Below, piece after piece: positions 1 through 64,000 of a stretch of 64,000 bases of DNA. The DNA is from Lachnospiraceae bacterium (lineage in GTDB: Bacteria; Bacillota; Clostridia; Lachnospirales; Lachnospiraceae), in contig JAEEOO010000051.1 in assembly GCA_016284315.1 (NCBI GenBank), positions 1 to 64,000 of the forward strand, in the 5' to 3' direction. The position numbers were made by a program, and so were the translations under genes. The number at the start of each line of letters is the position of its first letter. Position 1 is the first letter of the stretch. Below the pieces are notes generated by a model, which was given only the letters and a program-made list of their open reading frames with translations, did not search any database and was not told the origin of the DNA.

Positions 1-1
1 G

Positions 2-1360
2 ATGATAGAGAACACTATAGACTGGAGCTTCATATATGACCTTGTAGAGGATAAATACTGCCATGACAACGGAAGACCCAGCATGGATCCAATCATGCTC
101 ATCAAGATACCATTTATCCAGTATCTCTACGGGATAAAAAGTATGAGACAGACCATAAAAGAGATCCAGGTCAATGTAGCATACCGGTGGTTCCTGGGCC
201 TTGATATGTTAGATCCGGTTCCCCACTTCTCAACATTTGGAAAGAACTACACCCGTAGATTTAAGGATACGGATCTTTTTGAACAGATATTCAGCCACAT
301 ACTTGAAGAATGTTACAAAGACAACCTTGTAGATCCATCTGAAGTCTTTGTTGATGCCACACACGTTAAGGCAAGGGCCAATAACCACAAACTCCGGATA
401 CAGAAGGCACATGAGGAGGCTCTTTTCTACGAAGAAACCCTAAAGAAAGAGATCACTGAGGATCGGGAAAAGCATGGCAAGAAGCTGCTGAAAGATAATA
501 ACGACGATGATGATTCTAAACCGTCAACCAACGATTGCCACAAAGAAAGAGAAATAAAGATAAGCACATCTGATCCCGAAAGCGGATGGTTTCATAAAGG
601 CGAGCATAAACAGGTTTTTGCATATGCTGTCGAAACTGCCTGTGATAAGAATGGGTGGATACTGGGATATACCGTCAGTCCCGGTAACCTTCATGACAGC
701 AGGACTTTTAAAGGTTTATACGACAAGATAAAAGATATAGGAATTAAAACTCTTATAGCAGATGCGGGATATAAAACCCCGGCCATCGCGAAACTGCTTA
801 TCGATGATGGGATCTCACCCCTGTTTCCATACAAAAGACCAATGACAAAAGAAGGATTCTTTAGGAAACGGGATTATGTGTATGATGAGTATTATGATTG
901 CTACATCTGTCCGGCAAACCATACTCTCCGGTATGTGACAACAAACAGAGATGGATATAAAGAATATAAGAGCTGTGGTGCTATCTGTAAAAATTGCCCC
1001 AACCTTTGCAGGTGTACTTTTAGCCGAGACCACGTAAAGCTTGTTACCAGGCATATATGGGAAGAATACCTTGAACGGTGCGAGGATATCAGACATACAC
1101 TTGGAATGAAAGAATTATACTCCAAGCGGAAAGAAACCATTGAACGGATCTTTGGGACGGCCAAAGAAAACCATGGACTACGATACACACAGATGTATGG
1201 AAAAGCTCGGATGAGTATGAAGGTCGGGCTTACCTTTGCGTGTATGAATCTTAAAAAACTGGCCAGGATAAGGTTCAGGAATGGGGGAAATAAGCCTTAT
1301 TTTTACAATATATATCTGTTTTTTATCAAATACTTTGTTTTAGAAAGAAAACCGGCCTAG
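2..1360 (+). CDS. IS1182 family transposase (5'-truncated by window edge)
   Basis: DDE transposase that would move the surrounding element. The visible 452 residues align along their length with the 485-residue copy at 61990-63447, and the first visible residue corresponds to about residue 30 of that copy, so roughly 29 residues lie outside the window; the ATG at 2 is internal. Family landmarks are GRPSMDPIMLIK, SMRQTIKEIQVNVAYRWFLG and HFSTFGKNYTRRF. Likely catalytic acids are the Asp in VFVDATHVKA, the Asp in LIADAGYKTP and the Glu in KRKETIERIFGTAKE. A Cys-rich patch (CGAICKNCPNLCRC) precedes the last acid. The frame is intact to its TAG stop. It differs from copy 2 at many positions, mostly in the charged linker and both ends, so the two copies are not a recent duplication. 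Confidence 0.93.
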   Translation: MIENTIDWSFIYDLVEDKYCHDNGRPSMDPIMLIKIPFIQYLYGIKSMRQTIKEIQVNVAYRWFLGLDMLDPVPHFSTFGKNYTRRFKDTDLFEQIFSHILEECYKDNLVDPSEVFVDATHVKARANNHKLRIQKAHEEALFYEETLKKEITEDREKHGKKLLKDNNDDDDSKPSTNDCHKEREIKISTSDPESGWFHKGEHKQVFAYAVETACDKNGWILGYTVSPGNLHDSRTFKGLYDKIKDIGIKTLIADAGYKTPAIAKLLIDDGISPLFPYKRPMTKEGFFRKRDYVYDEYYDCYICPANHTLRYVTTNRDGYKEYKSCGAICKNCPNLCRCTFSRDHVKLVTRHIWEEYLERCEDIRHTLGMKELYSKRKETIERIFGTAKENHGLRYTQMYGKARMSMKVGLTFACMNLKKLARIRFRNGGNKPYFYNIYLFFIKYFVLERKPA

Positions 1361-1382
1361 TGTTGACCACTAAAGCCGGTTT
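1349..1382 (+). terminator. IS-internal hairpin overlapping the transposase stop
   Basis: Outer arms AAACCGGC (1349-1356) and GCCGGTTT (1375-1382) and inner arms TAGTG/CACTA (1358-1362, 1368-1372) form a two-part stem that includes the stop codon. The equivalent hairpin in copy 2 has TGGTG/CACCA, a compensatory change. No long T-run follows, so termination may be partial. Confidence 0.6.
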
Positions 1383-1394
1383 GTCTTCAGTCTG

Positions 1395-1418
1395 AAAGAA
1401 CCGGTTTTCCGGTTCTTT
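1395..1418. terminator. 24-bp perfect hairpin flanking IS copy 1
   Basis: Arms AAAGAACCGG (1395-1404) and CCGGTTCTTT (1409-1418) with a TTTT loop, continuing into a T-run to 1422 on the plus strand. It lies directly outside the IS terminal repeat and directly after the 3' end of the GH43 operon, so it is probably that operon's terminator and the insertion target. The loop sequence and stem are unrelated to the hairpin beside copy 2. Confidence 0.7.
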
Positions 1419-1433
1419 TTTTGTATGTCATCT

Positions 1434-2969
1434 TTAATTGCTGTAAACAAAGTTCTTAAATATTGCTTTTCCGCCGGGTCTCTTTGTGGAGAACACGCAG
1501 AGAGCAAATCTATTACCCGTAAAGTGGCTTAATCTGAACTCCATCTTATGAGAGTTACCGAACTTAACGAATTTGTTCTTCTTAAAATAGTAGAAATCCG
1601 CCTTGTCCTTCATCTCCTCAAATGTTGCTTTCATGTAAACCGTAACTTCCGGTCCGTCAAGTCTTATCTTATCGGTAAATTCACCGGGCATAAGGTCCGT
1701 TCTTGACATTGCATCCTTGTTCTTGTCAGGATTTCTCTCGATCTTAACAAGATAATAATTATTGAGTTCCTTCATGACTCCAACTATGCAATAGCAGCTC
1801 TGAAGTGCACAAAGCCCTGCAATATCACCGTCCTGAAGTCCGCTTGCATCTATGGTAACTTCCGCTCCGCAAGTGGGCCAGAGCATTCTCTGAGTCAAAG
1901 TGTTTCTTGCATGAGTCAAGTTAATGCAGATCTTGTCAGTCTTGATCTCAAGTCCGCCTTCGGGAAGAAGATTCCAAAGGTTATTGTCGGGCTGATGGTT
2001 CCACTGCCACTGAAGAGCAAGTTGCTTTTCTTTGGGAAGTCCCGGTTTCGGAAGGAATTTATCCGAAGTGTAAAGGGGTTCATAGGGATAATTGGGTCTT
2101 GAGCTTATGACCTCAAGAGTATCGGGAACCTTTCCGTTATCTCCAAATACAGGGAAATCATCTTTCCATGTAACAGGAACAAGAACGGGGATTCTTCCAA
2201 TAGCTCCCATATCCTGGAATACCATGGCAAACCATTTTCCGTTAAGGGTTTCAATTATACCGCCCTGAGCTGCACCGGTGGGGCTGTAATTTGTTCCGCT
2301 TGATAAGACCGCTCCTCCTGTCCACTCGCCGTCAAGGCTTTCGGCTCTGAAGCAACTTTCTGTTCTGACGCCGCCTTCGGGCCAATTGACAAGGAAGAGG
2401 TAATAGTACTTTCCAATCTTGTAAAGATGGGATCCCTCATATCCTAACCAATGTTTAGTTTCATCCTTTAAGATCACCTTGTTGAGTCCGCCATCCTTGG
2501 GACCGGTAAGCTCATCGTTAAGTTCTGTGATGTGTATCTCTGTGTTGCCGTAAACGATGTACTTCTTTCCGTCATCGTCAAACAGCAGTGAAGAATCGTG
2601 GTAATCGCCCTCTAAGATATTTTTCTTCCAAGGGCCTTCGATATCTACAGATCGGAACACATAATTGTGACCGCCGGTCTGGCTCTTAAAGGTTATGTAG
2701 AAAACGCCATCCCTGTATCTGATGCAAGGGGCCCACATTCCGCCGGAGTACTCGTTCTGCTCCAGCTCCATTCTCTCTGCTGCATTGTCGTCAAGCTTAT
2801 CGTAAACATAGCCGACGATCTCCCAGTTAGCCAAGTCATAGGATCTTAATATCACACAGCCGGGCATGAAGTACATGGTCGTTGAGACCATATAGTAGGT
2901 ATCGCCCACTCGTATGATGTCCGGGTCCGGATAATCCATTTTTGTAATAGGATTGACCTGCTTGTTCAT
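1434..2969 (-). CDS. GH43 family beta-xylosidase / alpha-L-arabinofuranosidase
   Basis: Glycoside hydrolase of 511 residues expected to release xylose or arabinose from short xylo-oligosaccharides in the cytoplasm, since no signal peptide is present. The N-terminal five-bladed propeller (about 1-300) shows the three GH43 acids: Asp15 in YPDPDII (base), Asp125 in YHDSSLLFDDDG (pKa modulator) and Glu178 in YEGSHLYK (acid). Residues about 310-511 form a concanavalin-like beta-sandwich as in two-domain GH43 xylosidases. It is the last gene of a tight operon with the esterase and GH8: the ATG follows the esterase stop by 8 nt, with the ribosome site TAAGGAG overlapping that stop. Xylosidase and arabinofuranosidase activity cannot be separated by sequence reading alone. 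Confidence 0.9.
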   Translation of the reverse strand: MNKQVNPITKMDYPDPDIIRVGDTYYMVSTTMYFMPGCVILRSYDLANWEIVGYVYDKLDDNAAERMELEQNEYSGGMWAPCIRYRDGVFYITFKSQTGGHNYVFRSVDIEGPWKKNILEGDYHDSSLLFDDDGKKYIVYGNTEIHITELNDELTGPKDGGLNKVILKDETKHWLGYEGSHLYKIGKYYYLFLVNWPEGGVRTESCFRAESLDGEWTGGAVLSSGTNYSPTGAAQGGIIETLNGKWFAMVFQDMGAIGRIPVLVPVTWKDDFPVFGDNGKVPDTLEVISSRPNYPYEPLYTSDKFLPKPGLPKEKQLALQWQWNHQPDNNLWNLLPEGGLEIKTDKICINLTHARNTLTQRMLWPTCGAEVTIDASGLQDGDIAGLCALQSCYCIVGVMKELNNYYLVKIERNPDKNKDAMSRTDLMPGEFTDKIRLDGPEVTVYMKATFEEMKDKADFYYFKKNKFVKFGNSHKMEFRLSHFTGNRFALCVFSTKRPGGKAIFKNFVYSN

Positions 2970-2977
2970 ATTTCTCC

Positions 2978-4717
2978 TTAATCAACTACACCGAAACCAA
3001 GAAGCGTGAATCTCTTATCCGCGTCTTTTTCGGGAATCCTAATTTCTACTTCTCTCTCCTGTGAAGGGCCGCCTCTGAACACGATAAGGTTGTTGCAGTG
3101 CTGCCATCCAACGATATGGGGATCGATGAAAAGTTTCTTCTCACCGTCCACATAAACTTCCGCGCATCCGTCCTGAGGAGATGCGGAATCCATGTAAGCT
3201 ACTGTGAGGGCGCTGCACTTAACTTTTGCCTTAAATACGCGCTTTTCTCTTCCCTCGGCATCTTCTTCCTCTCCGTTGTAGAACCAGTTGTTCCTAAACT
3301 CGGGAGTACCCTGAAGATCCATATTTCTCTCAACATGCTGTAAAAACTTGCTGTCTCCGGTAAATGATCCGGTATCGTAGCTTATAAATGCATCACAGGT
3401 ATCGATGCTCTTTCTGTCTACATAATAAATGTTCTCAAACTCGCCGCCCTTGGGAGGTTTGATGCCCGTAATATCGGTATCAGCCTCTGCAGGTGATGTA
3501 TCTGCGATCTTGAACATATTGATAAGTCCGTCAGCCATGATCCTGTGACCGATGTTGGTAGGATGGTACATATCATAGAAATACTGATTCTTTGATACGA
3601 TGCCGCCCTCTTCCTCGGTGAAGTAGAACTGATCGTAAACGGACTTCTTTGTGCTTACCATGGGAAGATTGTAGGCTTCTCCGACGCACTTTAATCTCTC
3701 TTCAAGGTTGTATCCGTCAACGAATACTGCAAAAAGAAGGATAACTGCAGGCTTCTGAGGACTGTTGTAAATCTTTCTTACAAGGGAATCATAGAACTCA
3801 CCCTTTGTCTCATCACCTTCGTCATTAACAGCAAATTCAACGATCATAACGTCGGGCTGAACAGTTCCGTCAGACTCAACATCATGCTTGTATCTTAAGA
3901 TACCAACCTCTGAAGGAGTTCCTCCAACGCCGGCTTTAACGTACTTAACGTTATCTTCGTAGCCCCTTCCCGCTATATCGCAGAATCCCTTAAAAGCATT
4001 GTAAGCATAGCAGTTTACGTTGATAGGAATTGCTCCGGCGCCCTGAGTAATGGAACCGCCGATGAAACCAACGGTTACTTTCTCGCCTCTTCTCGCCTTT
4101 TCGATAGCAGTCTTAAGGCGGCCGGTGTTGCCCTTCTGAAGAAGTGACTTCTCGATCATCTTCTGATATACGGGGCTGTTAAAATCAATGTCTCTGTCGG
4201 CTGTCTGCTCGGGAGCATCAAAGCCGTCATTCATGTAGAAGCAAACAGAAACCTTGGCCTGCATTCCCGCTTCGGGGAACTCAAATCTGATCTGTCCGGG
4301 AACATTGTCATCGTCGGACCACTCAAAACGGTCAAGCTGCATGACCATTTCCATTCCATCGGATAAAAGGTCCATGTTAAGGGTTGTTCCCGAAACATAG
4401 GGATCGGTCTTTCCATACATCTGGAATGCAAATCTCACATTAACGGGCTCTCCGGCTTTCTGAACGGAAACACCGATTGAATGAACCTGTTTTCTTAAAC
4501 CTTCAACTGTATCAAGCTGGGCGATCATCTCTTCATCAGCGAGATTACCCACAAGTTTAGCGCTGGCCTTAAGTCTGCCGTCACTCTCATATATAAACTG
4601 AATTCCTCTGCCGTCGGGCATGGGCGAACCGCATACCTCTTTATTCTTCATGATGAAGTATCCCGGTCTTTTGGCAGTGGGATCTTTGGGCGCTACAGGC
4701 CCTCTTCTTTCTTCCAT
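2978..4717 (-). CDS. SGNH/GDSL hydrolase, probable acetyl-xylooligosaccharide esterase
   Basis: Predicted cytoplasmic carbohydrate esterase of 579 residues. A beta-rich N-terminal domain (about 1-180) precedes an SGNH hydrolase core. Block I is GFIGGSITQG with nucleophile Ser222, a VEFAVND segment carries Asn298 of block III, and block V is YDMYHPTNIGHR with Asp382 and His385 as the remaining catalytic pair. A further beta domain occupies about 420-579. No signal peptide. Its place between GH8 and GH43, with the start codon just after the GH8 stop (ribosome site AGGAG overlapping that stop), argues for removing acetyl groups from imported xylo-oligosaccharides. The domain order resembles CE2-like or related SGNH esterases; the exact CE family is uncertain. 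Confidence 0.82.
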   Translation of the reverse strand: MEERRGPVAPKDPTAKRPGYFIMKNKEVCGSPMPDGRGIQFIYESDGRLKASAKLVGNLADEEMIAQLDTVEGLRKQVHSIGVSVQKAGEPVNVRFAFQMYGKTDPYVSGTTLNMDLLSDGMEMVMQLDRFEWSDDDNVPGQIRFEFPEAGMQAKVSVCFYMNDGFDAPEQTADRDIDFNSPVYQKMIEKSLLQKGNTGRLKTAIEKARRGEKVTVGFIGGSITQGAGAIPINVNCYAYNAFKGFCDIAGRGYEDNVKYVKAGVGGTPSEVGILRYKHDVESDGTVQPDVMIVEFAVNDEGDETKGEFYDSLVRKIYNSPQKPAVILLFAVFVDGYNLEERLKCVGEAYNLPMVSTKKSVYDQFYFTEEEGGIVSKNQYFYDMYHPTNIGHRIMADGLINMFKIADTSPAEADTDITGIKPPKGGEFENIYYVDRKSIDTCDAFISYDTGSFTGDSKFLQHVERNMDLQGTPEFRNNWFYNGEEEDAEGREKRVFKAKVKCSALTVAYMDSASPQDGCAEVYVDGEKKLFIDPHIVGWQHCNNLIVFRGGPSQEREVEIRIPEKDADKRFTLLGFGVVD

Positions 4718-4728
4718 TTATTTAACTC

Positions 4729-5856
4729 CTAGTAAATCCTGTAATTTCCGCTGAGTGCAAGGAATGCGAACATGTAAAGGCAATTGTCGTAATATCTTCT
4801 CTCACCTGTTCTTAAAGGCATCTCAAAGAACTTCTTTACCCATTCCTTTGCCACGTCATCAAGCTCGGTTGCAAGTACCGACTGTGCAACGGTTGCTGTG
4901 ATGGCGAAAGGATGAAGTGCTTTTTCTCCTGCAATACGGCCGTCCACTTCGTAGATGTGATATGAATCATTTCTCATATCCTCAAGAAGCGCACGCTGAA
5001 TATTGTAAGCCGCCTTTGTCTGACCTGCATCTTTTCCAAACCATGCATAGTCAAGGCCGATGTTTGCGGCTGTTCTGTAAGAATCGCTGAAGAACCAATC
5101 ATGTCTGTCCTGTGTCCAGGGGATCGGTCTTGTCATGGGTGAACCGTCAAATTCCGCATACTCTGCGGAAAATCCGGTCTTTTCATGGCATGCCTTGGCA
5201 AGATATTCTCTTGAAACCTTTGCGGCCTCTTTAAAGAACTCCTTGTCCTCTGCATTGCCCCACTCTGCCCAAAGCTCATAGAAATGAGGTAAGTGATAAG
5301 AAGGATCGGTATAATCAATGCCCGGAACAAAAAGGATCTGATGATTCTCTCTGTTAAACATGGGAACGCCCACGCGGCCGTTCTCTCCCTTATGCACCAT
5401 GGCAGAAAGGATCTCTTTTGCCTGTTCGGAGTAATTGAGCACGCCTTCTCCGTCGCCCCATCTGTGGCTTGCGAAGAGAAGTGCCATTACAAAAAATTCT
5501 TCTCCGTCGGGTGCTGCTCCGTTTGCATTGGGTTTTCCCGAAGTCTGACATGACCAGGCAAAATACCCCTCACTAAAGCCTTCCGTCATGTACATGTACT
5601 TCTTAGCCCATTTCCAGATACGATCGAACTCGTCTTTCATGTCAAGCTGAACGCAGAGCATCATGCCATAGCTCATTCCCTCGGTACGGGCATCAAAATT
5701 GCCGGTATCCTCAAGATATGCCATTCCGTCTTCGGTCTCATGATAGAAAGAATCTTTTCCGTGGAAAAATTCTTCCTTCAACTGCGCGAGCCTGTCTGAG
5801 ACTTCCTTTTCAGGAATCCCAACTTCTGCAAATACATTTCTGTAGTTCGGATTCAT
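4729..5856 (-). CDS. GH8 reducing-end xylose-releasing exo-oligoxylanase
   Basis: GH8 enzyme of 375 residues, the length of the Rex group (EC 3.2.1.156), which removes single xylose units from the reducing end of xylo-oligosaccharides. The (alpha/alpha)6 barrel is recognisable by FDARTEGMSYGMML with acid Glu59, NANGAAPDGEEFF with Asp117, and HDWFFSDSYR where Asp258 is the likely base. There is no signal peptide, in keeping with a cytoplasmic oligosaccharide enzyme rather than a secreted GH8 endoglucanase. First gene of the three-gene xylo-oligosaccharide operon; a strong site GGGGGAGG sits 6 nt before the ATG. The upstream leader (5857-6100) is rich in stable hairpins, so control by RNA structure is possible. 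Confidence 0.9.
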   Translation of the reverse strand: MNPNYRNVFAEVGIPEKEVSDRLAQLKEEFFHGKDSFYHETEDGMAYLEDTGNFDARTEGMSYGMMLCVQLDMKDEFDRIWKWAKKYMYMTEGFSEGYFAWSCQTSGKPNANGAAPDGEEFFVMALLFASHRWGDGEGVLNYSEQAKEILSAMVHKGENGRVGVPMFNRENHQILFVPGIDYTDPSYHLPHFYELWAEWGNAEDKEFFKEAAKVSREYLAKACHEKTGFSAEYAEFDGSPMTRPIPWTQDRHDWFFSDSYRTAANIGLDYAWFGKDAGQTKAAYNIQRALLEDMRNDSYHIYEVDGRIAGEKALHPFAITATVAQSVLATELDDVAKEWVKKFFEMPLRTGERRYYDNCLYMFAFLALSGNYRIY

Positions 5857-5930
5857 TGAAACCTCCCCCTTGTTCTATTTTTTCAATACAATCCCTTTAG
5901 TATCATGAGAGAATAGTGCCCCACAAAATA

Positions 5931-6077
5931 GCGTATCTTTTATAGATACGCTCGCGCGAGCACGGTGTCGCAAAGCGACAATCTTCCTTTCCGTGCGAGT
6001 CGCATCCTCGCGGAGCGTCTTATTTTATGCTCTGCATAAAATAAGAATCCTGAGCATGATAACTCATACTCAGAATT
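5931..6077 (-). promoter_or_regulatory. Hairpin-rich leader region before the GH8 operon
   Basis: Four strong dyads lie in this stretch: 8-bp stem 5931-5938/5944-5951; 6-bp stem TGTCGC/GCGACA 5966-5980 nested in GCACGG/CCGTGC (5960-5965, 5991-5996); 12-bp perfect stem 6019-6030/6034-6045 with a 3-nt loop; and a 14-bp stem 6046-6059/6064-6077 that contains two G-U pairs only if transcribed from the minus strand. The stem nearest GH8 is followed on the minus strand by TATTTTG, so it could be a terminator or attenuator. They lie between the exporter operon and GH8; which transcript they belong to is not known. Confidence 0.5.
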
Positions 6078-6225
6078 TTACACAGTGCTCGTAAGACTTA
6101 CTCACTAACTTTTGTTAAGGGGTAGTCATATATTGCGTTTTTGTTACAAAATTTTCCGTAACCCACATCATATAGTGCTCAGAACCCTTTGCAAACTGCT
6201 TTTCTTTCCTTTTTCGCAGGCAACA

Positions 6226-6595
6226 TACCTCATTAATTCTTATTATCATTTTTGTGAGGTATCTGCCGTCAGATGCGTACCTCATTTTCACTACGAGAAT
6301 TCAATATTGAGGCAAGCTTTCTTACCGCGGTACATCATTTGTTTAATCTCTCATTCAAAATGAGGTATGGACTTTTATGATGATACCTCATTTTTTCTTT
6401 CCTCAGTCCACAATGAGGTTTGCATCCTTTCACACATACATGCGAATATTTCAAAAGTTTAAAAAATGAGGTAGTGCGCCAAAACCGCCTACCTCATTTT
6501 TACTACAAGAATTCAATATTGAGGTAGAACGCTGCCGGCGCCTACCTCATTTTCACTACAAAAACCTAATATTGAGGTAGTATCCTACAATTTAG
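6226..6595. repeat. Seven-unit array, 53-bp period, inverted TACCTCA/TGAGGTA blocks
   Basis: Units start at 6226, 6278, 6331, 6384, 6437, 6490 and 6543. From the second unit the spacing is exactly 53 bp. Each unit opens with TACCTCATTT (degenerate in units 3 and 5), then 20 nt, then TGAGGTA at position 31 (variants TGAGGCA, TGAGGTT), then about 15 nt of unique sequence. TGAGG occurs at 6255, 6308, 6361, 6414, 6467, 6520 and 6573. Units 2, 6 and 7 also share the middle part (ACTACRA...TAATAT type), the others do not. The array fills the gap downstream of the ABC exporter operon and ends 3 bp before its stop codon. No gene was found in it. Confidence 0.9.
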
Positions 6596-6598
6596 GTT

Positions 6599-8434
6599 TT
6601 ATCTGTAGTACTTTGCCTGGGCCTCAAACATCTCGGCATAGATGCCTCCGGAAATGGCCTCAAGTTCCTCATGACTTCCGTATTCCGCGATCTTTCCGCC
6701 GCTGAAAACAGCGATCTTATCGCAGAACTGACAGCTTGATAATCTGTGGGAAATGTAAAAGGCGCTCTTTCCTCCAATAAGGGTATTGAACTGTCTGTAA
6801 ATATCATACTCCGCAATAGGGTCAAGGGCCGCCGTGGGTTCGTCAAGGATAACCACCGGTGAGTTCTTGTAAAGAGCTCTTGCGATAGCGATCTTCTGCT
6901 GCTCACCGCCTGAAGGCTCGATTCCTTCCTCATCAAAGTACTTAAAGAGATTGGTTTCCTTGCCCTTATCAAGCCTTTCCATCAAGGTCTCAAGGCCTAC
7001 AAGCTTAATAAGCTCTTCAATCCTCTCCTGCTCCTCTTTCGTGGTGGCCCTGTCAAAGGAAATATTGTCGGACAAAGTAAGGGCAAAAAGCTTGAAATCC
7101 TGGAATACGGGAGCGAACTGCTCCATGTACTGCTTGTAATCATATTCCTTGATATTTACGCCATCAACAAGGATCTCACCTTCCGTAGGGTCATAAAGCC
7201 TGCAAAGAAGCTTAATGAATGTGGTCTTGCCAGCGCCGTTAAGGCCTACGATGGACAAATGCTCGCCGGGCGCGATCTTGATGCTGATATCATCAAGGAT
7301 CTTCTTATCGGTTCCGGGATAAGCAAAGGTAACATGCCTGAACTCGATCTCATGATCCTTTTTCTCGATGGGTCTGTCGCCCTTTTCAAGGGCCGCAGGG
7401 TAATTCATGAAAAGAACATATTCATAAGCATAATTACACTTCTGAGCAAGATCTATCACGTTATAAACAATACCGTTTAATGTACTGTCAAGCCCTGCTT
7501 CGGCGGTGATAAGCTGAGTAAATGTGGCAACACCGAAATGTCCGGTGATAGCAAGAAAAGCAACATAGAAATATGCGGCAACGCCTTTGATAACACTGAG
7601 AATTCTCTCGATCATACCGTATCTTAACTGAGTATCTCCCTGCCATTTCCAGGTCTTATTGCTGGCATCCGTGTTTTTCTGCCATGCATTTATCATCATG
7701 TTATCAGCGCCGTAAAGTCTGATGTCCTTTCCGAATCTGACATCCACGATTTCCCACCCGAAGTACCCGAAAAGCCTGTTGACCTTTGAAAGCTTTTGGA
7801 AGGAAGCAAAGGATATCTTGTTATTCTTTATCATGACAAAGATATTAACAAATACGTAAAGCCCTATTATCGCAAGGAGAAGAGGGGCATGCATTGCAAG
7901 CACAGTTACAAAACCTGCTATCTTAAACACATTTCCGATGAAGGAAAATACTGCATTGGAAACACCGAAAACACCTTGGGAATACCAGCTCATACCTGTC
8001 CTTGCCTTCTCTATCTGGTCAAGGGCTGCCTTATCTTCCGTAAGCTGAAAATCAAGCTCCATGGAATGTTTTCCAATAAGGATATTGAAATAATTATCAA
8101 GCCTTTCCTGGTGCTTATTGATCACCGTTCCGCATCTGTCCACAAGAAGCTGAAGAACCGCTTCGCAAAGGATCAGGATTGCTGCGTACATGATCAGTTT
8201 TTTCACCTCTCTGTCCCCTACGATTTCTTCGACGATAAGGGGAGAAATAAATACTGCGATAAAGGGCTGAGCGATCTGAAGAGCGGTCCTAATTGCCTGG
8301 GCTACAAAAAACACAGGGTACTTTTTTGCAGCAGTTCCGAATAAAACCTTGATAACAACAAATATCTTTTCTACCTGCGCCAAAAAGCCTTTTTTCTCAT
8401 TTAAATTTTCATGTTCTTTACCTGTTTTACGCAT
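6599..8434 (-). CDS. ABC exporter subunit B (permease-ATPase fusion)
   Basis: Half-transporter of 611 residues: an N-terminal membrane domain with about six helices (for example VFFVAQAIRTALQIAQPFIA and LLLAIIGLYVFVNIFVM) and a C-terminal ATPase with Walker A GLNGAGKTT, signature PSGGEQQK, Walker B PVVILDEPTAALD and the H-loop His in FYISHRLSS. Both nucleotide-site motifs look intact. I set the start at the ATG at 8434, which follows AGGGGGAG and overlaps the upstream subunit by 8 nt; a longer in-frame extension lacks a ribosome site. It pairs with the next upstream subunit, and the XRE gene precedes both. Substrate unknown; peptide or drug export are the usual roles of such pairs. Confidence 0.88.
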   Translation of the reverse strand: MRKTGKEHENLNEKKGFLAQVEKIFVVIKVLFGTAAKKYPVFFVAQAIRTALQIAQPFIAVFISPLIVEEIVGDREVKKLIMYAAILILCEAVLQLLVDRCGTVINKHQERLDNYFNILIGKHSMELDFQLTEDKAALDQIEKARTGMSWYSQGVFGVSNAVFSFIGNVFKIAGFVTVLAMHAPLLLAIIGLYVFVNIFVMIKNNKISFASFQKLSKVNRLFGYFGWEIVDVRFGKDIRLYGADNMMINAWQKNTDASNKTWKWQGDTQLRYGMIERILSVIKGVAAYFYVAFLAITGHFGVATFTQLITAEAGLDSTLNGIVYNVIDLAQKCNYAYEYVLFMNYPAALEKGDRPIEKKDHEIEFRHVTFAYPGTDKKILDDISIKIAPGEHLSIVGLNGAGKTTFIKLLCRLYDPTEGEILVDGVNIKEYDYKQYMEQFAPVFQDFKLFALTLSDNISFDRATTKEEQERIEELIKLVGLETLMERLDKGKETNLFKYFDEEGIEPSGGEQQKIAIARALYKNSPVVILDEPTAALDPIAEYDIYRQFNTLIGGKSAFYISHRLSSCQFCDKIAVFSGGKIAEYGSHEELEAISGGIYAEMFEAQAKYYR

Positions 8435-10325
8435 AGATCTTCTCCCCCTTTCCCTCCATATTTTCACTATCCGTGTTTTCCCCCTCAGGATTCTCGCGGT
8501 AGTACTGTGCCTGGACATTAAACATCTCGGCGTACTCGCCGTTCTTTGCCATAAGTTCATCATGGGAGCCGTATTCAACCATCTCACCTTCCTTGAACAT
8601 GGCTATTCGATCACAGAACCTGGTGGATGCGAGCCTGTGTGAAATATAAACCGCAGACTTGTCTCCCACCATATCGTCAAATCTTTCGTAAAGCTGCTGC
8701 TCTGCGATGGCATCAAGAGCAGATGTGGGCTCATCAAGTACAATGATCTTCGCTCCTTTGTATAGAGCTCTTGCAAGAGCAAGCTTCTGCTTTTCACCGC
8801 CGGACATATCAATACCATCTTCCTCAACTATATTTGTAAGAGGAGTCTCCACACCCTTTGTAAGGGAATCAAGTTTTTCGGAAAGTCCTGCCTGTCTTGC
8901 GCATTCTTCTGCCTTTTTAAGGTCAAGATCCTCCCTGCTTTCCATCGCTATATTCTCGCTCATTAAAAAGGCGAAAATATCAATGTCCTGGAACACCGGA
9001 GAAAAGAGCTTGTAGTAATCCGTTCTCTTATATTTTCTAATATCAACACCGTTTAAAGTAATAACGCCTTCCGTTGGATCGTAAAGCCTTAAAAGAAGCT
9101 TAATCATGGTGGTCTTTCCGGCTCCGTTAAGGCCTACAACCGCCAGTTTTTCTCCTTTCTTAAGCTTAAGGTTTAAATGCTTTAGCGCATAACCATCGGC
9201 TTTACGGTATTTATAGCTGACATCCTTAAACTCGATCTCATAGTCCTTCGCCTCGGGAAGTGAAATGCAGTCCTTCTCATCATCTCCAAGGTCCAGTTCG
9301 ATAAAGGATCTGAAGTCGTCGGTCTCAAGAGATGCTCTCTTAAAATCACCGAATCTCTGAAGCAGATTCTGGAGAGCGCTTGCAAAAGCAAGAGCCAGTG
9401 ACAAGAACATGGTAAAGTTACCGACGCTTAAATCGTTCTTGAACACTGCAAGATAAAGCACGGTATAAACACATCCCTGAATGATGATATAAAGAGCTCT
9501 TGCCACCACGCTGTTGGCAAACCAGATCTCATGATGGTAATCCATCCTGTTAATTCTGGTGGCGTAGATCTTTTCCTGCTTGTCGGCGAGAAATTCGCTT
9601 AACGAAAAGAGCCTGATGTCCTTGGCGTAGTCAAAGTCCTGGGTAACTCTCTCCATGTAATGAGTCTTTCTCCAGGTATTTGAAAGCTTGTCCCAAACCT
9701 CTTTTTTATCCTTTTTGACAACCCATCTGAAGAACAGGAACTGAAGAACACAAAGTACGATAAGGGCTATGATAAGTCTCCAGTCAAGGATCATTACCGC
9801 CACAAATGTAACAATGGCTGTCACCAGCTGCTGAAGGATGTTTTCAATGTTGTGCATCATTCCCTCAACGCCGTTATTATTTCCACCTGTAGCCTGAGAT
9901 GCTCTCTCAGCAACATCAAGTACCTCCGGTCTTTCAAGGAATTCATAGGGTATCCTTAAAACCTTTGATACACGTTCGGTGATCATGAACATCCTGACAT
10001 AGATGTACTTGTACCAGCTTTTTCCGCTTGAAATTGCCAAACCGATGGTTACAATAAGAGCAATGGATCCTGCCACCGCAATTAGCTTAACCAAGGCCTT
10101 TATACTTTCTTCTTTGGGAAGTCCCGCTTGAACGATATCGATAACAAACTTACCGAATATTCCCCAGAAATAAGATATTACGGAGCTACAGATGACTCCG
10201 ATGATCATCAGCACAATAACCGATGGACAGTATTGTGCCATTTTACCTATGATATATTTCGTGTTACTCCATATACCAAATTCTTTGTGCAAGGGATTAT
10301 CCTTGCTTTCTTTAAAGTCTGACAT
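8427..10325 (-). CDS. ABC exporter subunit A (permease-ATPase fusion)
   Basis: Half-transporter of 632 residues with a six-helix membrane domain (YCPSVIVLMIIGVICSSVIS begins the first segment) followed by an ATPase carrying Walker A GLNGAGKTT, signature DMSGGEKQK, Walker B KIIVLDEPTSALD and H-loop VYISHRLAS. The start at 10325 follows GGAGGGAG; a 7-bp hairpin (10345-10351/10356-10362) sits just ahead of that ribosome site. The stop overlaps the start of subunit B, so translation is probably coupled and the two form a heterodimer. The XRE regulator ends 72 bp upstream on the same strand. Substrate not predictable from sequence. Confidence 0.88.
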   Translation of the reverse strand: MSDFKESKDNPLHKEFGIWSNTKYIIGKMAQYCPSVIVLMIIGVICSSVISYFWGIFGKFVIDIVQAGLPKEESIKALVKLIAVAGSIALIVTIGLAISSGKSWYKYIYVRMFMITERVSKVLRIPYEFLERPEVLDVAERASQATGGNNNGVEGMMHNIENILQQLVTAIVTFVAVMILDWRLIIALIVLCVLQFLFFRWVVKKDKKEVWDKLSNTWRKTHYMERVTQDFDYAKDIRLFSLSEFLADKQEKIYATRINRMDYHHEIWFANSVVARALYIIIQGCVYTVLYLAVFKNDLSVGNFTMFLSLALAFASALQNLLQRFGDFKRASLETDDFRSFIELDLGDDEKDCISLPEAKDYEIEFKDVSYKYRKADGYALKHLNLKLKKGEKLAVVGLNGAGKTTMIKLLLRLYDPTEGVITLNGVDIRKYKRTDYYKLFSPVFQDIDIFAFLMSENIAMESREDLDLKKAEECARQAGLSEKLDSLTKGVETPLTNIVEEDGIDMSGGEKQKLALARALYKGAKIIVLDEPTSALDAIAEQQLYERFDDMVGDKSAVYISHRLASTRFCDRIAMFKEGEMVEYGSHDELMAKNGEYAEMFNVQAQYYRENPEGENTDSENMEGKGEKIYA

Positions 10326-10397
10326 GATGCTTTTCTCCCTCCGTTGCGGAAACTCTTCCGCATAAAACACATATTACTACTTACTCCTATTTCTTAC

Positions 10398-11348
10398 TTA
10401 TTGTTTTTTGCTATTATTCTGCTTTTCTTGCTTTTTAAGCCAGGGTTTGTTGCGATTGTCTATCTGAAGACTGTAGCCCGCAACTCCGTAGGTGAAATAA
10501 TCTGCTATTTCAAACAGAACAAGGAAAAGACCTGCGTAATTCTCATTTGATGAATATGCTCTCTTTCCTTCTCCATCGCATCCAACCAGTGCTATTGATT
10601 CAAATGCTTTGTTACCGCCCTGTTTTGTAATACCTGTTACTAAGAATTCCAAAACTTTTTCTGTCTTATCAAGTGATATTCCTGTAGCCTTTGAAATTGA
10701 CTCTGTTGTTGCAAACTCCATTCTTGCAAGGGAATAGAGATAGCAAATGATATCTACATAATCCTTGTCCGATAATCTCTTAAAAAGTTCCCTAATGTCT
10801 TTTGAATCCTTAAAGAATACATTATATCCTTCTTCGTTTTCCGGCTCTTTAAGATTAATGTAAAATTCTCTTCCCTCATTAAAGGACATGTATCTGTATT
10901 CATAATTGTTAAAGATGGCAGACGCGTATCTGTTACTGCTGTCCTTAACAATAGGGGCGTCATAGTAATTTCTGTTGGTCTCCCATCCGGAGATATTGCA
11001 TGCCCAAAGGATATTGCGAACTTTATCCGCCAGTTTTTTTACCTTTTCATCAGTTGTTAAAGGTTCTTCCCATATCTTTGAAAGTTCGTCCACCACATAC
11101 TGTTCCAGAGAAGTTTTGTCGCTTCCTCTTCCGTACAGATAATCTATGGAAACGTCAAACTGATCTGCCAGTTTAGGTAAAAGGTCTCCCTCCGGATAAC
11201 TTCCGTTTTCCCATTTAGAAACTGCCTGAGCGCTGACCCCAAGCATGTTGGCAAGCTGCTCCTGAGTCATACCCGCTTCTTTTCTAAGTTTCTGCAAGAT
11301 CTTGGAAAAGGTCTTTTCTTCGTTGTCCTTATTATCTTTTGTTCCCAT
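10398..11348 (-). CDS. XRE family transcriptional regulator with large C-terminal domain
   Basis: Protein of 316 residues with an N-terminal helix-turn-helix (about 15-70: MTQEQLANMLGVSAQAVSKW, then DQFDVSIDYLYG) of the Cro/CI type. The remaining 240 residues are soluble and of a kind I do not recognise; they may sense a ligand. Several Firmicute exporters for antimicrobial peptides are led by such regulators, and this gene lies directly upstream of the exporter pair on the same strand. A promoter with an 8-bp inverted repeat overlapping its -10 precedes it, consistent with autoregulation. Start ATG at 11348 has GGGAGGAG upstream. Confidence 0.85.
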   Translation of the reverse strand: MGTKDNKDNEEKTFSKILQKLRKEAGMTQEQLANMLGVSAQAVSKWENGSYPEGDLLPKLADQFDVSIDYLYGRGSDKTSLEQYVVDELSKIWEEPLTTDEKVKKLADKVRNILWACNISGWETNRNYYDAPIVKDSSNRYASAIFNNYEYRYMSFNEGREFYINLKEPENEEGYNVFFKDSKDIRELFKRLSDKDYVDIICYLYSLARMEFATTESISKATGISLDKTEKVLEFLVTGITKQGGNKAFESIALVGCDGEGKRAYSSNENYAGLFLVLFEIADYFTYGVAGYSLQIDNRNKPWLKKQEKQNNSKKQ

Positions 11349-11416
11349 TGGTCTCCTCCCGGTTCAAACAGTGGTATAGGCGAATTGCGAATTCATCTGT
11401 TGGTTGATTCACATTC

Positions 11417-11445
11417 ATCATACCACTACTTTCGGTTGAGACCAA
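11417..11445 (-). promoter_or_regulatory. Promoter of XRE-ABC exporter operon
   Basis: On the minus strand -35 TTGGTC (11440-11445) and -10 TATGAT (11417-11422) are separated by 17 bp. A perfect 8-bp inverted repeat ATACCACT/AGTGGTAT (11420-11427 and 11370-11377) overlaps the -10 and is a candidate operator for the XRE protein. Confidence 0.55.
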
Positions 11446-11502
11446 TGGTTGTTTTCAAGTATTGTTTGGATTTTGGTTGCGGAATCGCACGAATTTCTAC
11501 TT

Positions 11503-12027
11503 TCAGTTGGATATGCGTTCTAATTCTTCTGCAAAGGCGACGTGATATGCCTCCTGCTCGGCCTTGAAATCGGCCTCATCTATGCGGTCGATTCGTTCGG
11601 ATTTAATAAAGCGAAGCTGCGATGTAGCTTTCTTCGTCTTGATGGCAACCTGTGTATACTCAGGTCCTATCATCAAGAGTTTCAGGGCATCTTCATGCGA
11701 CAAAAAGCCGCTGCTCAAGATGCCCAATGTATCAAAAATTGTATCATTAGCGATGGGGCCCATTACTATATCTGCGTTAAGACTGTCCTTACCGCGGCGG
11801 TTTGCAAAGATGTATTTAAACCAATCTTCGCTCCTTGTAAAATAATAAATCTCAAGTCCCGTTTCATCAAGTTCATAGTGATTTACAACTGCGTCCTTCC
11901 TAGCCCAACGGTAGGTAAAGTCCCTATCGGGTGTCAAGTAAAAACCCCAGCCGAAATCTGCATTCTTTCTGCCGTAATGAATATCGGGATTTACAATTTC
12001 GCGGTCACTCGTATGATACAGTATCAT
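11503..12027 (-). CDS. DUF3990-like protein, possible ADP-ribosyltransferase-fold toxin
   Basis: Soluble protein of 174 residues resembling the DUF3990 family. LYHTSDREIV near the N-terminus and NADFGWGFYLT about 20 residues later recall the His and Tyr strands of the H-Y-E class of ADP-ribosyltransferase folds; I cannot assign the third residue. The start follows GGAGG with 6-nt spacing. It sits behind a RelB/DinJ antitoxin and a broken yafQ, all on one strand within 1 kb, so it may be the functional third gene of a toxin-antitoxin unit. DUF3990 genes are, from memory, often next to a DUF3791 gene; none is present here. Activity is inference. Confidence 0.6.
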   Translation of the reverse strand: MILYHTSDREIVNPDIHYGRKNADFGWGFYLTPDRDFTYRWARKDAVVNHYELDETGLEIYYFTRSEDWFKYIFANRRGKDSLNADIVMGPIANDTIFDTLGILSSGFLSHEDALKLLMIGPEYTQVAIKTKKATSQLRFIKSERIDRIDEADFKAEQEAYHVAFAEELERISN

Positions 12028-12053
12028 GCCAATCCTCCAGGATGCCGGTGTTA

Positions 12054-12172
12054 TTAACCAAACAAATCTGAATGCGTCCCTGTACGAAACAATAATAGTT
12101 CAAGTCTAATCCACGCTTTTGAGCCAGTTTCAAATCCTTTTTAAACTGATTAGACGTTATAATCTGATACAT
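12054..12172 (-). pseudogene. yafQ: Decayed yafQ-type mRNA interferase toxin
   Basis: The reading frame starts MYQIITSNQFKKDLKLAQKR, a clear YafQ N-terminus, and about 28 residues in, the +2 frame reads LLLFRTGTHSDLFG followed by TAA at 12054-12056, which is the normal YafQ C-terminus. Family members are about 90 residues long, so roughly 50 central codons are missing and the two ends are out of frame with each other. Translation in the first frame would instead run on to a stop at 12005. The catalytic core is lost, so the toxin should be inactive. The ATG overlaps the antitoxin stop by 23 nt, the usual coupling of dinJ-yafQ pairs. Confidence 0.85.
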
Positions 12173-12446
12173 CTTCAGCCACCTCCGACAATACTTCATC
12201 GAAGGAATCATACCTCATATACCTGGATTTATTCTTCTTCATTTCTTCATATTCAGACAAAGCTGCCTTTGTAGTTTCATTTGGAACATTTCTCTTTATC
12301 TCAAAAGGTATTCCATCATAGTTTACAGCAGCTTTTAGAAACAAGTTAATTGCAGCTGACATAGTAAGACCAAGATCGTCAAAGAGATCCTCTGCTGCTT
12401 TCTTTAATTCAGAGTCTACTCTTATATTAATGTTAGTAGTTGCCAT
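12150..12446 (-). CDS. dinJ: RelB/DinJ family antitoxin
   Basis: Antitoxin of 98 residues with the ribbon-helix-helix N-terminus typical of DinJ (NINIRVDSELKKAAEDLFDD, then GLTMSAAINLFLKAAV) and a C-terminal acidic tail that would wrap a YafQ-type toxin. The ATG at 12446 is preferred because GGAGGA lies 6 nt before it; an ATG six bases earlier is too close to that site. Its cognate toxin behind it is disrupted, so it may now act only as an orphan DNA-binding regulator, or may guard the DUF3990-like gene downstream. A strong promoter with a dyad at the -10 precedes it. Confidence 0.88.
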   Translation of the reverse strand: MATTNINIRVDSELKKAAEDLFDDLGLTMSAAINLFLKAAVNYDGIPFEIKRNVPNETTKAALSEYEEMKKNKSRYMRYDSFDEVLSEVAEDVSDYNV

Positions 12447-12472
12447 ATTCATTCCTCCGATTTTGTAATTAC

Positions 12473-12501
12473 ATTGTAAAGCAATGTGATGCTATTGTCA
12501 A
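12473..12501 (-). promoter_or_regulatory. Promoter and operator of antitoxin gene
   Basis: Minus-strand -35 TTGACA (12496-12501), 17-bp spacer, -10 TACAAT (12473-12478). A perfect dyad ACATTG-TAAAG-CAATGT (12471-12487) covers the -10 and is a likely operator for the ribbon-helix-helix antitoxin. Confidence 0.7.
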
Positions 12502-12520
12502 CACAGTCATCCTTTCAAAT

Positions 12521-12553
12521 AAAAAACAGAGACCTGTAACAAGGTCTCTGTTT
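12521..12553 (-). terminator. Intrinsic terminator of GH2 gene
   Basis: Perfect 12-bp stem (12524-12535 with 12542-12553) and 6-nt loop, followed on the minus strand by six T. It lies directly after the GH2 stop. Confidence 0.85.
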
Positions 12554-12568
12554 ATGAAAATTACTGTG

Positions 12569-15500
12569 TTACTCAAATCTAAATGACTCAAAATCAAAGT
12601 TACTTCCGGGGAGGAAGACAAATCGTACGGTTCCCTTTCCGGTGTAGTCGGAAACGGGGAAGGTCTGGGACTTATCGCCCTCTCCCGAAAATTCAAGGAT
12701 ATCCCTCTTGTTTCCTTCCTCTGATTCGAAAAGAACATGGATGGTGTTGATCTTGTTTGGAGTATGACCGGTTATGGTCAGGCTCTTAGCTGCCTTCTCA
12801 CCAAAGTCCATGCCGCCGAATTCAACGGTTACGTTATTTCCAATCTTATCGATGCGATCTTCCTTCTTCTCGAAGCTGTCGCCGTATACATTGTCGCACT
12901 CTCCTGCGTTAAGAAGCGAGAACGCCTTTATCTGCTTTGTAAAGTAGAATCCGCCGATATGAACCTTGTCATGTGCCACAAAATAAACATCGGTTATTCC
13001 CTTAAGGCGCTTTGTAAGCTTATAGGTCTCGCTCTGATATACATTCCAGATCATGGGCTTCCGGTACTTGCCGTCAAGCACCATTACGCTGCCATCTTTC
13101 TCAGGGATGCCTTCCCAAACTTCAAACTTAAACTCATCATCTGATAAGCTGAAGATAGGGATTGTGATCTCGTCGGATCCATACTCTCCGAAATCAACTT
13201 TCTCAAAGCCCACAACACTTCTTGCAAGTCTTGCGGTTGAGACGCCGTGCTCGTTTCCGATTCCGATCTCGCCCTCTTGGTAAGTGTAAAGTCCGCCGGC
13301 AATAAGGCTGTAAGGATCAAGAAGCGCTGCTCCGAAGCCCTCAGCATCAAACTCATACTCAGAGATGACTTTTGCTTCATTGCATCCGCACTTACTCATT
13401 ACGCGGAGCCTGAAATGTCCGTCTCCAACTGCCTTGATGACTGCGCTTTCCTTGCTCTTCTCGGTGATCTTGGAGATATTGCTTTCTATACCGTCGTCGT
13501 TAACCACCTTCCAGATGATATCCTCATCTTTTATGAGCGCTCCTGCACTTTCGGGATAAAGTTTTACATTTACCTTAACACTATTTGTCTCAGGAGTGAT
13601 CTTCTTTTCTCCGGAATAAACAATATCAATCTTTCTTAATCTCTTGGTATTAACGCCTTCCGACTTGGCAGTTCTGTAACCAATGGTTTCGAAGTTCTCA
13701 GGTATAAGTGAAATACCTAAGGTCTCTCTCTTACCTTCTACGGCAATAACTACTTCATCACCCTTGATCCCCTCGGATTCAAAGCTTACTTTGATCTCTC
13801 CTGTAGAATCACCAATGGCAATGACTGCCAACATTTTTCCGTTAAACAATCTCTTCAGATTGCCCTTATATTCATCGGTATCTGTGGAGTCTCCGTTATC
13901 AAGACCTGTAAGCCATCCTGCACCTGTTACATTTACCTTAATAAGATCATTGGCGTTCTCTACAGGGTATCCGTCCTTATCGTATGCCTGAAGCGCTACG
14001 AAAGCCAGGTCTCCGCATCCCGCATAGTATTTCTCGGGCTTGTTCATAACAGAAGCCTTTACAGCGGTAGTATCTCCAAAGGAATGATTGGAAGTCCTTG
14101 CGATCTCTTTTCCGTTTTCATCGTAAGCAACAGCAGTTACCTCGCCTTTTTCATAAAGGACCTTGTAGTTGCCGGTAAGAACCGTACCTTTTTCGTGGTC
14201 AATTTTCTTTCTTCCAAGGCTCTTTCCGTTTAAGAAAAGTTCGATCTCAGGGGCATTTGACGCAACTCTGACATCGATCAACTGACCTTCGTTGAAATCC
14301 CAATAAGGGAAAATATGTACGAAGGGATCATCCTTATATGAAACCCATGCGGATTTATATACATAGAACGCGTCCTTCTCAAATCCACAGGTATCAACCT
14401 GACCAAAGTAGGAATTTCTTGTCTGGTAAGGTGTGGGCTCTCCGATATAGTCAAAGCCGGTCCAGAGGAACTGACCGATTGAAAATTCATGATCTCTTTC
14501 TGCGATTATACAGCTCTCAGTGCTTCTTGCTCCCCAGCTGGTGGTGGAGTTTCCAAGGGATGAACACTGCTGATTGTCGTCTGCAAGGCAGCTTCTCTCA
14601 TAGGGGAAATGATATACACCGCGGCTCTGGACCGTTGAGCTTGTCTCGCTTCCGAAAATATGCCAGTCGGGATGAGCCTTGTGATGTTCATCGTAGAATT
14701 TCTCAGCATAGTTGTATCCTGCAAATTTAAGGATATCGGAGCACTTCTGAGCATTCTCCCAAGGCATGTAGTTGGATCCGATTCCCACAACGCCCATGCC
14801 GTAAAAATCATTCTCCTCAACATGCTGTTTTAATGTCCTTGTGATCTCCTGACCGTGAGCATCCTTGTGGGTATCATAAATCTCGTTTCCGATGGACCAC
14901 ATGAATACGCTGGGGTGATTTCTGTCTCTTCTTACCCAGCTTCTTACATCTCTTTCTTCCCATTCCTTGAAGAAACGTCCGTAGTCAAACTCAGTCTTTC
15001 CGCTCTCCCAGCAGTCAAAGGACTCGTTCATAACAACAAATCCAAGTTCATCCGCAAGGTCAAGTACTGATACTGCGGACATATTGTGGGATGTTCTGAT
15101 GGCATTAACGCCCATCTCACGAAGTTTCATATACTTACGGCGCATACCGGTCTTGTTGAACGCTGCGCCGATGCATCCAAGGTCATGATGCTCACAAACG
15201 CCGTTAAGCTTTACGTGCTTACCGTTGATGAACATTCCCTTGTTTACATCATAAACAAAGCTTCTGAAGCCAAATAAGGTGCGAGCCTTGTCGCCTTCGG
15301 GCTCTCCGGGCTGTAGACTAATCTTTGCTTTATCCGAAGGAAGATTAACGATACCTGCGGTAGTATCCTCTTCTTTTTCATATTCAGCCTCAGGATCCTT
15401 TATTGTAAGGACGCAGTCATAAAGCTTAGGATTCTCCATGCTCCAAAGTTCGGGAGCTTCAACCTTTTCCTTAAGCTCAACTCTGATGCTTCCGTCTTCT

Positions 15501-16201
15501 CTTTCTTCCTTGGTGGCAACGCCGATAAGCGCACTGTGGCTTCTTCCGAGGCTGGGGAACCATAAGGTAAGTTTAAGTCTCTTTGAGATAGGCTTAAGAG
15601 CCCCTGCGGGATATGACTTGTTCCAGTCGCAGTCTGCTTTTCCGTTGGCAATATCAGCGCTTACTGTGATCTCCCACTCTTTTGAAAGATCCGTGTCCTT
15701 TGTGATCTCTTCTCCCTCGTTAACAAAGGGCTTAGCGGAAACATAAAGGCTGTCGGTCACGATATGAGTCTCTGCATTCTCGATGAAATAAACATCCCTG
15801 AAAATGCCTGCTCCGCTGTACCAACGGCTGTTGGGAGAAAGATGGTTAACCTGAACTACGATCTCGTTTTCTCCATCTTTAAGGTTCTCGGTAATATCAA
15901 AGAAGAAGCTGGAATATCCGTATTTCCACTCTCCTGCCTTCTCTCCGTTTACAAAGAGAACAGAGTCCATATACACACCTTCGAAGTAAATTTCATATCT
16001 TCTTCCGGCTCTTTTTTTCATCTCAAACTTTTTACGATAGTAACCAACGGCACTTTCGTAAAGATCTGCTGTCTGGTAAATAAGCCAGTCGTGAGGAACA
16101 TTAACCCTCTCAAACTTAAATGAGCCGAGCCCTTCAATCCCTGTTCCTACTTTCTGTTTTGAGAACTCCCATCCGTCGTTAAAAAGTCTTTTTACAATCA
16201 T
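12569..16201 (-). CDS. GH2 family beta-galactosidase-like glycosidase, multidomain
   Basis: Large glycosidase of 1210 residues, without signal peptide. The sugar-binding jelly roll (about 10-150, with VPHDWLIYQTADLYESAVGYY) is followed by an immunoglobulin-like domain and the TIM barrel; WSIGNEIYDTH carries the acid/base Glu446 and IFGSETSSTVQSRG the nucleophile Glu525 (numbers count from an ATG six codons upstream of the start chosen here). A DUF4982-type segment (VASNAPEIELFLNGKSLGRK) and bacterial Ig-like repeats follow, and the last 150 residues look like a carbohydrate-binding beta sandwich. The ATG at 16201 has weak GGAG/AGGA sites, the earlier ATG none. Sequence favours beta-galactosidase, but exo-acting GH2 specificities overlap. 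Monocistronic, flanked by terminators. Confidence 0.88.
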   Translation of the reverse strand: MIVKRLFNDGWEFSKQKVGTGIEGLGSFKFERVNVPHDWLIYQTADLYESAVGYYRKKFEMKKRAGRRYEIYFEGVYMDSVLFVNGEKAGEWKYGYSSFFFDITENLKDGENEIVVQVNHLSPNSRWYSGAGIFRDVYFIENAETHIVTDSLYVSAKPFVNEGEEITKDTDLSKEWEITVSADIANGKADCDWNKSYPAGALKPISKRLKLTLWFPSLGRSHSALIGVATKEEREDGSIRVELKEKVEAPELWSMENPKLYDCVLTIKDPEAEYEKEEDTTAGIVNLPSDKAKISLQPGEPEGDKARTLFGFRSFVYDVNKGMFINGKHVKLNGVCEHHDLGCIGAAFNKTGMRRKYMKLREMGVNAIRTSHNMSAVSVLDLADELGFVVMNESFDCWESGKTEFDYGRFFKEWEERDVRSWVRRDRNHPSVFMWSIGNEIYDTHKDAHGQEITRTLKQHVEENDFYGMGVVGIGSNYMPWENAQKCSDILKFAGYNYAEKFYDEHHKAHPDWHIFGSETSSTVQSRGVYHFPYERSCLADDNQQCSSLGNSTTSWGARSTESCIIAERDHEFSIGQFLWTGFDYIGEPTPYQTRNSYFGQVDTCGFEKDAFYVYKSAWVSYKDDPFVHIFPYWDFNEGQLIDVRVASNAPEIELFLNGKSLGRKKIDHEKGTVLTGNYKVLYEKGEVTAVAYDENGKEIARTSNHSFGDTTAVKASVMNKPEKYYAGCGDLAFVALQAYDKDGYPVENANDLIKVNVTGAGWLTGLDNGDSTDTDEYKGNLKRLFNGKMLAVIAIGDSTGEIKVSFESEGIKGDEVVIAVEGKRETLGISLIPENFETIGYRTAKSEGVNTKRLRKIDIVYSGEKKITPETNSVKVNVKLYPESAGALIKDEDIIWKVVNDDGIESNISKITEKSKESAVIKAVGDGHFRLRVMSKCGCNEAKVISEYEFDAEGFGAALLDPYSLIAGGLYTYQEGEIGIGNEHGVSTARLARSVVGFEKVDFGEYGSDEITIPIFSLSDDEFKFEVWEGIPEKDGSVMVLDGKYRKPMIWNVYQSETYKLTKRLKGITDVYFVAHDKVHIGGFYFTKQIKAFSLLNAGECDNVYGDSFEKKEDRIDKIGNNVTVEFGGMDFGEKAAKSLTITGHTPNKINTIHVLFESEEGNKRDILEFSGEGDKSQTFPVSDYTGKGTVRFVFLPGSNFDFESFRFE

Positions 16202-16230
16202 CTTCCTAATGTGCTCCATTTCATCGCAAA

Positions 16231-16254
16231 GGCGGAATACGTTGCTATTCCGCC
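16231..16254. terminator. Hairpin between EF-G paralogue and GH2
   Basis: Arms GGCGGAATA (16231-16239) and TATTCCGCC (16246-16254). It follows the EF-G-like gene on the minus strand, where only TTT follows; the plus strand shows TTTTAT. Confidence 0.6.
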
Positions 16255-16292
16255 TTTTATCGCGATCATATTTTTAGTAATAGATCATGTGT

Positions 16293-18365
16293 TTACTGCT
16301 GCTGTTTTGCGGCTTCGATCTCACGCTTCTCGATATCTGCAGGCGCCTGCTCATATCTTGCGAATTCATATGAGAATACGCCGCTTCCTCTGGTCATTGA
16401 ATAAAGCCTTGTATCATACTCGTAAAGCTCAAGATAAGGAATATCCGCTACGATCTCGGTATTTCCGTCTCCCAAAGGATTCATGCCAAGAACCTTTCCT
16501 CTTCTCTTATTGAGGTCGCCCATGATATCTCCGGTAAATTCATCGGATGCAACAACTTTAAGTGTTGCGATGGGCTCCATGAGAACGGGGCTTGCATCCA
16601 TGAATCCCTGCTTGAAAGCCTGCTCCGTGGCAACCTTGAAGGCAAGCTCCGAAGAATCTACAGTATGATAGCTTCCGTCGTAGAGAACAACCTTGACTCC
16701 GGTAACGGGATATCCTGCCAAAGGTCCGCTCTTAACGGATTCTGCTACTCCCTTTTCAACCGCAGGGAAGTAGTTCTTGGGAACCGCTCCGCCAACGACA
16801 GTCTGCTCAAAGATATAAGGGCTCTCGTCGTAGGAAGGTTCCATAGTGATCTTAACATGTCCGTACTGACCATGTCCGCCGGACTGTTTCTTGTATTTAT
16901 ATTCCGTATCAACTTTCTTTCTGATGGTCTCCTTGAAAGCGATACGAGGCTTTAACAGTTCGATATCAACCTTATACTTTTCAGCAAGGATGCTCTGAAC
17001 TATCTCAAGCTGCTGACCGCTGATTCCGTAAAGAAGAGTCTGGCCGTTATCACTGTCGTTTACGGTCTTTAAGGTAAGGTCTTCTGCAAGCATCTTTGAA
17101 AGAGCCTGGGAGATCTTGTCCTCGTCACCTTTCTTCTTAGCCTTGTACTGTTTGTAGGTATAGGGCTTTGAAATGGCGGCTCTTAAATAGGTCACAGGGT
17201 TCTTTCTCGTAGAAAGGGAATCCGTTGTCTGGGTTACTGCCAGTTTTGCAAGAGCACCGATATCTCCTGCATGAAGCTCCGTAACATCCTCGGGCTTTCC
17301 GCCGTTTAAGATAAAGAGCTTGCCGATCTTTTCATCGGTATCCCTGTGATAGTTGAACATAACGTCATCGGGTTTTAATACTCCGGAATTAACTTTGATA
17401 AGGGAGTACTTTCCGATATAGGGGTCCGCAATTGTCTTAAATACATATGCAGACTTAGGTTTTGAGAAATCATAATCGGCCTCAAATACCTCGTTATTAA
17501 CGGTATTGATACCTGCGCATTTACATTTATCCGGGCTGGGGAAGTACTTAACAATGTCTGCCATCAAGGTGTACATTCCTCTTGCCAAGGTATTGGAACC
17601 CATGAGCACGGGAACGATGGATCCGTCACAAACGCCCACACGCATAGCGGATCTTATCTCATCCTCAGAGAACTCATCGCCGTTAAAGTAGCGGTCCATG
17701 AATTCTTCACTGGTCTCAGCAACTGCCTCTAAAAGTACATCACGACAGATCTTAAGGTTTTCCTGTGAATAGTCGGGCACATCGAATTTATCAACTGTGC
17801 CGGCATTGTTCCATCTCTTAGCCTTCTGCTGAATAACGTTTACATATCCCACGAACTGCTCATTTTCTCTGATGGGCAGATGGAAAGGTGCAATGCGCTT
17901 TCCGTAAAGATTCTGAAGTTCCTGAACAACAGCCTTAAAACTTGCCTTGTCGATATCCATATCTGTTACGAATACCATACGGGGCAATTTTCTCTTCTCG
18001 CAGAGTTCCCAGGCTCTCTTTGTTCCGGATTCTATACCCGCTTTTCCGGAAACAACGATGATGGCTGCATCAGCTACAGAAAGAGCTTCTTCCGTCTCAC
18101 CGATAAAGTCAGGTGAACCGGGAGTATCAAGAATGTTCAGCTTATAATCTCCCCAGATTATAGGCAGGTGTGAGGTCTTAATGGAAAAGCCTCTCTTGAT
18201 CTCTTCCTTGTCGTAGTCACTCAAGGTATTTCCGGCTTCTACGGTACCCATCCTCTTAGTTGCGCCGGCGAGAAACGCCATGGCCTCAACAAGGGATGTT
18301 TTGCCGCAGCCCCCATGTCCAAGCAGTACTACATTTCTGATCTTGTCAGTTGTAAATACGTTCAT
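16293..18365 (-). CDS. EF-G-like translational GTPase (EF-G2 type paralogue)
   Basis: Protein of 690 residues with the five-domain layout of elongation factor G. G1 is GHGGCGKTS (16-24), switch region RGFSI, G3 DTPGSPDF (80-87), and domain III-V landmarks include GGHGQYGHVKITMEP. The G4 element reads FVTDMD (132-137) where EF-G has NKMD, so the Asn and Lys that read guanine are replaced; the final Asp remains. With G1 of the GHGG type this fits the EF-G2 paralogues rather than the main fusA, which normally sits with rpsG and rpsL, absent here. It could act in translation under special conditions or as a ribosome protection-like factor; neither is shown. Ribosome site GAGGAGG; monocistronic. 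Confidence 0.85.
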   Translation of the reverse strand: MNVFTTDKIRNVVLLGHGGCGKTSLVEAMAFLAGATKRMGTVEAGNTLSDYDKEEIKRGFSIKTSHLPIIWGDYKLNILDTPGSPDFIGETEEALSVADAAIIVVSGKAGIESGTKRAWELCEKRKLPRMVFVTDMDIDKASFKAVVQELQNLYGKRIAPFHLPIRENEQFVGYVNVIQQKAKRWNNAGTVDKFDVPDYSQENLKICRDVLLEAVAETSEEFMDRYFNGDEFSEDEIRSAMRVGVCDGSIVPVLMGSNTLARGMYTLMADIVKYFPSPDKCKCAGINTVNNEVFEADYDFSKPKSAYVFKTIADPYIGKYSLIKVNSGVLKPDDVMFNYHRDTDEKIGKLFILNGGKPEDVTELHAGDIGALAKLAVTQTTDSLSTRKNPVTYLRAAISKPYTYKQYKAKKKGDEDKISQALSKMLAEDLTLKTVNDSDNGQTLLYGISGQQLEIVQSILAEKYKVDIELLKPRIAFKETIRKKVDTEYKYKKQSGGHGQYGHVKITMEPSYDESPYIFEQTVVGGAVPKNYFPAVEKGVAESVKSGPLAGYPVTGVKVVLYDGSYHTVDSSELAFKVATEQAFKQGFMDASPVLMEPIATLKVVASDEFTGDIMGDLNKRRGKVLGMNPLGDGNTEIVADIPYLELYEYDTRLYSMTRGSGVFSYEFARYEQAPADIEKREIEAAKQQQ

Positions 18366-18436
18366 CCCAATACCTCCTCTATATTTAATTCGTTACGCTC
18401 TATATCACACCCGAAGGTGATATGGATCCTAATGAC

Positions 18437-18581
18437 GCCGGGCATACTACGTGTATATGTATTCATGCACCGACTCTCGTCTATGGGTCCTCGAAGCAGC
18501 GGTACTAAGCTCATTCTTCGAATTCGCTAAGTGCCGGCCTCGGACACATTGCCTTCATACATATACACGCAGTCTCCCGGC
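18437..18581. repeat. Long dyad element (about 145 bp), MITE-like or structured RNA
   Basis: Arms 18437-18462 and 18557-18581 pair as GCCGGG, a mismatched 6/7-nt stretch, then a perfect 13-bp CGTGTATATGTAT/ATACATATACACG. The 94-nt interior contains a further CGAAG/CTTCG hairpin (18492-18496, 18516-18520). It lies between the uxuB stop and the EF-G paralogue, so it may be a terminator, a leader RNA or a miniature inverted-repeat element. Confidence 0.6.
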
Positions 18582-18589
18582 TGACTAAA

Positions 18590-20197
18590 TTAATTCACCA
18601 GCGCGTGTAATTCCTTACGGACCGCGCCGGGAGCGGCGATGAGGCGATTGAAGTAGTCGACTACCAAGTCGGCGAGGCCTGCTTCGAAGAGGTTTACGCC
18701 GAAGATGGTTGCGTCCTCAAGGAGAGGGCGGAGTTTGTCGGCAGATACTGTGTCCCCAAGTTTGATATCTGCTACGACTGCGCCTGCGCTCTCAAGGCGG
18801 GGATCGTCGCTTCTTGTAAATGCATTTCCGTTGTCGTCAAGACCCATGAGATATCTCATCCAGCCGGCAAATACGAAGGGAATGCATTTAAGATCATTAA
18901 GATCGAGTCCGTTCTTGATATAGTTCTTTATAGTCTCGCCAAATCTGATGGGAAGTTTCTGTGATGTGTCGGTTGCAATTCTCTGAGGAGTATCCGGCAT
19001 AAAAGGATTGGGTACACGTACGTTAAGTACTGTATCGATAAACTCCTTAGGATCAAGAACACCGGGATCTACTACTACGGGAAGTCCCTCTTTGTAACCG
19101 ATGGTTTCAACAAGTTTCTTGAGGTCTGCATCCTTCATCTCGTCTGAGATACGGGTAAACCCGAGGATGCATCCGTATACAGCAAGAGCGGTGTGAAGAG
19201 GATTAAGGCATGTGCATACCTTCATCTTCTCTACCTTGTCAACGGTCTCCTTGTCGGTAAAGATAACGCCGACTTTCTCAAGGGCAGGTCTTCCTGCCGG
19301 GAATTCGTCCTCGATGACAAGGTACTGTGTCTCCTCAGCGTTTACGAAGGGAGCAACATAAGTACCCTTACTTGTTACAACAGGCTCAAGTCCCTCAAGT
19401 CCGTCCTTCTTTAAGATGTCCTCAACTGAAGCATCGGGTCTGGGTGTGATCTTGTCGATCATTGACCAGGGGAATGAAACCTTTGACTTGTCGTTAATAT
19501 AATCTGCAAAGCCTTTTTCAGCTTTTCCGTTTTCTGTCCATGCCTTTGCAAATGCGCTTACAGCGGCGTAGAGCTTGTCTCCGTTGTGAGAGCAGTTGTC
19601 GGTTGAAACCATAGCGATGGGAAGGGCTCCTGCCTTAAATCTCGCATAGAGAAGTGATGATACCTTTCCGATGTATGTAGCGGGCTTTTCAGGGCCTGCT
19701 TCAAAGTCTGCAAGAACTGCGGAAGTAGTCTCTCCTGCTGCATTAACAAGACTGTAGCCCTTCTCAGTGATCGTGAAGGTTGCCATCTTAAGGCTCTTTG
19801 AAGTAAAGATCTCCTTAAGTCTTGAATACTCTTTCTCGTTATCGGAATCAAGGATGCATGATTCTGAAACGCTTCCGATAACTCTCTTTCCAATGCTTCC
19901 GTCACTCTTTAATGTGATGAGAACGGAAAGATTGTCGTTTCCTCTGTAGGATTTTTCTACGATCTCGTAATCGAATCCCTCGATAACGGTAACGCCCTTA
20001 TCGGAGTATCCCTTTTCGATCATATCCTGTGCCAAAGCGGCATGAAATGCTCTGAAAAGATTTCCTCCTCCGAAATGTACCCACTCGGGCTGTTTAACTG
20101 TATTCTCAGTTACTTTATCAATATCAAAATCAGGAAGTAAATAACCCTTGGTTACCCACTCATCCTTAGCTTTTATTCCTTCGCTGCAAAGCTTCAT
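18590..20197 (-). CDS. uxuB: D-mannonate oxidoreductase (fructuronate reductase)
   Basis: NAD-dependent enzyme of 535 residues of the mannitol dehydrogenase family that interconverts D-fructuronate and D-mannonate in glucuronate catabolism. The Rossmann part shows VHFGGGNLFRAFHAALAQDM (about 40-60); the catalytic half carries STDNCSHNGDKL and CLNPLHTALAVYG with the conserved Lys/Asn/His region. The start overlaps the uxuA stop as ATGA, so the two genes are co-translated. Tagaturonate reductase (UxaB) is the alternative within this family, but the uxuA partner supports UxuB. Cytoplasmic. uxaC and the kinase kdgK are not in the window. Confidence 0.9.
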   Translation of the reverse strand: MKLCSEGIKAKDEWVTKGYLLPDFDIDKVTENTVKQPEWVHFGGGNLFRAFHAALAQDMIEKGYSDKGVTVIEGFDYEIVEKSYRGNDNLSVLITLKSDGSIGKRVIGSVSESCILDSDNEKEYSRLKEIFTSKSLKMATFTITEKGYSLVNAAGETTSAVLADFEAGPEKPATYIGKVSSLLYARFKAGALPIAMVSTDNCSHNGDKLYAAVSAFAKAWTENGKAEKGFADYINDKSKVSFPWSMIDKITPRPDASVEDILKKDGLEGLEPVVTSKGTYVAPFVNAEETQYLVIEDEFPAGRPALEKVGVIFTDKETVDKVEKMKVCTCLNPLHTALAVYGCILGFTRISDEMKDADLKKLVETIGYKEGLPVVVDPGVLDPKEFIDTVLNVRVPNPFMPDTPQRIATDTSQKLPIRFGETIKNYIKNGLDLNDLKCIPFVFAGWMRYLMGLDDNGNAFTRSDDPRLESAGAVVADIKLGDTVSADKLRPLLEDATIFGVNLFEAGLADLVVDYFNRLIAAPGAVRKELHALVN

Positions 20198-21279
20198 CTT
20201 CTCTCCACTCCTCTTGTATGACTCTTTTCAATAGCCTCCCAAAGACCGTTAAGATAGGTTGCTCCAAGGGCTCTGTCGTAGAGACCGTAACCGGGCATAG
20301 CTACCTCGTCCCAGATCATTCTTCCGTGGTCGGGACGGATGGGGCCGTCAAAATCAATATCATAAAGAGCCTTCATGATCTCGTACATATCAAAGGTTCC
20401 GTCACTTGAAAGATGTGCGGACTCCTCGAAGTTTGTAGGAGAATGGAACTTAAGATTTCTAACGTGTGCGAAATGGATCCTGCCCTTAAGGGATCTGATC
20501 ATATCGGGAAGATCGTTCTCCAGGTTGGTTCCGTATGAACCTGAGCAGAAGGTAACGCCGTTGTGAGGATTATCAACCATCTGCATCATGCGAAGGATGT
20601 TCTTCTTGTTGATGATGATCCTGGGAAGGCCGAATACGCTCCATGCGGGATCATCGGGATGAATTGCCATGTTGATGTCGTACTTATCGCAAACAGGCAT
20701 GATCTTCTCAAGGAAGTACTTAAGGTTTGCAAAAAGCTTCTCATCATCAATATCCTTGTACTGCTCGAAAAGCTCCTTGATGTGAGCCATTCTCTCAGGC
20801 TCCCAGCCGGGAAGGATAGCACCGTTGGCATCTCCTGCGATCATGTCAAACATGTTCTCGGGCTTGATGGCATCAACTGCTTCCTGGGTGTATGCAAGTA
20901 CGGTTGAACCGTCGGGACGAACTCTTGCAAGCTCGGTTCTTGTCCAGTCAAATACGGGCATGAAATTATAGCAAACAAGATGAATATCTTCCTTACCGAG
21001 ATTCTCAAGAGTCTCGATATAATTGGCAATATACTGCTCTCTCTCGGGGGCGCCGGTCTTGATGGCGTCGTGAATATTTACGCTCTCAATACCTGATATA
21101 TGAAGGCCTGCTGCCTCAACTTCCTCCTTAAGTGCTCTGATCCTCTCTCTTGACCAAACCTCTCCGGGCTGGGTATCGTAAAGTGTCGTAATGACACCGG
21201 TCACACCGGGGATCTGTCTGATCTGCTTCAAGGTAACGGTATCAAACTTTGAACCGTACCAACGTAAAGTCATTTCCAT
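20194..21279 (-). CDS. uxuA: Mannonate dehydratase
   Basis: Metal-dependent TIM-barrel enzyme of 361 residues converting D-mannonate to 2-keto-3-deoxygluconate. MTLRWYGSKFDTVTLKQIRQ at the N-terminus, SGIESVNIHDAIKTG, HPDDPAWSVFGLPRI and RPDHGRMIWDE near the C-terminus are family hallmarks with metal-binding His and Asp residues. Length is normal. Two ATGs six bases apart (21279 and 21273) follow AGAGGA, so the exact start is uncertain. With uxuB it links glucuronate from glucuronoxylan side chains to the Entner-Doudoroff route. A weak terminator of the GGDEF gene separates it from that gene upstream. Confidence 0.93.
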   Translation of the reverse strand: MEMTLRWYGSKFDTVTLKQIRQIPGVTGVITTLYDTQPGEVWSRERIRALKEEVEAAGLHISGIESVNIHDAIKTGAPEREQYIANYIETLENLGKEDIHLVCYNFMPVFDWTRTELARVRPDGSTVLAYTQEAVDAIKPENMFDMIAGDANGAILPGWEPERMAHIKELFEQYKDIDDEKLFANLKYFLEKIMPVCDKYDINMAIHPDDPAWSVFGLPRIIINKKNILRMMQMVDNPHNGVTFCSGSYGTNLENDLPDMIRSLKGRIHFAHVRNLKFHSPTNFEESAHLSSDGTFDMYEIMKALYDIDFDGPIRPDHGRMIWDEVAMPGYGLYDRALGATYLNGLWEAIEKSHTRGVERR

Positions 21280-21319
21280 TTTACTTTTCTTTTTCCTCTT
21301 TCCTCATAATTTTTATAGC

Positions 21320-21351
21320 AAAACCTCCGCCTAAAGTATGACGAAGGTTTT
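21320..21351 (-). terminator. Hairpin after GGDEF gene
   Basis: A 12-bp stem (21320-21331 with 21340-21351) and 8-nt loop, with two G-U pairs only in minus-strand RNA, which supports transcription in that sense. The following T-run is poor. Confidence 0.5.
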
Positions 21352-21365
21352 AAGTTTTCGCAGAG

Positions 21366-23147
21366 TTACACCTGACGTGAGACCACCTCAAATATCAGGG
21401 AACCGAAAAGTCCCAGATTGCTGATCTCCGCATCGCTCCACTTATGATTTCTGTTCAGCATATTGCAGCTGAAGAAATATTTGGAATCAGTATCGGGATC
21501 AACTAAATAAAGCTGTATCAGGGACATGCACTTCTTCTCCTGCAATACATCAAAAACCTTGACGCAGGAGTGGCGCAGACTGGTATGGTTGTTTAAAACA
21601 CGGAGACCGTTTGAATCAAACTTCTCCATATAACCATCGTCACTTATAAACGTTTCCGCGGATAATCCGGAAGGATATTTACCGCAGCTGAACATAGGCT
21701 TTTTCATGTCACGGTAGAACACATCTATACTATCGAGATCAAAGCTCTTTACAACGTCTACCATAACCTTTTCTACGGCACTCACACCGTTTTTGAAGAG
21801 ATCCTTGACCACACGGTTAATGGATTTAGCCTGTTCATCGAATGAAGAGATTCCCTTTGTTACCGCACCGGTCTCAATGTCCTTGTGCATCTCGGGACGA
21901 TAGATGATATATCTGTTTTTGCCCTTCTCTTTTGCAATATAAAGACATTTATCCGCAAGGGCAAGAAGATCCTTATAATTGTTTCCGTCATCGGGATAAA
22001 GAGAAATACCCATGGAAAGATTAAACTTTTCCATGTTAAGTTCTTCCTTTGCCCTGGCAGAAACATGATATTTAATACGTCTTAAAACGCTTCTGAGCTT
22101 TTCCTCATCCTGTACACGGTCCGTAAGGATGTAGAATTCATCGCCTCCGTATCTTCCGACGATGCCGGCATCTCCAACAATTTGTTGTAATACGCTGGCA
22201 AGAAGATATATTGCCCTGTCACCTACCTGGTGACCGAAGTTATCATTTATGCTCTTGAAGTCATCAATATCAAGAAGCACCATGTAATGCTTTCTGTCCT
22301 TATTTCCTTCGCTGTTAAATACATGCTCGGAATACTCAACTATAGATCTTTTATTTAGAAGTCCCGTAGCAGAGTCAAGGCCTGCCGCAGTAAGGTAAAA
22401 AGGAAGGTTATCCTCGTCTCCGGAAATAACATTGATCAAACCAAATATCATGGGATGATTATCGGCTTTTCCGGCTCTTGCTCTGATCAAAACATTTTGT
22501 ACCTTCTTTTCAGAGTTAAAAAATCCCGTCCTTATAGTGGTCTCTATGGTACAATCGCCACAGCTGAATTGATCTCCAAGTTTTTCTATAAGCGCAAGAT
22601 TACTTGCGGACTGCTCTGCGGTCTCTTTTATCTTTTCAATGAACACATCATAGGTATCGTAGAACTCTCTTACACTGTGGTCACTTACATATCTGTATAC
22701 GCTGACAATCTTTTTATCCACGTCATAGTCCATAAGGCTCTGACCGGAAAGGCCCAAAAGGGTTTTGTACTTCCATACATTGTCGCCATGCTTTAAGCAC
22801 ATCTGCTCAACAACGGGAATGTTCCAGACTTTTATACAATAGCAAAGCTCCTCATTCGGCAGATATTCACCTTCGATATCTGTCAAACAAGGTTTCTCGT
22901 TTCTGTCCACTATAAATGTGATGATGCGATCTTTGCCGTTTTCTTTAACCAAATGAAGGAACTCTTCAAGTTCCTTTTTGCATTTATCGTTTGCACCAAG
23001 TTCATAAAAAGGTGAATTCTTGTTGCCTGCGATAAATTCATGACCGTCCTGATCATAAGATGCTATCTTAAAATCCTCGGTCAAAGACAGGTAGAAATAG
23101 ATTACCGGTGATACATCAGATCCTTTTTCAATCTCTCCTATTATCAA
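21366..23147 (-). CDS. Diguanylate cyclase (GGDEF domain) with flanking sensor-like domains
   Basis: Soluble signalling protein of 593 residues. The cyclase domain (about 255-420) contains LDIDDFKSINDNFGHQVGD and an intact GGDEF (334-338), so cyclic di-GMP synthesis is expected. The RxxD inhibitory site five residues before GGDEF is absent (GDAG stands there), so product inhibition through that site is unlikely. About 250 residues before it look like PAS-type sensory sequence, and about 160 residues after it (430-593) form a further domain of unknown type, possibly GAF-like. No membrane segment. The start is TTG with GAGAGG 7-8 nt upstream; no nearby ATG is available. Monocistronic. Confidence 0.85.
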   Translation of the reverse strand: MIIGEIEKGSDVSPVIYFYLSLTEDFKIASYDQDGHEFIAGNKNSPFYELGANDKCKKELEEFLHLVKENGKDRIITFIVDRNEKPCLTDIEGEYLPNEELCYCIKVWNIPVVEQMCLKHGDNVWKYKTLLGLSGQSLMDYDVDKKIVSVYRYVSDHSVREFYDTYDVFIEKIKETAEQSASNLALIEKLGDQFSCGDCTIETTIRTGFFNSEKKVQNVLIRARAGKADNHPMIFGLINVISGDEDNLPFYLTAAGLDSATGLLNKRSIVEYSEHVFNSEGNKDRKHYMVLLDIDDFKSINDNFGHQVGDRAIYLLASVLQQIVGDAGIVGRYGGDEFYILTDRVQDEEKLRSVLRRIKYHVSARAKEELNMEKFNLSMGISLYPDDGNNYKDLLALADKCLYIAKEKGKNRYIIYRPEMHKDIETGAVTKGISSFDEQAKSINRVVKDLFKNGVSAVEKVMVDVVKSFDLDSIDVFYRDMKKPMFSCGKYPSGLSAETFISDDGYMEKFDSNGLRVLNNHTSLRHSCVKVFDVLQEKKCMSLIQLYLVDPDTDSKYFFSCNMLNRNHKWSDAEISNLGLFGSLIFEVVSRQV

Positions 23148-23279
23148 GTTGTAACCTCTCTTCCGATCATTAAATGATACAGATGTATACGTAATATTAT
23201 TTTACTAAACTCTCCCCTAAAGGTAAAGGATTTACAGGAAAATTTAGATATTTATAATGCGTCCTTTTCAAGCTTTTTA

Positions 23280-26147
23280 TTAACCCTTAATGTAATCGGA
23301 ATATGCATCCCATCCAAGCTCGGGATCCCACTCTTTTTCAAATGTGAACTTAAGATCCTTGAGCTTCAATCCGTTACCGCCAAAGTAGAATCTTACAACT
23401 CCGTACTTTGAGCTTAAAAGTATCTTTCTCTCAAGAGTCTTCCACTCTCCGCCGGTACCGTTAAAGGTAAAGGTTCCGCTGGGTATGCTCTGGAAGAAGA
23501 TACCGATGGGAATCTGGGCAAGCTCTGAAAGTTCGCTGCTTCCTGTGATCTCCATCTTGTAGCATCCGGGCTGCTTAATATCAAGTCCGAAGGCATATAC
23601 ACATCCCTGAATTGAAAGAACATGTGAAAGGTCGATGACGGTTCCGTCCTTGATGTCGAAGTACTCAACATTTGCTGCATTTACAGATGCATCATCGTTG
23701 TCAAATCCTTCCAGTTCAAGCTCGGGCTCATTTCCTTCAAATCTCTCCATAGCATGAGTTCTTAAAAGGAACTCACAGATGTTCTTTGCGCATCTTACAA
23801 AATGTCCTCTTGTAAGGAAGCCATTATTAAGGCTCTCAAGAAGATTATCGTTTGAAGAATTCTCAGCTGCATCGGGGCAAACCGCATACCAGTCATTCTG
23901 TGCAAGCACGCATCTTGCAAAGTCGTTTCTGGATATATTTCCGTCAACATCGCCGATCTTTGCCCACCAGTCGGTCATTACCATGCCCTTAAAGCCCCAC
24001 TCGTTTCTGAGGATCTCGGTGCAAAGGTCATGACGTCCGTTGGTCCAGGTGCCGTTTACAGCGCCATAAGTGGTCATAACGGAATCTGCTCCGCCTTCTT
24101 TAATGGCAAGTTCAAATCCCTTTAAATAAATCTCACGAAGTGCTCTTTCAGAAACAACGCTGTCGATATCATGTCTGTGAGTTTCCTGGTTGTTACCGCA
24201 GAAGTGCTTAAGGGTTCCGCTTACACCTGCAGACTTAAGGCCTCTGAACTGAGCGGCTGCCATGCGTCCGGTCATAAGAGGATCTTCACTGAAGTACTCA
24301 AAGTTTCTACCGTTCAAAGGATGACGGTGAATGTTGATTCCGGGGCCGAGGAGAACATCGATCTTGTTCTTTACCATCTCAACACCGAGCATTGAGAAAA
24401 GTTCCTCGTTGATCTCGGTATTCCAGGTACATGCAAGAAGGGTTCCGTTGGGAAGGCTGAATGCTCTTGTTCCGCAGTCCATTCTCATACCGGAAGGTCC
24501 GTCTGAGCAGCATCCGCAAGGAATTCCAAATGCTTTAAGTGCGGGGCTGATTCCGCCAAATGCCGCAGCGGTTCCTGCAGTAACTTTGGGACTTCCCATA
24601 CCTTCACCGCGGACAATGGCAGCAAGGTCTTCATCCGAAAGCTGTGCAAGGAATTCATCCATGGATGCCTTTCCTGACTTAACATCAGAAAGCTTGATTC
24701 CCCTGTCTCCTGAGTAAGGAAGGCACTCGGGCTTGTCTGCTTTGGCAAGTTCAAGATCCCTTACTTTTGCAAGAGGAACATCCTCGTAGAAAATCTCATA
24801 AGGCGCAGTGCCCTTTGAGGAAGCTACAGGATGAACTCTCTTAAATCCCTGAATGGGAGCCATCTGCTGGGAGAGTTTCTCAATAACCAGAGTCTCTCCG
24901 AGTGCGAACTTTCCGGCTTCTTTCAAAGTAGCCTGGCTGTCGCCTGCAAGGAAAACATATTCTCCTGCCTCAAGGACATATGAATAGATGTTTCCTGTCA
25001 CGCCGCTGTCATCATATGAAGAGATGATATATGGATCGACTTTTACAGTTATTTTGCAGCTCTGAGTCGGTGCAAGTTCCTTTGTTTTTGCAAAGCCCGC
25101 CAGTGTAAGCTCAGGTTTTCCAAGCTTTTCCTGAGGGAGACGTGCATATACTTCAACAACTTCCTTACCTGCAAATGATCCGGTGTTTGTTACTTCAAAG
25201 GTAAGCTCAAGGCTTGCTCCCTTGTCATCGATAAACTTCTTTACGAAAAGCTCATCTGAAGACGCAATGATCTTGCCCATGGAATCCTTAAGGACAAACT
25301 CCTTGGGAACGATATTGAATTCTGTATATGAAAGTCCGAATCCAAAAGGATAGAGAACTGCATCGTTGTTAAAGGTTGAATAATATCTGTAACCGACATA
25401 AACATCTTCGCCATAGCAGTTATAATCGAATCTTCCGAAATTGGGGAATGCGGGGGTCTCTTCGATCTTCTTTGCGATGGTATCCGTAAGCTTACCTGAA
25501 GGGCTTACCTTTCCGATCAAAACATCAGTAGTTCCGAGAGCACCTACTTCTCCCCCCTGCCATGCGTAGAGAATGGCATCGGGATCAGCCGCCTCGATAT
25601 CTGTCATATCAAGAACGGCGCTTACGTTCATAAGAACGATGACCTTATCAAATACTTTTCTTACTGTCTTGAGCATTTCAGCTTCTGTTTCGGAAAGCCT
25701 GTATGCTCCTCTTTCGTATCTGTAATCCTGCTCTTCGCCTGCAGTCCTTCCGATAAGAACGATAGCTACTTCAGAATCCTCTTTGGCTTTCTTTGCAAGT
25801 TCCTCCGTAAGGGGCATTTCCTCTTGGGACCAGGGCTCTGCGCCAAATCCCGCGCCCATGTCATAGGGATTGGTCTTGTCAAACTCTGCATACGCTTCTA
25901 CCAAAGTTTTATTTAAAACAAGTCCTGCCTTCTCAAAAGCCTCGGGAAAAGTCCAAACCTTTCCTGCATTAACCATTCCTCCGGATCCGGTTCCGCTCTT
26001 GTAATAATGGCTCTGGATACGTCCGAAAAGTGCAACCTTGGCGCCTTCCTTAAGAGGAAGTACATTACCTCTGTTCTTAAGTAAAACAACGCCTTCTGCG
26101 ATAGCTTCTCTGGCCTTGTTTTCGTAGTCCTGTAAATTAAGTTTCAT
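23280..26147 (-). CDS. GH3 family beta-glucosidase/xylosidase with permuted domain order
   Basis: Enzyme of 955 residues. Unlike most GH3 proteins the alpha/beta sandwich comes first (AREAIAEGVVLLKNRGNVLP; GEEQDYRYERG with likely acid/base Glu), followed by the fibronectin-like domain (to about 425), and the TIM barrel comes last (SDGPSGMRMD, GPGINIHRHPLNGRNFEYFS, KHFCGNN, then GMVMTDWWAK with nucleophile Asp at about 726 from this start). Such reversed GH3 enzymes are known from rumen Butyrivibrio and Ruminococcus. The last 110 residues form a beta sandwich resembling a carbohydrate-binding module. No signal peptide. The ATG at 26147 lies 11 nt after AAGGAGG. Specificity for glucose or xylose is open. 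Confidence 0.88.
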   Translation of the reverse strand: MKLNLQDYENKAREAIAEGVVLLKNRGNVLPLKEGAKVALFGRIQSHYYKSGTGSGGMVNAGKVWTFPEAFEKAGLVLNKTLVEAYAEFDKTNPYDMGAGFGAEPWSQEEMPLTEELAKKAKEDSEVAIVLIGRTAGEEQDYRYERGAYRLSETEAEMLKTVRKVFDKVIVLMNVSAVLDMTDIEAADPDAILYAWQGGEVGALGTTDVLIGKVSPSGKLTDTIAKKIEETPAFPNFGRFDYNCYGEDVYVGYRYYSTFNNDAVLYPFGFGLSYTEFNIVPKEFVLKDSMGKIIASSDELFVKKFIDDKGASLELTFEVTNTGSFAGKEVVEVYARLPQEKLGKPELTLAGFAKTKELAPTQSCKITVKVDPYIISSYDDSGVTGNIYSYVLEAGEYVFLAGDSQATLKEAGKFALGETLVIEKLSQQMAPIQGFKRVHPVASSKGTAPYEIFYEDVPLAKVRDLELAKADKPECLPYSGDRGIKLSDVKSGKASMDEFLAQLSDEDLAAIVRGEGMGSPKVTAGTAAAFGGISPALKAFGIPCGCCSDGPSGMRMDCGTRAFSLPNGTLLACTWNTEINEELFSMLGVEMVKNKIDVLLGPGINIHRHPLNGRNFEYFSEDPLMTGRMAAAQFRGLKSAGVSGTLKHFCGNNQETHRHDIDSVVSERALREIYLKGFELAIKEGGADSVMTTYGAVNGTWTNGRHDLCTEILRNEWGFKGMVMTDWWAKIGDVDGNISRNDFARCVLAQNDWYAVCPDAAENSSNDNLLESLNNGFLTRGHFVRCAKNICEFLLRTHAMERFEGNEPELELEGFDNDDASVNAANVEYFDIKDGTVIDLSHVLSIQGCVYAFGLDIKQPGCYKMEITGSSELSELAQIPIGIFFQSIPSGTFTFNGTGGEWKTLERKILLSSKYGVVRFYFGGNGLKLKDLKFTFEKEWDPELGWDAYSDYIKG

Positions 26148-26221
26148 ATATAAGTAGTCCTCCTTGTGCCAAGACAAAATGATCGGTTTTATAATTAGAT
26201 ATCTGCTTTGAGCGAAGCCAT

Positions 26222-26262
26222 AAAAAACCCCGATACAGCATTAATATTTTACTATATCGGGG
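26222..26262 (-). terminator. Intrinsic terminator of carB
   Basis: Arms CCCCGATA (26228-26235) and TATCGGGG (26255-26262), followed on the minus strand by six T (26222-26227). Confidence 0.75.
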
Positions 26263-26293
26263 CGCGTGTATGCAATTGAGCAATTAAGTTTAT

Positions 26294-29200
26294 TTACATA
26301 TCTTTGATCTCTGCATGGAGGGCCTGAAGTGACTTGATCTCACTCTCTTTTCCTTCTTCCATGTACTTGATTCCGTCTGCTGCTGCGAGAGCTGCGGCGA
26401 TGGTAGTGATATAAGGAACCTTCTTGCGAACTGCTGCTTTTCTCAAGTAGCTATCGTCGTGGATACTGTCCTTGCCGACAGGGGAATTGATTACAAGGTC
26501 AATCTCGCCGTTCTCGATGGCATCAAGAACATTGGGACGTCCCTCGTAAAGTTTCTTGATCTTTGTAGCCTTAACTCCTGCCTCTGTAATGAGGTCGTAG
26601 GTTGTTCCGGTTGCTACGATGTTGAAGCCGTCTGCCTCAAACTTCTTGGCAACCTCAACGATTTCAGCCTTATCCTTTCTGTTTACGGAAAGGAGTACAG
26701 TTCCTCCCATGGGAAGGGGTGACTGAACAGCTTCCTGTGCCTTAACAAAGGCTTCTCCGTAGGAAGGTGAAAGTCCAAGAGCTTCACCTGTTGATCTCAT
26801 CTCGGGTCCTAAGATGGGGTCAACTTCCTGGAACATATTGAAGGGGAATGCCGCTTCCTTAACACCGTAGTAAGGAATGTTCTGCTCCTTAAGGTTAGGA
26901 ACGGGTGAAGGCTTTCCTGTAAGCTCTGCTGTAATAATCTCTGTAGCAAGGGGCACCATTCTGATGTTGCAAACCTTTGAAACAAGAGGAACGGTACGGG
27001 ATGCTCTGGGGTTGGCTTCAAGAACGAATACCTTGCCGTTCTCGATAGCATACTGCATATTCATAAGTCCCTGAACATGCATCTCCTCAGCGATCTTTCT
27101 GGTGTATTCTTTGATGGTCTTAACATTCTCTTCAGGAATGTGAGCAGAAGGGATGATGCATGCGGAGTCTCCGGAGTGTACACCTGCAAGCTCGATGTGC
27201 TCCATAACTGCGGGAACAAATGCGTGGGTTCCATCGCAGATCGCATCAGACTCACACTCCATAGCATGGTTAAGGAATCTGTCTATAAGGATGGGTCTGT
27301 CCGGAGTAACACCAACTGCAGCGCGCATATAATCGGTCATTGCTTCGTCATCGTATACAACTTCCATTCCGCGTCCGCCAAGTACATATGATGGACGAAC
27401 CATTACGGGATATCCGATCTTATTTGCGATTACGATGGCTTCCTCTACGGTTGTTGCCATTCCTGACTCAGGCATGGGGATTCCGAGCTTGTCCATCATT
27501 GCTCTGAACTGGTCTCTGTCCTCTGCAAGGTCGATAACTTCAGGAGAAGTACCAAGGATCTTAACGCCGTTCTTCTTAAGGTCTGCCGCAAGGTTAAGAG
27601 GAGTCTGTCCGCCGAACTGAGCGATTACGCCAAGTGGCTTCTCCTTCTCGTAAATGCTGAGAACATCCTCAAGGGTAAGGGGCTCAAAATAGAGCTTATC
27701 TGAAGTATCGTAATCGGTTGATACAGTCTCAGGATTACAGTTAACGATGATGGTCTCAAAGCCAAGCTTCTTAAGAGCCATAGCCGCATGTACGCAGCAA
27801 TAGTCAAACTCGATTCCCTGACCGATACGGTTGGGACCGCCGCCAAGGATCATGATCTTTTTATTGTTTGAAACAGGGTTCTTATCCGGTGCATTGTAGG
27901 TTGAGAAGTAATATGCACTGTCCTTGGTTCCGGAAACGTGAACTCCCTCCCAGGTCTCTACTACGCCGATGGCTTTTCTTCTGTTTCTGATGTCCTCTTC
28001 GGATACTTCGAGGATCTTGCTTAAATACTTATCTGAGAAGCCGTCCTTCTTAGCTTTGGTAAGAGCTTCGTCTGAAGGGAGCTGGCCCTTTACTGCCATA
28101 AGCTTCTCTTCTTCCTCTACAAGTTCCTTCATCTGCTCAAGGAAGTAGTGCTTAACCTTGGTAAGTTCAAAGATTTCCTCGGGAGTTGCGCCCTTTCTTA
28201 ATGCTTCATACATGATGAAGTATCTCTCAGATGAAGGGTATGCAAGTTTCTTAAGGAGTTCTTCCTTGCTTAAGGAATCAAAATTCTTGGCATGTCCCAG
28301 TCCGTATCTTCCGGTCTCAAGGGAACGGATAGCCTTCTGGAATGCCTCCTTAAAGTTCTTACCGATGCTCATTACTTCGCCAACCGCGCGCATCTGAGTT
28401 CCAAGCTTATCTTCTACGCCCTTGAACTTTTCAAATGCCCAGCGAGCAAATTTGATTACTACATAATCACCATCGGGTACATACTTATCAAGTGTTCCGT
28501 ACTTTCCGCAAGGGATGTCCTTAAGAGTCAGTCCGCATGCAAGCATAGCGGATACCAAAGCGATGGGGAATCCGGTTGCCTTTGATGCAAGAGCTGATGA
28601 ACGTGAAGTACGAGGGTTAATCTCGATTACGATTATTCTGTCGGTAACAGGGTCATGAGCGAACTGTACGTTGGTTCCGCCGATAACCTGTACCTTGTCA
28701 ACGATCTTGTAAGCCTGCTCCTGAAGTTTCTTCTGACACTCTTCTGAGATGGTAAGCATGGGTGCTGCACAGAAGGAGTCACCGGTATGAACTCCGAGGG
28801 GATCGATGTTCTCGATAAAGCAAACGGTAATCATATTGCCTTCGCTGTCTCTTACAACTTCAAGCTCCAGTTCTTCCCAGCCAAGGATTGATTCCTCAAC
28901 AAGAACCTGACCTACAAGAGAAGCCTGAAGGCCTCTTGCGCAAACCGTCTTAAGCTCTTCTTTGTTGTAAACAAGGCCGCCGCCTGCTCCGCCCATGGTA
29001 TAAGCGGGACGAAGAACTACGGGGTATCCAAGTTTGTCTGCAATTGCAAGTGCTTCATCTACGGAATAAGCAACCTCTGATCTTGCCATCTCGATTCCGA
29101 GGCTGTCCATGGTCTTCTTAAACTCGATGCGGTCCTCACCACGCTCGATGGCGTCAACCTGTACACCGATAACTTTTACTCCGTATTTATCAAGTACGCC

Positions 29201-29515
29201 TGCCTTATTAAGCTCTGCGCAAAGATTAAGTCCTGACTGTCCTCCGAGATTGGGAAGAAGTGCATCGGGACGCTCTTTAGCAATGATCTGCTCAAGTCTT
29301 CTTACGTTAAGGGGCTCGATGTAGGTCACATCGGCTGTCTCAGGGTCCGTCATAATGGTTGCGGGATTGGAATTAACAAGAACAATCTCGTATCCCAACT
29401 TCTTAAGGGCCTTGCAAGCCTGGGTTCCCGAATAATCGAATTCACAGGCCTGTCCGATAATGATGGGGCCGGATCCGATAATCAGTACTTTGTTGATGTC
29501 TTCGCGCTTAGGCAT
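26294..29515 (-). CDS. carB: Carbamoyl-phosphate synthase large subunit
   Basis: Enzyme of 1073 residues making carbamoyl phosphate from ammonia, bicarbonate and two ATP, for pyrimidine and arginine synthesis. Two homologous ATP-grasp halves are visible: VLIIGSGPIIIGQACEFDYS at the start and IMILGGGPNRIGQGIEFDYC in the middle, with TSRSSALASKATGFPIA and ASRTVPLVSKV motifs, and a C-terminal MGS-like regulatory domain (LSVNRKDKAEIVEVAKKFEA). Full length. The ATG at 29515 follows GTGAGGA; an ATG five codons earlier lacks a site. The small subunit carA is not in the window. A uracil permease gene lies directly upstream, so both may respond to pyrimidines. Confidence 0.97.
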   Translation of the reverse strand: MPKREDINKVLIIGSGPIIIGQACEFDYSGTQACKALKKLGYEIVLVNSNPATIMTDPETADVTYIEPLNVRRLEQIIAKERPDALLPNLGGQSGLNLCAELNKAGVLDKYGVKVIGVQVDAIERGEDRIEFKKTMDSLGIEMARSEVAYSVDEALAIADKLGYPVVLRPAYTMGGAGGGLVYNKEELKTVCARGLQASLVGQVLVEESILGWEELELEVVRDSEGNMITVCFIENIDPLGVHTGDSFCAAPMLTISEECQKKLQEQAYKIVDKVQVIGGTNVQFAHDPVTDRIIVIEINPRTSRSSALASKATGFPIALVSAMLACGLTLKDIPCGKYGTLDKYVPDGDYVVIKFARWAFEKFKGVEDKLGTQMRAVGEVMSIGKNFKEAFQKAIRSLETGRYGLGHAKNFDSLSKEELLKKLAYPSSERYFIMYEALRKGATPEEIFELTKVKHYFLEQMKELVEEEEKLMAVKGQLPSDEALTKAKKDGFSDKYLSKILEVSEEDIRNRRKAIGVVETWEGVHVSGTKDSAYYFSTYNAPDKNPVSNNKKIMILGGGPNRIGQGIEFDYCCVHAAMALKKLGFETIIVNCNPETVSTDYDTSDKLYFEPLTLEDVLSIYEKEKPLGVIAQFGGQTPLNLAADLKKNGVKILGTSPEVIDLAEDRDQFRAMMDKLGIPMPESGMATTVEEAIVIANKIGYPVMVRPSYVLGGRGMEVVYDDEAMTDYMRAAVGVTPDRPILIDRFLNHAMECESDAICDGTHAFVPAVMEHIELAGVHSGDSACIIPSAHIPEENVKTIKEYTRKIAEEMHVQGLMNMQYAIENGKVFVLEANPRASRTVPLVSKVCNIRMVPLATEIITAELTGKPSPVPNLKEQNIPYYGVKEAAFPFNMFQEVDPILGPEMRSTGEALGLSPSYGEAFVKAQEAVQSPLPMGGTVLLSVNRKDKAEIVEVAKKFEADGFNIVATGTTYDLITEAGVKATKIKKLYEGRPNVLDAIENGEIDLVINSPVGKDSIHDDSYLRKAAVRKKVPYITTIAAALAAADGIKYMEEGKESEIKSLQALHAEIKDM

Positions 29516-29551
29516 GTTTCTTTTCCTCACTTTAAAATATTTATATTGCTA

Positions 29552-29591
29552 TACTTAGATACTTTTTGGTGGCAGAAAAATACCTAGGTAT
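29552..29591. promoter_or_regulatory. Twin palindromes upstream of carB
   Basis: TACTTAGATA (29552-29561) and ATACCTAGGTAT (29580-29591, a perfect 12-bp palindrome) share the pattern TACYTAGRTA and lie 29 bp apart before carB. They may be operator sites; no regulator is identified. Confidence 0.3.
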
Positions 29592-29621
29592 AACAGTAAA
29601 ATATATAATATCTTTATATAG

Positions 29622-29658
29622 CAATGTCTCAGTCGGTGTTGTTCCGACTGAGACATTG
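29622..29658 (-). terminator. Hairpin after uracil permease gene
   Basis: Perfect 15-bp stem (29622-29636 with 29644-29658) and 7-nt loop just after the permease stop. Only a short A/T-rich tail follows, so it may stabilise the mRNA end as well as terminate. Confidence 0.65.
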
Positions 29659-29672
29659 TTGTTTGCCTTTAT

Positions 29673-31037
29673 TTACTCCTCTTCGGGAGCGCTCTTTAAA
29701 ACAAGGTTGGTAAGGATACCAAGGATAAGTGCACAAGCAACTTCGGTAATGGTAACCTGACCAAAGTTAAGAGTAAGTCCTCCGATACCTGCGATAAGGA
29801 TAACAGATACAACGAAGAGGTTCTTGTTCTTGTTGAGGTTTACGTTCTGGATCATCTTAAGACCGGATACAGCGATGAATCCGTAAAGAGCCATACATAC
29901 GCCACCCATTACACAGCTGGGAATTGAATTAACAAATGCAATGAAGGGAGAGAGGAATGAAATAATGATCGCTCCGCATGCTGCTGTGATGATGGTGTAA
30001 ACAGAAGCGTTCTTGGTAATAGCAACGCATCCGATTGACTCACCGTAAGTGGTGTTAGGGCATCCGCCGAAGAATGCACCAACCATTGAACCAACACCGT
30101 CTCCAAGAAGAGTTCTGTGAAGACCGGGCTCCTTGAGAAGGTCTTTCTCAATGATGGAAGAAATGTTCTTGTGGTCTGCGATGTGCTCAGCAAATACTAC
30201 GAATGCAACAGGGATATAAGCTGCTGCGATGGTTCCGATGTAGCCTGCAGGCATCTCACCGAAGCCCCATGAAGCCTTGAGGAAAGTAAAGTCAGGGACT
30301 TCAACAAAGGTCTTAACGGTAACGCCGTCAGCAACAAGAGCCTTGAATGCGTCGAAAGAAATAAGCTTAATAGCGTCAACTCCGGTAGCATCACCGATAA
30401 GAGTCATAACTACGCAGAAAGCATATCCTGCAAGGATACCGAAAATGAAAGGAATAAGCTTTGCAGTCTTCTTTCCGTAGGTTGAGCAAAGCATGGTAAC
30501 AAGAAGGGTAACAAGACCTGCAATAAGAGCAACGCCGGGCTTTGCAAGAGCAACACCCTCTGCATCCTTAACGCCGCCGGTAAGGATATCGCCAACTGCG
30601 TTTCCTGCAAGTGAAAGTCCGATGATAGCAACGGTAGGTCCGATAACAACTGCGGGCATAAGTTTGTTGATCCATTCAACACCAACGAACTTAACAATGA
30701 TTGCGATGATTACATATACAAGACCTGCAAAACATGCACCCATTACGAGTCCTGCATATCCGATTGCCATTGAAACGCCGCCTGCGAATGCTGCGCACAT
30801 GGAGCCGATAAATGCAAATGAAGAACCAAGGAATACGGGGCTCTTTCTCTTAGTAAAGAGAACATAGATAAGAGTTCCTACACCTGCTCCGAAAAGAGCT
30901 GCTGCGGGGCTCATCTCGTTTCCGATGATAATGGGAACAACAAGAGTAGCGGTCATGATAGCTAAAAGCTGCTGAAGTGCGAAGATGACTAAGGGACCGA
31001 ACTTAACCTTATCATCTACGTTGTAAATGAGTTTCAT
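29673..31037 (-). CDS. uraA: Uracil permease, NCS2 family
   Basis: Integral membrane carrier of 454 residues with about 14 hydrophobic segments, importing uracil probably with protons. Family features include FGPLVIFALQQLLAIMTATL in the first helix, VVIGPTVAIIGLSLAGNAVG, VAFVVFAEHIADHKN (the conserved Glu/His region of helix 8) and FFGGCPNTTYGESIG in helix 10. The ATG at 31037 follows CGGAGGAG; an in-frame extension upstream has no site. Placed just before carB, it provides salvage to match de novo synthesis. Xanthine transport is the alternative in the superfamily but the motifs favour uracil. Confidence 0.92.
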   Translation of the reverse strand: MKLIYNVDDKVKFGPLVIFALQQLLAIMTATLVVPIIIGNEMSPAAALFGAGVGTLIYVLFTKRKSPVFLGSSFAFIGSMCAAFAGGVSMAIGYAGLVMGACFAGLVYVIIAIIVKFVGVEWINKLMPAVVIGPTVAIIGLSLAGNAVGDILTGGVKDAEGVALAKPGVALIAGLVTLLVTMLCSTYGKKTAKLIPFIFGILAGYAFCVVMTLIGDATGVDAIKLISFDAFKALVADGVTVKTFVEVPDFTFLKASWGFGEMPAGYIGTIAAAYIPVAFVVFAEHIADHKNISSIIEKDLLKEPGLHRTLLGDGVGSMVGAFFGGCPNTTYGESIGCVAITKNASVYTIITAACGAIIISFLSPFIAFVNSIPSCVMGGVCMALYGFIAVSGLKMIQNVNLNKNKNLFVVSVILIAGIGGLTLNFGQVTITEVACALILGILTNLVLKSAPEEE

Positions 31038-31137
31038 AGATTTCTCCTCCGATTGACAATGAACATCTGTGTGAAAGCACAAGATATTGTGTTCCGGTTG
31101 CGGTCACATACAATATGGCCGCTTGCCACCGAAAGTA

Positions 31138-31167
31138 ATGATAGCACAGCTGACTGGCAAATGTAAA
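31138..31167 (-). promoter_or_regulatory. Candidate promoter of uraA
   Basis: Minus-strand -35 TTTACA (31162-31167) and -10 TATCAT (31138-31143) with 18-bp spacing, leaving a leader of about 90 nt with an imperfect GCGGTCACATA/TATGGCCGC hairpin. Confidence 0.45.
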
Positions 31168-31240
31168 TTCTTTATTTTTACTAAATCTTGAAGCGATTAA
31201 TTGTATAATATTTAGATGATTTAACAAATTTTACATTTGA

Positions 31241-31266
31241 AAAAAACGGATATATTGAAATATCCG
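31241..31266 (-). terminator. Intrinsic terminator of rsgA operon
   Basis: Arms CGGATAT (31247-31253) and ATATCCG (31260-31266), followed on the minus strand by six T, 3 bp after the rsgA stop. It closes the long housekeeping operon. Confidence 0.8.
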
Positions 31267-31269
31267 CTT

Positions 31270-32163
31270 TTAATACTTCTTTCTGGCCTTAAGACCTTCA
31301 TAAAGCTGCCTGTAATTCTCATATCTTTTCTTATGGATACGGCCCTCTTCCACTGCGGACTTAACTCCGCAATCCGGCTCCGACATATGAGCACATCCAG
31401 CAAACCTGCAGTTGGGCTCTTCGGGAACAAACTCGGGGTAGCATTTCCAAAGGTCCTCTTTTTCAATGCCACACATGTATAATTCGAGGCTGGAAAAGCC
31501 GGGAGTATCGCAAATAAATGTCTCCTCATCATTCCATAGTGAAAAGAGTTCCGAATGACGAGTGGTGTGTTTACCTCTTTCGATCTTTTCCGAAATATCC
31601 CCCGTAGCCATGACCTCTTCTCCCGCAAGGAGATTAATGAGGGAGCTTTTTCCGACACCGGAAGGCCCCGCAACGGTAGTGGTCTTTCCCTTAAGGTAGT
31701 CCTTTAACTCATCAAGCCCCTTCTTTTCCTTGGCACTGACGATAAACACCTTATAACCGGCGGTTTCATAGATCTTTCTGAATTCCTCTCCCGCTCCCTC
31801 TTTATCAAGATCAGCCTTATTAAAAGCAACGGCGCAGGGAAGCCCCTGCTGCTCAAGGAGAATAAGCATCCTGTCCACAAGGTTAAGAGGCGGCTGTGGA
31901 CTTGTTATGGCAAAAATGACGAGGGCCTGATCAACATTGGCTACAGCGGGGCGTATAAGTTCACTCTTTCTGTCATAGAGTTCCACCACGTTTCCAATCT
32001 TATTTTCCTCGTCAATTACCTCCACAAGGCAATCGTCTCCCACAAGGGGTTTCTTCTTGTCTTTTCTGAAGACGCCTCTTGCCTTGCATTCGTATATGCA
32101 CTCGGCGGTCTTTACATAGTAAAAACCGCCGATACCTTTTATGATCTTTCCTTTTTTAGGCAT
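31270..32163 (-). CDS. rsgA: Ribosome small subunit GTPase RsgA
   Basis: Circularly permuted GTPase of 297 residues that assists late 30S maturation. An OB-fold (about 1-65) precedes the GTPase with the permuted order G4 FNKAD, G1 GPSGVGKSSLIN, G3 DTPGFSS. The C-terminal zinc site is visible as CRFAGCAHMSEPDC. Normal length. The gene begins 6 nt after prkC, the usual arrangement in Firmicutes, where RsgA can be a substrate of the neighbouring kinase. Last gene of the operon, followed by a terminator. Confidence 0.95.
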   Translation of the reverse strand: MPKKGKIIKGIGGFYYVKTAECIYECKARGVFRKDKKKPLVGDDCLVEVIDEENKIGNVVELYDRKSELIRPAVANVDQALVIFAITSPQPPLNLVDRMLILLEQQGLPCAVAFNKADLDKEGAGEEFRKIYETAGYKVFIVSAKEKKGLDELKDYLKGKTTTVAGPSGVGKSSLINLLAGEEVMATGDISEKIERGKHTTRHSELFSLWNDEETFICDTPGFSSLELYMCGIEKEDLWKCYPEFVPEEPNCRFAGCAHMSEPDCGVKSAVEEGRIHKKRYENYRQLYEGLKARKKY

Positions 32164-32169
32164 AATCTC

Positions 32170-34497
32170 TTATTCTTGTGTAAACTGTATGGTTCTGGTA
32201 AATGACTTCGTTTCGGCTGCTGTGGTAATTGTAGTTTTATTACCTTCAGCATCCTGTGTCTCAACAGTCTTTTCGGGAATAGTATAAGTCATCATAACAG
32301 TTCCTGTCTGAGTGGAAAGTCCGTAATACATTCCCCAGTCAACAGGGAAAGTAGTGGTCTTCTTGTCGATAAATACCTTATCGTTGGCATCCTTAACAAC
32401 AATCTGTAATTCCATTCCGGCAGTATAACCGGGTGCCTCTTCCGCGGTGGGAGCGGTGATCTTACCGTCGAATTTGTAAGATACTGCAGTGGGGCCAAGG
32501 CTGATGGAAATATCAATGCCGGTTCCCATCTCAACATAAGTATCAGCGGGGACACTTTGGGCACAGATAAGATCTCTTGCTACAGTATCGCTGTTAACAC
32601 TGGTGGTCTTTCCTATAAGAAGTCCCGACTCAACAAGTCTTCCGAGAGCTTCTTCGGTTGAAAGTCCAACAAGATTGGGGACCTTGATGGTAGTGTTCTC
32701 AGCTCCCTTGCTGACGATGATCTGGATGGTGCTTCCCTTGGGAACGGTAGAACCAGCCTCGGGAAGTACTCCAACAACATAACCTTCGGCTACTTCCTTG
32801 TCGTACTGCTCCAGTTTTGAAACATTGAATCCTTCCTTGGTAAGGGCATTGGCTGCGGATTCATAGGTAACGCCTCTGACTTCGGGTACTTGAACTCCGC
32901 TGATACCGCTGCTGACCTTAAGGGTAAGGGTTGAGTTTTTCTCGATCTCACTTCCCTCTGCTACAGCATTTCCCTGTGCATCGGTAACTTCAATGATGAT
33001 ACCGGAATCAACGGTGCTTGACTCTTCATAAACGGGATTAACGCTTACGCCAAGTGCAAACAGTGAATTTCTTACTGTATCGATATCCTTGCCCACCATT
33101 GCGGGAAGAACAACCTTTTCAATCTGTTTTTCCTGAGCCTGCTGCTGTTCCTCTTCTTCGGTAACAACATGGCTTTCCTGATCGTTCTGAGGTTTAGGAG
33201 TCTTGTTATTCATCTTGCCGATAAGGGTAACGGCAAGAATGATGATGATGATCAAAATGATAACACCGGCACCAATGGCAATGATGGTGGTTATCTTCTC
33301 CATCTTGGGATTGTAATCTTCTTCGTTTTCAAGGCCACTCTCGGAATCGTATACTTCGTTATAAGCATCATTCTCGTAGCCTTCGCTGTCGTAATTCTGC
33401 TCAGCGTAGCCTTCTGCGTACTCGCCTTCGTAGCCCTCAGCGTATTCCTCGCCGTATCCTTCCTCATATCCTTCCTGATATTCGGAATTATTATACTCGG
33501 CATTCTCATAAGAAACATTTCCGGTCTTTGCACCGGGAGCAAGTTTCATGAGATGTTCTTCAACATCGTTAAACATCTTATCGGTGTGGGAGCCTTTGAT
33601 CTTGGCAACCTCATCCTCGGATACGATCTTGGTTCCTCCCATGATATCATGCTCATCTCTTACAACGAAATCCACATCGGGAGTAAGAAGAGCCTGCTTT
33701 AAATCCTTAATAAGCTCAGGCATGCTCTGATATCTTCTGTCAGGAGACTTTTCACAGCACTTAAAGATAATTGATTCCACGCACTGAGGGATCTCTGCAA
33801 CATACTCTCTGGGTGAGGGCATCGGCTCCTGAATATGCTTGATGGCAATGGCAACGGTAGTTTCTCCGTTGAAAGGTACACGGCCGGTAAGCATTTCAAA
33901 CATGGTGATACCAAGTGAATAGATATCACTCTTCTCGTCGGAATATCCGCCACGGGCCTGCTCAGGTGAAGTATAGTGAACAGATCCCATAACGTTTGAA
34001 GTAATAGTATTGCTGGTTGCAGCCTTAGCGATACCGAAGTCGGTAACCTTTACCTTACCGTCTCTGGAGATAATGATATTCTGGGGCTTAATGTCCCTGT
34101 GAATAATGTGATTTGCGTGAGCTGCTTCTATACCAAGGCTGACCTGAATGGCAATGCTGACTGCCTCTTTATAGGTAAGTCTTGCTTTCTTCTCAATGTA
34201 CTTTTTAAGGGTAATACCCTCTACAAGCTCCATAACGATGTAGTGGATATCATTCTCCTCTCCTACATCGTAAACATTTACGATATTGGAGTGCATAAGT
34301 CCGGCTGCAGCCTGAGCCTCAACCCTGAACTTTGATACGAAATTTTCATTCTCTCCAAACTCAGCTTTAAGAACCTTGATGGCTACATTTCTGTTGAGCT
34401 TTGTATCAAGTGCTTTATAGACATCGGACATTCCGCCCGTACCGATCTTTTCAATGATCTCGTATCTGTCGTTTATTACCATTCCTATCTTAACCAT
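32170..34497 (-). CDS. prkC: Ser/Thr protein kinase with PASTA repeats
   Basis: Membrane kinase of 775 residues that senses peptidoglycan state. The kinase domain (about 1-270) has VAIKVLK with the ATP Lys, HRDIKPQN and DFGIAK. A cytoplasmic spacer follows, rich in Tyr, Glu and Gly (about 335-395, near-repeats of EGYEGEYAEGYAE), then one transmembrane helix (about 402-427) and three PASTA repeats outside (about 460-670; VPEVRGVTYESAANALTKEG is the second), ending in a beta-rich tail. The ATG at 34497, 4 nt after the prpC stop and 8 nt after GAGGA, is preferred to one 15 bases earlier. It works against the PrpC phosphatase encoded just upstream. Confidence 0.95.
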   Translation of the reverse strand: MVKIGMVINDRYEIIEKIGTGGMSDVYKALDTKLNRNVAIKVLKAEFGENENFVSKFRVEAQAAAGLMHSNIVNVYDVGEENDIHYIVMELVEGITLKKYIEKKARLTYKEAVSIAIQVSLGIEAAHANHIIHRDIKPQNIIISRDGKVKVTDFGIAKAATSNTITSNVMGSVHYTSPEQARGGYSDEKSDIYSLGITMFEMLTGRVPFNGETTVAIAIKHIQEPMPSPREYVAEIPQCVESIIFKCCEKSPDRRYQSMPELIKDLKQALLTPDVDFVVRDEHDIMGGTKIVSEDEVAKIKGSHTDKMFNDVEEHLMKLAPGAKTGNVSYENAEYNNSEYQEGYEEGYGEEYAEGYEGEYAEGYAEQNYDSEGYENDAYNEVYDSESGLENEEDYNPKMEKITTIIAIGAGVIILIIIIILAVTLIGKMNNKTPKPQNDQESHVVTEEEEQQQAQEKQIEKVVLPAMVGKDIDTVRNSLFALGVSVNPVYEESSTVDSGIIIEVTDAQGNAVAEGSEIEKNSTLTLKVSSGISGVQVPEVRGVTYESAANALTKEGFNVSKLEQYDKEVAEGYVVGVLPEAGSTVPKGSTIQIIVSKGAENTTIKVPNLVGLSTEEALGRLVESGLLIGKTTSVNSDTVARDLICAQSVPADTYVEMGTGIDISISLGPTAVSYKFDGKITAPTAEEAPGYTAGMELQIVVKDANDKVFIDKKTTTFPVDWGMYYGLSTQTGTVMMTYTIPEKTVETQDAEGNKTTITTAAETKSFTRTIQFTQE

Positions 34498-34501
34498 TAA
34501 T

Positions 34502-35233
34502 TCATTCCTCATATTTAACGAGCACTACCGAAATATTGTCCTTACCACCCTGCTCGTTAGCAGAATCTATAAGCGTCTCTACTGCGCTCTGTAAACTGTC
34601 CGACTCAGATACGATCCTGCTGATATCTTCGTCCTCTACCATATTTGTAAGACCGTCGGAGCAAAGAAGGATAATATCACCGCTCTTAAGCTCCTCGGTA
34701 TAAACATCACATTCAACGTAATCCTTAACACCAACCGCTCTGGTAATGATGTTTTTGTCAGGGTGATTTCTCGCCTGTTCGCGGGTAATACCACCGCTGC
34801 GGATCATATCTTCTACCAGTGAATTGTCAACGCTGATCTGTCTTATTTCGCCGTTCCTTATAAGGTAGATACGGCTGTCACCAACGTTTACAACCTGTAA
34901 AAATCTTCCCACAAAAGTAGCAGCCACAACGGTGGTTCCCATTCCCTCGTACTGCTTGTCCGCATTAGCACGAGCAAAAACCTCGCTGTTGGCTGTTTCG
35001 ACCGCTTTCACCAAAAGAGTCTGGGAGTTTTTCTCAAAGGATGTATCAACAAATTCTTCCATCACCTCTACTGCGGTTCTGGAAGCATAGTCTCCGGCAG
35101 CATGGCCACCCATGCCATCGGCTACGATAAAGAGGTTTGAGAGATTCCCGATCTTTTCTTTACGCGTATATATGTAATCCTGGTTGATCTTTCTTTTCTT
35201 TCCAATATCTGTTCTGGAAAAACTGGTAAGCAC
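34502..35233 (-). CDS. prpC: PP2C family Ser/Thr phosphatase
   Basis: Metal-dependent phosphatase of 243 residues that reverses PrkC phosphorylation. Motifs include RKINQDYIY, VADGMGGHAAGDYAS with metal-binding Asp, GDSRIYL, LCSDGLTNMV and GGKDNISVVLV with the last metal Asp. No membrane segment. Translation starts at GTG (35233), with GGAG 9 nt upstream. Coupled to prkC by a 4-nt gap. Confidence 0.95.
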   Translation of the reverse strand: MLTSFSRTDIGKKRKINQDYIYTRKEKIGNLSNLFIVADGMGGHAAGDYASRTAVEVMEEFVDTSFEKNSQTLLVKAVETANSEVFARANADKQYEGMGTTVVAATFVGRFLQVVNVGDSRIYLIRNGEIRQISVDNSLVEDMIRSGGITREQARNHPDKNIITRAVGVKDYVECDVYTEELKSGDIILLCSDGLTNMVEDEDISRIVSESDSLQSAVETLIDSANEQGGKDNISVVLVKYEE

Positions 35234-35271
35234 TTATATGGTCTCCGTCCCGAAAAAATGACGCTTAAATA

Positions 35272-36300
35272 TTAAGGCTCCTGCAAAACTTTACGTCTAA
35301 GCTGTCCGCAGGCGCCGTCAATATCGCGTCCCATTTCCCTTCTAATAGTAACATTTATTCCATTTTTTTCAAGTTTATTTTGGAAAGCGGCGATTTTACG
35401 GTCTTTTGAAGGCTCAAAATCTCTTTCCTTAATAGGATTTACAGGAATAAGGTTAATGTGTGCATGAAGAGGTCCCGCAAGCTTTGACAGCTTTAAAGCT
35501 TCCTCCTCGGAATCATTTACTCCGCTTACAAGGCTGTACTCAAAGGTGATCCTTCTTCCGGTCTTGTCAAAATAATATGAACATGCATCCATTATCTCCT
35601 TAATGGAATATCTGTTAGCTATGGGCATAAGTTCGCGGCGTTTTTCGTCTGTGGTTGCATGAAGTGAAATGGCAAGAGTGATCTGAAACTCTTTGTCTGC
35701 CAGTTCTCTTATCCTGTCCACAAGGCCGCAGGTTGAAACAGTAAGGTTTCTCTGACTGATGTTCAATCCGTTTTCGTCAGTGAGCATTCCGATAAATTTT
35801 ACAATGTTATCGAAATTATCCATTGGTTCTCCGCTGCCCATAACGACAACATTGGATACTCTCTCTCCTGTGTGTCTCTGGATCTCGTAGATCTGACCCA
35901 GCATCTCGCCGGGAGTCAGGCTTCTCACAAGACCGTCAATGGTGGATGCACAGAATTTACATCCCATGCGGCATCCAACCTGAGAAGAGATACAAACGGA
36001 ATTGCCGTGATGATAGCGCATGAATACGCTCTCGATCATGTTACCGTCACCGAGTCCGAAAAGGTACTTTCTTGTACCGTCGATCTTGGACTCCTGCATC
36101 CTCACGATCTCAAAAGCTCCGAATTCAAACTTCTCCGAAAGCTTCTTGCGAAGATCAAGGCTTATATTTGTCATCTCATCGTAACTGTGGGCACATTTTT
36201 TGTGAAGCCATTCGTAAATCTGCTTTGCTCTGAAGGGCTTCTCTCCCATGGAGACGAGTTCGTTTTTTAATTCTTCAATAGATAAGGAGCGTAGATCCAT
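35272..36300 (-). CDS. rlmN: 23S rRNA/tRNA adenine-C2 methyltransferase
   Basis: Radical SAM enzyme of 342 residues that methylates C2 of A2503 in 23S rRNA and A37 of some tRNAs. The iron-sulphur motif is GCRMGCKFCAST; GSGEPMDNFDN binds SAM; the methyl-carrying Cys is in DGACGQLRRK near the C-terminus. Full length, cytoplasmic. Operon member between rsmB (23 nt upstream) and prpC. Confidence 0.97.
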   Translation of the reverse strand: MDLRSLSIEELKNELVSMGEKPFRAKQIYEWLHKKCAHSYDEMTNISLDLRKKLSEKFEFGAFEIVRMQESKIDGTRKYLFGLGDGNMIESVFMRYHHGNSVCISSQVGCRMGCKFCASTIDGLVRSLTPGEMLGQIYEIQRHTGERVSNVVVMGSGEPMDNFDNIVKFIGMLTDENGLNISQRNLTVSTCGLVDRIRELADKEFQITLAISLHATTDEKRRELMPIANRYSIKEIMDACSYYFDKTGRRITFEYSLVSGVNDSEEEALKLSKLAGPLHAHINLIPVNPIKERDFEPSKDRKIAAFQNKLEKNGINVTIRREMGRDIDGACGQLRRKVLQEP

Positions 36301-36323
36301 TTTCTACCTTTCTAAAGTAAATA

Positions 36324-37625
36324 TTACTGTCTTTCCAATACGGCATAGAAAAAGCCGTCGCAATCATCTTTTCCGGGGAGGAGCTGGTGAGTCTCTCCGA
36401 TCAGCTTAAAGGGAAGTTCCTTACAGATCCTCTCAACCTGCTTTTCGTTTTCCTCGGGATTGATGGTACAGGTGCTGTATAAAAGCCTGCCTCCCGCCTT
36501 AACGTATTTATGGGAAGCAAGAAGGATGTCCCACTGAATCTTAGCGATCTCATCAAGGCCATCCGGAGAGGCATTATACTTTATATCCCTCTTTTTGCCA
36601 AGTATTCCAAGACCGCTGCAGGGAACGTCAAGCAATAACACATCTGCTTTACCAACCATTTCTTCGTCAGTTTCGGTAGCATCGAAAGCTTTTGCCTCTA
36701 TGTTATTTGCCTGCATTCTCTCTATGTTTTCTTCTATCTTTGGAATCTTTTCTTTAGACAGATCCCTTGAAAATACATGCCCTTTTTCTCCCGTTATCTC
36801 GGAAGCAAGAATGCTCTTTCCGCCGGGAGCCGCACATGCATCATAAACAATATCTCCGGGATTTATGCCTGCTGCCTCGATGGCAAGACAGGAACTGATA
36901 TCCTGTACCGTGAACAGTCCCTCTTCATATCCCGGAAGATTCCTTATTCCCTCAACATGCTCTGCTCTGTATATATAGGAAAGTCTTTTGTCCCCGGTAA
37001 GTACCGCTCCTGTATCTTCGATAGCCTTAACCGCATTCTTTAATTCTTCAGGAGAAAGATTTCTCTTAAATCTCAAGGACACCGGATGAATCTCAAGAAG
37101 AGCTGCCAAGATCTTTTCCGTCTCCTCTTTTCCGTATGTCCCGATCCACTTTTCGCATATCCACTCGGGAACGGAATACTTTACGGAAACATATTTGCAA
37201 AAGTCTTTATCCTTATCAGGATATTTAAGGTTTTCTTTTCCTCTTGAAATATTTCTAAGGACTGCGTTAACAAAACCGGACAGTTTTGAAAAACCTCGCT
37301 TTTTAGCAAGCTTTACGCTCTCGTTAATTGCCGCACTGTCAGGAATATTATCCATGTAAAGGATCTGGTAAACACCCATTCTAAGAAGGTTTCTGATAAG
37401 TGGCTTGAGTTTCTTTACAGGGACACTGCTGAAATTACCGATGTGATGATCCAGCTCTATCCTTCTCTCAACACATCCTTCAAAGAGGCGTTTGATAAAA
37501 GCCTTATCCCGAGTCTCCAAATAATCATATTTATCCAATATATCGTTTATAAGCTTATTGGAAAAACAAAGCTCCTTCTCGAATGTAAGGAGCCCGTCTA
37601 ACACTATTTCTCTGGTATTTTCCAT
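36324..37625 (-). CDS. rsmB: 16S rRNA m5C967 methyltransferase
   Basis: Protein of 433 residues. The N-terminal NusB-like helical domain (about 1-140) binds RNA; the C-terminal Rossmann methyltransferase has YDACAAPGGKS for SAM and DVPCSGLG with a catalytic Cys, plus YSTCTINPEENE with the second Cys. Full length; same operon as fmt and rlmN. Confidence 0.96.
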   Translation of the reverse strand: MENTREIVLDGLLTFEKELCFSNKLINDILDKYDYLETRDKAFIKRLFEGCVERRIELDHHIGNFSSVPVKKLKPLIRNLLRMGVYQILYMDNIPDSAAINESVKLAKKRGFSKLSGFVNAVLRNISRGKENLKYPDKDKDFCKYVSVKYSVPEWICEKWIGTYGKEETEKILAALLEIHPVSLRFKRNLSPEELKNAVKAIEDTGAVLTGDKRLSYIYRAEHVEGIRNLPGYEEGLFTVQDISSCLAIEAAGINPGDIVYDACAAPGGKSILASEITGEKGHVFSRDLSKEKIPKIEENIERMQANNIEAKAFDATETDEEMVGKADVLLLDVPCSGLGILGKKRDIKYNASPDGLDEIAKIQWDILLASHKYVKAGGRLLYSTCTINPEENEKQVERICKELPFKLIGETHQLLPGKDDCDGFFYAVLERQ

Positions 37626-37658
37626 TTTTGTTAATTCTAAAATCTGTAACTAAACCGC

Positions 37659-38615
37659 TTATTTTCCAAGGACAGTTCCAAGTTCGGGTTTTACCCCAAG
37701 AAGGAAATCCTTTGTCATCATGCGTTTCTTTCCTTCAAGCTGAAGTTCATAGATGCTGATGGCGCCTTCTCCGCACTTAACGGTAAAGCACTCTTTATTC
37801 ACGTCAACGATCTCGCCGCACTGTGCCTTTGCAAGTTTAGCTGAAAGCTCTGTGTCAAAAACATTTGCCTTCTTAACACTCCAAACCTTAAGTTGTTTTC
37901 CCTTAAGGAAAGTAAAAGCACTGGGCCAGGGATTCATACCACGGACAAGTCTTGAAATCTCGTCTGCGGACTTTGTGAAATCAATGCGTCCCATGTCTTT
38001 ACTGATAAGCTTTGCATAGCAGCTCTGTGAATCGTCCTGCTTTTCACGGGTTGCTGTTCCCGCCTCGATAAGCTGAAGCGCCTTAACAATAGCTCTTCCG
38101 CCGATCTCCATTAGTCTGTCGTGAAGAGTCTCGAAAGTATCCTCATCCCTGATCTCGGTAACTATCTTATAGATCATGTCGCCGGTATCGATGCCTGCAT
38201 CCATCTGCATGATTGTAACACCGGTGGTCTTCTCTCCATCAAGGATTACTCTCTGAATAGGAGACGCTCCGCGGTACTTGGGAAGAAGGGATGCATGAAT
38301 ATTTACACATCCATACTTGGGCATATCAAGTATCTCCTGTGAGATGATCTGGCCGAATGCCGCAACAACAAAGATATCAGCCTCATATTTTCTAAGCTCC
38401 GCAACTGACTCGGGTGTCTTGATCTTAAGGGGCTGAAATACGTCTATTCCGTGTTCAAGAGCCACTTCTTTAACAGGTGAAGGAATGAGCTTATCACTTC
38501 TTCCCTTCGCTCTGTCAGGCTGAGTAACTACCAAAGTTATCTCATGTCCGGCTTCTATAAGTGCTCTTAATGCTCCTGCCGCAAAATCCGGCGTTCCCAT
38601 GAAGACTATCTTCAT
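37659..38615 (-). CDS. fmt: Methionyl-tRNA formyltransferase
   Basis: Enzyme of 318 residues that formylates initiator Met-tRNA with 10-formyl-tetrahydrofolate. VFMGTPDFAAGALRAL starts the protein; NIHASLLPKYRGASPIQRV carries catalytic Asn/His; DTGDMIYK follows. The C-terminal OB-fold is present. Its ATG overlaps the def stop as TAATG, matching the functional link between formylation and deformylation. Confidence 0.97.
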   Translation of the reverse strand: MKIVFMGTPDFAAGALRALIEAGHEITLVVTQPDRAKGRSDKLIPSPVKEVALEHGIDVFQPLKIKTPESVAELRKYEADIFVVAAFGQIISQEILDMPKYGCVNIHASLLPKYRGASPIQRVILDGEKTTGVTIMQMDAGIDTGDMIYKIVTEIRDEDTFETLHDRLMEIGGRAIVKALQLIEAGTATREKQDDSQSCYAKLISKDMGRIDFTKSADEISRLVRGMNPWPSAFTFLKGKQLKVWSVKKANVFDTELSAKLAKAQCGEIVDVNKECFTVKCGEGAISIYELQLEGKKRMMTKDFLLGVKPELGTVLGK

Positions 38616-39094
38616 TAATCGTCGTTCTCCTCGTACTTTACTTCGTATACTTCGCCTTCAACCTTCTCGGTGTAAAGGTGACCTTCAAGATGATCGAGCT
38701 CGTGGCAGATGGCTCTTGCAAGAAGATCCTCGCCTTCAAGTGTGTACTCGTTCATCTCAAGATCGTAAGCAATGGCCTTAACCTTCTTAGGTCTTGTAAC
38801 AGTACCTGCTTTTCCGGGAAGTGAAAGGCATCCCTCGGAACCGGTCTGCTCGCCCTCTGTCTCAACGATGCGAGGGTTAATGAGGATATGGGGATCCTCT
38901 CCTGTGGTATCGATGACTACGATCCTTTTAAGGATTCCAACCTGAGGTGCCGCAAGACCAACGCCGTTGGCAGCGTACATGGTATCGAGCATATCCTCGA
39001 TAAGTTCCCTGATCCTGGGAGTTACTTCGGTAACTTCCTTGCAGGGTTTATTAAGAACGGGATCACCAAATTCCCGAATATTTCTGATTGCCAT
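38615..39094 (-). CDS. def: Peptide deformylase
   Basis: Metallohydrolase of 159 residues removing N-formyl groups from new proteins. All three motifs are present: GVGLAAPQVG, EGCLSLPG with a metal Cys, and CHELDHLEGHLY with the two metal His and catalytic Glu. It ends with an acidic tail EENDD. Twelve nt separate it from priA. Confidence 0.97.
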   Translation of the reverse strand: MAIRNIREFGDPVLNKPCKEVTEVTPRIRELIEDMLDTMYAANGVGLAAPQVGILKRIVVIDTTGEDPHILINPRIVETEGEQTGSEGCLSLPGKAGTVTRPKKVKAIAYDLEMNEYTLEGEDLLARAICHELDHLEGHLYTEKVEGEVYEVKYEENDD

Positions 39095-39106
39095 ATTTAG
39101 CTCCTT

Positions 39107-41359
39107 CTACATCATGTTAATTGGATCAAAATCAAATTGAACGAACTCACGCTTGGGAGGATTGTCATTTAAATACTCCTCCAGGGAGTCCTTAGCCTTA
39201 ACAAGTATATCATAACTTTCCGCTTTTATGTAGACCACAAAGCGATAAAGGTCCTTTATCTTGCCTATGACTGCAGGGGTGGGGCCAAGAACGGGAGCCG
39301 TCGCAAAGCCGCCTTCCACCTCGTTTTCGATAAAAGTTTTTGCCCTGTTTGCGATGCTGTTTGCCACAGCCTTGGTATCATCACTGCCGGGTCCGAAGAC
39401 CATAATGGCCAGCATATGAGCCGCCGGGGGATAGCCAAGCATTTTCCTGTAAGCAAGTTCCTCTTCAAAAAAGCCTTCGTAATCCTGCTTTTCTGAAAAT
39501 GCAACCGCGTAGTGATCCGGCTGATAAGTCTGAATCACCGCTTCTCCGGGAACAGTTCCTCTTCCCGCTCTGCCGACTGCCTGAGTCAATAAGCAGAAGG
39601 TCCTCTCAGCACTTCTATAATCTGAATTTCCAAGGGACATATCCGCTGCAATGACACCCACCAAAGTAACCTTAGGGAAATCATGTCCTTTAACTATCAT
39701 CTGGGTTCCCACAAGGATCTGGGCTTCCTCATTTGCAAAAGCAGAAAGGATCTTTTCGTAGGAGTCCTTAGTTTTGGTAGTATCCGCATCCATCCTTAAG
39801 ACTTTGACACCGGGAAACATTTTGAGGAGACTTTCTTCGATCTGCTCTGTTCCGGCCTTAAATCCTGCGATATATTTTGAACCGCACTTAGGACAGAGAG
39901 AAGGCTTCTTGGTCTCGTATCCGCAGTAATGGCACATCATCTTACCACCGTAGTGCTCCGACAAAGAGACATCACAGTGGGGACATTTCATGACCTCTCC
40001 GCAGGATCTGCAGGAGATAAAGCCCGAGTAACCTCTTCTGTTTAAAAAGAGCATGCTCTGCTCGCCCTTCGCGATCCGATCTTCCAAAAGGGCTTTGAGC
40101 TTTCTTGAAAAAATGGATTTGTTTCCGCTGTTTAACTCTTCTCTTAAGTCAACAGTGGTAACATTGGGAAGATAACCGCCGGTTAATCTTTCCTTTAATT
40201 CAAATAGTCTGTACTTACCGGTCTTTGCGTTGTAATAACTCTCCAAAGAAGGGGTGGCGGAACCGAGTACAAAAGCAGCACCGCTTATATCAGCCAAATG
40301 CTCTGCAACGATCCTCGCATGGTACTTGGGCGAACTCTCCGACTTGTAGCTGGTCTCGTGTTCCTCGTCCATTACGATCATTCCAAGATTGGGAAAAGGA
40401 ACAAAAAGAGCGGATCTGGGGCCGATGACAATATCGATTTCACCGTTCTTGGCACGCATGCACTGATCATATTTTTCGCCGGGGGAAAGTGTGGAATTCA
40501 TAACGCTTACGCGATTTCCAAACCTTTTAAAGAAACGCATAAGGGTCTGGTAGGTAAGGGCTATCTCAGGGATAAGAAAGATCGCCTGCTGCCCACGCTT
40601 AACCACTTCCTCAATAAGCGCCATATAAACTTCAGTCTTACCGCTTCCGGTGATCCCATGGATCAAATATTTACCGGGAGTATTGTCTTCAAGATCCTTC
40701 GTGACCTCATCAACAATAAACTTCTGTGCGTCTGATAAATGCTTCCTGTCGTCTTCTAGCCCTTCCGCAAAATGCACGGGATTCCTAAACTCAGTAACGG
40801 AATTGATCCTGAGAGCCCCCGCCTTTTCAAGGGAACCGATGGTTGCAGCGGAAACTCCCAGCTTTCCGGTTATCCATTCATAGGGAATAGTCTCCTGCTC
40901 CAAAAGAGCGTCAAGGAGTTTAGCCTTGGCGCTTTGATGTTTTCTTTCCGCTTCTCCCTTTAAGGATATTAACTCATCACGGTTCATGAGCCTCTCAACC
41001 TCGCGCAGCAAAAGCTTTTTGACTTTTGCTTTCGCGGGAAGGACCACTTTAAGGGCCTGGTTCATGGTGCCTCCAAAGTTCCGTCTAATGAAGGCAGCAA
41101 GCTCCACCTGCTTTTCCTCCATTGACACGGCATCCTTTGAAATACCGATGATATCTTTAACCTTGGCAGGATCCCACTTGGTAGTTTCCGTAAGGGCGAC
41201 AATATATGCTTTTTTAGTGATATTTCCCTGTCCGAAGGGAACCAGCACTCTCATTCCCGCTTCCAGTTTTCCAACCAGTTCATCGGGAATATGGTAGCTG
41301 AAGGGCCTGTCCAGTTTATCCAGGGAGATATCGATGATCACATCCGCATATCTGTACAT
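39107..41359 (-). CDS. priA: Primosomal protein N' (replication restart helicase)
   Basis: Superfamily 2 helicase of 750 residues that reloads the replisome at stalled forks. The N-terminal DNA-binding domain (about 1-110) is followed by Walker A GITGSGKTEVY, Walker B VMDEEHE, the zinc cluster CRSCGEVMKCPHC ... CHYCGYETKKPSLCPKCG, and VGTQMIVKGHDFPKV of the second helicase lobe. Full length. Three nt after murE. Confidence 0.97.
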   Translation of the reverse strand: MYRYADVIIDISLDKLDRPFSYHIPDELVGKLEAGMRVLVPFGQGNITKKAYIVALTETTKWDPAKVKDIIGISKDAVSMEEKQVELAAFIRRNFGGTMNQALKVVLPAKAKVKKLLLREVERLMNRDELISLKGEAERKHQSAKAKLLDALLEQETIPYEWITGKLGVSAATIGSLEKAGALRINSVTEFRNPVHFAEGLEDDRKHLSDAQKFIVDEVTKDLEDNTPGKYLIHGITGSGKTEVYMALIEEVVKRGQQAIFLIPEIALTYQTLMRFFKRFGNRVSVMNSTLSPGEKYDQCMRAKNGEIDIVIGPRSALFVPFPNLGMIVMDEEHETSYKSESSPKYHARIVAEHLADISGAAFVLGSATPSLESYYNAKTGKYRLFELKERLTGGYLPNVTTVDLREELNSGNKSIFSRKLKALLEDRIAKGEQSMLFLNRRGYSGFISCRSCGEVMKCPHCDVSLSEHYGGKMMCHYCGYETKKPSLCPKCGSKYIAGFKAGTEQIEESLLKMFPGVKVLRMDADTTKTKDSYEKILSAFANEEAQILVGTQMIVKGHDFPKVTLVGVIAADMSLGNSDYRSAERTFCLLTQAVGRAGRGTVPGEAVIQTYQPDHYAVAFSEKQDYEGFFEEELAYRKMLGYPPAAHMLAIMVFGPGSDDTKAVANSIANRAKTFIENEVEGGFATAPVLGPTPAVIGKIKDLYRFVVYIKAESYDILVKAKDSLEEYLNDNPPKREFVQFDFDPINMM

Positions 41360-41362
41360 TTA

Positions 41363-42841
41363 TTATTTTGCTCCGGCTTTTCTTTCCTCAAGTATCTCTT
41401 TGATAAGGACTCTCTCATCCATTGGATACTTAACGCCCTTGATCTCCTGATAATCCTCGTGGCCTTTGCCTGCAAGGATGATGATATCTCCGCGCTGTCC
41501 GTTTTCGATGGCATAACGGATTGCTTCTTTTCTGTCGGGAATCTCAATGTATTTTCCGTCAGTCTTTGAGATACCGGTCTTAATATCGGCGATGATATCA
41601 AGGGGCTCTTCAAATCTGGGATTGTCCGATGTAATGATGGTGAAATCAGCAAGTTTTCCGCTTACTTCGCCCATTTCATAACGTCTTGATTTTGCTCTGT
41701 TTCCGCCACATCCAAAGAGGCAGATGAGTCTTGAAGGCTCGTACTCTCTAAGGGTTGTAAGGATGCTCTCAAGAGCCATTGCATTGTGGGCATAGTCGAT
41801 AAGAAGAGTAAAGTCATCAGATACCTTTACCTTCTCGATACGTCCCTTAACCTGGGTATTGGAAAGAGCGATCTGAATATCCTCTTCTGTGATCTTAAAA
41901 TGTCTGCATACGGCAATGGCACAAAGTGCGTTGTAAACGCTGAATCTTCCCGGTGTAGGGATCTTAACCTTAACATCCATAAGTCCCTTGGTCTCAAAGC
42001 TTACTCCAAGATGACCGGGTTCTTTATCAAGAGCCATATCTACAGCTCTTAAGTCGCACTTCTCAGAAAGGCCGTAGGTCTCAAGCTTACATGTATGATT
42101 CTTTACGATATCTTCACAGTGCTTATCGTCCGCGTTAACGATACCCACCTTGCACTGTCTGAAGAGCATGGACTTGCACTCTAAGTATTCCTCAAATGAA
42201 GCATGCTCTCCGTCTCCGATATGGTCGGGAGAAAGGTTTGTAAAGATTCCGAGGTCATAAACAAAGCCCTCGCATCTGTGCTGCATAAGGGCCTGGCTGG
42301 ATACCTCCATAACAACGGTATCAAGACCTGCTGCCACCATCTTTGCAAAGCTCTCCTGAAGGATATATGACTCGGGAGTGGTATTCTTGGCAGGGATATG
42401 CTCATCTCCTATAATGGTCTCGATGGTTCCGATAAGTCCGACCTTTCTTCCCGCATGTTCAAGGATTGACTTGATAAGACAGGTTGTTGTAGTCTTTCCC
42501 TTTGTTCCGGTAACACCAATGGTTACAAGCTTTTCAGCGGGATTTCCAAACCAGTTTGCTGACATAAAAGCAAGGGCATATCTGGTGCTGTCGCAAGTAT
42601 AAAGTGTTGCTCCGGTCTCCTTAAGGCCTTCAACATCATGCTCTGCAACAATAACTTTTGCACCGTTCTTAGCGGCATCAACTGCAGCATCATGTCCGTC
42701 AAAATTTATTCCTTTAATACATACAAAAGCACAGCCGTCCACAACTTTTCTCGAGTCGTAAACAAGAGCTGTGATCTCTCCTTCTTCGCTTCCGTATGCA
42801 AGGTTAAGCTTTGCATTTTTAATAAGATCTGTCTGTTTCAT
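41363..42841 (-). CDS. murE: UDP-MurNAc-tripeptide synthetase
   Basis: Mur ligase of 492 residues that adds the third residue of the peptidoglycan stem. ATP binding is by TGVTGTKGKTTTTCLI; TTPESYILQES follows. The amino-acid pocket motif SDNPRFEEP is of the DNPR type that selects meso-diaminopimelate. Full length and cytoplasmic. It heads the housekeeping operon and lies directly after a terminator hairpin. Confidence 0.95.
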   Translation of the reverse strand: MKQTDLIKNAKLNLAYGSEEGEITALVYDSRKVVDGCAFVCIKGINFDGHDAAVDAAKNGAKVIVAEHDVEGLKETGATLYTCDSTRYALAFMSANWFGNPAEKLVTIGVTGTKGKTTTTCLIKSILEHAGRKVGLIGTIETIIGDEHIPAKNTTPESYILQESFAKMVAAGLDTVVMEVSSQALMQHRCEGFVYDLGIFTNLSPDHIGDGEHASFEEYLECKSMLFRQCKVGIVNADDKHCEDIVKNHTCKLETYGLSEKCDLRAVDMALDKEPGHLGVSFETKGLMDVKVKIPTPGRFSVYNALCAIAVCRHFKITEEDIQIALSNTQVKGRIEKVKVSDDFTLLIDYAHNAMALESILTTLREYEPSRLICLFGCGGNRAKSRRYEMGEVSGKLADFTIITSDNPRFEEPLDIIADIKTGISKTDGKYIEIPDRKEAIRYAIENGQRGDIIILAGKGHEDYQEIKGVKYPMDERVLIKEILEERKAGAK

Positions 42842-42883
42842 AAATCCATCTCCAAAATATTTTTATACTTATAAACCCAAAAC

Positions 42884-42912
42884 AGGCAGCTACCGTTAAC
42901 CGGTAACTGCCT
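42884..42912 (-). terminator. Intrinsic terminator of response regulator gene
   Basis: Stem AGGCAG-C-TACCG pairing with CGGTA-A-CTGCCT (42884-42895, 42901-42912), followed on the minus strand by GTTTT, between the response regulator and murE. Confidence 0.7.
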
Positions 42913-42928
42913 CTTCTTTATTAATGAT

Positions 42929-43690
42929 TTACGCTCCCATTATCCTTCTCTTTTCGAAGAATTCTTCGATTGCCTGAACGAAGGCTTCGGAAGACATGGA
43001 CTTAAGGAGATAACCATCGGGTTTCAATCCCATAACGTCCATGATGGTATTCCTGTCATTCTTACCTGTCAGGAATATGACCGGAACACCGGCAAAATCT
43101 TGTTCCGTTCGAACTATTTCAAGGACCTGCTTACCGTTAATGACCGGCATCTCGTAATCGAGAAGAACGAGGTCCGGTTTATCAAGGCTCAAATACTTAA
43201 CGGCCATGGCTCCGGAGTTTGCAAGGATGACCTGATACTTTTCTCCCAGCAGGTTCTTTACGTTTCTCAGCATAACGCCGGAATCGTCAACCACCAGTAT
43301 CTTTTTCTTTTCCATATTTTGAAGCTGGGAAAGATAGTCATCAATGTGAGCTGCGATCTCTTTTACATCAAAGGGTCGCAATATCTCCTCTTCTATAGCG
43401 GAAGCGGTAATGATATTCCTTATTCCTTCGATATCGATGGGATATCCCAAAAGGAAAATGGGAATGTCCTTCTCTATAGCCAGATCACGCAAATAAACCA
43501 GTGCCGCGGATTTCTCCGACATCGTGGACTCCACTATGATCATACAGATATCGGGGGTATCAGTATATGAACTCAATACTTTCATATCCGGCTCCATCTC
43601 TGTAATATCGTGACCGTATTTTCTTATGTAATCAAGAAGAGTAGAAGTAAGATACTTTTTTCCCTCTCTTATCACCAAAACATTAGCCAT
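42929..43690 (-). CDS. Tandem-receiver response regulator (first receiver degenerate)
   Basis: Protein of 253 residues made of two receiver-like domains and no output domain. The second (about 127-253) is canonical: KKILVVDDSG with Asp135/136, phosphoacceptor Asp178 in LVLLDYEMP, Thr208 in FLTGK and Lys230. The first (about 1-120) has the same fold pattern but Glu54 (MIIVES) where the phosphoacceptor would be and no acidic pair, so it is a pseudo-receiver, perhaps for dimerisation or partner binding. No histidine kinase lies nearby. The start follows GAGGGG. Monocistronic. Confidence 0.8.
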   Translation of the reverse strand: MANVLVIREGKKYLTSTLLDYIRKYGHDITEMEPDMKVLSSYTDTPDICMIIVESTMSEKSAALVYLRDLAIEKDIPIFLLGYPIDIEGIRNIITASAIEEEILRPFDVKEIAAHIDDYLSQLQNMEKKKILVVDDSGVMLRNVKNLLGEKYQVILANSGAMAVKYLSLDKPDLVLLDYEMPVINGKQVLEIVRTEQDFAGVPVIFLTGKNDRNTIMDVMGLKPDGYLLKSMSSEAFVQAIEEFFEKRRIMGA

Positions 43691-43788
43691 ATAAACCCCT
43701 CGTAAGGTGCTCTTGTTAACGGTTACCTGTCCAGTGCTTTTAATTACTTATTGTACTATCTTTTTTAATACAGTGTCAAGGAATCAAA

Positions 43789-44571
43789 CTATTTAATTTC
43801 CTTTACATCACTGAAGTTCCACGACTTAATATTCAGTTCTACAATAGGTGTTCCGCAATATGCACATTTCTTTGCGCCCAGCATCTTTAAAGGTGCTCCG
43901 CAGTTGGGACAGTTAAGACCCATTCCCGCCTGATAATTATCAAGATCGGCATCCCTGTCCTGAACATAGATCATGTCCACATTGTACTTGCTCTGCTCTT
44001 TTACTTCCTCATTACCGGAAATCTTCTTGCCGTCCATATCCTTAACGAAATGGAAGTATTCAATGGCAGACTGGAAAGTGATGATGCATCTTCCCTTTGA
44101 TTTATTGTACTGAGCGATCTCGGTACGGTGGATCTTAATGCTGTCAAAATATTCCTTGCGGTCGTAGTTCCTAAGTTCCCTGATATGATTCTCAAGCTTA
44201 GTCCTCAGCTCATCATATCCCTCGCTTAAGATATCCGGATCCTGAGCAGCTATGGCCTGAAGGTATGTGGTAAGAACCGCTTCAGCTCTTGCCTTTGCTT
44301 CGTTGTAGTCAAAATCCGGGAAATCTCTTGATATCGCAGGAAGTATGATGCCGGTAACTCCGGAAACGGATTTGGGCGGCTGTTCAAGAACGTCGTTTTT
44401 GGTAACTCCCGACTCCTTGACAGCCCTATAAAGCTCTGCCGCATCTCCTACCATATCAATTACATCTTTTGACGCATGTACGATCTTTTTTATAATAGCC
44501 ACTACTATTGATGCTACTACGAGCCCTCCGATTCCCCAAAGAACAAAAGGTAACCATGTAAGTCCCGTCAT
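43789..44571 (-). CDS. Membrane-anchored Tim44-like protein with zinc ribbon
   Basis: Protein of 260 residues: one N-terminal transmembrane helix (about 7-28, FVLWGIGGLVVASIVVAIIK), a helical segment, a Tim44-like domain (about 85-215, ARAEAVLTTYLQAIAAQDPD) and a C-terminal zinc ribbon CPNCGAPLKMLGAKKCAYCG. The general function of this family in Firmicutes is not known to me. Its neighbour upstream (19 nt) is a small membrane protein on the same strand, probably co-transcribed. Confidence 0.65.
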   Translation of the reverse strand: MTGLTWLPFVLWGIGGLVVASIVVAIIKKIVHASKDVIDMVGDAAELYRAVKESGVTKNDVLEQPPKSVSGVTGIILPAISRDFPDFDYNEAKARAEAVLTTYLQAIAAQDPDILSEGYDELRTKLENHIRELRNYDRKEYFDSIKIHRTEIAQYNKSKGRCIITFQSAIEYFHFVKDMDGKKISGNEEVKEQSKYNVDMIYVQDRDADLDNYQAGMGLNCPNCGAPLKMLGAKKCAYCGTPIVELNIKSWNFSDVKEIK

Positions 44572-44590
44572 ATCTCTCTCCTAAAAGTCA

Positions 44591-45163
44591 TTAATAATAG
44601 AATCCCTGGGGATGCTTTCCAAATTCTCTTGAAAACTCATTAACGAATGAGTTGGAGCTTCCGCTGGTAAACAGTGAGATCCAGAGAACTCCGATGATGA
44701 TTGAAAGCACAAGTCCGATTATTCCAAGGACAAGTCCTGCTGTAGCCAGCTTGTTGCCGTTCCTGATCTTGTTAGTGATGATCGTTGCCTGAGCAAATAC
44801 TTTGTTGGCAAGAGTCTTGGCCACGATTGCAAAAGCAATGGCAAATACGCCGTACATTGTTCCAAGGATAAGACTGTAAATAGGTATCCAGCAAACAATA
44901 AGTGAAAGGATTCCCCAAACAAGAGCATTGATACCGAAGATCATTCCGGTGATCTCTTTACCGGGGCACTGAATTCCTGCAGGCTTCTGGGGCTGAGGAA
45001 TCTGCTGATACATGGGCTGCTGATATACAGGCTGCTGATAATAATTAGCCTGTCCGTTATTCTGAGCCTCTGTGTTTGCAGTATTAACAGTCTGTGAATA
45101 TACAGACTGAGGGTTTACAGGCGTTGCAGTAACGTTTGCATAGATGTTGTCGTTATTTTCCAT
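44591..45163 (-). CDS. DUF4190-like small membrane protein
   Basis: Protein of 190 residues with a Gln/Tyr/Pro-rich cytoplasmic head (repeated YQQPVYQQPMYQQIPQPQKP) and three hydrophobic segments (about 73-95, 97-118, 145-167); ATAGLVLGIIGLVLSIIIG is typical of DUF4190. The ATG at 45163 follows AGAGG. A candidate promoter lies upstream (-35 TTCGCC, -10 TATACT on the minus strand near 45240-45270). Function unknown. Confidence 0.65.
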   Translation of the reverse strand: MENNDNIYANVTATPVNPQSVYSQTVNTANTEAQNNGQANYYQQPVYQQPMYQQIPQPQKPAGIQCPGKEITGMIFGINALVWGILSLIVCWIPIYSLILGTMYGVFAIAFAIVAKTLANKVFAQATIITNKIRNGNKLATAGLVLGIIGLVLSIIIGVLWISLFTSGSSNSFVNEFSREFGKHPQGFYY

Positions 45164-45284
45164 AAATAGAACCTCTCTTTCATATAAGATCATCAGTTTC
45201 GAATTACGTAGTATCCTACGGTTACTCTCATGATAATCCTATAACAGTATAGCATAAATCGTGAAAATGGCGAATTATAATCTG

Positions 45285-46322
45285 CTAATTTGTCCCTTTA
45301 ATACGTTTCATGATCAAGTTTATTGGATAATGAAGCAGAGCCGCCACACCTATAATGCATAACGCTGAAACGATGGCATATACTATTTTTGAAGGAATGA
45401 TCTGATAAAGTATCCTTAAAACCAATCCTTGCAAAGCATATATTTCAAGACAGTTCATACCAAGGAACCTGCTTACGGGATTATTGATAACAGCAGGAAC
45501 GAACCTGCATATGATACCGATCAATGACATTACCGACAATATCAGACCAAGATCTGCAATTATCATGGAAACAAGTGCTATTGCATCAACAATAACGTTT
45601 CCTTTGACCAACCCAAAATATCCGTAATCGATCATAATGCCGGCAACCGTAAATGAACCGAACAGTATGATACCTGCAATAAAAAGGAGAACTGTCTTTC
45701 CTGTTCCGATACTTTTTTTGCCGTCTCTTATATGCGCAATTATAACTCCTGCCAAAAATGAAACAGCGGGGGCATAAACCATTAAGGACTCGCCAATAAT
45801 AAGTTTATACACCACAAATGCAGCTATCAGAAAACTGATAACGATCAAAAAGATCCTGTCTTTCTTTATCAGACGAGTTACAAAAAATACCAGATAAAGC
45901 AGAAGGGTTAACTGAAAATACCATCCAAAACTTACAATAGTCCCACCATAGGTTAATGTACGAAATACCATATGGAAAGTTATCTCGGATCCTATGATCG
46001 ATTCGTAAACCGCATATATCACGGCGAAAAAAAGATATGTCAGATAAAAAGGTAAAAGCCTCTTTCGCGGAAAAGTCCTTAAATATTTTTCTCTATGGGC
46101 AAGATAGGATGTGGAAAGGCCGTATCCCGACATAAAGATAAACATTACCACAGCCCAGTGACCCAAAAGAGTAAAAACTATTCCAAAAGAAGTGTCCGCC
46201 AAAAATGCCGTGAACTGGTACAAATGATGGATCAGCACACAAAGTGCAAGATAACCCTTGAGACACTGAAATGTTTCTTTTGAAAAAGCTGATTTATTAC
46301 TGAAATTATTGGTACTACTCAT
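45285..46322 (-). CDS. Acyltransferase 3 family membrane protein
   Basis: Integral membrane protein of 345 residues with about ten helices, of the family that O-acylates sugars of cell-surface polymers. The N-terminus shows LKGYLALCVLIHHLYQF with the likely catalytic His, then FIFMSGYGLSTSYL. The ATG at 46322 lies 6 nt after AAGGA; a TTG two codons earlier is less likely. The target polymer cannot be deduced and no polysaccharide genes are adjacent. Confidence 0.8.
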   Translation of the reverse strand: MSSTNNFSNKSAFSKETFQCLKGYLALCVLIHHLYQFTAFLADTSFGIVFTLLGHWAVVMFIFMSGYGLSTSYLAHREKYLRTFPRKRLLPFYLTYLFFAVIYAVYESIIGSEITFHMVFRTLTYGGTIVSFGWYFQLTLLLYLVFFVTRLIKKDRIFLIVISFLIAAFVVYKLIIGESLMVYAPAVSFLAGVIIAHIRDGKKSIGTGKTVLLFIAGIILFGSFTVAGIMIDYGYFGLVKGNVIVDAIALVSMIIADLGLILSVMSLIGIICRFVPAVINNPVSRFLGMNCLEIYALQGLVLRILYQIIPSKIVYAIVSALCIIGVAALLHYPINLIMKRIKGTN

Positions 46323-46455
46323 TTTCAATCCTTATTAAAGTTTTGGTTAGGGTAAAACTAAAATGCAGCTTGATATAACTATCTGCCCGGCATAAAAGAA
46401 TATATGCCGCGTAAAAATGATTGTACCATTTTAGGCAGGCCTTGTCCACCGGGTT

Positions 46456-46555
46456 TGTCCGCCGGGGACGGGGTTAAGTGGACATTTTCCTGAAATCAAT
46501 CAAATGAACTCAAGATACAACGAAAATGTCCACTTAACCCCGTCCCCGGCGGACA
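46456..46555. repeat. Perfect 34-bp inverted repeat, REP-like
   Basis: Arms 46456-46489 and 46522-46555 are exact reverse complements with a 32-nt spacer. Each contains GGGGACGGGGTTAAGTGGAC, a relative of the repeats at 55997-56097 and 56733-56909. The 314-bp gap 46323-46636 holds this element and a terminator and no gene that I can support. Confidence 0.85.
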
Positions 46556-46570
46556 CCCCCCACAAACTCC

Positions 46571-46603
46571 AAGAACCGAGCACCATTCAGGTACTCGGTT
46601 CTT
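46571..46603 (-). terminator. Terminator of the second ABC exporter operon
   Basis: Arms AAGAACCGAG (46571-46580) and CTCGGTTCTT (46594-46603) about 34 bp after the exporter stop on the minus strand. There is no strong T-run beyond TTGG. Confidence 0.6.
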
Positions 46604-46636
46604 TTGAGGAGAAGATATATATGAGCAAGCGTAATG

Positions 46637-48373
46637 TTACGCCAACTTCCAGCTAACGGCCTTTTTACGGCCTGTGATGAAGCTCTTATAAATACCGTCT
46701 TGCTTCATCAGTTCATCGTGACTGCCTTTCTGGACGATCTTTCCTTTATCGACAACAAGGATCTGATCCGCATTTCTTACAGTCTTTAATCTATGAGCGA
46801 TCATGATGATAGTCTTCTGCTTAGTAAGGTTTTCAATAGCCTCCGTCAGTTCCTTTTCATTTTCGGGATCCACATTAGCCGTTGCCTCGTCAAGAATGAT
46901 TATGGGTGCATCCTTCATGATAGCCCTAGCGATGGCAATCCTTTGCTTTTCACCGCCGGATAATGTGGCGCCACCCTCGCCCACAACAGTCTCATAACCA
47001 TCGGGTAACCCCATGATAAACTCATGACAGGCAGCCTTCTTTGCCGCAGCTATGACCTCATCCATAGTAGCTTCCGGTTTTCCAAATCTGATGTTGTTGG
47101 CGATCGTATCCTCAAAAAGGTAAACTCTCTGGAAAACAAAGCTGAAGTTTTCCATCAAAGAATCGAAACTGTACTCACGTACATCTTTCCCTCCGAGAGT
47201 AACCTTTCCTTCCTGAACGTCCCAGAATCTTGCAATAAGAGAAGTAATGGTAGTCTTTCCACCGCCGGATGGTCCGACAATAGCGGTGGTGGTATTTTCC
47301 TTGATATCAAGAGTCACGTCATCAATGATCTTGCGATTCTCATAAGCAAAGCTTACATGCTCCAAATGAATATCCCTGTTACCGGGCTTAATGCTCTCGC
47401 CGTCAATATCCATCTGCTTGGTCTCAAGGATCTCATTTGCAAGATCAACGCCTTTTCCGATGATCTTAAGAAGAGCCGTATACATACCCGCAGAATCCAT
47501 AGCCTCAAATACCATAAATGAGCAAAGGAGCATGATAACGGTATAGGAAAGTTCCATGGTTCCGTTTAAATAAAACAGGATTGAAGCCCCTGCAATTGCC
47601 ACTCCCAAGAGTTTGCAGATAACCATCTGGACTCCCACGGCAGGGATTGCCGCAAGCTCAGCAGCGATATCAGCCCTCTTTTTTCTCTCGATGGCTTTGT
47701 TTACACGTGACTTGTTCATGCTGATGATATTGTAATTTCTTATCTCGGCAATGCCCTGAATAAACTCCAGGATCACGCCCACCATGTCCCTGTCCGAAGA
47801 AAGCTTTTCTTCCGCCACTCTTGCAACACTAATATTGGTCCATCTGTTGACAAGAAGGAATATGCCTATTCCCGCCAAAGCAATAAGACCGATCCTATAG
47901 TCAAACAATAACATGCAGACTGCAATGACAACCGTAGTGATGGCTCCCTGTGAAACCAGCATGATTGCTCTTGTTGCAATATCTCCGGTCTGCTCCATGG
48001 TGTTTGTTGTAACGGATGTTATGTGTCCAAGACTGGTATCGTTAAAATATCCCATGGGGAGATATCTTAAGTGTTCCGCGATCTCTATTCTTTTCTGTGC
48101 ACAGGTGTCGTATCCTCCCTCAGTCTGAAGCATATAAGAAAAACGATTGATGATCATCTTGGCTACGGTACTAAGGAGCATAATACCCGCCACCATAACT
48201 ATGACCTTGGTTGTTACATTTCCCTCAAGGATCGCTTTTACAGCAACAAATGCAGCAGGGATCTTCATAGCGGTAAACATGGCCTCAAATACCCCCAGAA
48301 CAATGGCCATATAAAACTTGTTCCTGTTGGTTTTATTACAGAAGCCAAAGAACTTTCTTATCATCTTAAGCAT
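46637..48373 (-). CDS. ABC exporter subunit (second pair, B)
   Basis: Half-transporter of 578 residues: six-helix membrane domain (about 1-300) and ATPase with Walker A GPSGGGKTT, signature LSGGEKQR, Walker B PIIILDEATANVDPE and H-loop MIAHRLKTV. The ATG at 48373 overlaps the upstream subunit by 8 nt and follows AAGGAGG. Together they form a heterodimer. Position behind feoAB and an FtsX-type system suggests a link to metal homeostasis, for example siderophore traffic by an exporter-fold importer, but this is inference only. Confidence 0.88.
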   Translation of the reverse strand: MLKMIRKFFGFCNKTNRNKFYMAIVLGVFEAMFTAMKIPAAFVAVKAILEGNVTTKVIVMVAGIMLLSTVAKMIINRFSYMLQTEGGYDTCAQKRIEIAEHLRYLPMGYFNDTSLGHITSVTTNTMEQTGDIATRAIMLVSQGAITTVVIAVCMLLFDYRIGLIALAGIGIFLLVNRWTNISVARVAEEKLSSDRDMVGVILEFIQGIAEIRNYNIISMNKSRVNKAIERKKRADIAAELAAIPAVGVQMVICKLLGVAIAGASILFYLNGTMELSYTVIMLLCSFMVFEAMDSAGMYTALLKIIGKGVDLANEILETKQMDIDGESIKPGNRDIHLEHVSFAYENRKIIDDVTLDIKENTTTAIVGPSGGGKTTITSLIARFWDVQEGKVTLGGKDVREYSFDSLMENFSFVFQRVYLFEDTIANNIRFGKPEATMDEVIAAAKKAACHEFIMGLPDGYETVVGEGGATLSGGEKQRIAIARAIMKDAPIIILDEATANVDPENEKELTEAIENLTKQKTIIMIAHRLKTVRNADQILVVDKGKIVQKGSHDELMKQDGIYKSFITGRKKAVSWKLA

Positions 48374-50144
48374 TTACGGCCTCCTTTCCGGCAGAAAGGG
48401 TGTCTGCCCCATCCTCGTCCTTTGCCATAATATGAGCTTCCCACATTTTCCTGTAAAGGATGCTGGATCCTAAAAGCTCCTGCTGCGTTCCCACAGCTTC
48501 CACTTTTCCGTTATTAATAACAAATATCTTGTCAGCATCAACAATGGTAGAAAGCCTGTGGGCAATGACGATAAGAGTTCTTCCCTGTATCAGTTTTGCA
48601 ACGCTCTCCTGAACAAGGGCTTCGTTTTCGGGATCCGTATAGGCCGTTGCTTCATCCAAGATAACTACCGGTGAATCCTTGAGCATAGCTCTTGCGATGC
48701 ATATTCTCTGTCTCTCACCACCTGATAAATGGCCTCCTGCTCCGCCAACAACAGTGTCGTAGCCGTTTTCAAGTCCCATAATGAAATCATGACATCCCGT
48801 TGCCTTAGCAGCATTTATAACCTCTTCGTCGGAAGCTCCCGCTTTTCCAAGGCGGATGTTTTCCATGATGGTCATATCAAAAAGATAATTGTCCTGAGCC
48901 ACATAAGCGATCTTGCTCATATAGTAATCAAGGGGAAGTTCTTTTATATTAACGCCTCCGTAGGTAATACTTCCGGAGTCAACATCCCACAAAGAATCAA
49001 TAAGCCTTGCAATGGTACTCTTTCCCGAGCCTGAAGGGCCAACGATGGCAGCCACCTCGCCCTGCTTGATCTCCATATTTATTCCGTGAAGAACTTCTTT
49101 ATCCTTGTATGTAAATCTTACATCGGAAAGAACTATGTCCGTTCCCTCCGGCTTCTTAACAAGCTCCGAAGGTCTCTCCATGTCCTTTCTTTCAAGGATC
49201 TCAGTTACTTCACCGAAGATAGTTCCCATTTTCAAAATATCGTCGGTGTATGAAAAAGCAACGATAAGCGGTGAGATCAAGCCTGCCGAAAGGATCACTC
49301 CGGTAATGAATCCTTCCGGAGCAAGTAAGCCGTTCTTAACCAGGATAAGGCCAATAGGCAATACGCCAAGGAAAGTGGCCGGCAGGAAGGACATCATTCC
49401 CGACTGGGGCCAAATGCACCTTCTCATCCATTCCGTAAAGCACTCCGCACCTTCTTTTGCCGCAACCACAAACTTTTCATAAGAAGTTCCGGTTTTTCCG
49501 AAAGCCTTGATGACCTCAATTCCGTTTATATACTCAACTGCAGTGTCATTAAGCTTTTTTGTCTTTTGAACAGAAACCTCATAACCACCTCTGCTCTTAT
49601 AAAACATAACTCCCATAAATACCAGTCCGATGCCTGCTCCCACAAGGTTTGCAAGTCCCAATCTCCAATCGATGGTCATGAGATAAACAAACATTACGAT
49701 GGGCAATATCAAATTTGCGGTAAATTCAGGAACTATGTGAGCCAATGTGGTCTCCATTGAATCCACTCGCTCTACGATGATATTCTTGTAGCTTCCGCTG
49801 TTATCATCAAGGACAGATCCAAGCGGGATCTTTGAAAGTTTCTCACAAAGCTGAGTCCTTATTCCGCCCAGAACTGTAAAAGTAGCGATGTGTGACAGCG
49901 AAGTCGAAAAGCTGTGAAGGGTAAGTCTTATTACCCAAAACAGTGCCATGAGCAAAACCATTTTAAGATAATAGCTCCACTCTCTGTTTCCCGAGATCAG
50001 CTGCTCCACGATCTTAGCTATGATCAGATACGGCACAAAGGATGCAGCCACACCAACCATGGCAAGAACGACGCTTCCGCCAAAATATGCTCCCTTTCTT
50101 CCTGCGAATTCCATAACCCAGGATAATACGCTACGTTTCTTCAT
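48366..50144 (-). CDS. ABC exporter subunit (second pair, A)
   Basis: Half-transporter of 592 residues with six membrane helices (YFGGSVVLAMVGVAASFVPY is the first) and an ATPase with Walker A GPSGSGKST, signature LSGGERQR, Walker B PVVILDEATAYTDPE and H-loop VIAHRLSTI. All nucleotide motifs are intact. The ATG follows GGGGAG. It starts 35 nt after the FtsX-like permease gene, so it probably belongs to the same transcript. Confidence 0.88.
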   Translation of the reverse strand: MKKRSVLSWVMEFAGRKGAYFGGSVVLAMVGVAASFVPYLIIAKIVEQLISGNREWSYYLKMVLLMALFWVIRLTLHSFSTSLSHIATFTVLGGIRTQLCEKLSKIPLGSVLDDNSGSYKNIIVERVDSMETTLAHIVPEFTANLILPIVMFVYLMTIDWRLGLANLVGAGIGLVFMGVMFYKSRGGYEVSVQKTKKLNDTAVEYINGIEVIKAFGKTGTSYEKFVVAAKEGAECFTEWMRRCIWPQSGMMSFLPATFLGVLPIGLILVKNGLLAPEGFITGVILSAGLISPLIVAFSYTDDILKMGTIFGEVTEILERKDMERPSELVKKPEGTDIVLSDVRFTYKDKEVLHGINMEIKQGEVAAIVGPSGSGKSTIARLIDSLWDVDSGSITYGGVNIKELPLDYYMSKIAYVAQDNYLFDMTIMENIRLGKAGASDEEVINAAKATGCHDFIMGLENGYDTVVGGAGGHLSGGERQRICIARAMLKDSPVVILDEATAYTDPENEALVQESVAKLIQGRTLIVIAHRLSTIVDADKIFVINNGKVEAVGTQQELLGSSILYRKMWEAHIMAKDEDGADTLSAGKEAVNA

Positions 50145-50179
50145 TTTTCCGTCTCCCCTTTCTTTAAATCTAAAACTGC

Positions 50180-52864
50180 TTACTCCATGTTTTTAAGAGC
50201 CACGTCCATGGGTATCCTTCTGATCCTGATAAAATCAACTATGGAAACAAGAGCATAACCGATCAGAAGATATATCACTGATAAAGCCATGGATTCCGGC
50301 TTCATATAAAATGCAAAATATCCGTCCATCTTAAGCATAAAGATATGGAAGATCCATACCATGAGATAATATCCGATCACAAAACTGATAATTGAAAAGA
50401 TCAGCACAACGAATGCCGTAGGAATAATATAAAGCGCGCCTATCTCTCCATTCTTAAAGCCAAGGATCTTGACCATGGAAATTGAATGCTCATTCTTTTC
50501 GATGATGATCTTTGCAAGGAGGTAGATCAGTGCTGCAGCCAATACGATCAGTGCGTATTTGAATACATCCACAAGGCTTCCCATAGAATGCATCAGCTGA
50601 TTGGTGACTTTAAGGATATCTTCCGTTGTGATCACGGTGGCGATGTATTTATCATCTATGTCCTTAATCTCATTTCTTGAAAAATACCCTGTAAACTCGT
50701 CTTCCTTAATATCGAAGATCTGCCTATAGCTGTCGTCATCCATGAAGAGCGCGATCCCGCCTTCATAATCAACAATCCCGTCTACTGTGAAGTCATAGGA
50801 CTTGTTCTCATATTCGGCATTTAGAGTGATGGTATCTCCGGCTGACAGATTGAACTTCTTTGAGAAAGCCGTAGAAATATAATTTCCCTTTTTATCTCCA
50901 ATGGTTATATAGCTGCTGCCTTCTTCTATTCCGTAGACAGTAACGCCTTCGTCTCCTCCGCTTCCCATTCCGTCGCGGAAAGTACTCTTCTCCTTTGGAT
51001 ACATAAGTTCTGTGGCACAGAACTTTTCTGCAGTATCCTCAGTCGTCTTAATGACCTCTCCGTCATCGTCTTTGCTGTCCATGAGCATATACTGATACTG
51101 TGCAAACATCATATCCGGCGCATTCTTGGCATAATGATTAAGCGAATCAGGAAGTCCGAATGCAAAGCACATCATAAGTTCAATAAGAATGACTCCCACT
51201 GCAAGTACCAGATAATTGGGGATGTTCTGGAAAAAGATCCTTAACCTGAATCTTCTCAAGAAAGACCATTTGGGAAGTCTCATGGCTTTTGCTCTCTTCT
51301 TCCTGCCAAGGTCGTGACGCAGGAATCTAAGAGGGCTGAGCTGAAGTTTTTTAACAATAACAAACAGATTGATAAAGAACATCAACACAAGAGGTATGAC
51401 CGTTGTCTTTACTATTGCTGTGTTGCTCCAAACTGCATGGCATGTGGGCAAACTGTAGCTGTTATAGTAAAGCGAAACCGCAAGATCCTTGAAAGCCGTA
51501 TAGCCAAGGACATTTCCTATAACCGCACCGAGGATAGTTACAATTATGGGCATTGACATGTAGTGAACTATCATTTCACCTTTGCTGTAGCCCGACGCTC
51601 TCAGGGTTCCGATAACGGAAGCCTCTTTATCGATGGTATTGCTGATAGTGATGGCAAATATGAATGCGATAACCCCGATAAGGATGTAGCAAAGAATTGC
51701 TGTTCCCGTAGAGTCTCCCTCTATATCTGAAGGAGCAAAATTACTTGCCTGTCTTAAATATTCCGGAAGGTAATCCTCTATTTCATTGTCATTGACAAGT
51801 GTCTGAGTGATCAGTGCTTTTAATGTGTTCGATGAATAGTCCGCAGTTTCAACTTTTCCGTTTGGTTTATTCGCATATTTAAACCCGTAGGAATAATGGA
51901 TTCTTGAAGTCAGCTTATCGAATGCTTCAGAAGTCACCATTGCGACATCAAATCCGAAGGCATCAAACATAAGGTCAGTGTTTGATTCGTGGAGAGTAAG
52001 ATAATTAACATAGGATAAAAGTCCTACAACTTCGTATTTTTTGCCACCAATGGTTATAGTGTCTCCGATCTTAACCTTGACATTGTCCGCATGCATCCTG
52101 TCGATGGCGATCTCGTTGTCCTTTTCAGGAGCACGGCCCTCGTTGAAAGAAGCCATGTCGATCTCCGCATCCTTACTGAAGATCCTTACAGTAGCGTCCT
52201 TTTTGCCGTCGTTATTATTGTCCTCTGCTTCCTCATGGAAGAAGTTCTCGTAGATCGTAATGGGCTGAGCCTTGAAGTCCGGATCATCAAGATCGTACTT
52301 CTTGACCGCTTCGTCCCATTCTTCATCTACGGCCTCTACTACTTTTTCATGGGCTTCTTTATATGCGTCTTCTACTGCTGTTTTAAACTCTTCCGATTTT
52401 CTTGCTTCTTTTAACGCATCTTCAAAAGAATCTTCCATTGCAGTATCAATCTGAGTTTTTATTGTTTCCTCATCTGTGATGCCATAGGCTTCGCATATAG
52501 CGCGGACGTTGTCTTCAATGGCCTTTGTGACCTGCTCATTTAACTCATCTTCTATAGCCTCGGCAACTTCTTTATCCGCTTCTTCAGTTCCTTTGTTTAT
52601 ATAATATGTCCGAACATCTGCCTTCTCTCCGCTCGTGATTCCTTCCAGAAGTTCCTTGGTAGCCTTGGATTTAAGCTCAAAGGAGCCATCCTCCAAGTTA
52701 AGTTCTTCCCTTCCGTTATTGATAGCGGCAAGCATACTGTCATGGCCCACATACATTCCGGAAATAACTCCGATCATAAGGACCATGAACACGATGATAA
52801 CAAGGTATTTATGCCAATCGGATCTCAGTTCTCTGGGAACTCGTTTGATAAGTGGATTTCTCAT
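50180..52864 (-). CDS. FtsX-like ABC permease with long helical extracytoplasmic insertion
   Basis: Permease of 894 residues. One helix near the N-terminus (about 18-40), a large external region, three helices around 395-515, a second external region, and three or four C-terminal helices, as in duplicated FtsX/MacB permeases. Residues about 60-205 form a very acidic, helical segment (KEVAEAIEDELNEQVTKAIE and similar) inserted before the usual MacB-type domain; this is longer than in typical members. It pairs with the ATPase encoded 12 nt upstream. Such systems move lipids or peptides or transmit force; the substrate here is unknown. Confidence 0.85.
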   Translation of the reverse strand: MRNPLIKRVPRELRSDWHKYLVIIVFMVLMIGVISGMYVGHDSMLAAINNGREELNLEDGSFELKSKATKELLEGITSGEKADVRTYYINKGTEEADKEVAEAIEDELNEQVTKAIEDNVRAICEAYGITDEETIKTQIDTAMEDSFEDALKEARKSEEFKTAVEDAYKEAHEKVVEAVDEEWDEAVKKYDLDDPDFKAQPITIYENFFHEEAEDNNNDGKKDATVRIFSKDAEIDMASFNEGRAPEKDNEIAIDRMHADNVKVKIGDTITIGGKKYEVVGLLSYVNYLTLHESNTDLMFDAFGFDVAMVTSEAFDKLTSRIHYSYGFKYANKPNGKVETADYSSNTLKALITQTLVNDNEIEDYLPEYLRQASNFAPSDIEGDSTGTAILCYILIGVIAFIFAITISNTIDKEASVIGTLRASGYSKGEMIVHYMSMPIIVTILGAVIGNVLGYTAFKDLAVSLYYNSYSLPTCHAVWSNTAIVKTTVIPLVLMFFINLFVIVKKLQLSPLRFLRHDLGRKKRAKAMRLPKWSFLRRFRLRIFFQNIPNYLVLAVGVILIELMMCFAFGLPDSLNHYAKNAPDMMFAQYQYMLMDSKDDDGEVIKTTEDTAEKFCATELMYPKEKSTFRDGMGSGGDEGVTVYGIEEGSSYITIGDKKGNYISTAFSKKFNLSAGDTITLNAEYENKSYDFTVDGIVDYEGGIALFMDDDSYRQIFDIKEDEFTGYFSRNEIKDIDDKYIATVITTEDILKVTNQLMHSMGSLVDVFKYALIVLAAALIYLLAKIIIEKNEHSISMVKILGFKNGEIGALYIIPTAFVVLIFSIISFVIGYYLMVWIFHIFMLKMDGYFAFYMKPESMALSVIYLLIGYALVSIVDFIRIRRIPMDVALKNME

Positions 52865-52876
52865 GTTATCGCCCCC

Positions 52877-53593
52877 TTACCATTCAAGCTCGAAGGCTGA
52901 GATCTTCTTTTCATTTATGTCATTGTGACGTACAACACCGTCTCTTAATTTGATCACATGATCTGCCATATACTTAATGGCCTCGTTGTGAGTTACCATA
53001 ATGACAGTGCTTCCGAATTTTCTGTTGCAATCCTCGATAAGAGCAAGGATTTCTTTTGAAGTTTTATAATCAAGAGCGCCGGTAGGCTCATCGCACATCA
53101 GAATATCAGGGTTTTTAACTACCGCTCTTCCGATTGAAACCCTCTGCTGCTGGCCGCCGGATAACTGGCTCGGATATTTATATTTATGATCTTGAAGTCC
53201 AAGTGTTGAAATGACTTCTTCTACGTCTAACGGTAAGTCAGAAAGATAAGCTCCGACTTCGATATTTTCTTTTACATTAAGATTTGGGATAAGGTTGTAC
53301 ATCTGGAAAACATATCCAAGATGTTTTCTCCTGTACAGGGTAAGCTGTTTTTCGTTCATCTCTTCCAGCTTGTCGCCGTTAATGCTGACAAAGCCTTCGT
53401 CCGGAGTATCGATTCCTCCGATGATGTTTAAAAGAGTTGATTTACCGGATCCGGAAGGACCAAGAAGGACGCAGAATTCTCCTTTTTTCACAGAGAAATT
53501 CATACCTCTTAAAACATCCTGTCTTGCCTCTCCGCTGCCAAAACTCTTTTTTAAATCTTTGATCTCAAGAAACTCATCATTCATAATATTCAT
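52877..53593 (-). CDS. ABC transporter ATPase, MacB/LolD type
   Basis: ATPase of 238 residues: Walker A LLGPSGSGKSTL, Q-loop GYVFQMYNLIPNL, signature LSGGQQQRVSIGRA, Walker B LMCDEPTGALD, H-loop MVTHN. Partner of the FtsX-like permease directly downstream. It begins 61 bp after feoB; a hairpin GGGGAGCT/AGCTCCCC (53608-53615, 53621-53628) without a T-run lies in that gap and may reduce, not stop, read-through. Confidence 0.93.
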   Translation of the reverse strand: MNIMNDEFLEIKDLKKSFGSGEARQDVLRGMNFSVKKGEFCVLLGPSGSGKSTLLNIIGGIDTPDEGFVSINGDKLEEMNEKQLTLYRRKHLGYVFQMYNLIPNLNVKENIEVGAYLSDLPLDVEEVISTLGLQDHKYKYPSQLSGGQQQRVSIGRAVVKNPDILMCDEPTGALDYKTSKEILALIEDCNRKFGSTVIMVTHNEAIKYMADHVIKLRDGVVRHNDINEKKISAFELEW

Positions 53594-53607
53594 CTCCTCA
53601 ATTATCA

Positions 53608-53628
53608 GGGGAGCTTTTTCAGCTCCCC
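53608..53628 (-). terminator. Hairpin between feoB and the ABC ATPase
   Basis: 8-bp stem with a 5-nt loop; no T-run on the minus strand. Possible weak terminator or processing site inside a longer operon. Confidence 0.4.
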
Positions 53629-53654
53629 CATTTAATTATTTTATGTGTTTCTTA

Positions 53655-55670
53655 TTACCAGATAAGCATGCCGATATGATATGCAATGAAAGCAAGTAAA
53701 AGTGATCCGACAGTGTAGTATGCTGAAATGATTGCGGTCCATTTTGCTGAATGTGTCTCCTGATAAGTTGCTGCCACAGCAACAACACAGGGGACGTTAA
53801 AGGTTACCGCAAAAATGAATGCCAATGCTTCAGGCTTAGGAATTGCAGTGATAAGTGCCTGCATATCGTTTGCAGCATTTGTTCCCGCAACTGCGCCAAA
53901 GATTGTTCCGGTATTTGCGTATAAAGCGCTAAGTACACCAACCGCACCTTCTTTTCCGACAGATGATGCAACATAAGCGGTAAAGAGCTTCCAGTTAAGT
54001 CCGAATACCTTTGTAACGGGCTCGATAAAGGTACCAACCTTATAAAGGATCGTTCCTTCTGCCACTCCCGATGCAGAATATGAAAGAAGCCAAAAAATAG
54101 CACAGATAGGAATGATAACCTTTACTACTCTGAAAAATGTATCTTTGCTTCTTCCAAGGGCATATCTCATAAGCGCTCCAACCTTAGGCTTGTGATAAGG
54201 AGGAAGTTCCATGATGATACCGTATCTGTCCTCTTTCTTAACAAGCATCTTTCCAAAGATCTTTGCTGTAACAAACATATGAAGAAGCATTACAAGAAGG
54301 ATGATGACGATGATAAGAAGCGCTCCGGCACCAAAGAAATTGGAAGACAGCATAGGAATGATCGCCCAGGCTGCTCCGCAGGGTACTGCCCATGCAATAG
54401 CTATGGTAAGGACCTTCTGTCCCCAGTTATCAATGACTCTTGCTCCTGCTGCTCCACCCATGGTGCATCCAAAGCTTACAAGGCAGGGCATAACTGATTT
54501 TCCCTGAAGTCCCAGCTTACCCATGGTGTTGTCGAATACATAGGATATTCTCGCCATGACACCGATCTCTTCAAGCATTCCAAAGACAAGAGTTACACCA
54601 AATACAAATCCAAGCATCTGAATGATGTAGCATACCGACTGGATAAGAACGTTACAGATAAGTCCCGCAACAAAGTTCGGTACTCCTGCTTCCAAAAGTC
54701 CGCTTTGAAGTGGAGGTATAAGTGCAGCGATTCCCATACCGATTCCCATAAAGGGAAGGGCCGGAATAAATGATCCAAGGAGACCACCTATAACAATGAG
54801 GATAACCAACGGTTTACCCCATACTTTATGAGTGATCGCCTTATCGAATTTACCGAAGGGCTGCACGCTCTCATTATTTACAACCGCTTCGGAGATTAAA
54901 GAATTGATCCAATCATATTTACATTTACTTGTGGCAAGGGTTCCTTTTTCTGATTTTGAAATGATCTGTATGAAGCGTGCTTTATCGTCAAATGCAAGAC
55001 GCTGTGAAACTGCCTCTTTAACCGCCTTATCTCCCTCAATAGCCTTTGCTGCAAGCCACGTCTTTGAATATCCTTTGATAACCCCATCGGGGATCATCGC
55101 CTTTAACTCGGAATATCCTTCGATCTTTTCGTATTCCGCTTCCAGCTTTGATGCATCGAGTACAGTCTTTTTAGTTAATGCTTCCTCCATGCATTTGTAT
55201 AGTTCGTCGTATTTTTTGGTGTCCGGAGCAGATAAAGAAACCACAGGAATAGAAAGATGTTTTTTCAGTGCTTCTACATTGATCTTCTTTCCCCGATTTT
55301 CCGCAACATCTGCAAGATTGAGAACAAGGAAGCAGGGTACATCGATTCCTGCGTAATCGGAAAGCATAAACAAACTTCTCTCAAGCTGTGAACTGTCTGC
55401 AAGGATACAAACCGCATCGGCTTTTCCCGATGCAATGTAATCTCTCGTTATCATCTCCTCGTCGGAGTTTGCGGATAAGCTGTATGATCCCGGAAGATCC
55501 GCAACGATATACTCTTTTCCGTTTCTTACAAAGGATCCTTCCTTTTTCTCAACTGTTTTTCCTGGCCAGTTGCCCACATGCTGTTTTAATCCTGTAAGTC
55601 CGTTAAATAGGGTTGATTTTCCCGAATTGGGCTGACCAAGAAGAGCTATTACCTGTTTACCGTCAATCAT
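53655..55670 (-). CDS. feoB: Ferrous iron transport protein B
   Basis: Membrane Fe(II) transporter of 671 residues. The N-terminal G-domain has G1 LLGQPNSGKST, G3 VADLPGSYS and G4 VLNLADV; a helical spacer and a membrane domain with two Gate halves follow (VMPCLVSFGCTMGGAAGARV and the later FNVPCVVAVAATYQE are typical). The ATG at 55670 overlaps the feoA stop as TAATG with GGAGGG upstream; a 12-residue upstream extension is not needed. Acts with FeoA. No FeoC is seen. Confidence 0.97.
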   Translation of the reverse strand: MIDGKQVIALLGQPNSGKSTLFNGLTGLKQHVGNWPGKTVEKKEGSFVRNGKEYIVADLPGSYSLSANSDEEMITRDYIASGKADAVCILADSSQLERSLFMLSDYAGIDVPCFLVLNLADVAENRGKKINVEALKKHLSIPVVSLSAPDTKKYDELYKCMEEALTKKTVLDASKLEAEYEKIEGYSELKAMIPDGVIKGYSKTWLAAKAIEGDKAVKEAVSQRLAFDDKARFIQIISKSEKGTLATSKCKYDWINSLISEAVVNNESVQPFGKFDKAITHKVWGKPLVILIVIGGLLGSFIPALPFMGIGMGIAALIPPLQSGLLEAGVPNFVAGLICNVLIQSVCYIIQMLGFVFGVTLVFGMLEEIGVMARISYVFDNTMGKLGLQGKSVMPCLVSFGCTMGGAAGARVIDNWGQKVLTIAIAWAVPCGAAWAIIPMLSSNFFGAGALLIIVIILLVMLLHMFVTAKIFGKMLVKKEDRYGIIMELPPYHKPKVGALMRYALGRSKDTFFRVVKVIIPICAIFWLLSYSASGVAEGTILYKVGTFIEPVTKVFGLNWKLFTAYVASSVGKEGAVGVLSALYANTGTIFGAVAGTNAANDMQALITAIPKPEALAFIFAVTFNVPCVVAVAATYQETHSAKWTAIISAYYTVGSLLLAFIAYHIGMLIW

Positions 55671-55897
55671 TACGCCACGCCCTCCTGCACCTTGATGTTT
55701 TCGCACTCCTTTTTGTTCAGCGCTATCATGGTGTCTCTGGAGTACAAAAGAAGGGGTCTGTTACGATCATTTTTTATGACCTTGACCTTGCTTCCCGGTG
55801 TCAGTCCGATGGATGTGATCCTGCTTAAGAATCTTACATCGCCATCGATCGACGTGATCACGGCTTCATCGCCAACAGCTAAACTACTCAAACTCAT
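55670..55897 (-). CDS. feoA: Ferrous iron transport protein A
   Basis: Small SH3-like cytoplasmic protein of 75 residues (GDEAVITSIDGDVRFLSRIT, GLTPGSKVKVIKND) that supports FeoB. Normal size. It is the first gene of the operon, and its promoter carries two dyads over the -10 region that look like metalloregulator sites. Confidence 0.95.
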   Translation of the reverse strand: MSLSSLAVGDEAVITSIDGDVRFLSRITSIGLTPGSKVKVIKNDRNRPLLLYSRDTMIALNKKECENIKVQEGVA

Positions 55898-55924
55898 ACT
55901 CTCTCCTCCGTATATATGAATTAA

Positions 55925-55979
55925 GGTTAGTTATTTCTAACCCATAGATTAGAATAGTCTAACTATTGTTTGTTGTCAA
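55925..55979 (-). promoter_or_regulatory. Promoter of feoAB with two metalloregulator-like dyads
   Basis: Minus-strand -35 TTGACA (55974-55979) and -10 TATTCT (55951-55956) with a 17-bp spacer. TTAG-N6-CTAA (55949-55962) covers the -10 and GGTTAG-N6-CTAACC (55925-55942) lies just downstream. The half-sites resemble DtxR/IdeR-type boxes but with 6-bp instead of 1-bp centres. Confidence 0.6.
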
Positions 55980-55996
55980 TAACTTATTGTAACAAA

Positions 55997-56097
55997 TGAC
56001 CCCCGGGGACGGGGTTAGGGTGACATTTTTGACACCTAGGGACGGGGTTAGGGTGACATTTTTGCCCCACGGGAACGGGGGTGTGGTGTCAAATTTT
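55997..56097. repeat. REP-like repeat cluster (three units)
   Basis: Direct units at 55997-56030 and 56030-56063 share GGGGACGGGGTTAGG or AGGGACGGGGTTAGG followed by GTGACATTTTT; a diverged third unit lies at 56062-56097. It lies between the divergent feoA and coiled-coil genes, just upstream of the latter. Confidence 0.85.
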
Positions 56098-56170
56098 GAA
56101 AATATATGCCGATATACTATATACTAAAGATTGTGAAACGGATTTCGTGAGTGTACAAGGAGGTACTGGC

Positions 56171-56767
56171 ATGAAGATCAAAGAAGTAAGATCATATTAT
56201 CGTTCTAATACAAAACAGTTATCGGATCAGATACAAAGTCTCAAGCAGCAAAAGGAAAAAGCGGAAAAGCAGTACAAGATAACGGGAGATGGTACGTTTT
56301 CGGATGAAGCCGCAACTCTTCAGCTTTCTATTGATGCTGTAAAGAAAGCTTATGATGAGAACATGAAGACATCTCAGGCTGTAGAAGAGCAGTTCTGTAA
56401 TATCGCTAACATGGAAAGTTCAAGGCAACAGGGTGAAGCCATGGAGGAGTACGCCGAGGACCTTGGAAAGATCATGACAGTATTTAGAAGGATGGCTCAC
56501 GGCGATATAGTTCCTGCAACAGACGAAAAGAAACTTTCGGAATACAGCGATAAAATGTATACCGCGGCCAAGAACATGCAGGCTATGGCTCAGCAGTTGG
56601 AGGAGAAGGAGCGTAAGAAACATAAATCCCTTTGGGAGGGTGAAGAAGAAAAAACTGAGTACGAGGATCCGACTGAGATAGCGGACAACACGGAATATGT
56701 TGGAGAACTACAGGATATAGAAATACCTGAATTGTCACCCGGGGACGGGGTTAGGGTGACATTTTAA
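56171..56767 (+). CDS. Hypothetical coiled-coil protein with REP-derived C-terminus
   Basis: Soluble, highly charged protein of 198 residues that I do not recognise. It is predicted helical with long coiled-coil stretches (SDQIQSLKQQKEKAEKQYKI, later AAKNMQAMAQQLEEKERKKH). The ATG at 56171 follows AAGGAGG with 8-nt spacing. The last 11 residues (LSPGDGVRVTF) and the stop are encoded by a REP-like repeat (56733-56765) identical in type to non-coding copies nearby, so the original stop was probably lost or displaced by repeat insertion. It is one of the few plus-strand genes and ends against a bidirectional terminator. Confidence 0.7.
   Translation: MKIKEVRSYYRSNTKQLSDQIQSLKQQKEKAEKQYKITGDGTFSDEAATLQLSIDAVKKAYDENMKTSQAVEEQFCNIANMESSRQQGEAMEEYAEDLGKIMTVFRRMAHGDIVPATDEKKLSEYSDKMYTAAKNMQAMAQQLEEKERKKHKSLWEGEEEKTEYEDPTEIADNTEYVGELQDIEIPELSPGDGVRVTF
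56733..56765 (+). repeat. REP-like unit inside a coding 3' end
   Basis: 33-bp unit with GGGGACGGGGTTAGGGTGAC, in the plus orientation, forming the final codons of the coiled-coil gene. It is the reverse complement of 56877-56909 with one mismatch. Confidence 0.85.
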
Positions 56768-56788
56768 GGTTTATCATTATACAAAAAT

Positions 56789-56819
56789 AACCTCCACAGG
56801 ATTTATTACTGTGGAGGTT
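56789..56819. terminator. Bidirectional terminator between convergent genes
   Basis: Perfect 10-bp stem AACCTCCACA (56789-56798) / TGTGGAGGTT (56810-56819). T-runs follow on both strands (TTTTG plus, ATTTTTG minus). Confidence 0.8.
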
Positions 56820-56842
56820 TTGTAAATTATAGTAGTTTCTTT

Positions 56843-56915
56843 AAAAATGTCCCCTCACCCCCGTCCCCAGGGGTCAAAAATGTCACCCTAACCCCGTCCC
56901 CGGGTGTCAAAATTT
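56843..56915. repeat. REP-like repeat pair, inverted, overlapping a stop codon
   Basis: Two units in the minus orientation (56843-56875 and 56876-56915). The second contains the TGA stop (56907-56909) of the minus-strand gene that follows. Confidence 0.85.
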
Positions 56916-58805
56916 AACTTTAACGTACTTTATTGCTCCGGGCATTACAGGTACGGTTATGACGTACTCCAAAGGCTCAGGGATTATGGAGCAGCTGTCA
57001 TGACGCCATGCAGGCTTAGGCAGCATGGAAACATTTGTATAGAGGGCTCCCGATTCGATGTCCTCTGCTCCGATTGGCCTTCTAGTGTTTTCATCAGTTT
57101 TGGTTTTTACGCCCAAACCTCCGACGGTTCCGGGCTCTTCATCCGCCTGATCACCATACCAACCTGTCTCGTCGTTTCCATACATATCTCCGCGAACTAT
57201 CAAACGAACATTTGCGGCCCTGTCCTCGTGATTTGTGATAGCGTAGCATCCGTTGTCGTACTCAAACAGACTTATCCTTCCACCGGCGCGGCTTCCGTTA
57301 TCTGAAGAATCAGTGCCGGGGTCGCATGTTGCATAAACAGGAAGACCGATGGTCATGTGCTTTGCTATGGTCTCTCTTATAACCGATGGCAACTTGAATA
57401 GCTGGGCAAAATTCTCAGGCTCATTAAGGATAAAGAGTCTTCCCTTTCCGTACTGATCCTCTGTCATAACGGGGAAGTTGTCCTCTCCGTCCTGAACAAA
57501 AATATCTGCCCAGGTTGAGTTGGTCTTGTAATTTAAAACCTCGAATCCAACCTTTTCTCTTCCCGAAGCTGTAAATCCCGTATTGAAATTGCGATTACCA
57601 ATCGAATACTCGGAACCGGAAATATGCCTTCCCGTCAATCTTACGGAAGTCATATCTTTAATTCCTTTATCATAAACGCCCTTGAAAAATCCCGTTGTTA
57701 TAACAGCATTACCACCGGCTCTTACGTACTTTTCAAGCTTCTCAAAAACGTCTTCGTCTATAAGCGCATTCTGAGCAAGGAACATGAGTGAAGCTTTTTC
57801 ATCAAATTCTCTAACCGGTTCAATTGGAATACCGATCATACCAAGATAATTATAAAGCTGGTCTTCACCCTCTCCATCATAGGGTTCGTAAGCCTTGACG
57901 CCTACGGGCTTTCCAAGCTTTGAGATGGCTGCATCTGTTCTTCGAAGTGCAGTCTCAAGATATGAGAAGATGGGATTCCCGATCATCCACTCATAGTTAA
58001 ACAGCATCAGCTCTTTTCCGCCTGCAAGAAGCGTATAGTCAGCCTGCTTGATCCAAATGTTTGCATTATCGGCAGATCCGCCGGGATCGATCCATCCTCC
58101 GCCGTTTCTTCCCGGGGCGGTGTTCTCCATAAGCCTTACATTTGAATAGGACATATAGGCCTGCAAATGCTGCTGGGACCAAAGTGGTGTTCTGCTTTCA
58201 GTTCCGGAAAAAATACCGTCAAAAATATCTTTCTGGGTTCCCGGAGCATAGCCGTTCTCAGCAAAGCTCTCGTACCAGTTGGGATACTTGATAACAAATT
58301 TAAGATTGGGATTTATGCTGTGAGCCAGGTCAACTATCTCTTTTGAAAAATCAGTCATAAGCTTTGTGCGGTACTGTGCCCAAGTCATTTTACCCTTGGC
58401 CTCGATACATTTTTCACAGCGGCAAGAAGTAAAGAAATAATCATCAAGAATGATCTCGTCAAAGACCTCTGAAAGATCCTTCACGATAGCTTTGAATTTA
58501 TCCCTGTGGCGAGTGTCCGTATAGCAGAAAACATCCATGATAGAAGGCTTTCTTTCCCCTTCCAGAACCGTCGCGGTAATGCCGCCTGCGGTCTTAACGC
58601 CCATTTCTTCATAAACCTTTTTGGCAAGGATCAGCTTTTCCTTCGGAACATCAGCTCTTCCCCTGTGATTTTCCACATAGATCTTTGCAATAGGCCCCTT
58701 CTCCAAGGCCCTTTTAAGATCATTTCTTAGCTTCTCCTCATCTGAGCGATTAAGATAGTACGCCCAGGCATATGCGGAGATTTCAAAGTTTTCGTACCCT
58801 TTCAT
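56907..58805 (-). CDS. Putative TIM-barrel glycosidase-like protein with C-terminal GATase-like domain
   Basis: Protein of 632 residues without signal peptide. The N-terminal part (about 1-320) looks like a TIM barrel: FEISAYAWAYYLNRSDEEKL, EVFDEIILDDYFFTSCRCEK with adjacent acids after a strand, then LKFVIKYPNWYESFAENGYA. Residues about 330-480 (LMFLAQNALIDEDVFEKLEK, GGNAVITTGFF) resemble the trimerisation domain of GH42-type enzymes, and a beta-rich tail follows. I cannot name a family; carbohydrate hydrolysis is inference. The ATG at 58805 follows GGGAGG, and the MATE gene upstream overlaps it by 23 nt, so the two are co-translated. The last codon and stop lie in a REP-like repeat. Confidence 0.65.
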   Translation of the reverse strand: MKGYENFEISAYAWAYYLNRSDEEKLRNDLKRALEKGPIAKIYVENHRGRADVPKEKLILAKKVYEEMGVKTAGGITATVLEGERKPSIMDVFCYTDTRHRDKFKAIVKDLSEVFDEIILDDYFFTSCRCEKCIEAKGKMTWAQYRTKLMTDFSKEIVDLAHSINPNLKFVIKYPNWYESFAENGYAPGTQKDIFDGIFSGTESRTPLWSQQHLQAYMSYSNVRLMENTAPGRNGGGWIDPGGSADNANIWIKQADYTLLAGGKELMLFNYEWMIGNPIFSYLETALRRTDAAISKLGKPVGVKAYEPYDGEGEDQLYNYLGMIGIPIEPVREFDEKASLMFLAQNALIDEDVFEKLEKYVRAGGNAVITTGFFKGVYDKGIKDMTSVRLTGRHISGSEYSIGNRNFNTGFTASGREKVGFEVLNYKTNSTWADIFVQDGEDNFPVMTEDQYGKGRLFILNEPENFAQLFKLPSVIRETIAKHMTIGLPVYATCDPGTDSSDNGSRAGGRISLFEYDNGCYAITNHEDRAANVRLIVRGDMYGNDETGWYGDQADEEPGTVGGLGVKTKTDENTRRPIGAEDIESGALYTNVSMLPKPAWRHDSCSIIPEPLEYVITVPVMPGAIKYVKVKF

Positions 58806-60132
58806 TAATAATACCTCCCTTAAAAATAAAGTAGAATACATTTATTGCTGCTGCCGCAACCCACGCAAGAGGAGTCGCTGTTGATAATCCCACAAATCCA
58901 AAAATCCTGCTGATAACAACTGCCGCAATTATTCTCATCGTAAGTTCGAGGACTCCGCCAATCATCGGAATCTTAGTAACCCCCATTCCCTGTACCGCTG
59001 CTCTGAAAACAAAGAGAACAGCCGCACTCCATAAAAACAGGGATTCTATCGTCATATATATTTGAGCAAGCCGTAAAACTTCTGTTTCGCCTTTTCCAAC
59101 AAACAAGGCTACCAAAGGTTTGCACGCAATGATCAATATAACGCCGCTTAGTATACTGAAAGCCACCTCTGCGATAAGGGACATTTTAACTCCTTCTCTT
59201 ATCCTGTCAGGCTTTCCCGCTCCGTAATTCTGGGCTGTAAACGTTACAAGAGCCGTTGCTATGGCAAACATTGGTGAAACTGTAAAGGAATCAATCTTGC
59301 TGCAAGCAGTATATGCCGCTATAGCCTCCGGCCCTATATTGTTAAGGGCGCTCTGGAAAAACATAACTCCGATACCCGTGATGGAATTCTGAACAGATAT
59401 GGGAAGTCCTGTTTTTACATGATCCCAGAAAAAGCCTTTATCTATCTTGAAATCAGAAAGATTAAGCCTAAAGATCTCGTATTTCCCGATACTATAGATC
59501 ATACAGGTTACTCCCGCCAAAGACTGGGAAATGACCGTTGCCCATGCTGCCCCACCTACTCCCATTCCAAACTTTAAGATAAGAAGAAAGTCAAGGCCGA
59601 TATTTACGACAGAGGCAATGATCAGAAATACAAGCGGAGTTAAGCTGTCACCAATGGCTCTAAGAAGGCTGGAAACCATATTGTAAAGAAGGATCCCGGC
59701 AAATCCCGCTATACATATGAACTGATATATATATGCATCCTCATAAAGTCTCTCGGGGATATTCAATATAACGAAAAGACTTTTTAAAAAGGCCATTCCA
59801 AGTATCGTACACGTTGCCGCTATTATCACCCCGATAATATAAACAACAGCAACACTCTTCTTTGCGCTTTTCATGTCTCCCGCACCGATATACTGTGAGG
59901 TAAGGATCGTAACTCCGCTAGACAAGCCAGACATAAAGCTGAATATAATGAAATGAATACTGTTTGTAGAACCGACTGCCGCCAATGCATCAGCTCCCAT
60001 CGTCCTTCCAACGATTACGGTATCGGCAAGAGAATACATCTGCTGAAAGATATTACCGATAAGAACCGGAAGCATGAATAAAATTATCTTTTTAAATGGA
60101 CTTCCAACCGTCAGGTCCATTTTATCTCTCAT
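58783..60132 (-). CDS. MATE family efflux transporter
   Basis: Twelve-helix antiporter of 449 residues. FMLPVLIGNIFQQMYSLADT and VIVGRTMGADALAAVGSTN are classic MATE N-lobe motifs, and AIATALVTFTAQNYGAGKPD marks the C-lobe. The ATG at 60132 follows AAAGGA; a GTG six codons upstream is less likely. Its 3' end overlaps the glycosidase-like gene, an unusual pairing; the exported compound is unknown. Confidence 0.92.
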   Translation of the reverse strand: MRDKMDLTVGSPFKKIILFMLPVLIGNIFQQMYSLADTVIVGRTMGADALAAVGSTNSIHFIIFSFMSGLSSGVTILTSQYIGAGDMKSAKKSVAVVYIIGVIIAATCTILGMAFLKSLFVILNIPERLYEDAYIYQFICIAGFAGILLYNMVSSLLRAIGDSLTPLVFLIIASVVNIGLDFLLILKFGMGVGGAAWATVISQSLAGVTCMIYSIGKYEIFRLNLSDFKIDKGFFWDHVKTGLPISVQNSITGIGVMFFQSALNNIGPEAIAAYTACSKIDSFTVSPMFAIATALVTFTAQNYGAGKPDRIREGVKMSLIAEVAFSILSGVILIIACKPLVALFVGKGETEVLRLAQIYMTIESLFLWSAAVLFVFRAAVQGMGVTKIPMIGGVLELTMRIIAAVVISRIFGFVGLSTATPLAWVAAAAINVFYFIFKGGIINERVRKL

Positions 60133-60257
60133 TTTGTTATTTCCTTTCACAAACTATTGAGAAATCTCTAATAACCAAGATAATTTTAATACATTATTTC
60201 ACAATATACTAACACAATCTTTCAGTATATTGCTAAACTATGCCACTATGACTGCAT

Positions 60258-60296
60258 AAAAAAAGAACCGATCCAAAAAATGATTTGGATCGGTCC
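60258..60296 (-). terminator. Intrinsic terminator of flavodoxin gene
   Basis: About 11-bp stem CCGATCCAAA/TTTGGATCGG (60268-60277, 60284-60293, plus flanking pairs) followed on the minus strand by seven T (60258-60264). Confidence 0.85.
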
Positions 60297-60309
60297 TTTG
60301 TAATAACCA

Positions 60310-60717
60310 TTATTTATATCTCTGAACGAACTCTACTGCTGCCTTAAGGTCATCTGCATTAGGTCTTCCCTTGTGAAGTCCGTTAAATTCTCCTCTGCAG
60401 TGGAACTCATTGGGATCCATGGCGATTCCGACTTTGTCTGCAACCGCTTTAACCTTTTTAAAGGTTGAGTTAAGCATTGCTGCTGTTCCGAAGTTCACGA
60501 TCTTGCCTACAAGATTCTTATCAAGCGATCCTACAAACTGTCTTACTTCAGGATCAATAGAAAATGCATAATAAGAATTACCAAGGAAAAGAAGGTCAAC
60601 CTTTTCAGTTACAGGCTCTGTAATTGGAAGTGCTTCTACTCCAAGTTCTTTTGCAATAGCCTCAGCAAGTCTCTTGGTGTTACCGGTCTTTGTATAATAT
60701 CTAACTGCATATGTCAT
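60310..60717 (-). CDS. Flavodoxin family protein
   Basis: Short-chain flavodoxin-like protein of 135 residues. The phosphate loop is YYTKTGNTKRLAEAIA (8-23), followed by LLFLGNSYYAFSID and IVNFGTAAML of the flavin site. Likely an FMN electron carrier in the cytoplasm. It stands alone between a strong promoter and a terminator. A ribosome site AGGAGG precedes the ATG. Confidence 0.88.
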   Translation of the reverse strand: MTYAVRYYTKTGNTKRLAEAIAKELGVEALPITEPVTEKVDLLFLGNSYYAFSIDPEVRQFVGSLDKNLVGKIVNFGTAAMLNSTFKKVKAVADKVGIAMDPNEFHCRGEFNGLHKGRPNADDLKAAVEFVQRYK

Positions 60718-60766
60718 TTTTATGTCCTCCTGTATGACTGATTATTGTCTTGTTTGATTTAATTAA

Positions 60767-60796
60767 ATTATATTGCGTTCAATCTATAATTGTCAA
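60767..60796 (-). promoter_or_regulatory. Promoter of flavodoxin gene
   Basis: Minus-strand -35 TTGACA (60791-60796), 18-bp spacer, -10 TATAAT (60767-60772): both hexamers are consensus. Confidence 0.8.
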
Positions 60797-60905
60797 TCAT
60801 ATAATTCTAAAAAAACTGTTAAATAGAAAAATACTCGTAGGGCCTCTTTTCCGCCTTGTTTTTATTTCCCGCGTAAATATATTAATGTTAATCATTAATT
60901 TCTTG

Positions 60906-60955
60906 TTGACAAAAGTAAATTATCATGCAATTATATACTTGTAAATCAGATTTAC
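60906..60955 (+). promoter_or_regulatory. Promoter and dyad upstream of the DUF2975-HTH pair
   Basis: -35 TTGACA (60906-60911) with an A/T-rich -10 (AATTAT or ATTATA, from 60929) and a perfect dyad GTAAAT-CAG-ATTTAC (60941-60955) near the expected transcription start, a candidate site for the HTH partner. Confidence 0.5.
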
Positions 60956-61007
60956 TTAAGTTATTTGAATATTTATAGTCCCAAAGAAATCGGAGGAGGA
61001 TTTAATT

Positions 61008-61622
61008 ATGAGTAAAGAAAGTATCAAGTTGGCAAGAATAAAAAAGAGCTGTCATGTAGTCGGAATCGTTACAAAAGTAATATTTATTATCTGCGTAGTT
61101 CTTACCGTGCTGGCGCTTACAAGCGGCATCGTCTTTGCCGCAAATCATAAAACCTTAAACAGTTCCATTGAGAAACTTATGGAATCATTCAGTTCCGGCG
61201 ATGCATCTAACGCAGTGGCCTATTCTGCTTCTGTTTACAGCTCTTCCGGCGGTGGTTTGTTAAATAAAGACTTTATCACAAACTTCGATTCATCGGTGCC
61301 TGCAATTAAAGAAGCAATTAACGAAACGCCCTACAGTGTCGCAATCAGTATGTATTCATTTGCAGCCGCCCTCATTATAGCAATGACCGCGCTATCAATG
61401 TTTCTTCTTTTCTCGGTATTTAGTTTCATCGAAAAGGAAGATACTCCTTTTAGCGACAGGGCTTTGAAAAAACTGCTGGTTTCCCTGATCATCATCGATG
61501 TTGTAATTGGTTTAACATCAAGTCCCGGATTTGGCGTAATTGGTGGTCTTATCACCTGGGCTGTTTACACTATCATGGACTACGGTCGTACACTCCAGAT
61601 TCAGTCAGATGAAACTCTGTAA
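61008..61622 (+). CDS. DUF2975 family membrane protein
   Basis: Protein of 204 residues with four hydrophobic segments (about 21-45, 110-135, 154-172, 175-195) and one external loop rich in Ser. The C-terminal half, with FSFIEKEDTPFSDRALKKLL, is typical of DUF2975. These proteins are regularly encoded just before a small HTH protein, as here (28 nt), and the pair is thought to be a membrane sensor with its regulator; the signal is unknown. Ribosome site GGAGGAGG. Confidence 0.85.
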   Translation: MSKESIKLARIKKSCHVVGIVTKVIFIICVVLTVLALTSGIVFAANHKTLNSSIEKLMESFSSGDASNAVAYSASVYSSSGGGLLNKDFITNFDSSVPAIKEAINETPYSVAISMYSFAAALIIAMTALSMFLLFSVFSFIEKEDTPFSDRALKKLLVSLIIIDVVIGLTSSPGFGVIGGLITWAVYTIMDYGRTLQIQSDETL

Positions 61623-61650
61623 ATCAACGCTTACATAAGAGGATGATCAT

Positions 61651-61881
61651 ATGGGAAAAATAATATTGCGGCTTGACCGCGTCATGGCGGACAGAAAGAT
61701 CTCGCTTAAAGACCTTGCCGAAAAGATCGGTATCAGTAATGTAAATCTATCAAAAATGAAAACAGGAAAGATCAGCGCTATCCGTTTCTCAACTTTGAAA
61801 GCAATCTGCGAAACTCTTAACTGTCAACCCGGGGATATACTTGAGTTTGATCCCAATGCCCCGGATGACGAAGAAGAATAA
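61651..61881 (+). CDS. Small XRE/YozG-type HTH regulator
   Basis: Protein of 76 residues consisting only of a helix-turn-helix domain (LDRVMADRKISLKDLAEKIG, NVNLSKMKTGK, ALICETLNCQPGDILEF-type ending with LNCQPGDILEF) and a short acidic tail. Partner of the preceding membrane protein and probably its autoregulator. Confidence 0.9.
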   Translation: MGKIILRLDRVMADRKISLKDLAEKIGISNVNLSKMKTGKISAIRFSTLKAICETLNCQPGDILEFDPNAPDDEEE

Positions 61882-61939
61882 TAATCGCGTTGACCTAAAG
61901 AATACAATGAACTTTGCCACATACTTTTATGTAAAAGAC

Positions 61940-61963
61940 AAGGGAGCCCCTAGGGACTCCCTT
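61940..61963. repeat. 24-bp direct repeat, left copy (target duplication of IS copy 2)
   Basis: Identical in sequence and orientation to 63559-63582. It is itself a near-perfect palindrome (arms AAGGGAG / CTCCCTT). On the minus strand it is followed by GTCTTTT, so it looks like the original yqeY terminator. Confidence 0.9.
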
Positions 61964-61975
61964 CAGACCGAAGAC

Positions 61976-62009
61976 AAACCGGGTTGGTGTTAATACACCA
62001 GTCCGGTTT
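61976..62009 (-). terminator. IS-internal hairpin overlapping transposase stop (copy 2)
   Basis: On the minus strand AAACCGG...CCGGTTT with inner TGGTG/CACCA and loop TATTAA. The inner stem differs from copy 1 (TAGTG/CACTA) by a compensatory pair change. Confidence 0.65.
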
Positions 62010-63447
62010 TCTCATATATTCCTTTTTGAACTTTTATTTCTATTATTGCTATTATAATAGAGCGGAATAAAGGCCCTAATTGACCATTTTTGAACTTCAT
62101 TTTTGCCAGTTTTTTGAGGTTCATACACGCAAATGTAAGCCCGGTTTTCATCCTCATCCGGGCGTTTCCATACATTTGTGTATATCTGAAACCATGGTTT
62201 TCTTTTGCTGTTCCAAAGATGCGTTCTATAGTCTCTTTACGTTTGGAATAAAGATCGTGCATTCCAAGTGTATGTCTGATGTCTTCGCACATTTCCATGT
62301 AAGGTTCCCAAACATGTCTTGTGATCAACTTAACGTGGTCCTTGCTCTCGGTACATTGATGAAGAAAAGGACATTTGCTACAAACGTTCCCACAGCTTTT
62401 GTACTCTCTATAACCATCCCTGTTGGTTGTGACATATGGCAGCATCTGGTTATTCGGACATATATAACTGTCATAGTATTCGTCATATACATAATCATAT
62501 TTTCTGAAAAAACCTTGCTTGGTCACGGGACGTTTGTATGGAAATAGTGGCTTTATTCCATCATCAATAAGCAGTTTGGCTATTGCAGGTGTTTTGTAAC
62601 CGGCGTCTGCTATCAGGGTTTCTATCCCGATATCTTTGATCTTATCGTACAATCCTTTAAATGTCCTGCTATCATGAAGATTTCCAGGGCTTACGGTATA
62701 TCCCAGTATCCATCCATTTTTATCACATGCAGTTTCAATAGAATACGCAAAGACCTGTTTATGTTCTCCTTTATGAAACCATCCGCTTTCGGGATCAGAG
62801 GTACTGATCTTTATCTCTTTCCCACCGGATCCACCTGATGATGGATGATTATCGTCATCGTCCTTATTTTTTAGCGGCTTCTTTCCATGCTCGGCGCGAT
62901 CATTATTTATCTCTTCTTTTAACTTTTCTTCGTAAAACAATGCTTCCTGTTCAGACTTTTTAACAACAAGTTTGTGATTGTTTGCTCTGGCTTTTACGTG
63001 TGTTGCATCAACAAAAACCTCGCTCGGATCGATCACTTTAGCTTTGTAGCATTCGTCAAGGATATGACTAAATATCTGTTCAAAAAGATCCGTGTCTTTA
63101 AATCGCCGCGTATAATTTTTCCCAAAAGTTGAAAAATGAGGGACAGGATCAAACATATCTAAACCAAGGAACCATCTATAAGCTACGTTCACCTGTATTT
63201 CTTTGATCGTCTGTCGCATGCTCTTTATTCCGTATAAATACTGTATAAACGGAATTTTAATGAGCATGACAGGATCCATACTGGGGCGTCCGTTATCGCT
63301 ACAGTATTTATCTTCAACAAGATCGTATATAAAAGACCAATCTATAGCCTTATCAATAAGTCTTAACAAATGGTCCTGTGGGACCATGTCATCCATACAA
63401 AACATCTGTATCTGAGCGCGTTTCTTATCTGCATCACGAGTCATCAT
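61990..63447 (-). CDS. IS1182 family transposase
   Basis: Full-length DDE transposase of 485 residues. The N-terminus (KRAQIQMFCMDDMVPQDHLL) and GRPSMDPVMLIKIPFIQYLY match the IS1182 group. Likely catalytic residues are the Asp in VFVDATHVKA, the Asp in LIADAGYKTP and the Glu in KRKETIERIFGTAKE; the Cys cluster CGNVCSKCPFLHQC is present. A charged, Gly/Ser-rich linker (residues about 165-215) is the most variable part against copy 1. The ATG at 63447 follows AGGAGGG. Frame intact, so it may be active. Confidence 0.95.
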   Translation of the reverse strand: MMTRDADKKRAQIQMFCMDDMVPQDHLLRLIDKAIDWSFIYDLVEDKYCSDNGRPSMDPVMLIKIPFIQYLYGIKSMRQTIKEIQVNVAYRWFLGLDMFDPVPHFSTFGKNYTRRFKDTDLFEQIFSHILDECYKAKVIDPSEVFVDATHVKARANNHKLVVKKSEQEALFYEEKLKEEINNDRAEHGKKPLKNKDDDDNHPSSGGSGGKEIKISTSDPESGWFHKGEHKQVFAYSIETACDKNGWILGYTVSPGNLHDSRTFKGLYDKIKDIGIETLIADAGYKTPAIAKLLIDDGIKPLFPYKRPVTKQGFFRKYDYVYDEYYDSYICPNNQMLPYVTTNRDGYREYKSCGNVCSKCPFLHQCTESKDHVKLITRHVWEPYMEMCEDIRHTLGMHDLYSKRKETIERIFGTAKENHGFRYTQMYGNARMRMKTGLTFACMNLKKLAKMKFKNGQLGPLFRSIIIAIIEIKVQKGIYEKTGLVY

Positions 63448-63469
63448 AGATCATTCCCTCCTATGAATA

Positions 63470-63498
63470 ATTATACCACAATGTGACACATATGTCAT
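63470..63498 (-). promoter_or_regulatory. Promoter of IS copy 2 transposase
   Basis: Minus-strand -35 ATGACA (63493-63498), 17-bp spacer, -10 TATAAT (63470-63475), inside the element. Confidence 0.7.
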
Positions 63499-63558
63499 TA
63501 TTTAAGTAAAAGAAAAGGCTCAAATCCGTTATAGATCTGAGCCTTTGTCTACAGTCTG

Positions 63559-63582
63559 AAGGGAGCCCCTAGGGACTCCCTT
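63559..63582. repeat. 24-bp direct repeat, right copy (target duplication of IS copy 2)
   Basis: Identical to 61940-61963. It lies 32 bp after the yqeY stop, where that gene's terminator would be expected, so yqeY keeps a hairpin despite the insertion. Confidence 0.9.
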
Positions 63583-63614
63583 TAAACATTTAATATCCGA
63601 AATCATTCGTATCA

Positions 63615-64000
63615 TTAAGCCATCAACTTGGCAACAACTTCGTTAATAACTTTTCCGTCAGCTTTACCTTTAAGCTCGCCCATAACGGCCTTCATAATCT
63701 GGCCTTTGTTCTTAGTAGCGATAACATCAGCAAACTTCTCTTTAAGGATAGCTTCTACTTCCTCTGCGGAAAGCATCTTTGGAGCGTACTCCTCAAAAAC
63801 TTTAAGTCTTGCTTCATACTCTGCCTTAAGTTCTGCACGAGAATCGGGGCAGGTCTCAATCTGTTCCTTAACGCTCTTGATCTCCTTAAGGATAGCCTGA
63901 TCGGTCATCTCATCAGGAATGTCTTCACGGCATCCCGCATCAATAGCCATCTTCTTTGTAGCAGACACAAGAGTTGAAATGGCATCCTTGCGTGCCTTAT
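63615..64000 (-). CDS. GatB/YqeY domain protein (N-terminus beyond window)
   Basis: The frame is open through the right window edge; the first visible residues are KARKDAISTL. About 127 residues are seen. The C-terminal helical YqeY/GatB-tail features are ILKEIKSVKEQIE, LSAEEVEAILKEKFAD and KGQIMKAVMGELKGKADGKV, ending in INEVVAKLMA. Family members are about 147 residues, so some 20 or more residues are missing. The role is unclear; the domain resembles the tRNA-binding tail of GatB. The GTG at 63968 is internal. Confidence 0.85.
   Translation of the reverse strand, partial: KARKDAISTLVSATKKMAIDAGCREDIPDEMTDQAILKEIKSVKEQIETCPDSRAELKAEYEARLKVFEEYAPKMLSAEEVEAILKEKFADVIATKNKGQIMKAVMGELKGKADGKVINEVVAKLMA

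Follow-up and report, generated by a model that had tools for sequence, protein, structure and literature searches.

BIME and REP elements are found near the ends of genes. According to the available part of one report, the REPs of a BIME are regularly spaced and alternate in orientation, BIMEs bind gyrase, and complementary changes have been reported in REPs (PMC2817692). The arrays described here share with E. coli BIME-2 and the Xanthomonas clusters, as far as that part of the report covers them, an extragenic position, regular spacing, and alternating inverted orientation, all of which characterize REPs and BIMEs, as well as occurrence at several to many loci per genome with a species-specific sequence (PMC2817692). 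Other hallmarks of REPs and BIMEs, namely a RAYT gene between inverted repeat copies, a RAYT gene wherever the repeat is present, and compensatory changes, were not found for the arrays. Whereas a palindrome of 20-40 bp is the conserved part of a BIME or REP, the arrays conserve only half-sites of 7-9 bp, lack compensatory pairing, and have one geometry common to different motifs; none of the RAYT genes that were read was flanked by an array motif. In the available part of a second source, the sopC site of the F plasmid (parS_F) is built of twelve 43-bp repeats, in each of which a ParB dimer binds a 16-bp inverted repeat, and the likeness, which is one of architecture only, lies in tandem units with one dyad-symmetric site each (PMC9178275). 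However, sopC is a single plasmid locus with its own ParABS system, whereas the arrays occupy many chromosomal loci, and their half-site cores are about 29-32 bp apart with diverged interiors. The gyrase motif has a central 36-bp part and flanks with a 10.75-bp GC rhythm, and its central part is similar in length to the array modules, and its helically periodic flanks resemble the A/T rhythm of one array class (GGCTA), which the linkers of other classes have weakly or not at all; gyrase is drawn downstream of transcribed units, and BIME-2 is enriched in cleavage sites (PMC6379681, available part). This motif is degenerate and has neither strict half-sites nor arraying at a fixed step, unlike the arrays. 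CRISPR loci share a regular array, conserved blocks, and variable spacers (in part from PMC3733652), but the array blocks are 7-9 bp, alternate in orientation, and have variable sequence in both intervals. We found no description of such arrays in the open-access literature searched.

The window, by which we mean the whole 64-kb stretch of DNA that was analyzed, contained a seven-unit array between genes at positions 6226-6579 (Table 1). Its modules have the form TACMTCA(TTT)-N-(AAA)TGAKGTA. As the preliminary description had stated, TGAGG recurs at a constant 53-bp step, with starts at 6255, 6308, 6361, 6414, 6467, 6520, and 6573. The same description had placed TACCTC-type blocks 30 bp before each TGAGG, which was correct for modules 2-7 but not for module 1. 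This module is one base short, so that its block lies 29 bp before TGAGG and the first left-to-left step is 52 bp; modules 2-7 are all of one length, as are the six linkers. The TACCTCA-type blocks stand at the module starts, reading TACATCA in module 3 and a degenerate TACATGC in module 5. The unit centers differ except in units 2, 6, and 7, in agreement with what had been noted before. The array lies just 3' of the ORF at 6599-8587, the stop of which is the gene end nearest to it. At the start of the window (2-1360) there is also a putative transposase-like ORF.

Table 1. Coordinates of the array, its parts and its neighbors in the window, and arrays at contig ends.
Feature	Position	Strand	Remarks
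Module 1	6226-6261		TACCTCA ... TGAGGTA, 36 bp; 6-mer core starts 28 bp apart
Module 2	6278-6314		TACCTCA ... TGAGGCA, 37 bp
Module 3	6331-6367		TACATCA ... TGAGGTA, 37 bp
Module 4	6384-6420		TACCTCA ... TGAGGTT, 37 bp
Module 5	6437-6473		Left half-site degenerate (TACATGC), right TGAGGTA, 37 bp
Module 6	6490-6526		TACCTCA ... TGAGGTA, 37 bp
Module 7	6543-6579		TACCTCA ... TGAGGTA, 37 bp
Six 16-bp linkers, diverged	6262-6542		6262-6277, 6315-6330, 6368-6383, 6421-6436, 6474-6489, 6527-6542
Neighboring ORF, 375 aa	4729-5856	-	Start codon 369 bp from the window array; presumably glycosidase-like
Neighboring ORF	6599-8587	-	Stop 19 bp from the array; true start probably internal; presumably ABC-exporter-like from its motifs
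Arrays at or near contig ends	G000 C45, C38, C26, C12; G005 C5; G029 C6; G027 C119, C142, C198		

A motif-free scanner, which looked for six alternating inverted 6-mer blocks, allowing one mismatch per block and any spacing of 14-49 bp provided that it was constant, flagged one place in the 64-kb window and none in 30 dinucleotide shuffles. Tandem Repeats Finder (score 30) did not list the window array, and this silence is consistent with the diverged spacers. The genome from which the window comes (G000; a draft of 2,254,502 bp in 79 contigs, 81% complete) contained ten arrays on nine contigs (C12, C26, C32, C35, C38, C41, C45, C49, and C61, with two on C49), which were identified by pattern searches and block listing and were all recovered by the scanner. 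A three-block period-specific pattern (at most two mismatches) matched 41 times on the forward and 38 times on the reverse strand of G000 and 0/0 times with the reversed control, and in 58 other genomes it gave 0-2 matches per strand, as did their controls. From the 41 and 38 matches against none in the control, together with the absence of flags in the shuffles, we concluded that the window array is not due to chance. One further scanner flag in G000 (L026 near 5369) was rejected by eye as low-complexity or simple repeat.

Spacing in G000 was strict with few exceptions. The distance from left to right core was 28 bp (19 pairs) or 29 bp (42 pairs) in all 61 pairs within 26-32 bp, and the distance from right to left was 24 bp in 53 of the 56 pairs within 21-27 bp; the real exceptions were 25 bp in the C35 array and, beyond this range, 35 bp in the C32 array. 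Between arrays, linker identity was 0.28 (0.25 expected from composition) and that of module interiors 0.38 (0.31 expected), the excess falling largely on columns next to the half-sites. Adjacent units were more alike (identity 0.48-0.61), and for 37-bp modules the values were 0.53 for adjacent modules, 0.44 within the same array, and 0.38 between arrays. The greater likeness of adjacent units suggested that the arrays grow by duplication and then drift.

The same design was found in the same genus, one of rumen bacteria, with three further half-sites, GCATGC (class II), GGCTA[AT][AT]A (class III), and AAGCATC (class IV), in addition to that of G000 (class I). Class II was first seen in a related species, G014, with a 29/24 geometry and a step of 53 bp. 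When its pattern (at most two mismatches) was searched in 31 genomes, G014 gave 45/45 and G006 17/16 matches, G005 gave one exact match at a contig end, the other genomes gave 0 or 1 per strand, and all controls were 0. Among 133 core pairs within 20-33 bp in G006 and G014, 62 were 29 bp and 60 were 24 bp apart; one irregular right-left step of 36 occurred in G014. Three class II arrays lie at matching places with the same flanking genes in G006 and G014, and where these orthologous arrays were compared some units were related, unit numbers differed, and units had been duplicated within arrays. At the glycosidase locus, which has an array in both G006 and G014, there was none in G000 or G005 within the stretch compared.

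Classes III and IV were both found in the strain Lachnospiraceae bacterium P6A3 (G012). Class III matches, with control counts in parentheses, numbered 59 (4) in G012, 29 (5) in G007, 7 (2) in G016, 5 (4) in G029, 4 (2) in G005, 2 (2) in G027, 1 (2) in G013, 1 (5) in G019, and 1 (2) in G006, with 0 in the rest; the matches in G016, G005, G013, G019, and G006 were outside the loci read as arrays. The 22 class III loci that were read (12 in G012, six in G007, three in G029, and one in G027) gave 117 adjacent left-right pairs, consisting of 110 modules of 37 bp, six of 38 bp, and one chance overlap. Their right-left distances were 45 (78 cases), 46 (12), and 44 (8), and the step was 72-75 bp, mostly 73 and once 75. 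The class IV pattern matched 18/20 times in G012, 28/30 in G027, 14/15 in G007, 4/4 in G016, and 4/3 in G021, with controls of 0 and single three-mismatch matches in six other genomes. At 21 class IV loci the modules were 39 bp, the left-right distance was 32 in 71 of 78 pairs within 20-45 bp, the right-left distance was 30 in 55 of 65 pairs within 16-45 bp, and the step was 62 bp. At least one class was present in 10 of the 31 genomes (G000, G005, G006, G007, G012, G014, G016, G021, G027, and G029), with the membership of G005 resting on one three-site match; the remaining genomes may have motifs outside those sampled. We conclude from these results that the chromosomal arrays form a genuine class, with geometry as its defining feature. 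The blocks, which the preliminary description expected to be conserved in relatives, kept their geometry there but not their letters, and spacing was kept while spacers changed.

Several other features were seen in these genomes. Many contig ends lie inside an array or no more than about 1 kb from one (Table 1), as if the arrays were longer than assembled. In G012, G007, and G029, a CCTCAGAA(A/G)C element recurs, in either orientation, in the module centers and linkers of class III (L352, L357, L361, and L366). Three related AAGCATC-like units at G011:C1:14761-14997 are spaced at 84 bp, equal to 8 turns at 10.5 bp, and are possibly a further step length of the array design.

Searches of wider scope gave few matches. 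The exact four-block pattern of class I was found in no stretch of an 84,980-species collection, which may omit G000 or a very near genome, and in no stretch of viral contigs. The class II pattern occurred in two of 397 genomes of the family, with one one-mismatch match each. It also occurred in five viral stretches with one match each, none of which was flagged by the motif-free scanner, and a viral origin was rejected. Among 80 tsf loci surveyed (1.26 Mb in total, for the most part from Lachnospiraceae and in some cases from the same genus, P6A3 included), the motif-free scan flagged 13, which by eye looked like coding repeats or low complexity; nine flags in relatives (L089, L103, L110, L171, L300, L304, L314, L320 near 8890, and L333) were likewise judged by eye to be coding or simple repeats. 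No arrays were found in the sampled parts of G015 (395 kb), G028 (300 kb), G013 (196 kb), and G008 (46 kb), or in one stretch each, about 20 kb long, from G003, G009, and G022.

To describe location, L319 was counted once and orthologous arrays separately. Both neighbors were visible for 61 arrays or single modules, 47 of which lie between co-directional ORFs, nine between convergent, and five between divergent ORFs; a further five are at the edge of a contig or stretch. Of the divergent cases, three depend on ORFs of 119 aa or less, but L364 and L399 look truly divergent, and thus the arrays are mostly, but not always, 3' of a gene. We take the neighbors, from their sequence, to be ordinary genes, such as tsf, an EF-Tu-like gene, glycosidases, and transporters. 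The exporter genes to which the window array had been related therefore have no special role, since other arrays adjoin tsf and further ordinary genes. Ten neighboring proteins were submitted to Pfam. ORF6N proteins (PF10543) adjoin arrays in G014 and G005, but there was no match in G000 or G006, and this candidate was rejected. In L098 of G014 (3010-3031) and L160 of G006 (8228-8249), the first half-site of an array (GCATGT) falls within the final codons of the gene upstream. Two terminator-like hairpins of G000 with ACCTCA/TGAGGT stems adjoin arrays (L024 7518-7555 and L032 2507-2533); one of them is just 3' of tsf, where G006 and G014 have another stem.

When the half-sites of the four classes were aligned by eye on a hand-picked C, the distance from this C to its partner G was 33 bp in every class, except for 32 bp in the 28-bp variant found in G000. 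At 10.5 bp per turn, steps of 52-53, 62, and about 73 bp amount to 5.0, 5.9, and 7.0 turns, a whole-turn pattern that rests on three step lengths only. All four classes had an A/T peak at the dyad, with values of 0.85/0.95/0.85 in class III (75 non-redundant modules), 0.87/0.97/0.84 in class II (31 modules), 0.72/0.97/0.86 in class IV (29 units), and, in G000, 0.77/0.82/0.74 in 39 modules of 37 bp and 0.94/0.94/0.88 in 17 modules of 36 bp. Outside the half-sites, the A/T content of class III had a best period of 10.5 bp with its maximum at the dyad, and 0 of 3000 permutations were as strong; the best period was 10.5 bp in G012 alone, 10.3 bp in G007, G029, and G027 alone, and 10.4 bp in linkers alone. 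For class IV the whole unit gave a best period of 10.1 bp (0 of 3000) and the linker alone p = 0.062. For class II the whole unit (best period 9.8 bp) and the module had an A/T rhythm, with p = 0.58 for the linker. The 53-bp units of G000 gave p = 0.003 in the 10-11 bp band with a best period of 9.4 bp and a linker peak out of phase with the dyad, and the 52-bp units (n = 14) had nothing in this band (p = 0.29). Modules alone had best periods of 8.6-9.4 bp, reflecting A/T at the dyad and again 9-10 bp or so to each side of it. The dyad A/T peak is thus general, and the 10.5-bp rhythm through the linker is clear in the 73-bp class only.

No base-by-base covariation was seen between paired half-sites. 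In G000 the variable C/A and G/T positions were independent, with 41 complementary pairs in modules (36.0 expected, p = 0.096) and 32 across linkers (31.7 expected), and so was position 2 of class IV, which is often variable (59 against 57.6 expected, p = 0.37; linker 37 against 42.7). One of 40 tests of flank positions in classes I and II gave a pair excess (GCATGC module +2, 39 against 31.5, p = 0.004). In class III, arms of the GGCTAATAA and GGCTATAAA types (AAT and ATA subtypes) never occurred in one module: 56 and 38 modules were pure, none was mixed, and 16 were others (n = 110). The two subtypes occupy separate zones of the arrays. By eye, the AAT zone precedes the ATA zone along the contig in nine of ten two-zone G012 arrays, whatever the gene direction (L349-L357 and L320), an order that could reflect the direction of replication. 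The unmixed arms fit two homodimers and the inheritance of whole modules, and could fit an RNA stem. They count for a homodimer because a homodimer would require matching arms.

We examined genes of RAYT (Y1) transposases in the same genomes. Y1_Tnp matches were present in 9 of the 31 genomes, and there was none in the array-bearing genomes G007, G029, G016, and G021, where absence is not final as these are drafts. The RAYT flanks that were read (G000, G005, G006, G014, G012, and G028, leaving out G025, G027, and the short IS200-like genes of G000 and G013) contained other repeats of a GGGGAC type. In G006, a single inverted pair of GCATGC sites stood some 300 bp upstream of the RAYT gene, its members 21 bp apart and off the array spacing. 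Related RAYT-like proteins of 259 aa, with a C-terminal end that looks helix-turn-helix-like by eye, are encoded in G000:C39 (L282 1468-2247) and in L278, L279, and L280, and the GGGGAC-type repeats that flank their genes are unlike the arrays. In the window, copies of a GGGGACGGGGTTAGGGTGACA repeat lie in both orientations around and at the end of a 228-aa ORF (55997-56080, 56741-56767, and 56843-56912), and repeats of this type also flank RAYT genes of G000 and relatives.

Taken together, we favor, with a probability of roughly 0.6, the reading of the array as a phased set of putative dimer-binding, DNA-bending sites. A dimer of a sequence-specific DNA-binding protein would occupy each dyad-symmetric module of 36-39 bp, and its subunits would each read one half-site of 7-9 bp in the major groove. 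The DNA between the half-sites would be bent, its minor grooves being A/T-rich at the dyad and again roughly one turn to either side. The linkers would bring the repeat length to about 5, 6, or 7 helical turns and so place successive dimers on one face, where the lined-up dimers would form one long phased nucleoprotein array, mostly intergenic and 3' of a gene. The four motif classes may be served by homologous proteins whose half-site specificity drifts, and genomes with two classes would have two such proteins. The preliminary description had already suggested a helically phased, multi-site protein-binding array, and the comparison of sequences supports this putative reading in that spacing is kept while the spacers and, between species, the half-sites change. 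It gains further support from the steps of 53, 62, and 73 bp, which are near whole turns, and from the 10.5-bp A/T rhythm of the 73-bp class. We infer that selection acts on both the arms and the spacing. As to function, we speculate that the likeliest role of the arrays is in chromosome organization, as an anchor, a domain boundary, or a topological barrier.

Two other explanations involve known protein families. Arrays of a BIME-2-like type could serve as landing sites for gyrase, with the periodic A/T wrapping DNA on the enzyme 3' of transcribed genes to absorb positive supercoils and the half-sites serving another factor or cruciforms. The published motif geometry, the location of gyrase downstream of transcription, and the enrichment of cleavage sites in BIME-2, as given in the available part of that study (PMC6379681), are in accord with it, as are the 10.5-bp rhythm of the 73-bp class and the position of most arrays 3' of a gene. 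However, gyrase is conserved and its motif degenerate, which leaves strict half-sites that switch between congeners and exact module lengths unexplained, and linkers outside the 73-bp class have a weak rhythm or none; we consider this explanation unlikely. A mobile repeat of the REP/BIME/REPIN type spread by a RAYT transposase would account for alternating inverted blocks between genes with a species-specific motif, for related units in the orthologous G006 and G014 arrays, and for a long Y1 protein in each of the four genomes that carry arrays of class I or II. Against this stand the four array-bearing drafts with no Y1_Tnp match, the different repeats in the RAYT flanks and the off-spacing pair of G006, and partner bases that do not covary, unlike those of REPs as far as the available part of the report describes them (PMC2817692), and such a spread is very unlikely.

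The differences in unit number between orthologous arrays and the duplication of units within arrays could also come from micro-cassettes kept by a site-specific recombinase, for which arms and spacing would serve recombination and not a host function. Half-sites 28-32 bp apart would not fit the core site of a tyrosine recombinase, growth is explained by the duplication of neighbors, and no recurring recombinase gene was noticed beside the arrays, although the last point is weak, with ten neighboring proteins in the family search; cassettes of this kind are quite improbable. Complementary arms, the position of most arrays 3' of a gene, and the unmixed class III arms would suit an array of RNA hairpins in the 3' region of transcripts, acting as a terminator, a stabilizer, or a source of sRNA. 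RNA folds of 13 array pieces were more stable than those of shuffles (z from -1.9 to -5.5), but such folds are expected anyway because the arrays are inverted repeats. The lack of base-by-base covariation between paired half-sites argues against an RNA stem: one-sided single-base changes without a match in the partner half-site were seen in classes I, III, and IV, and the flank positions of classes I and II gave the one pair excess noted above. The loops would be 17-25 nt, no terminator-like site was called within the window array, Rfam gave only a sub-threshold RAGATH-7 match (E = 0.33) at 4500-9000 of the window, and L352, L098, L361, L319, and L099 had no Rfam match at the gathering score. 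These results weakened the hairpin alternative that had been proposed along with protein binding, and we regard it as highly improbable. Ordinary tandem duplication with neutral drift agrees with the greater likeness of neighboring G000 units, but the spacers have diverged almost to saturation without loss of the blocks or the spacing, and the same geometry recurs with different half-sites. For blocks and lengths, drift is thus contradicted, in line with the earlier remark that the array is unlike a decaying tandem duplication, and this explanation is scarcely credible.

Returning to the phased dimer-binding sites, a wider form of this reading is possible though doubtful: the arrays of this genus might be chromosome-wide and satellite-like, bound by a fast-evolving dimeric family of DNA-bending proteins with one half-site per lineage and forming phased fibers at about ten or more loci, with the geometry (a 33-bp core and steps of 5, 6, or 7 turns) selected while the letters turn over. 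If true, this would be a bacterial counterpart of centromere satellites and the proteins that bind them. The arrays would form a class of repeats set by distance and helical phase, not by letters, which repeat finders that compare letters would easily miss. P6A3 is probably cultured, because its record is not marked as a MAG, and since this named strain has two classes, the putative binding protein could be sought there directly. The four classes in one genus would be a natural experiment on the co-change of a DNA-binding protein and dozens of its sites.
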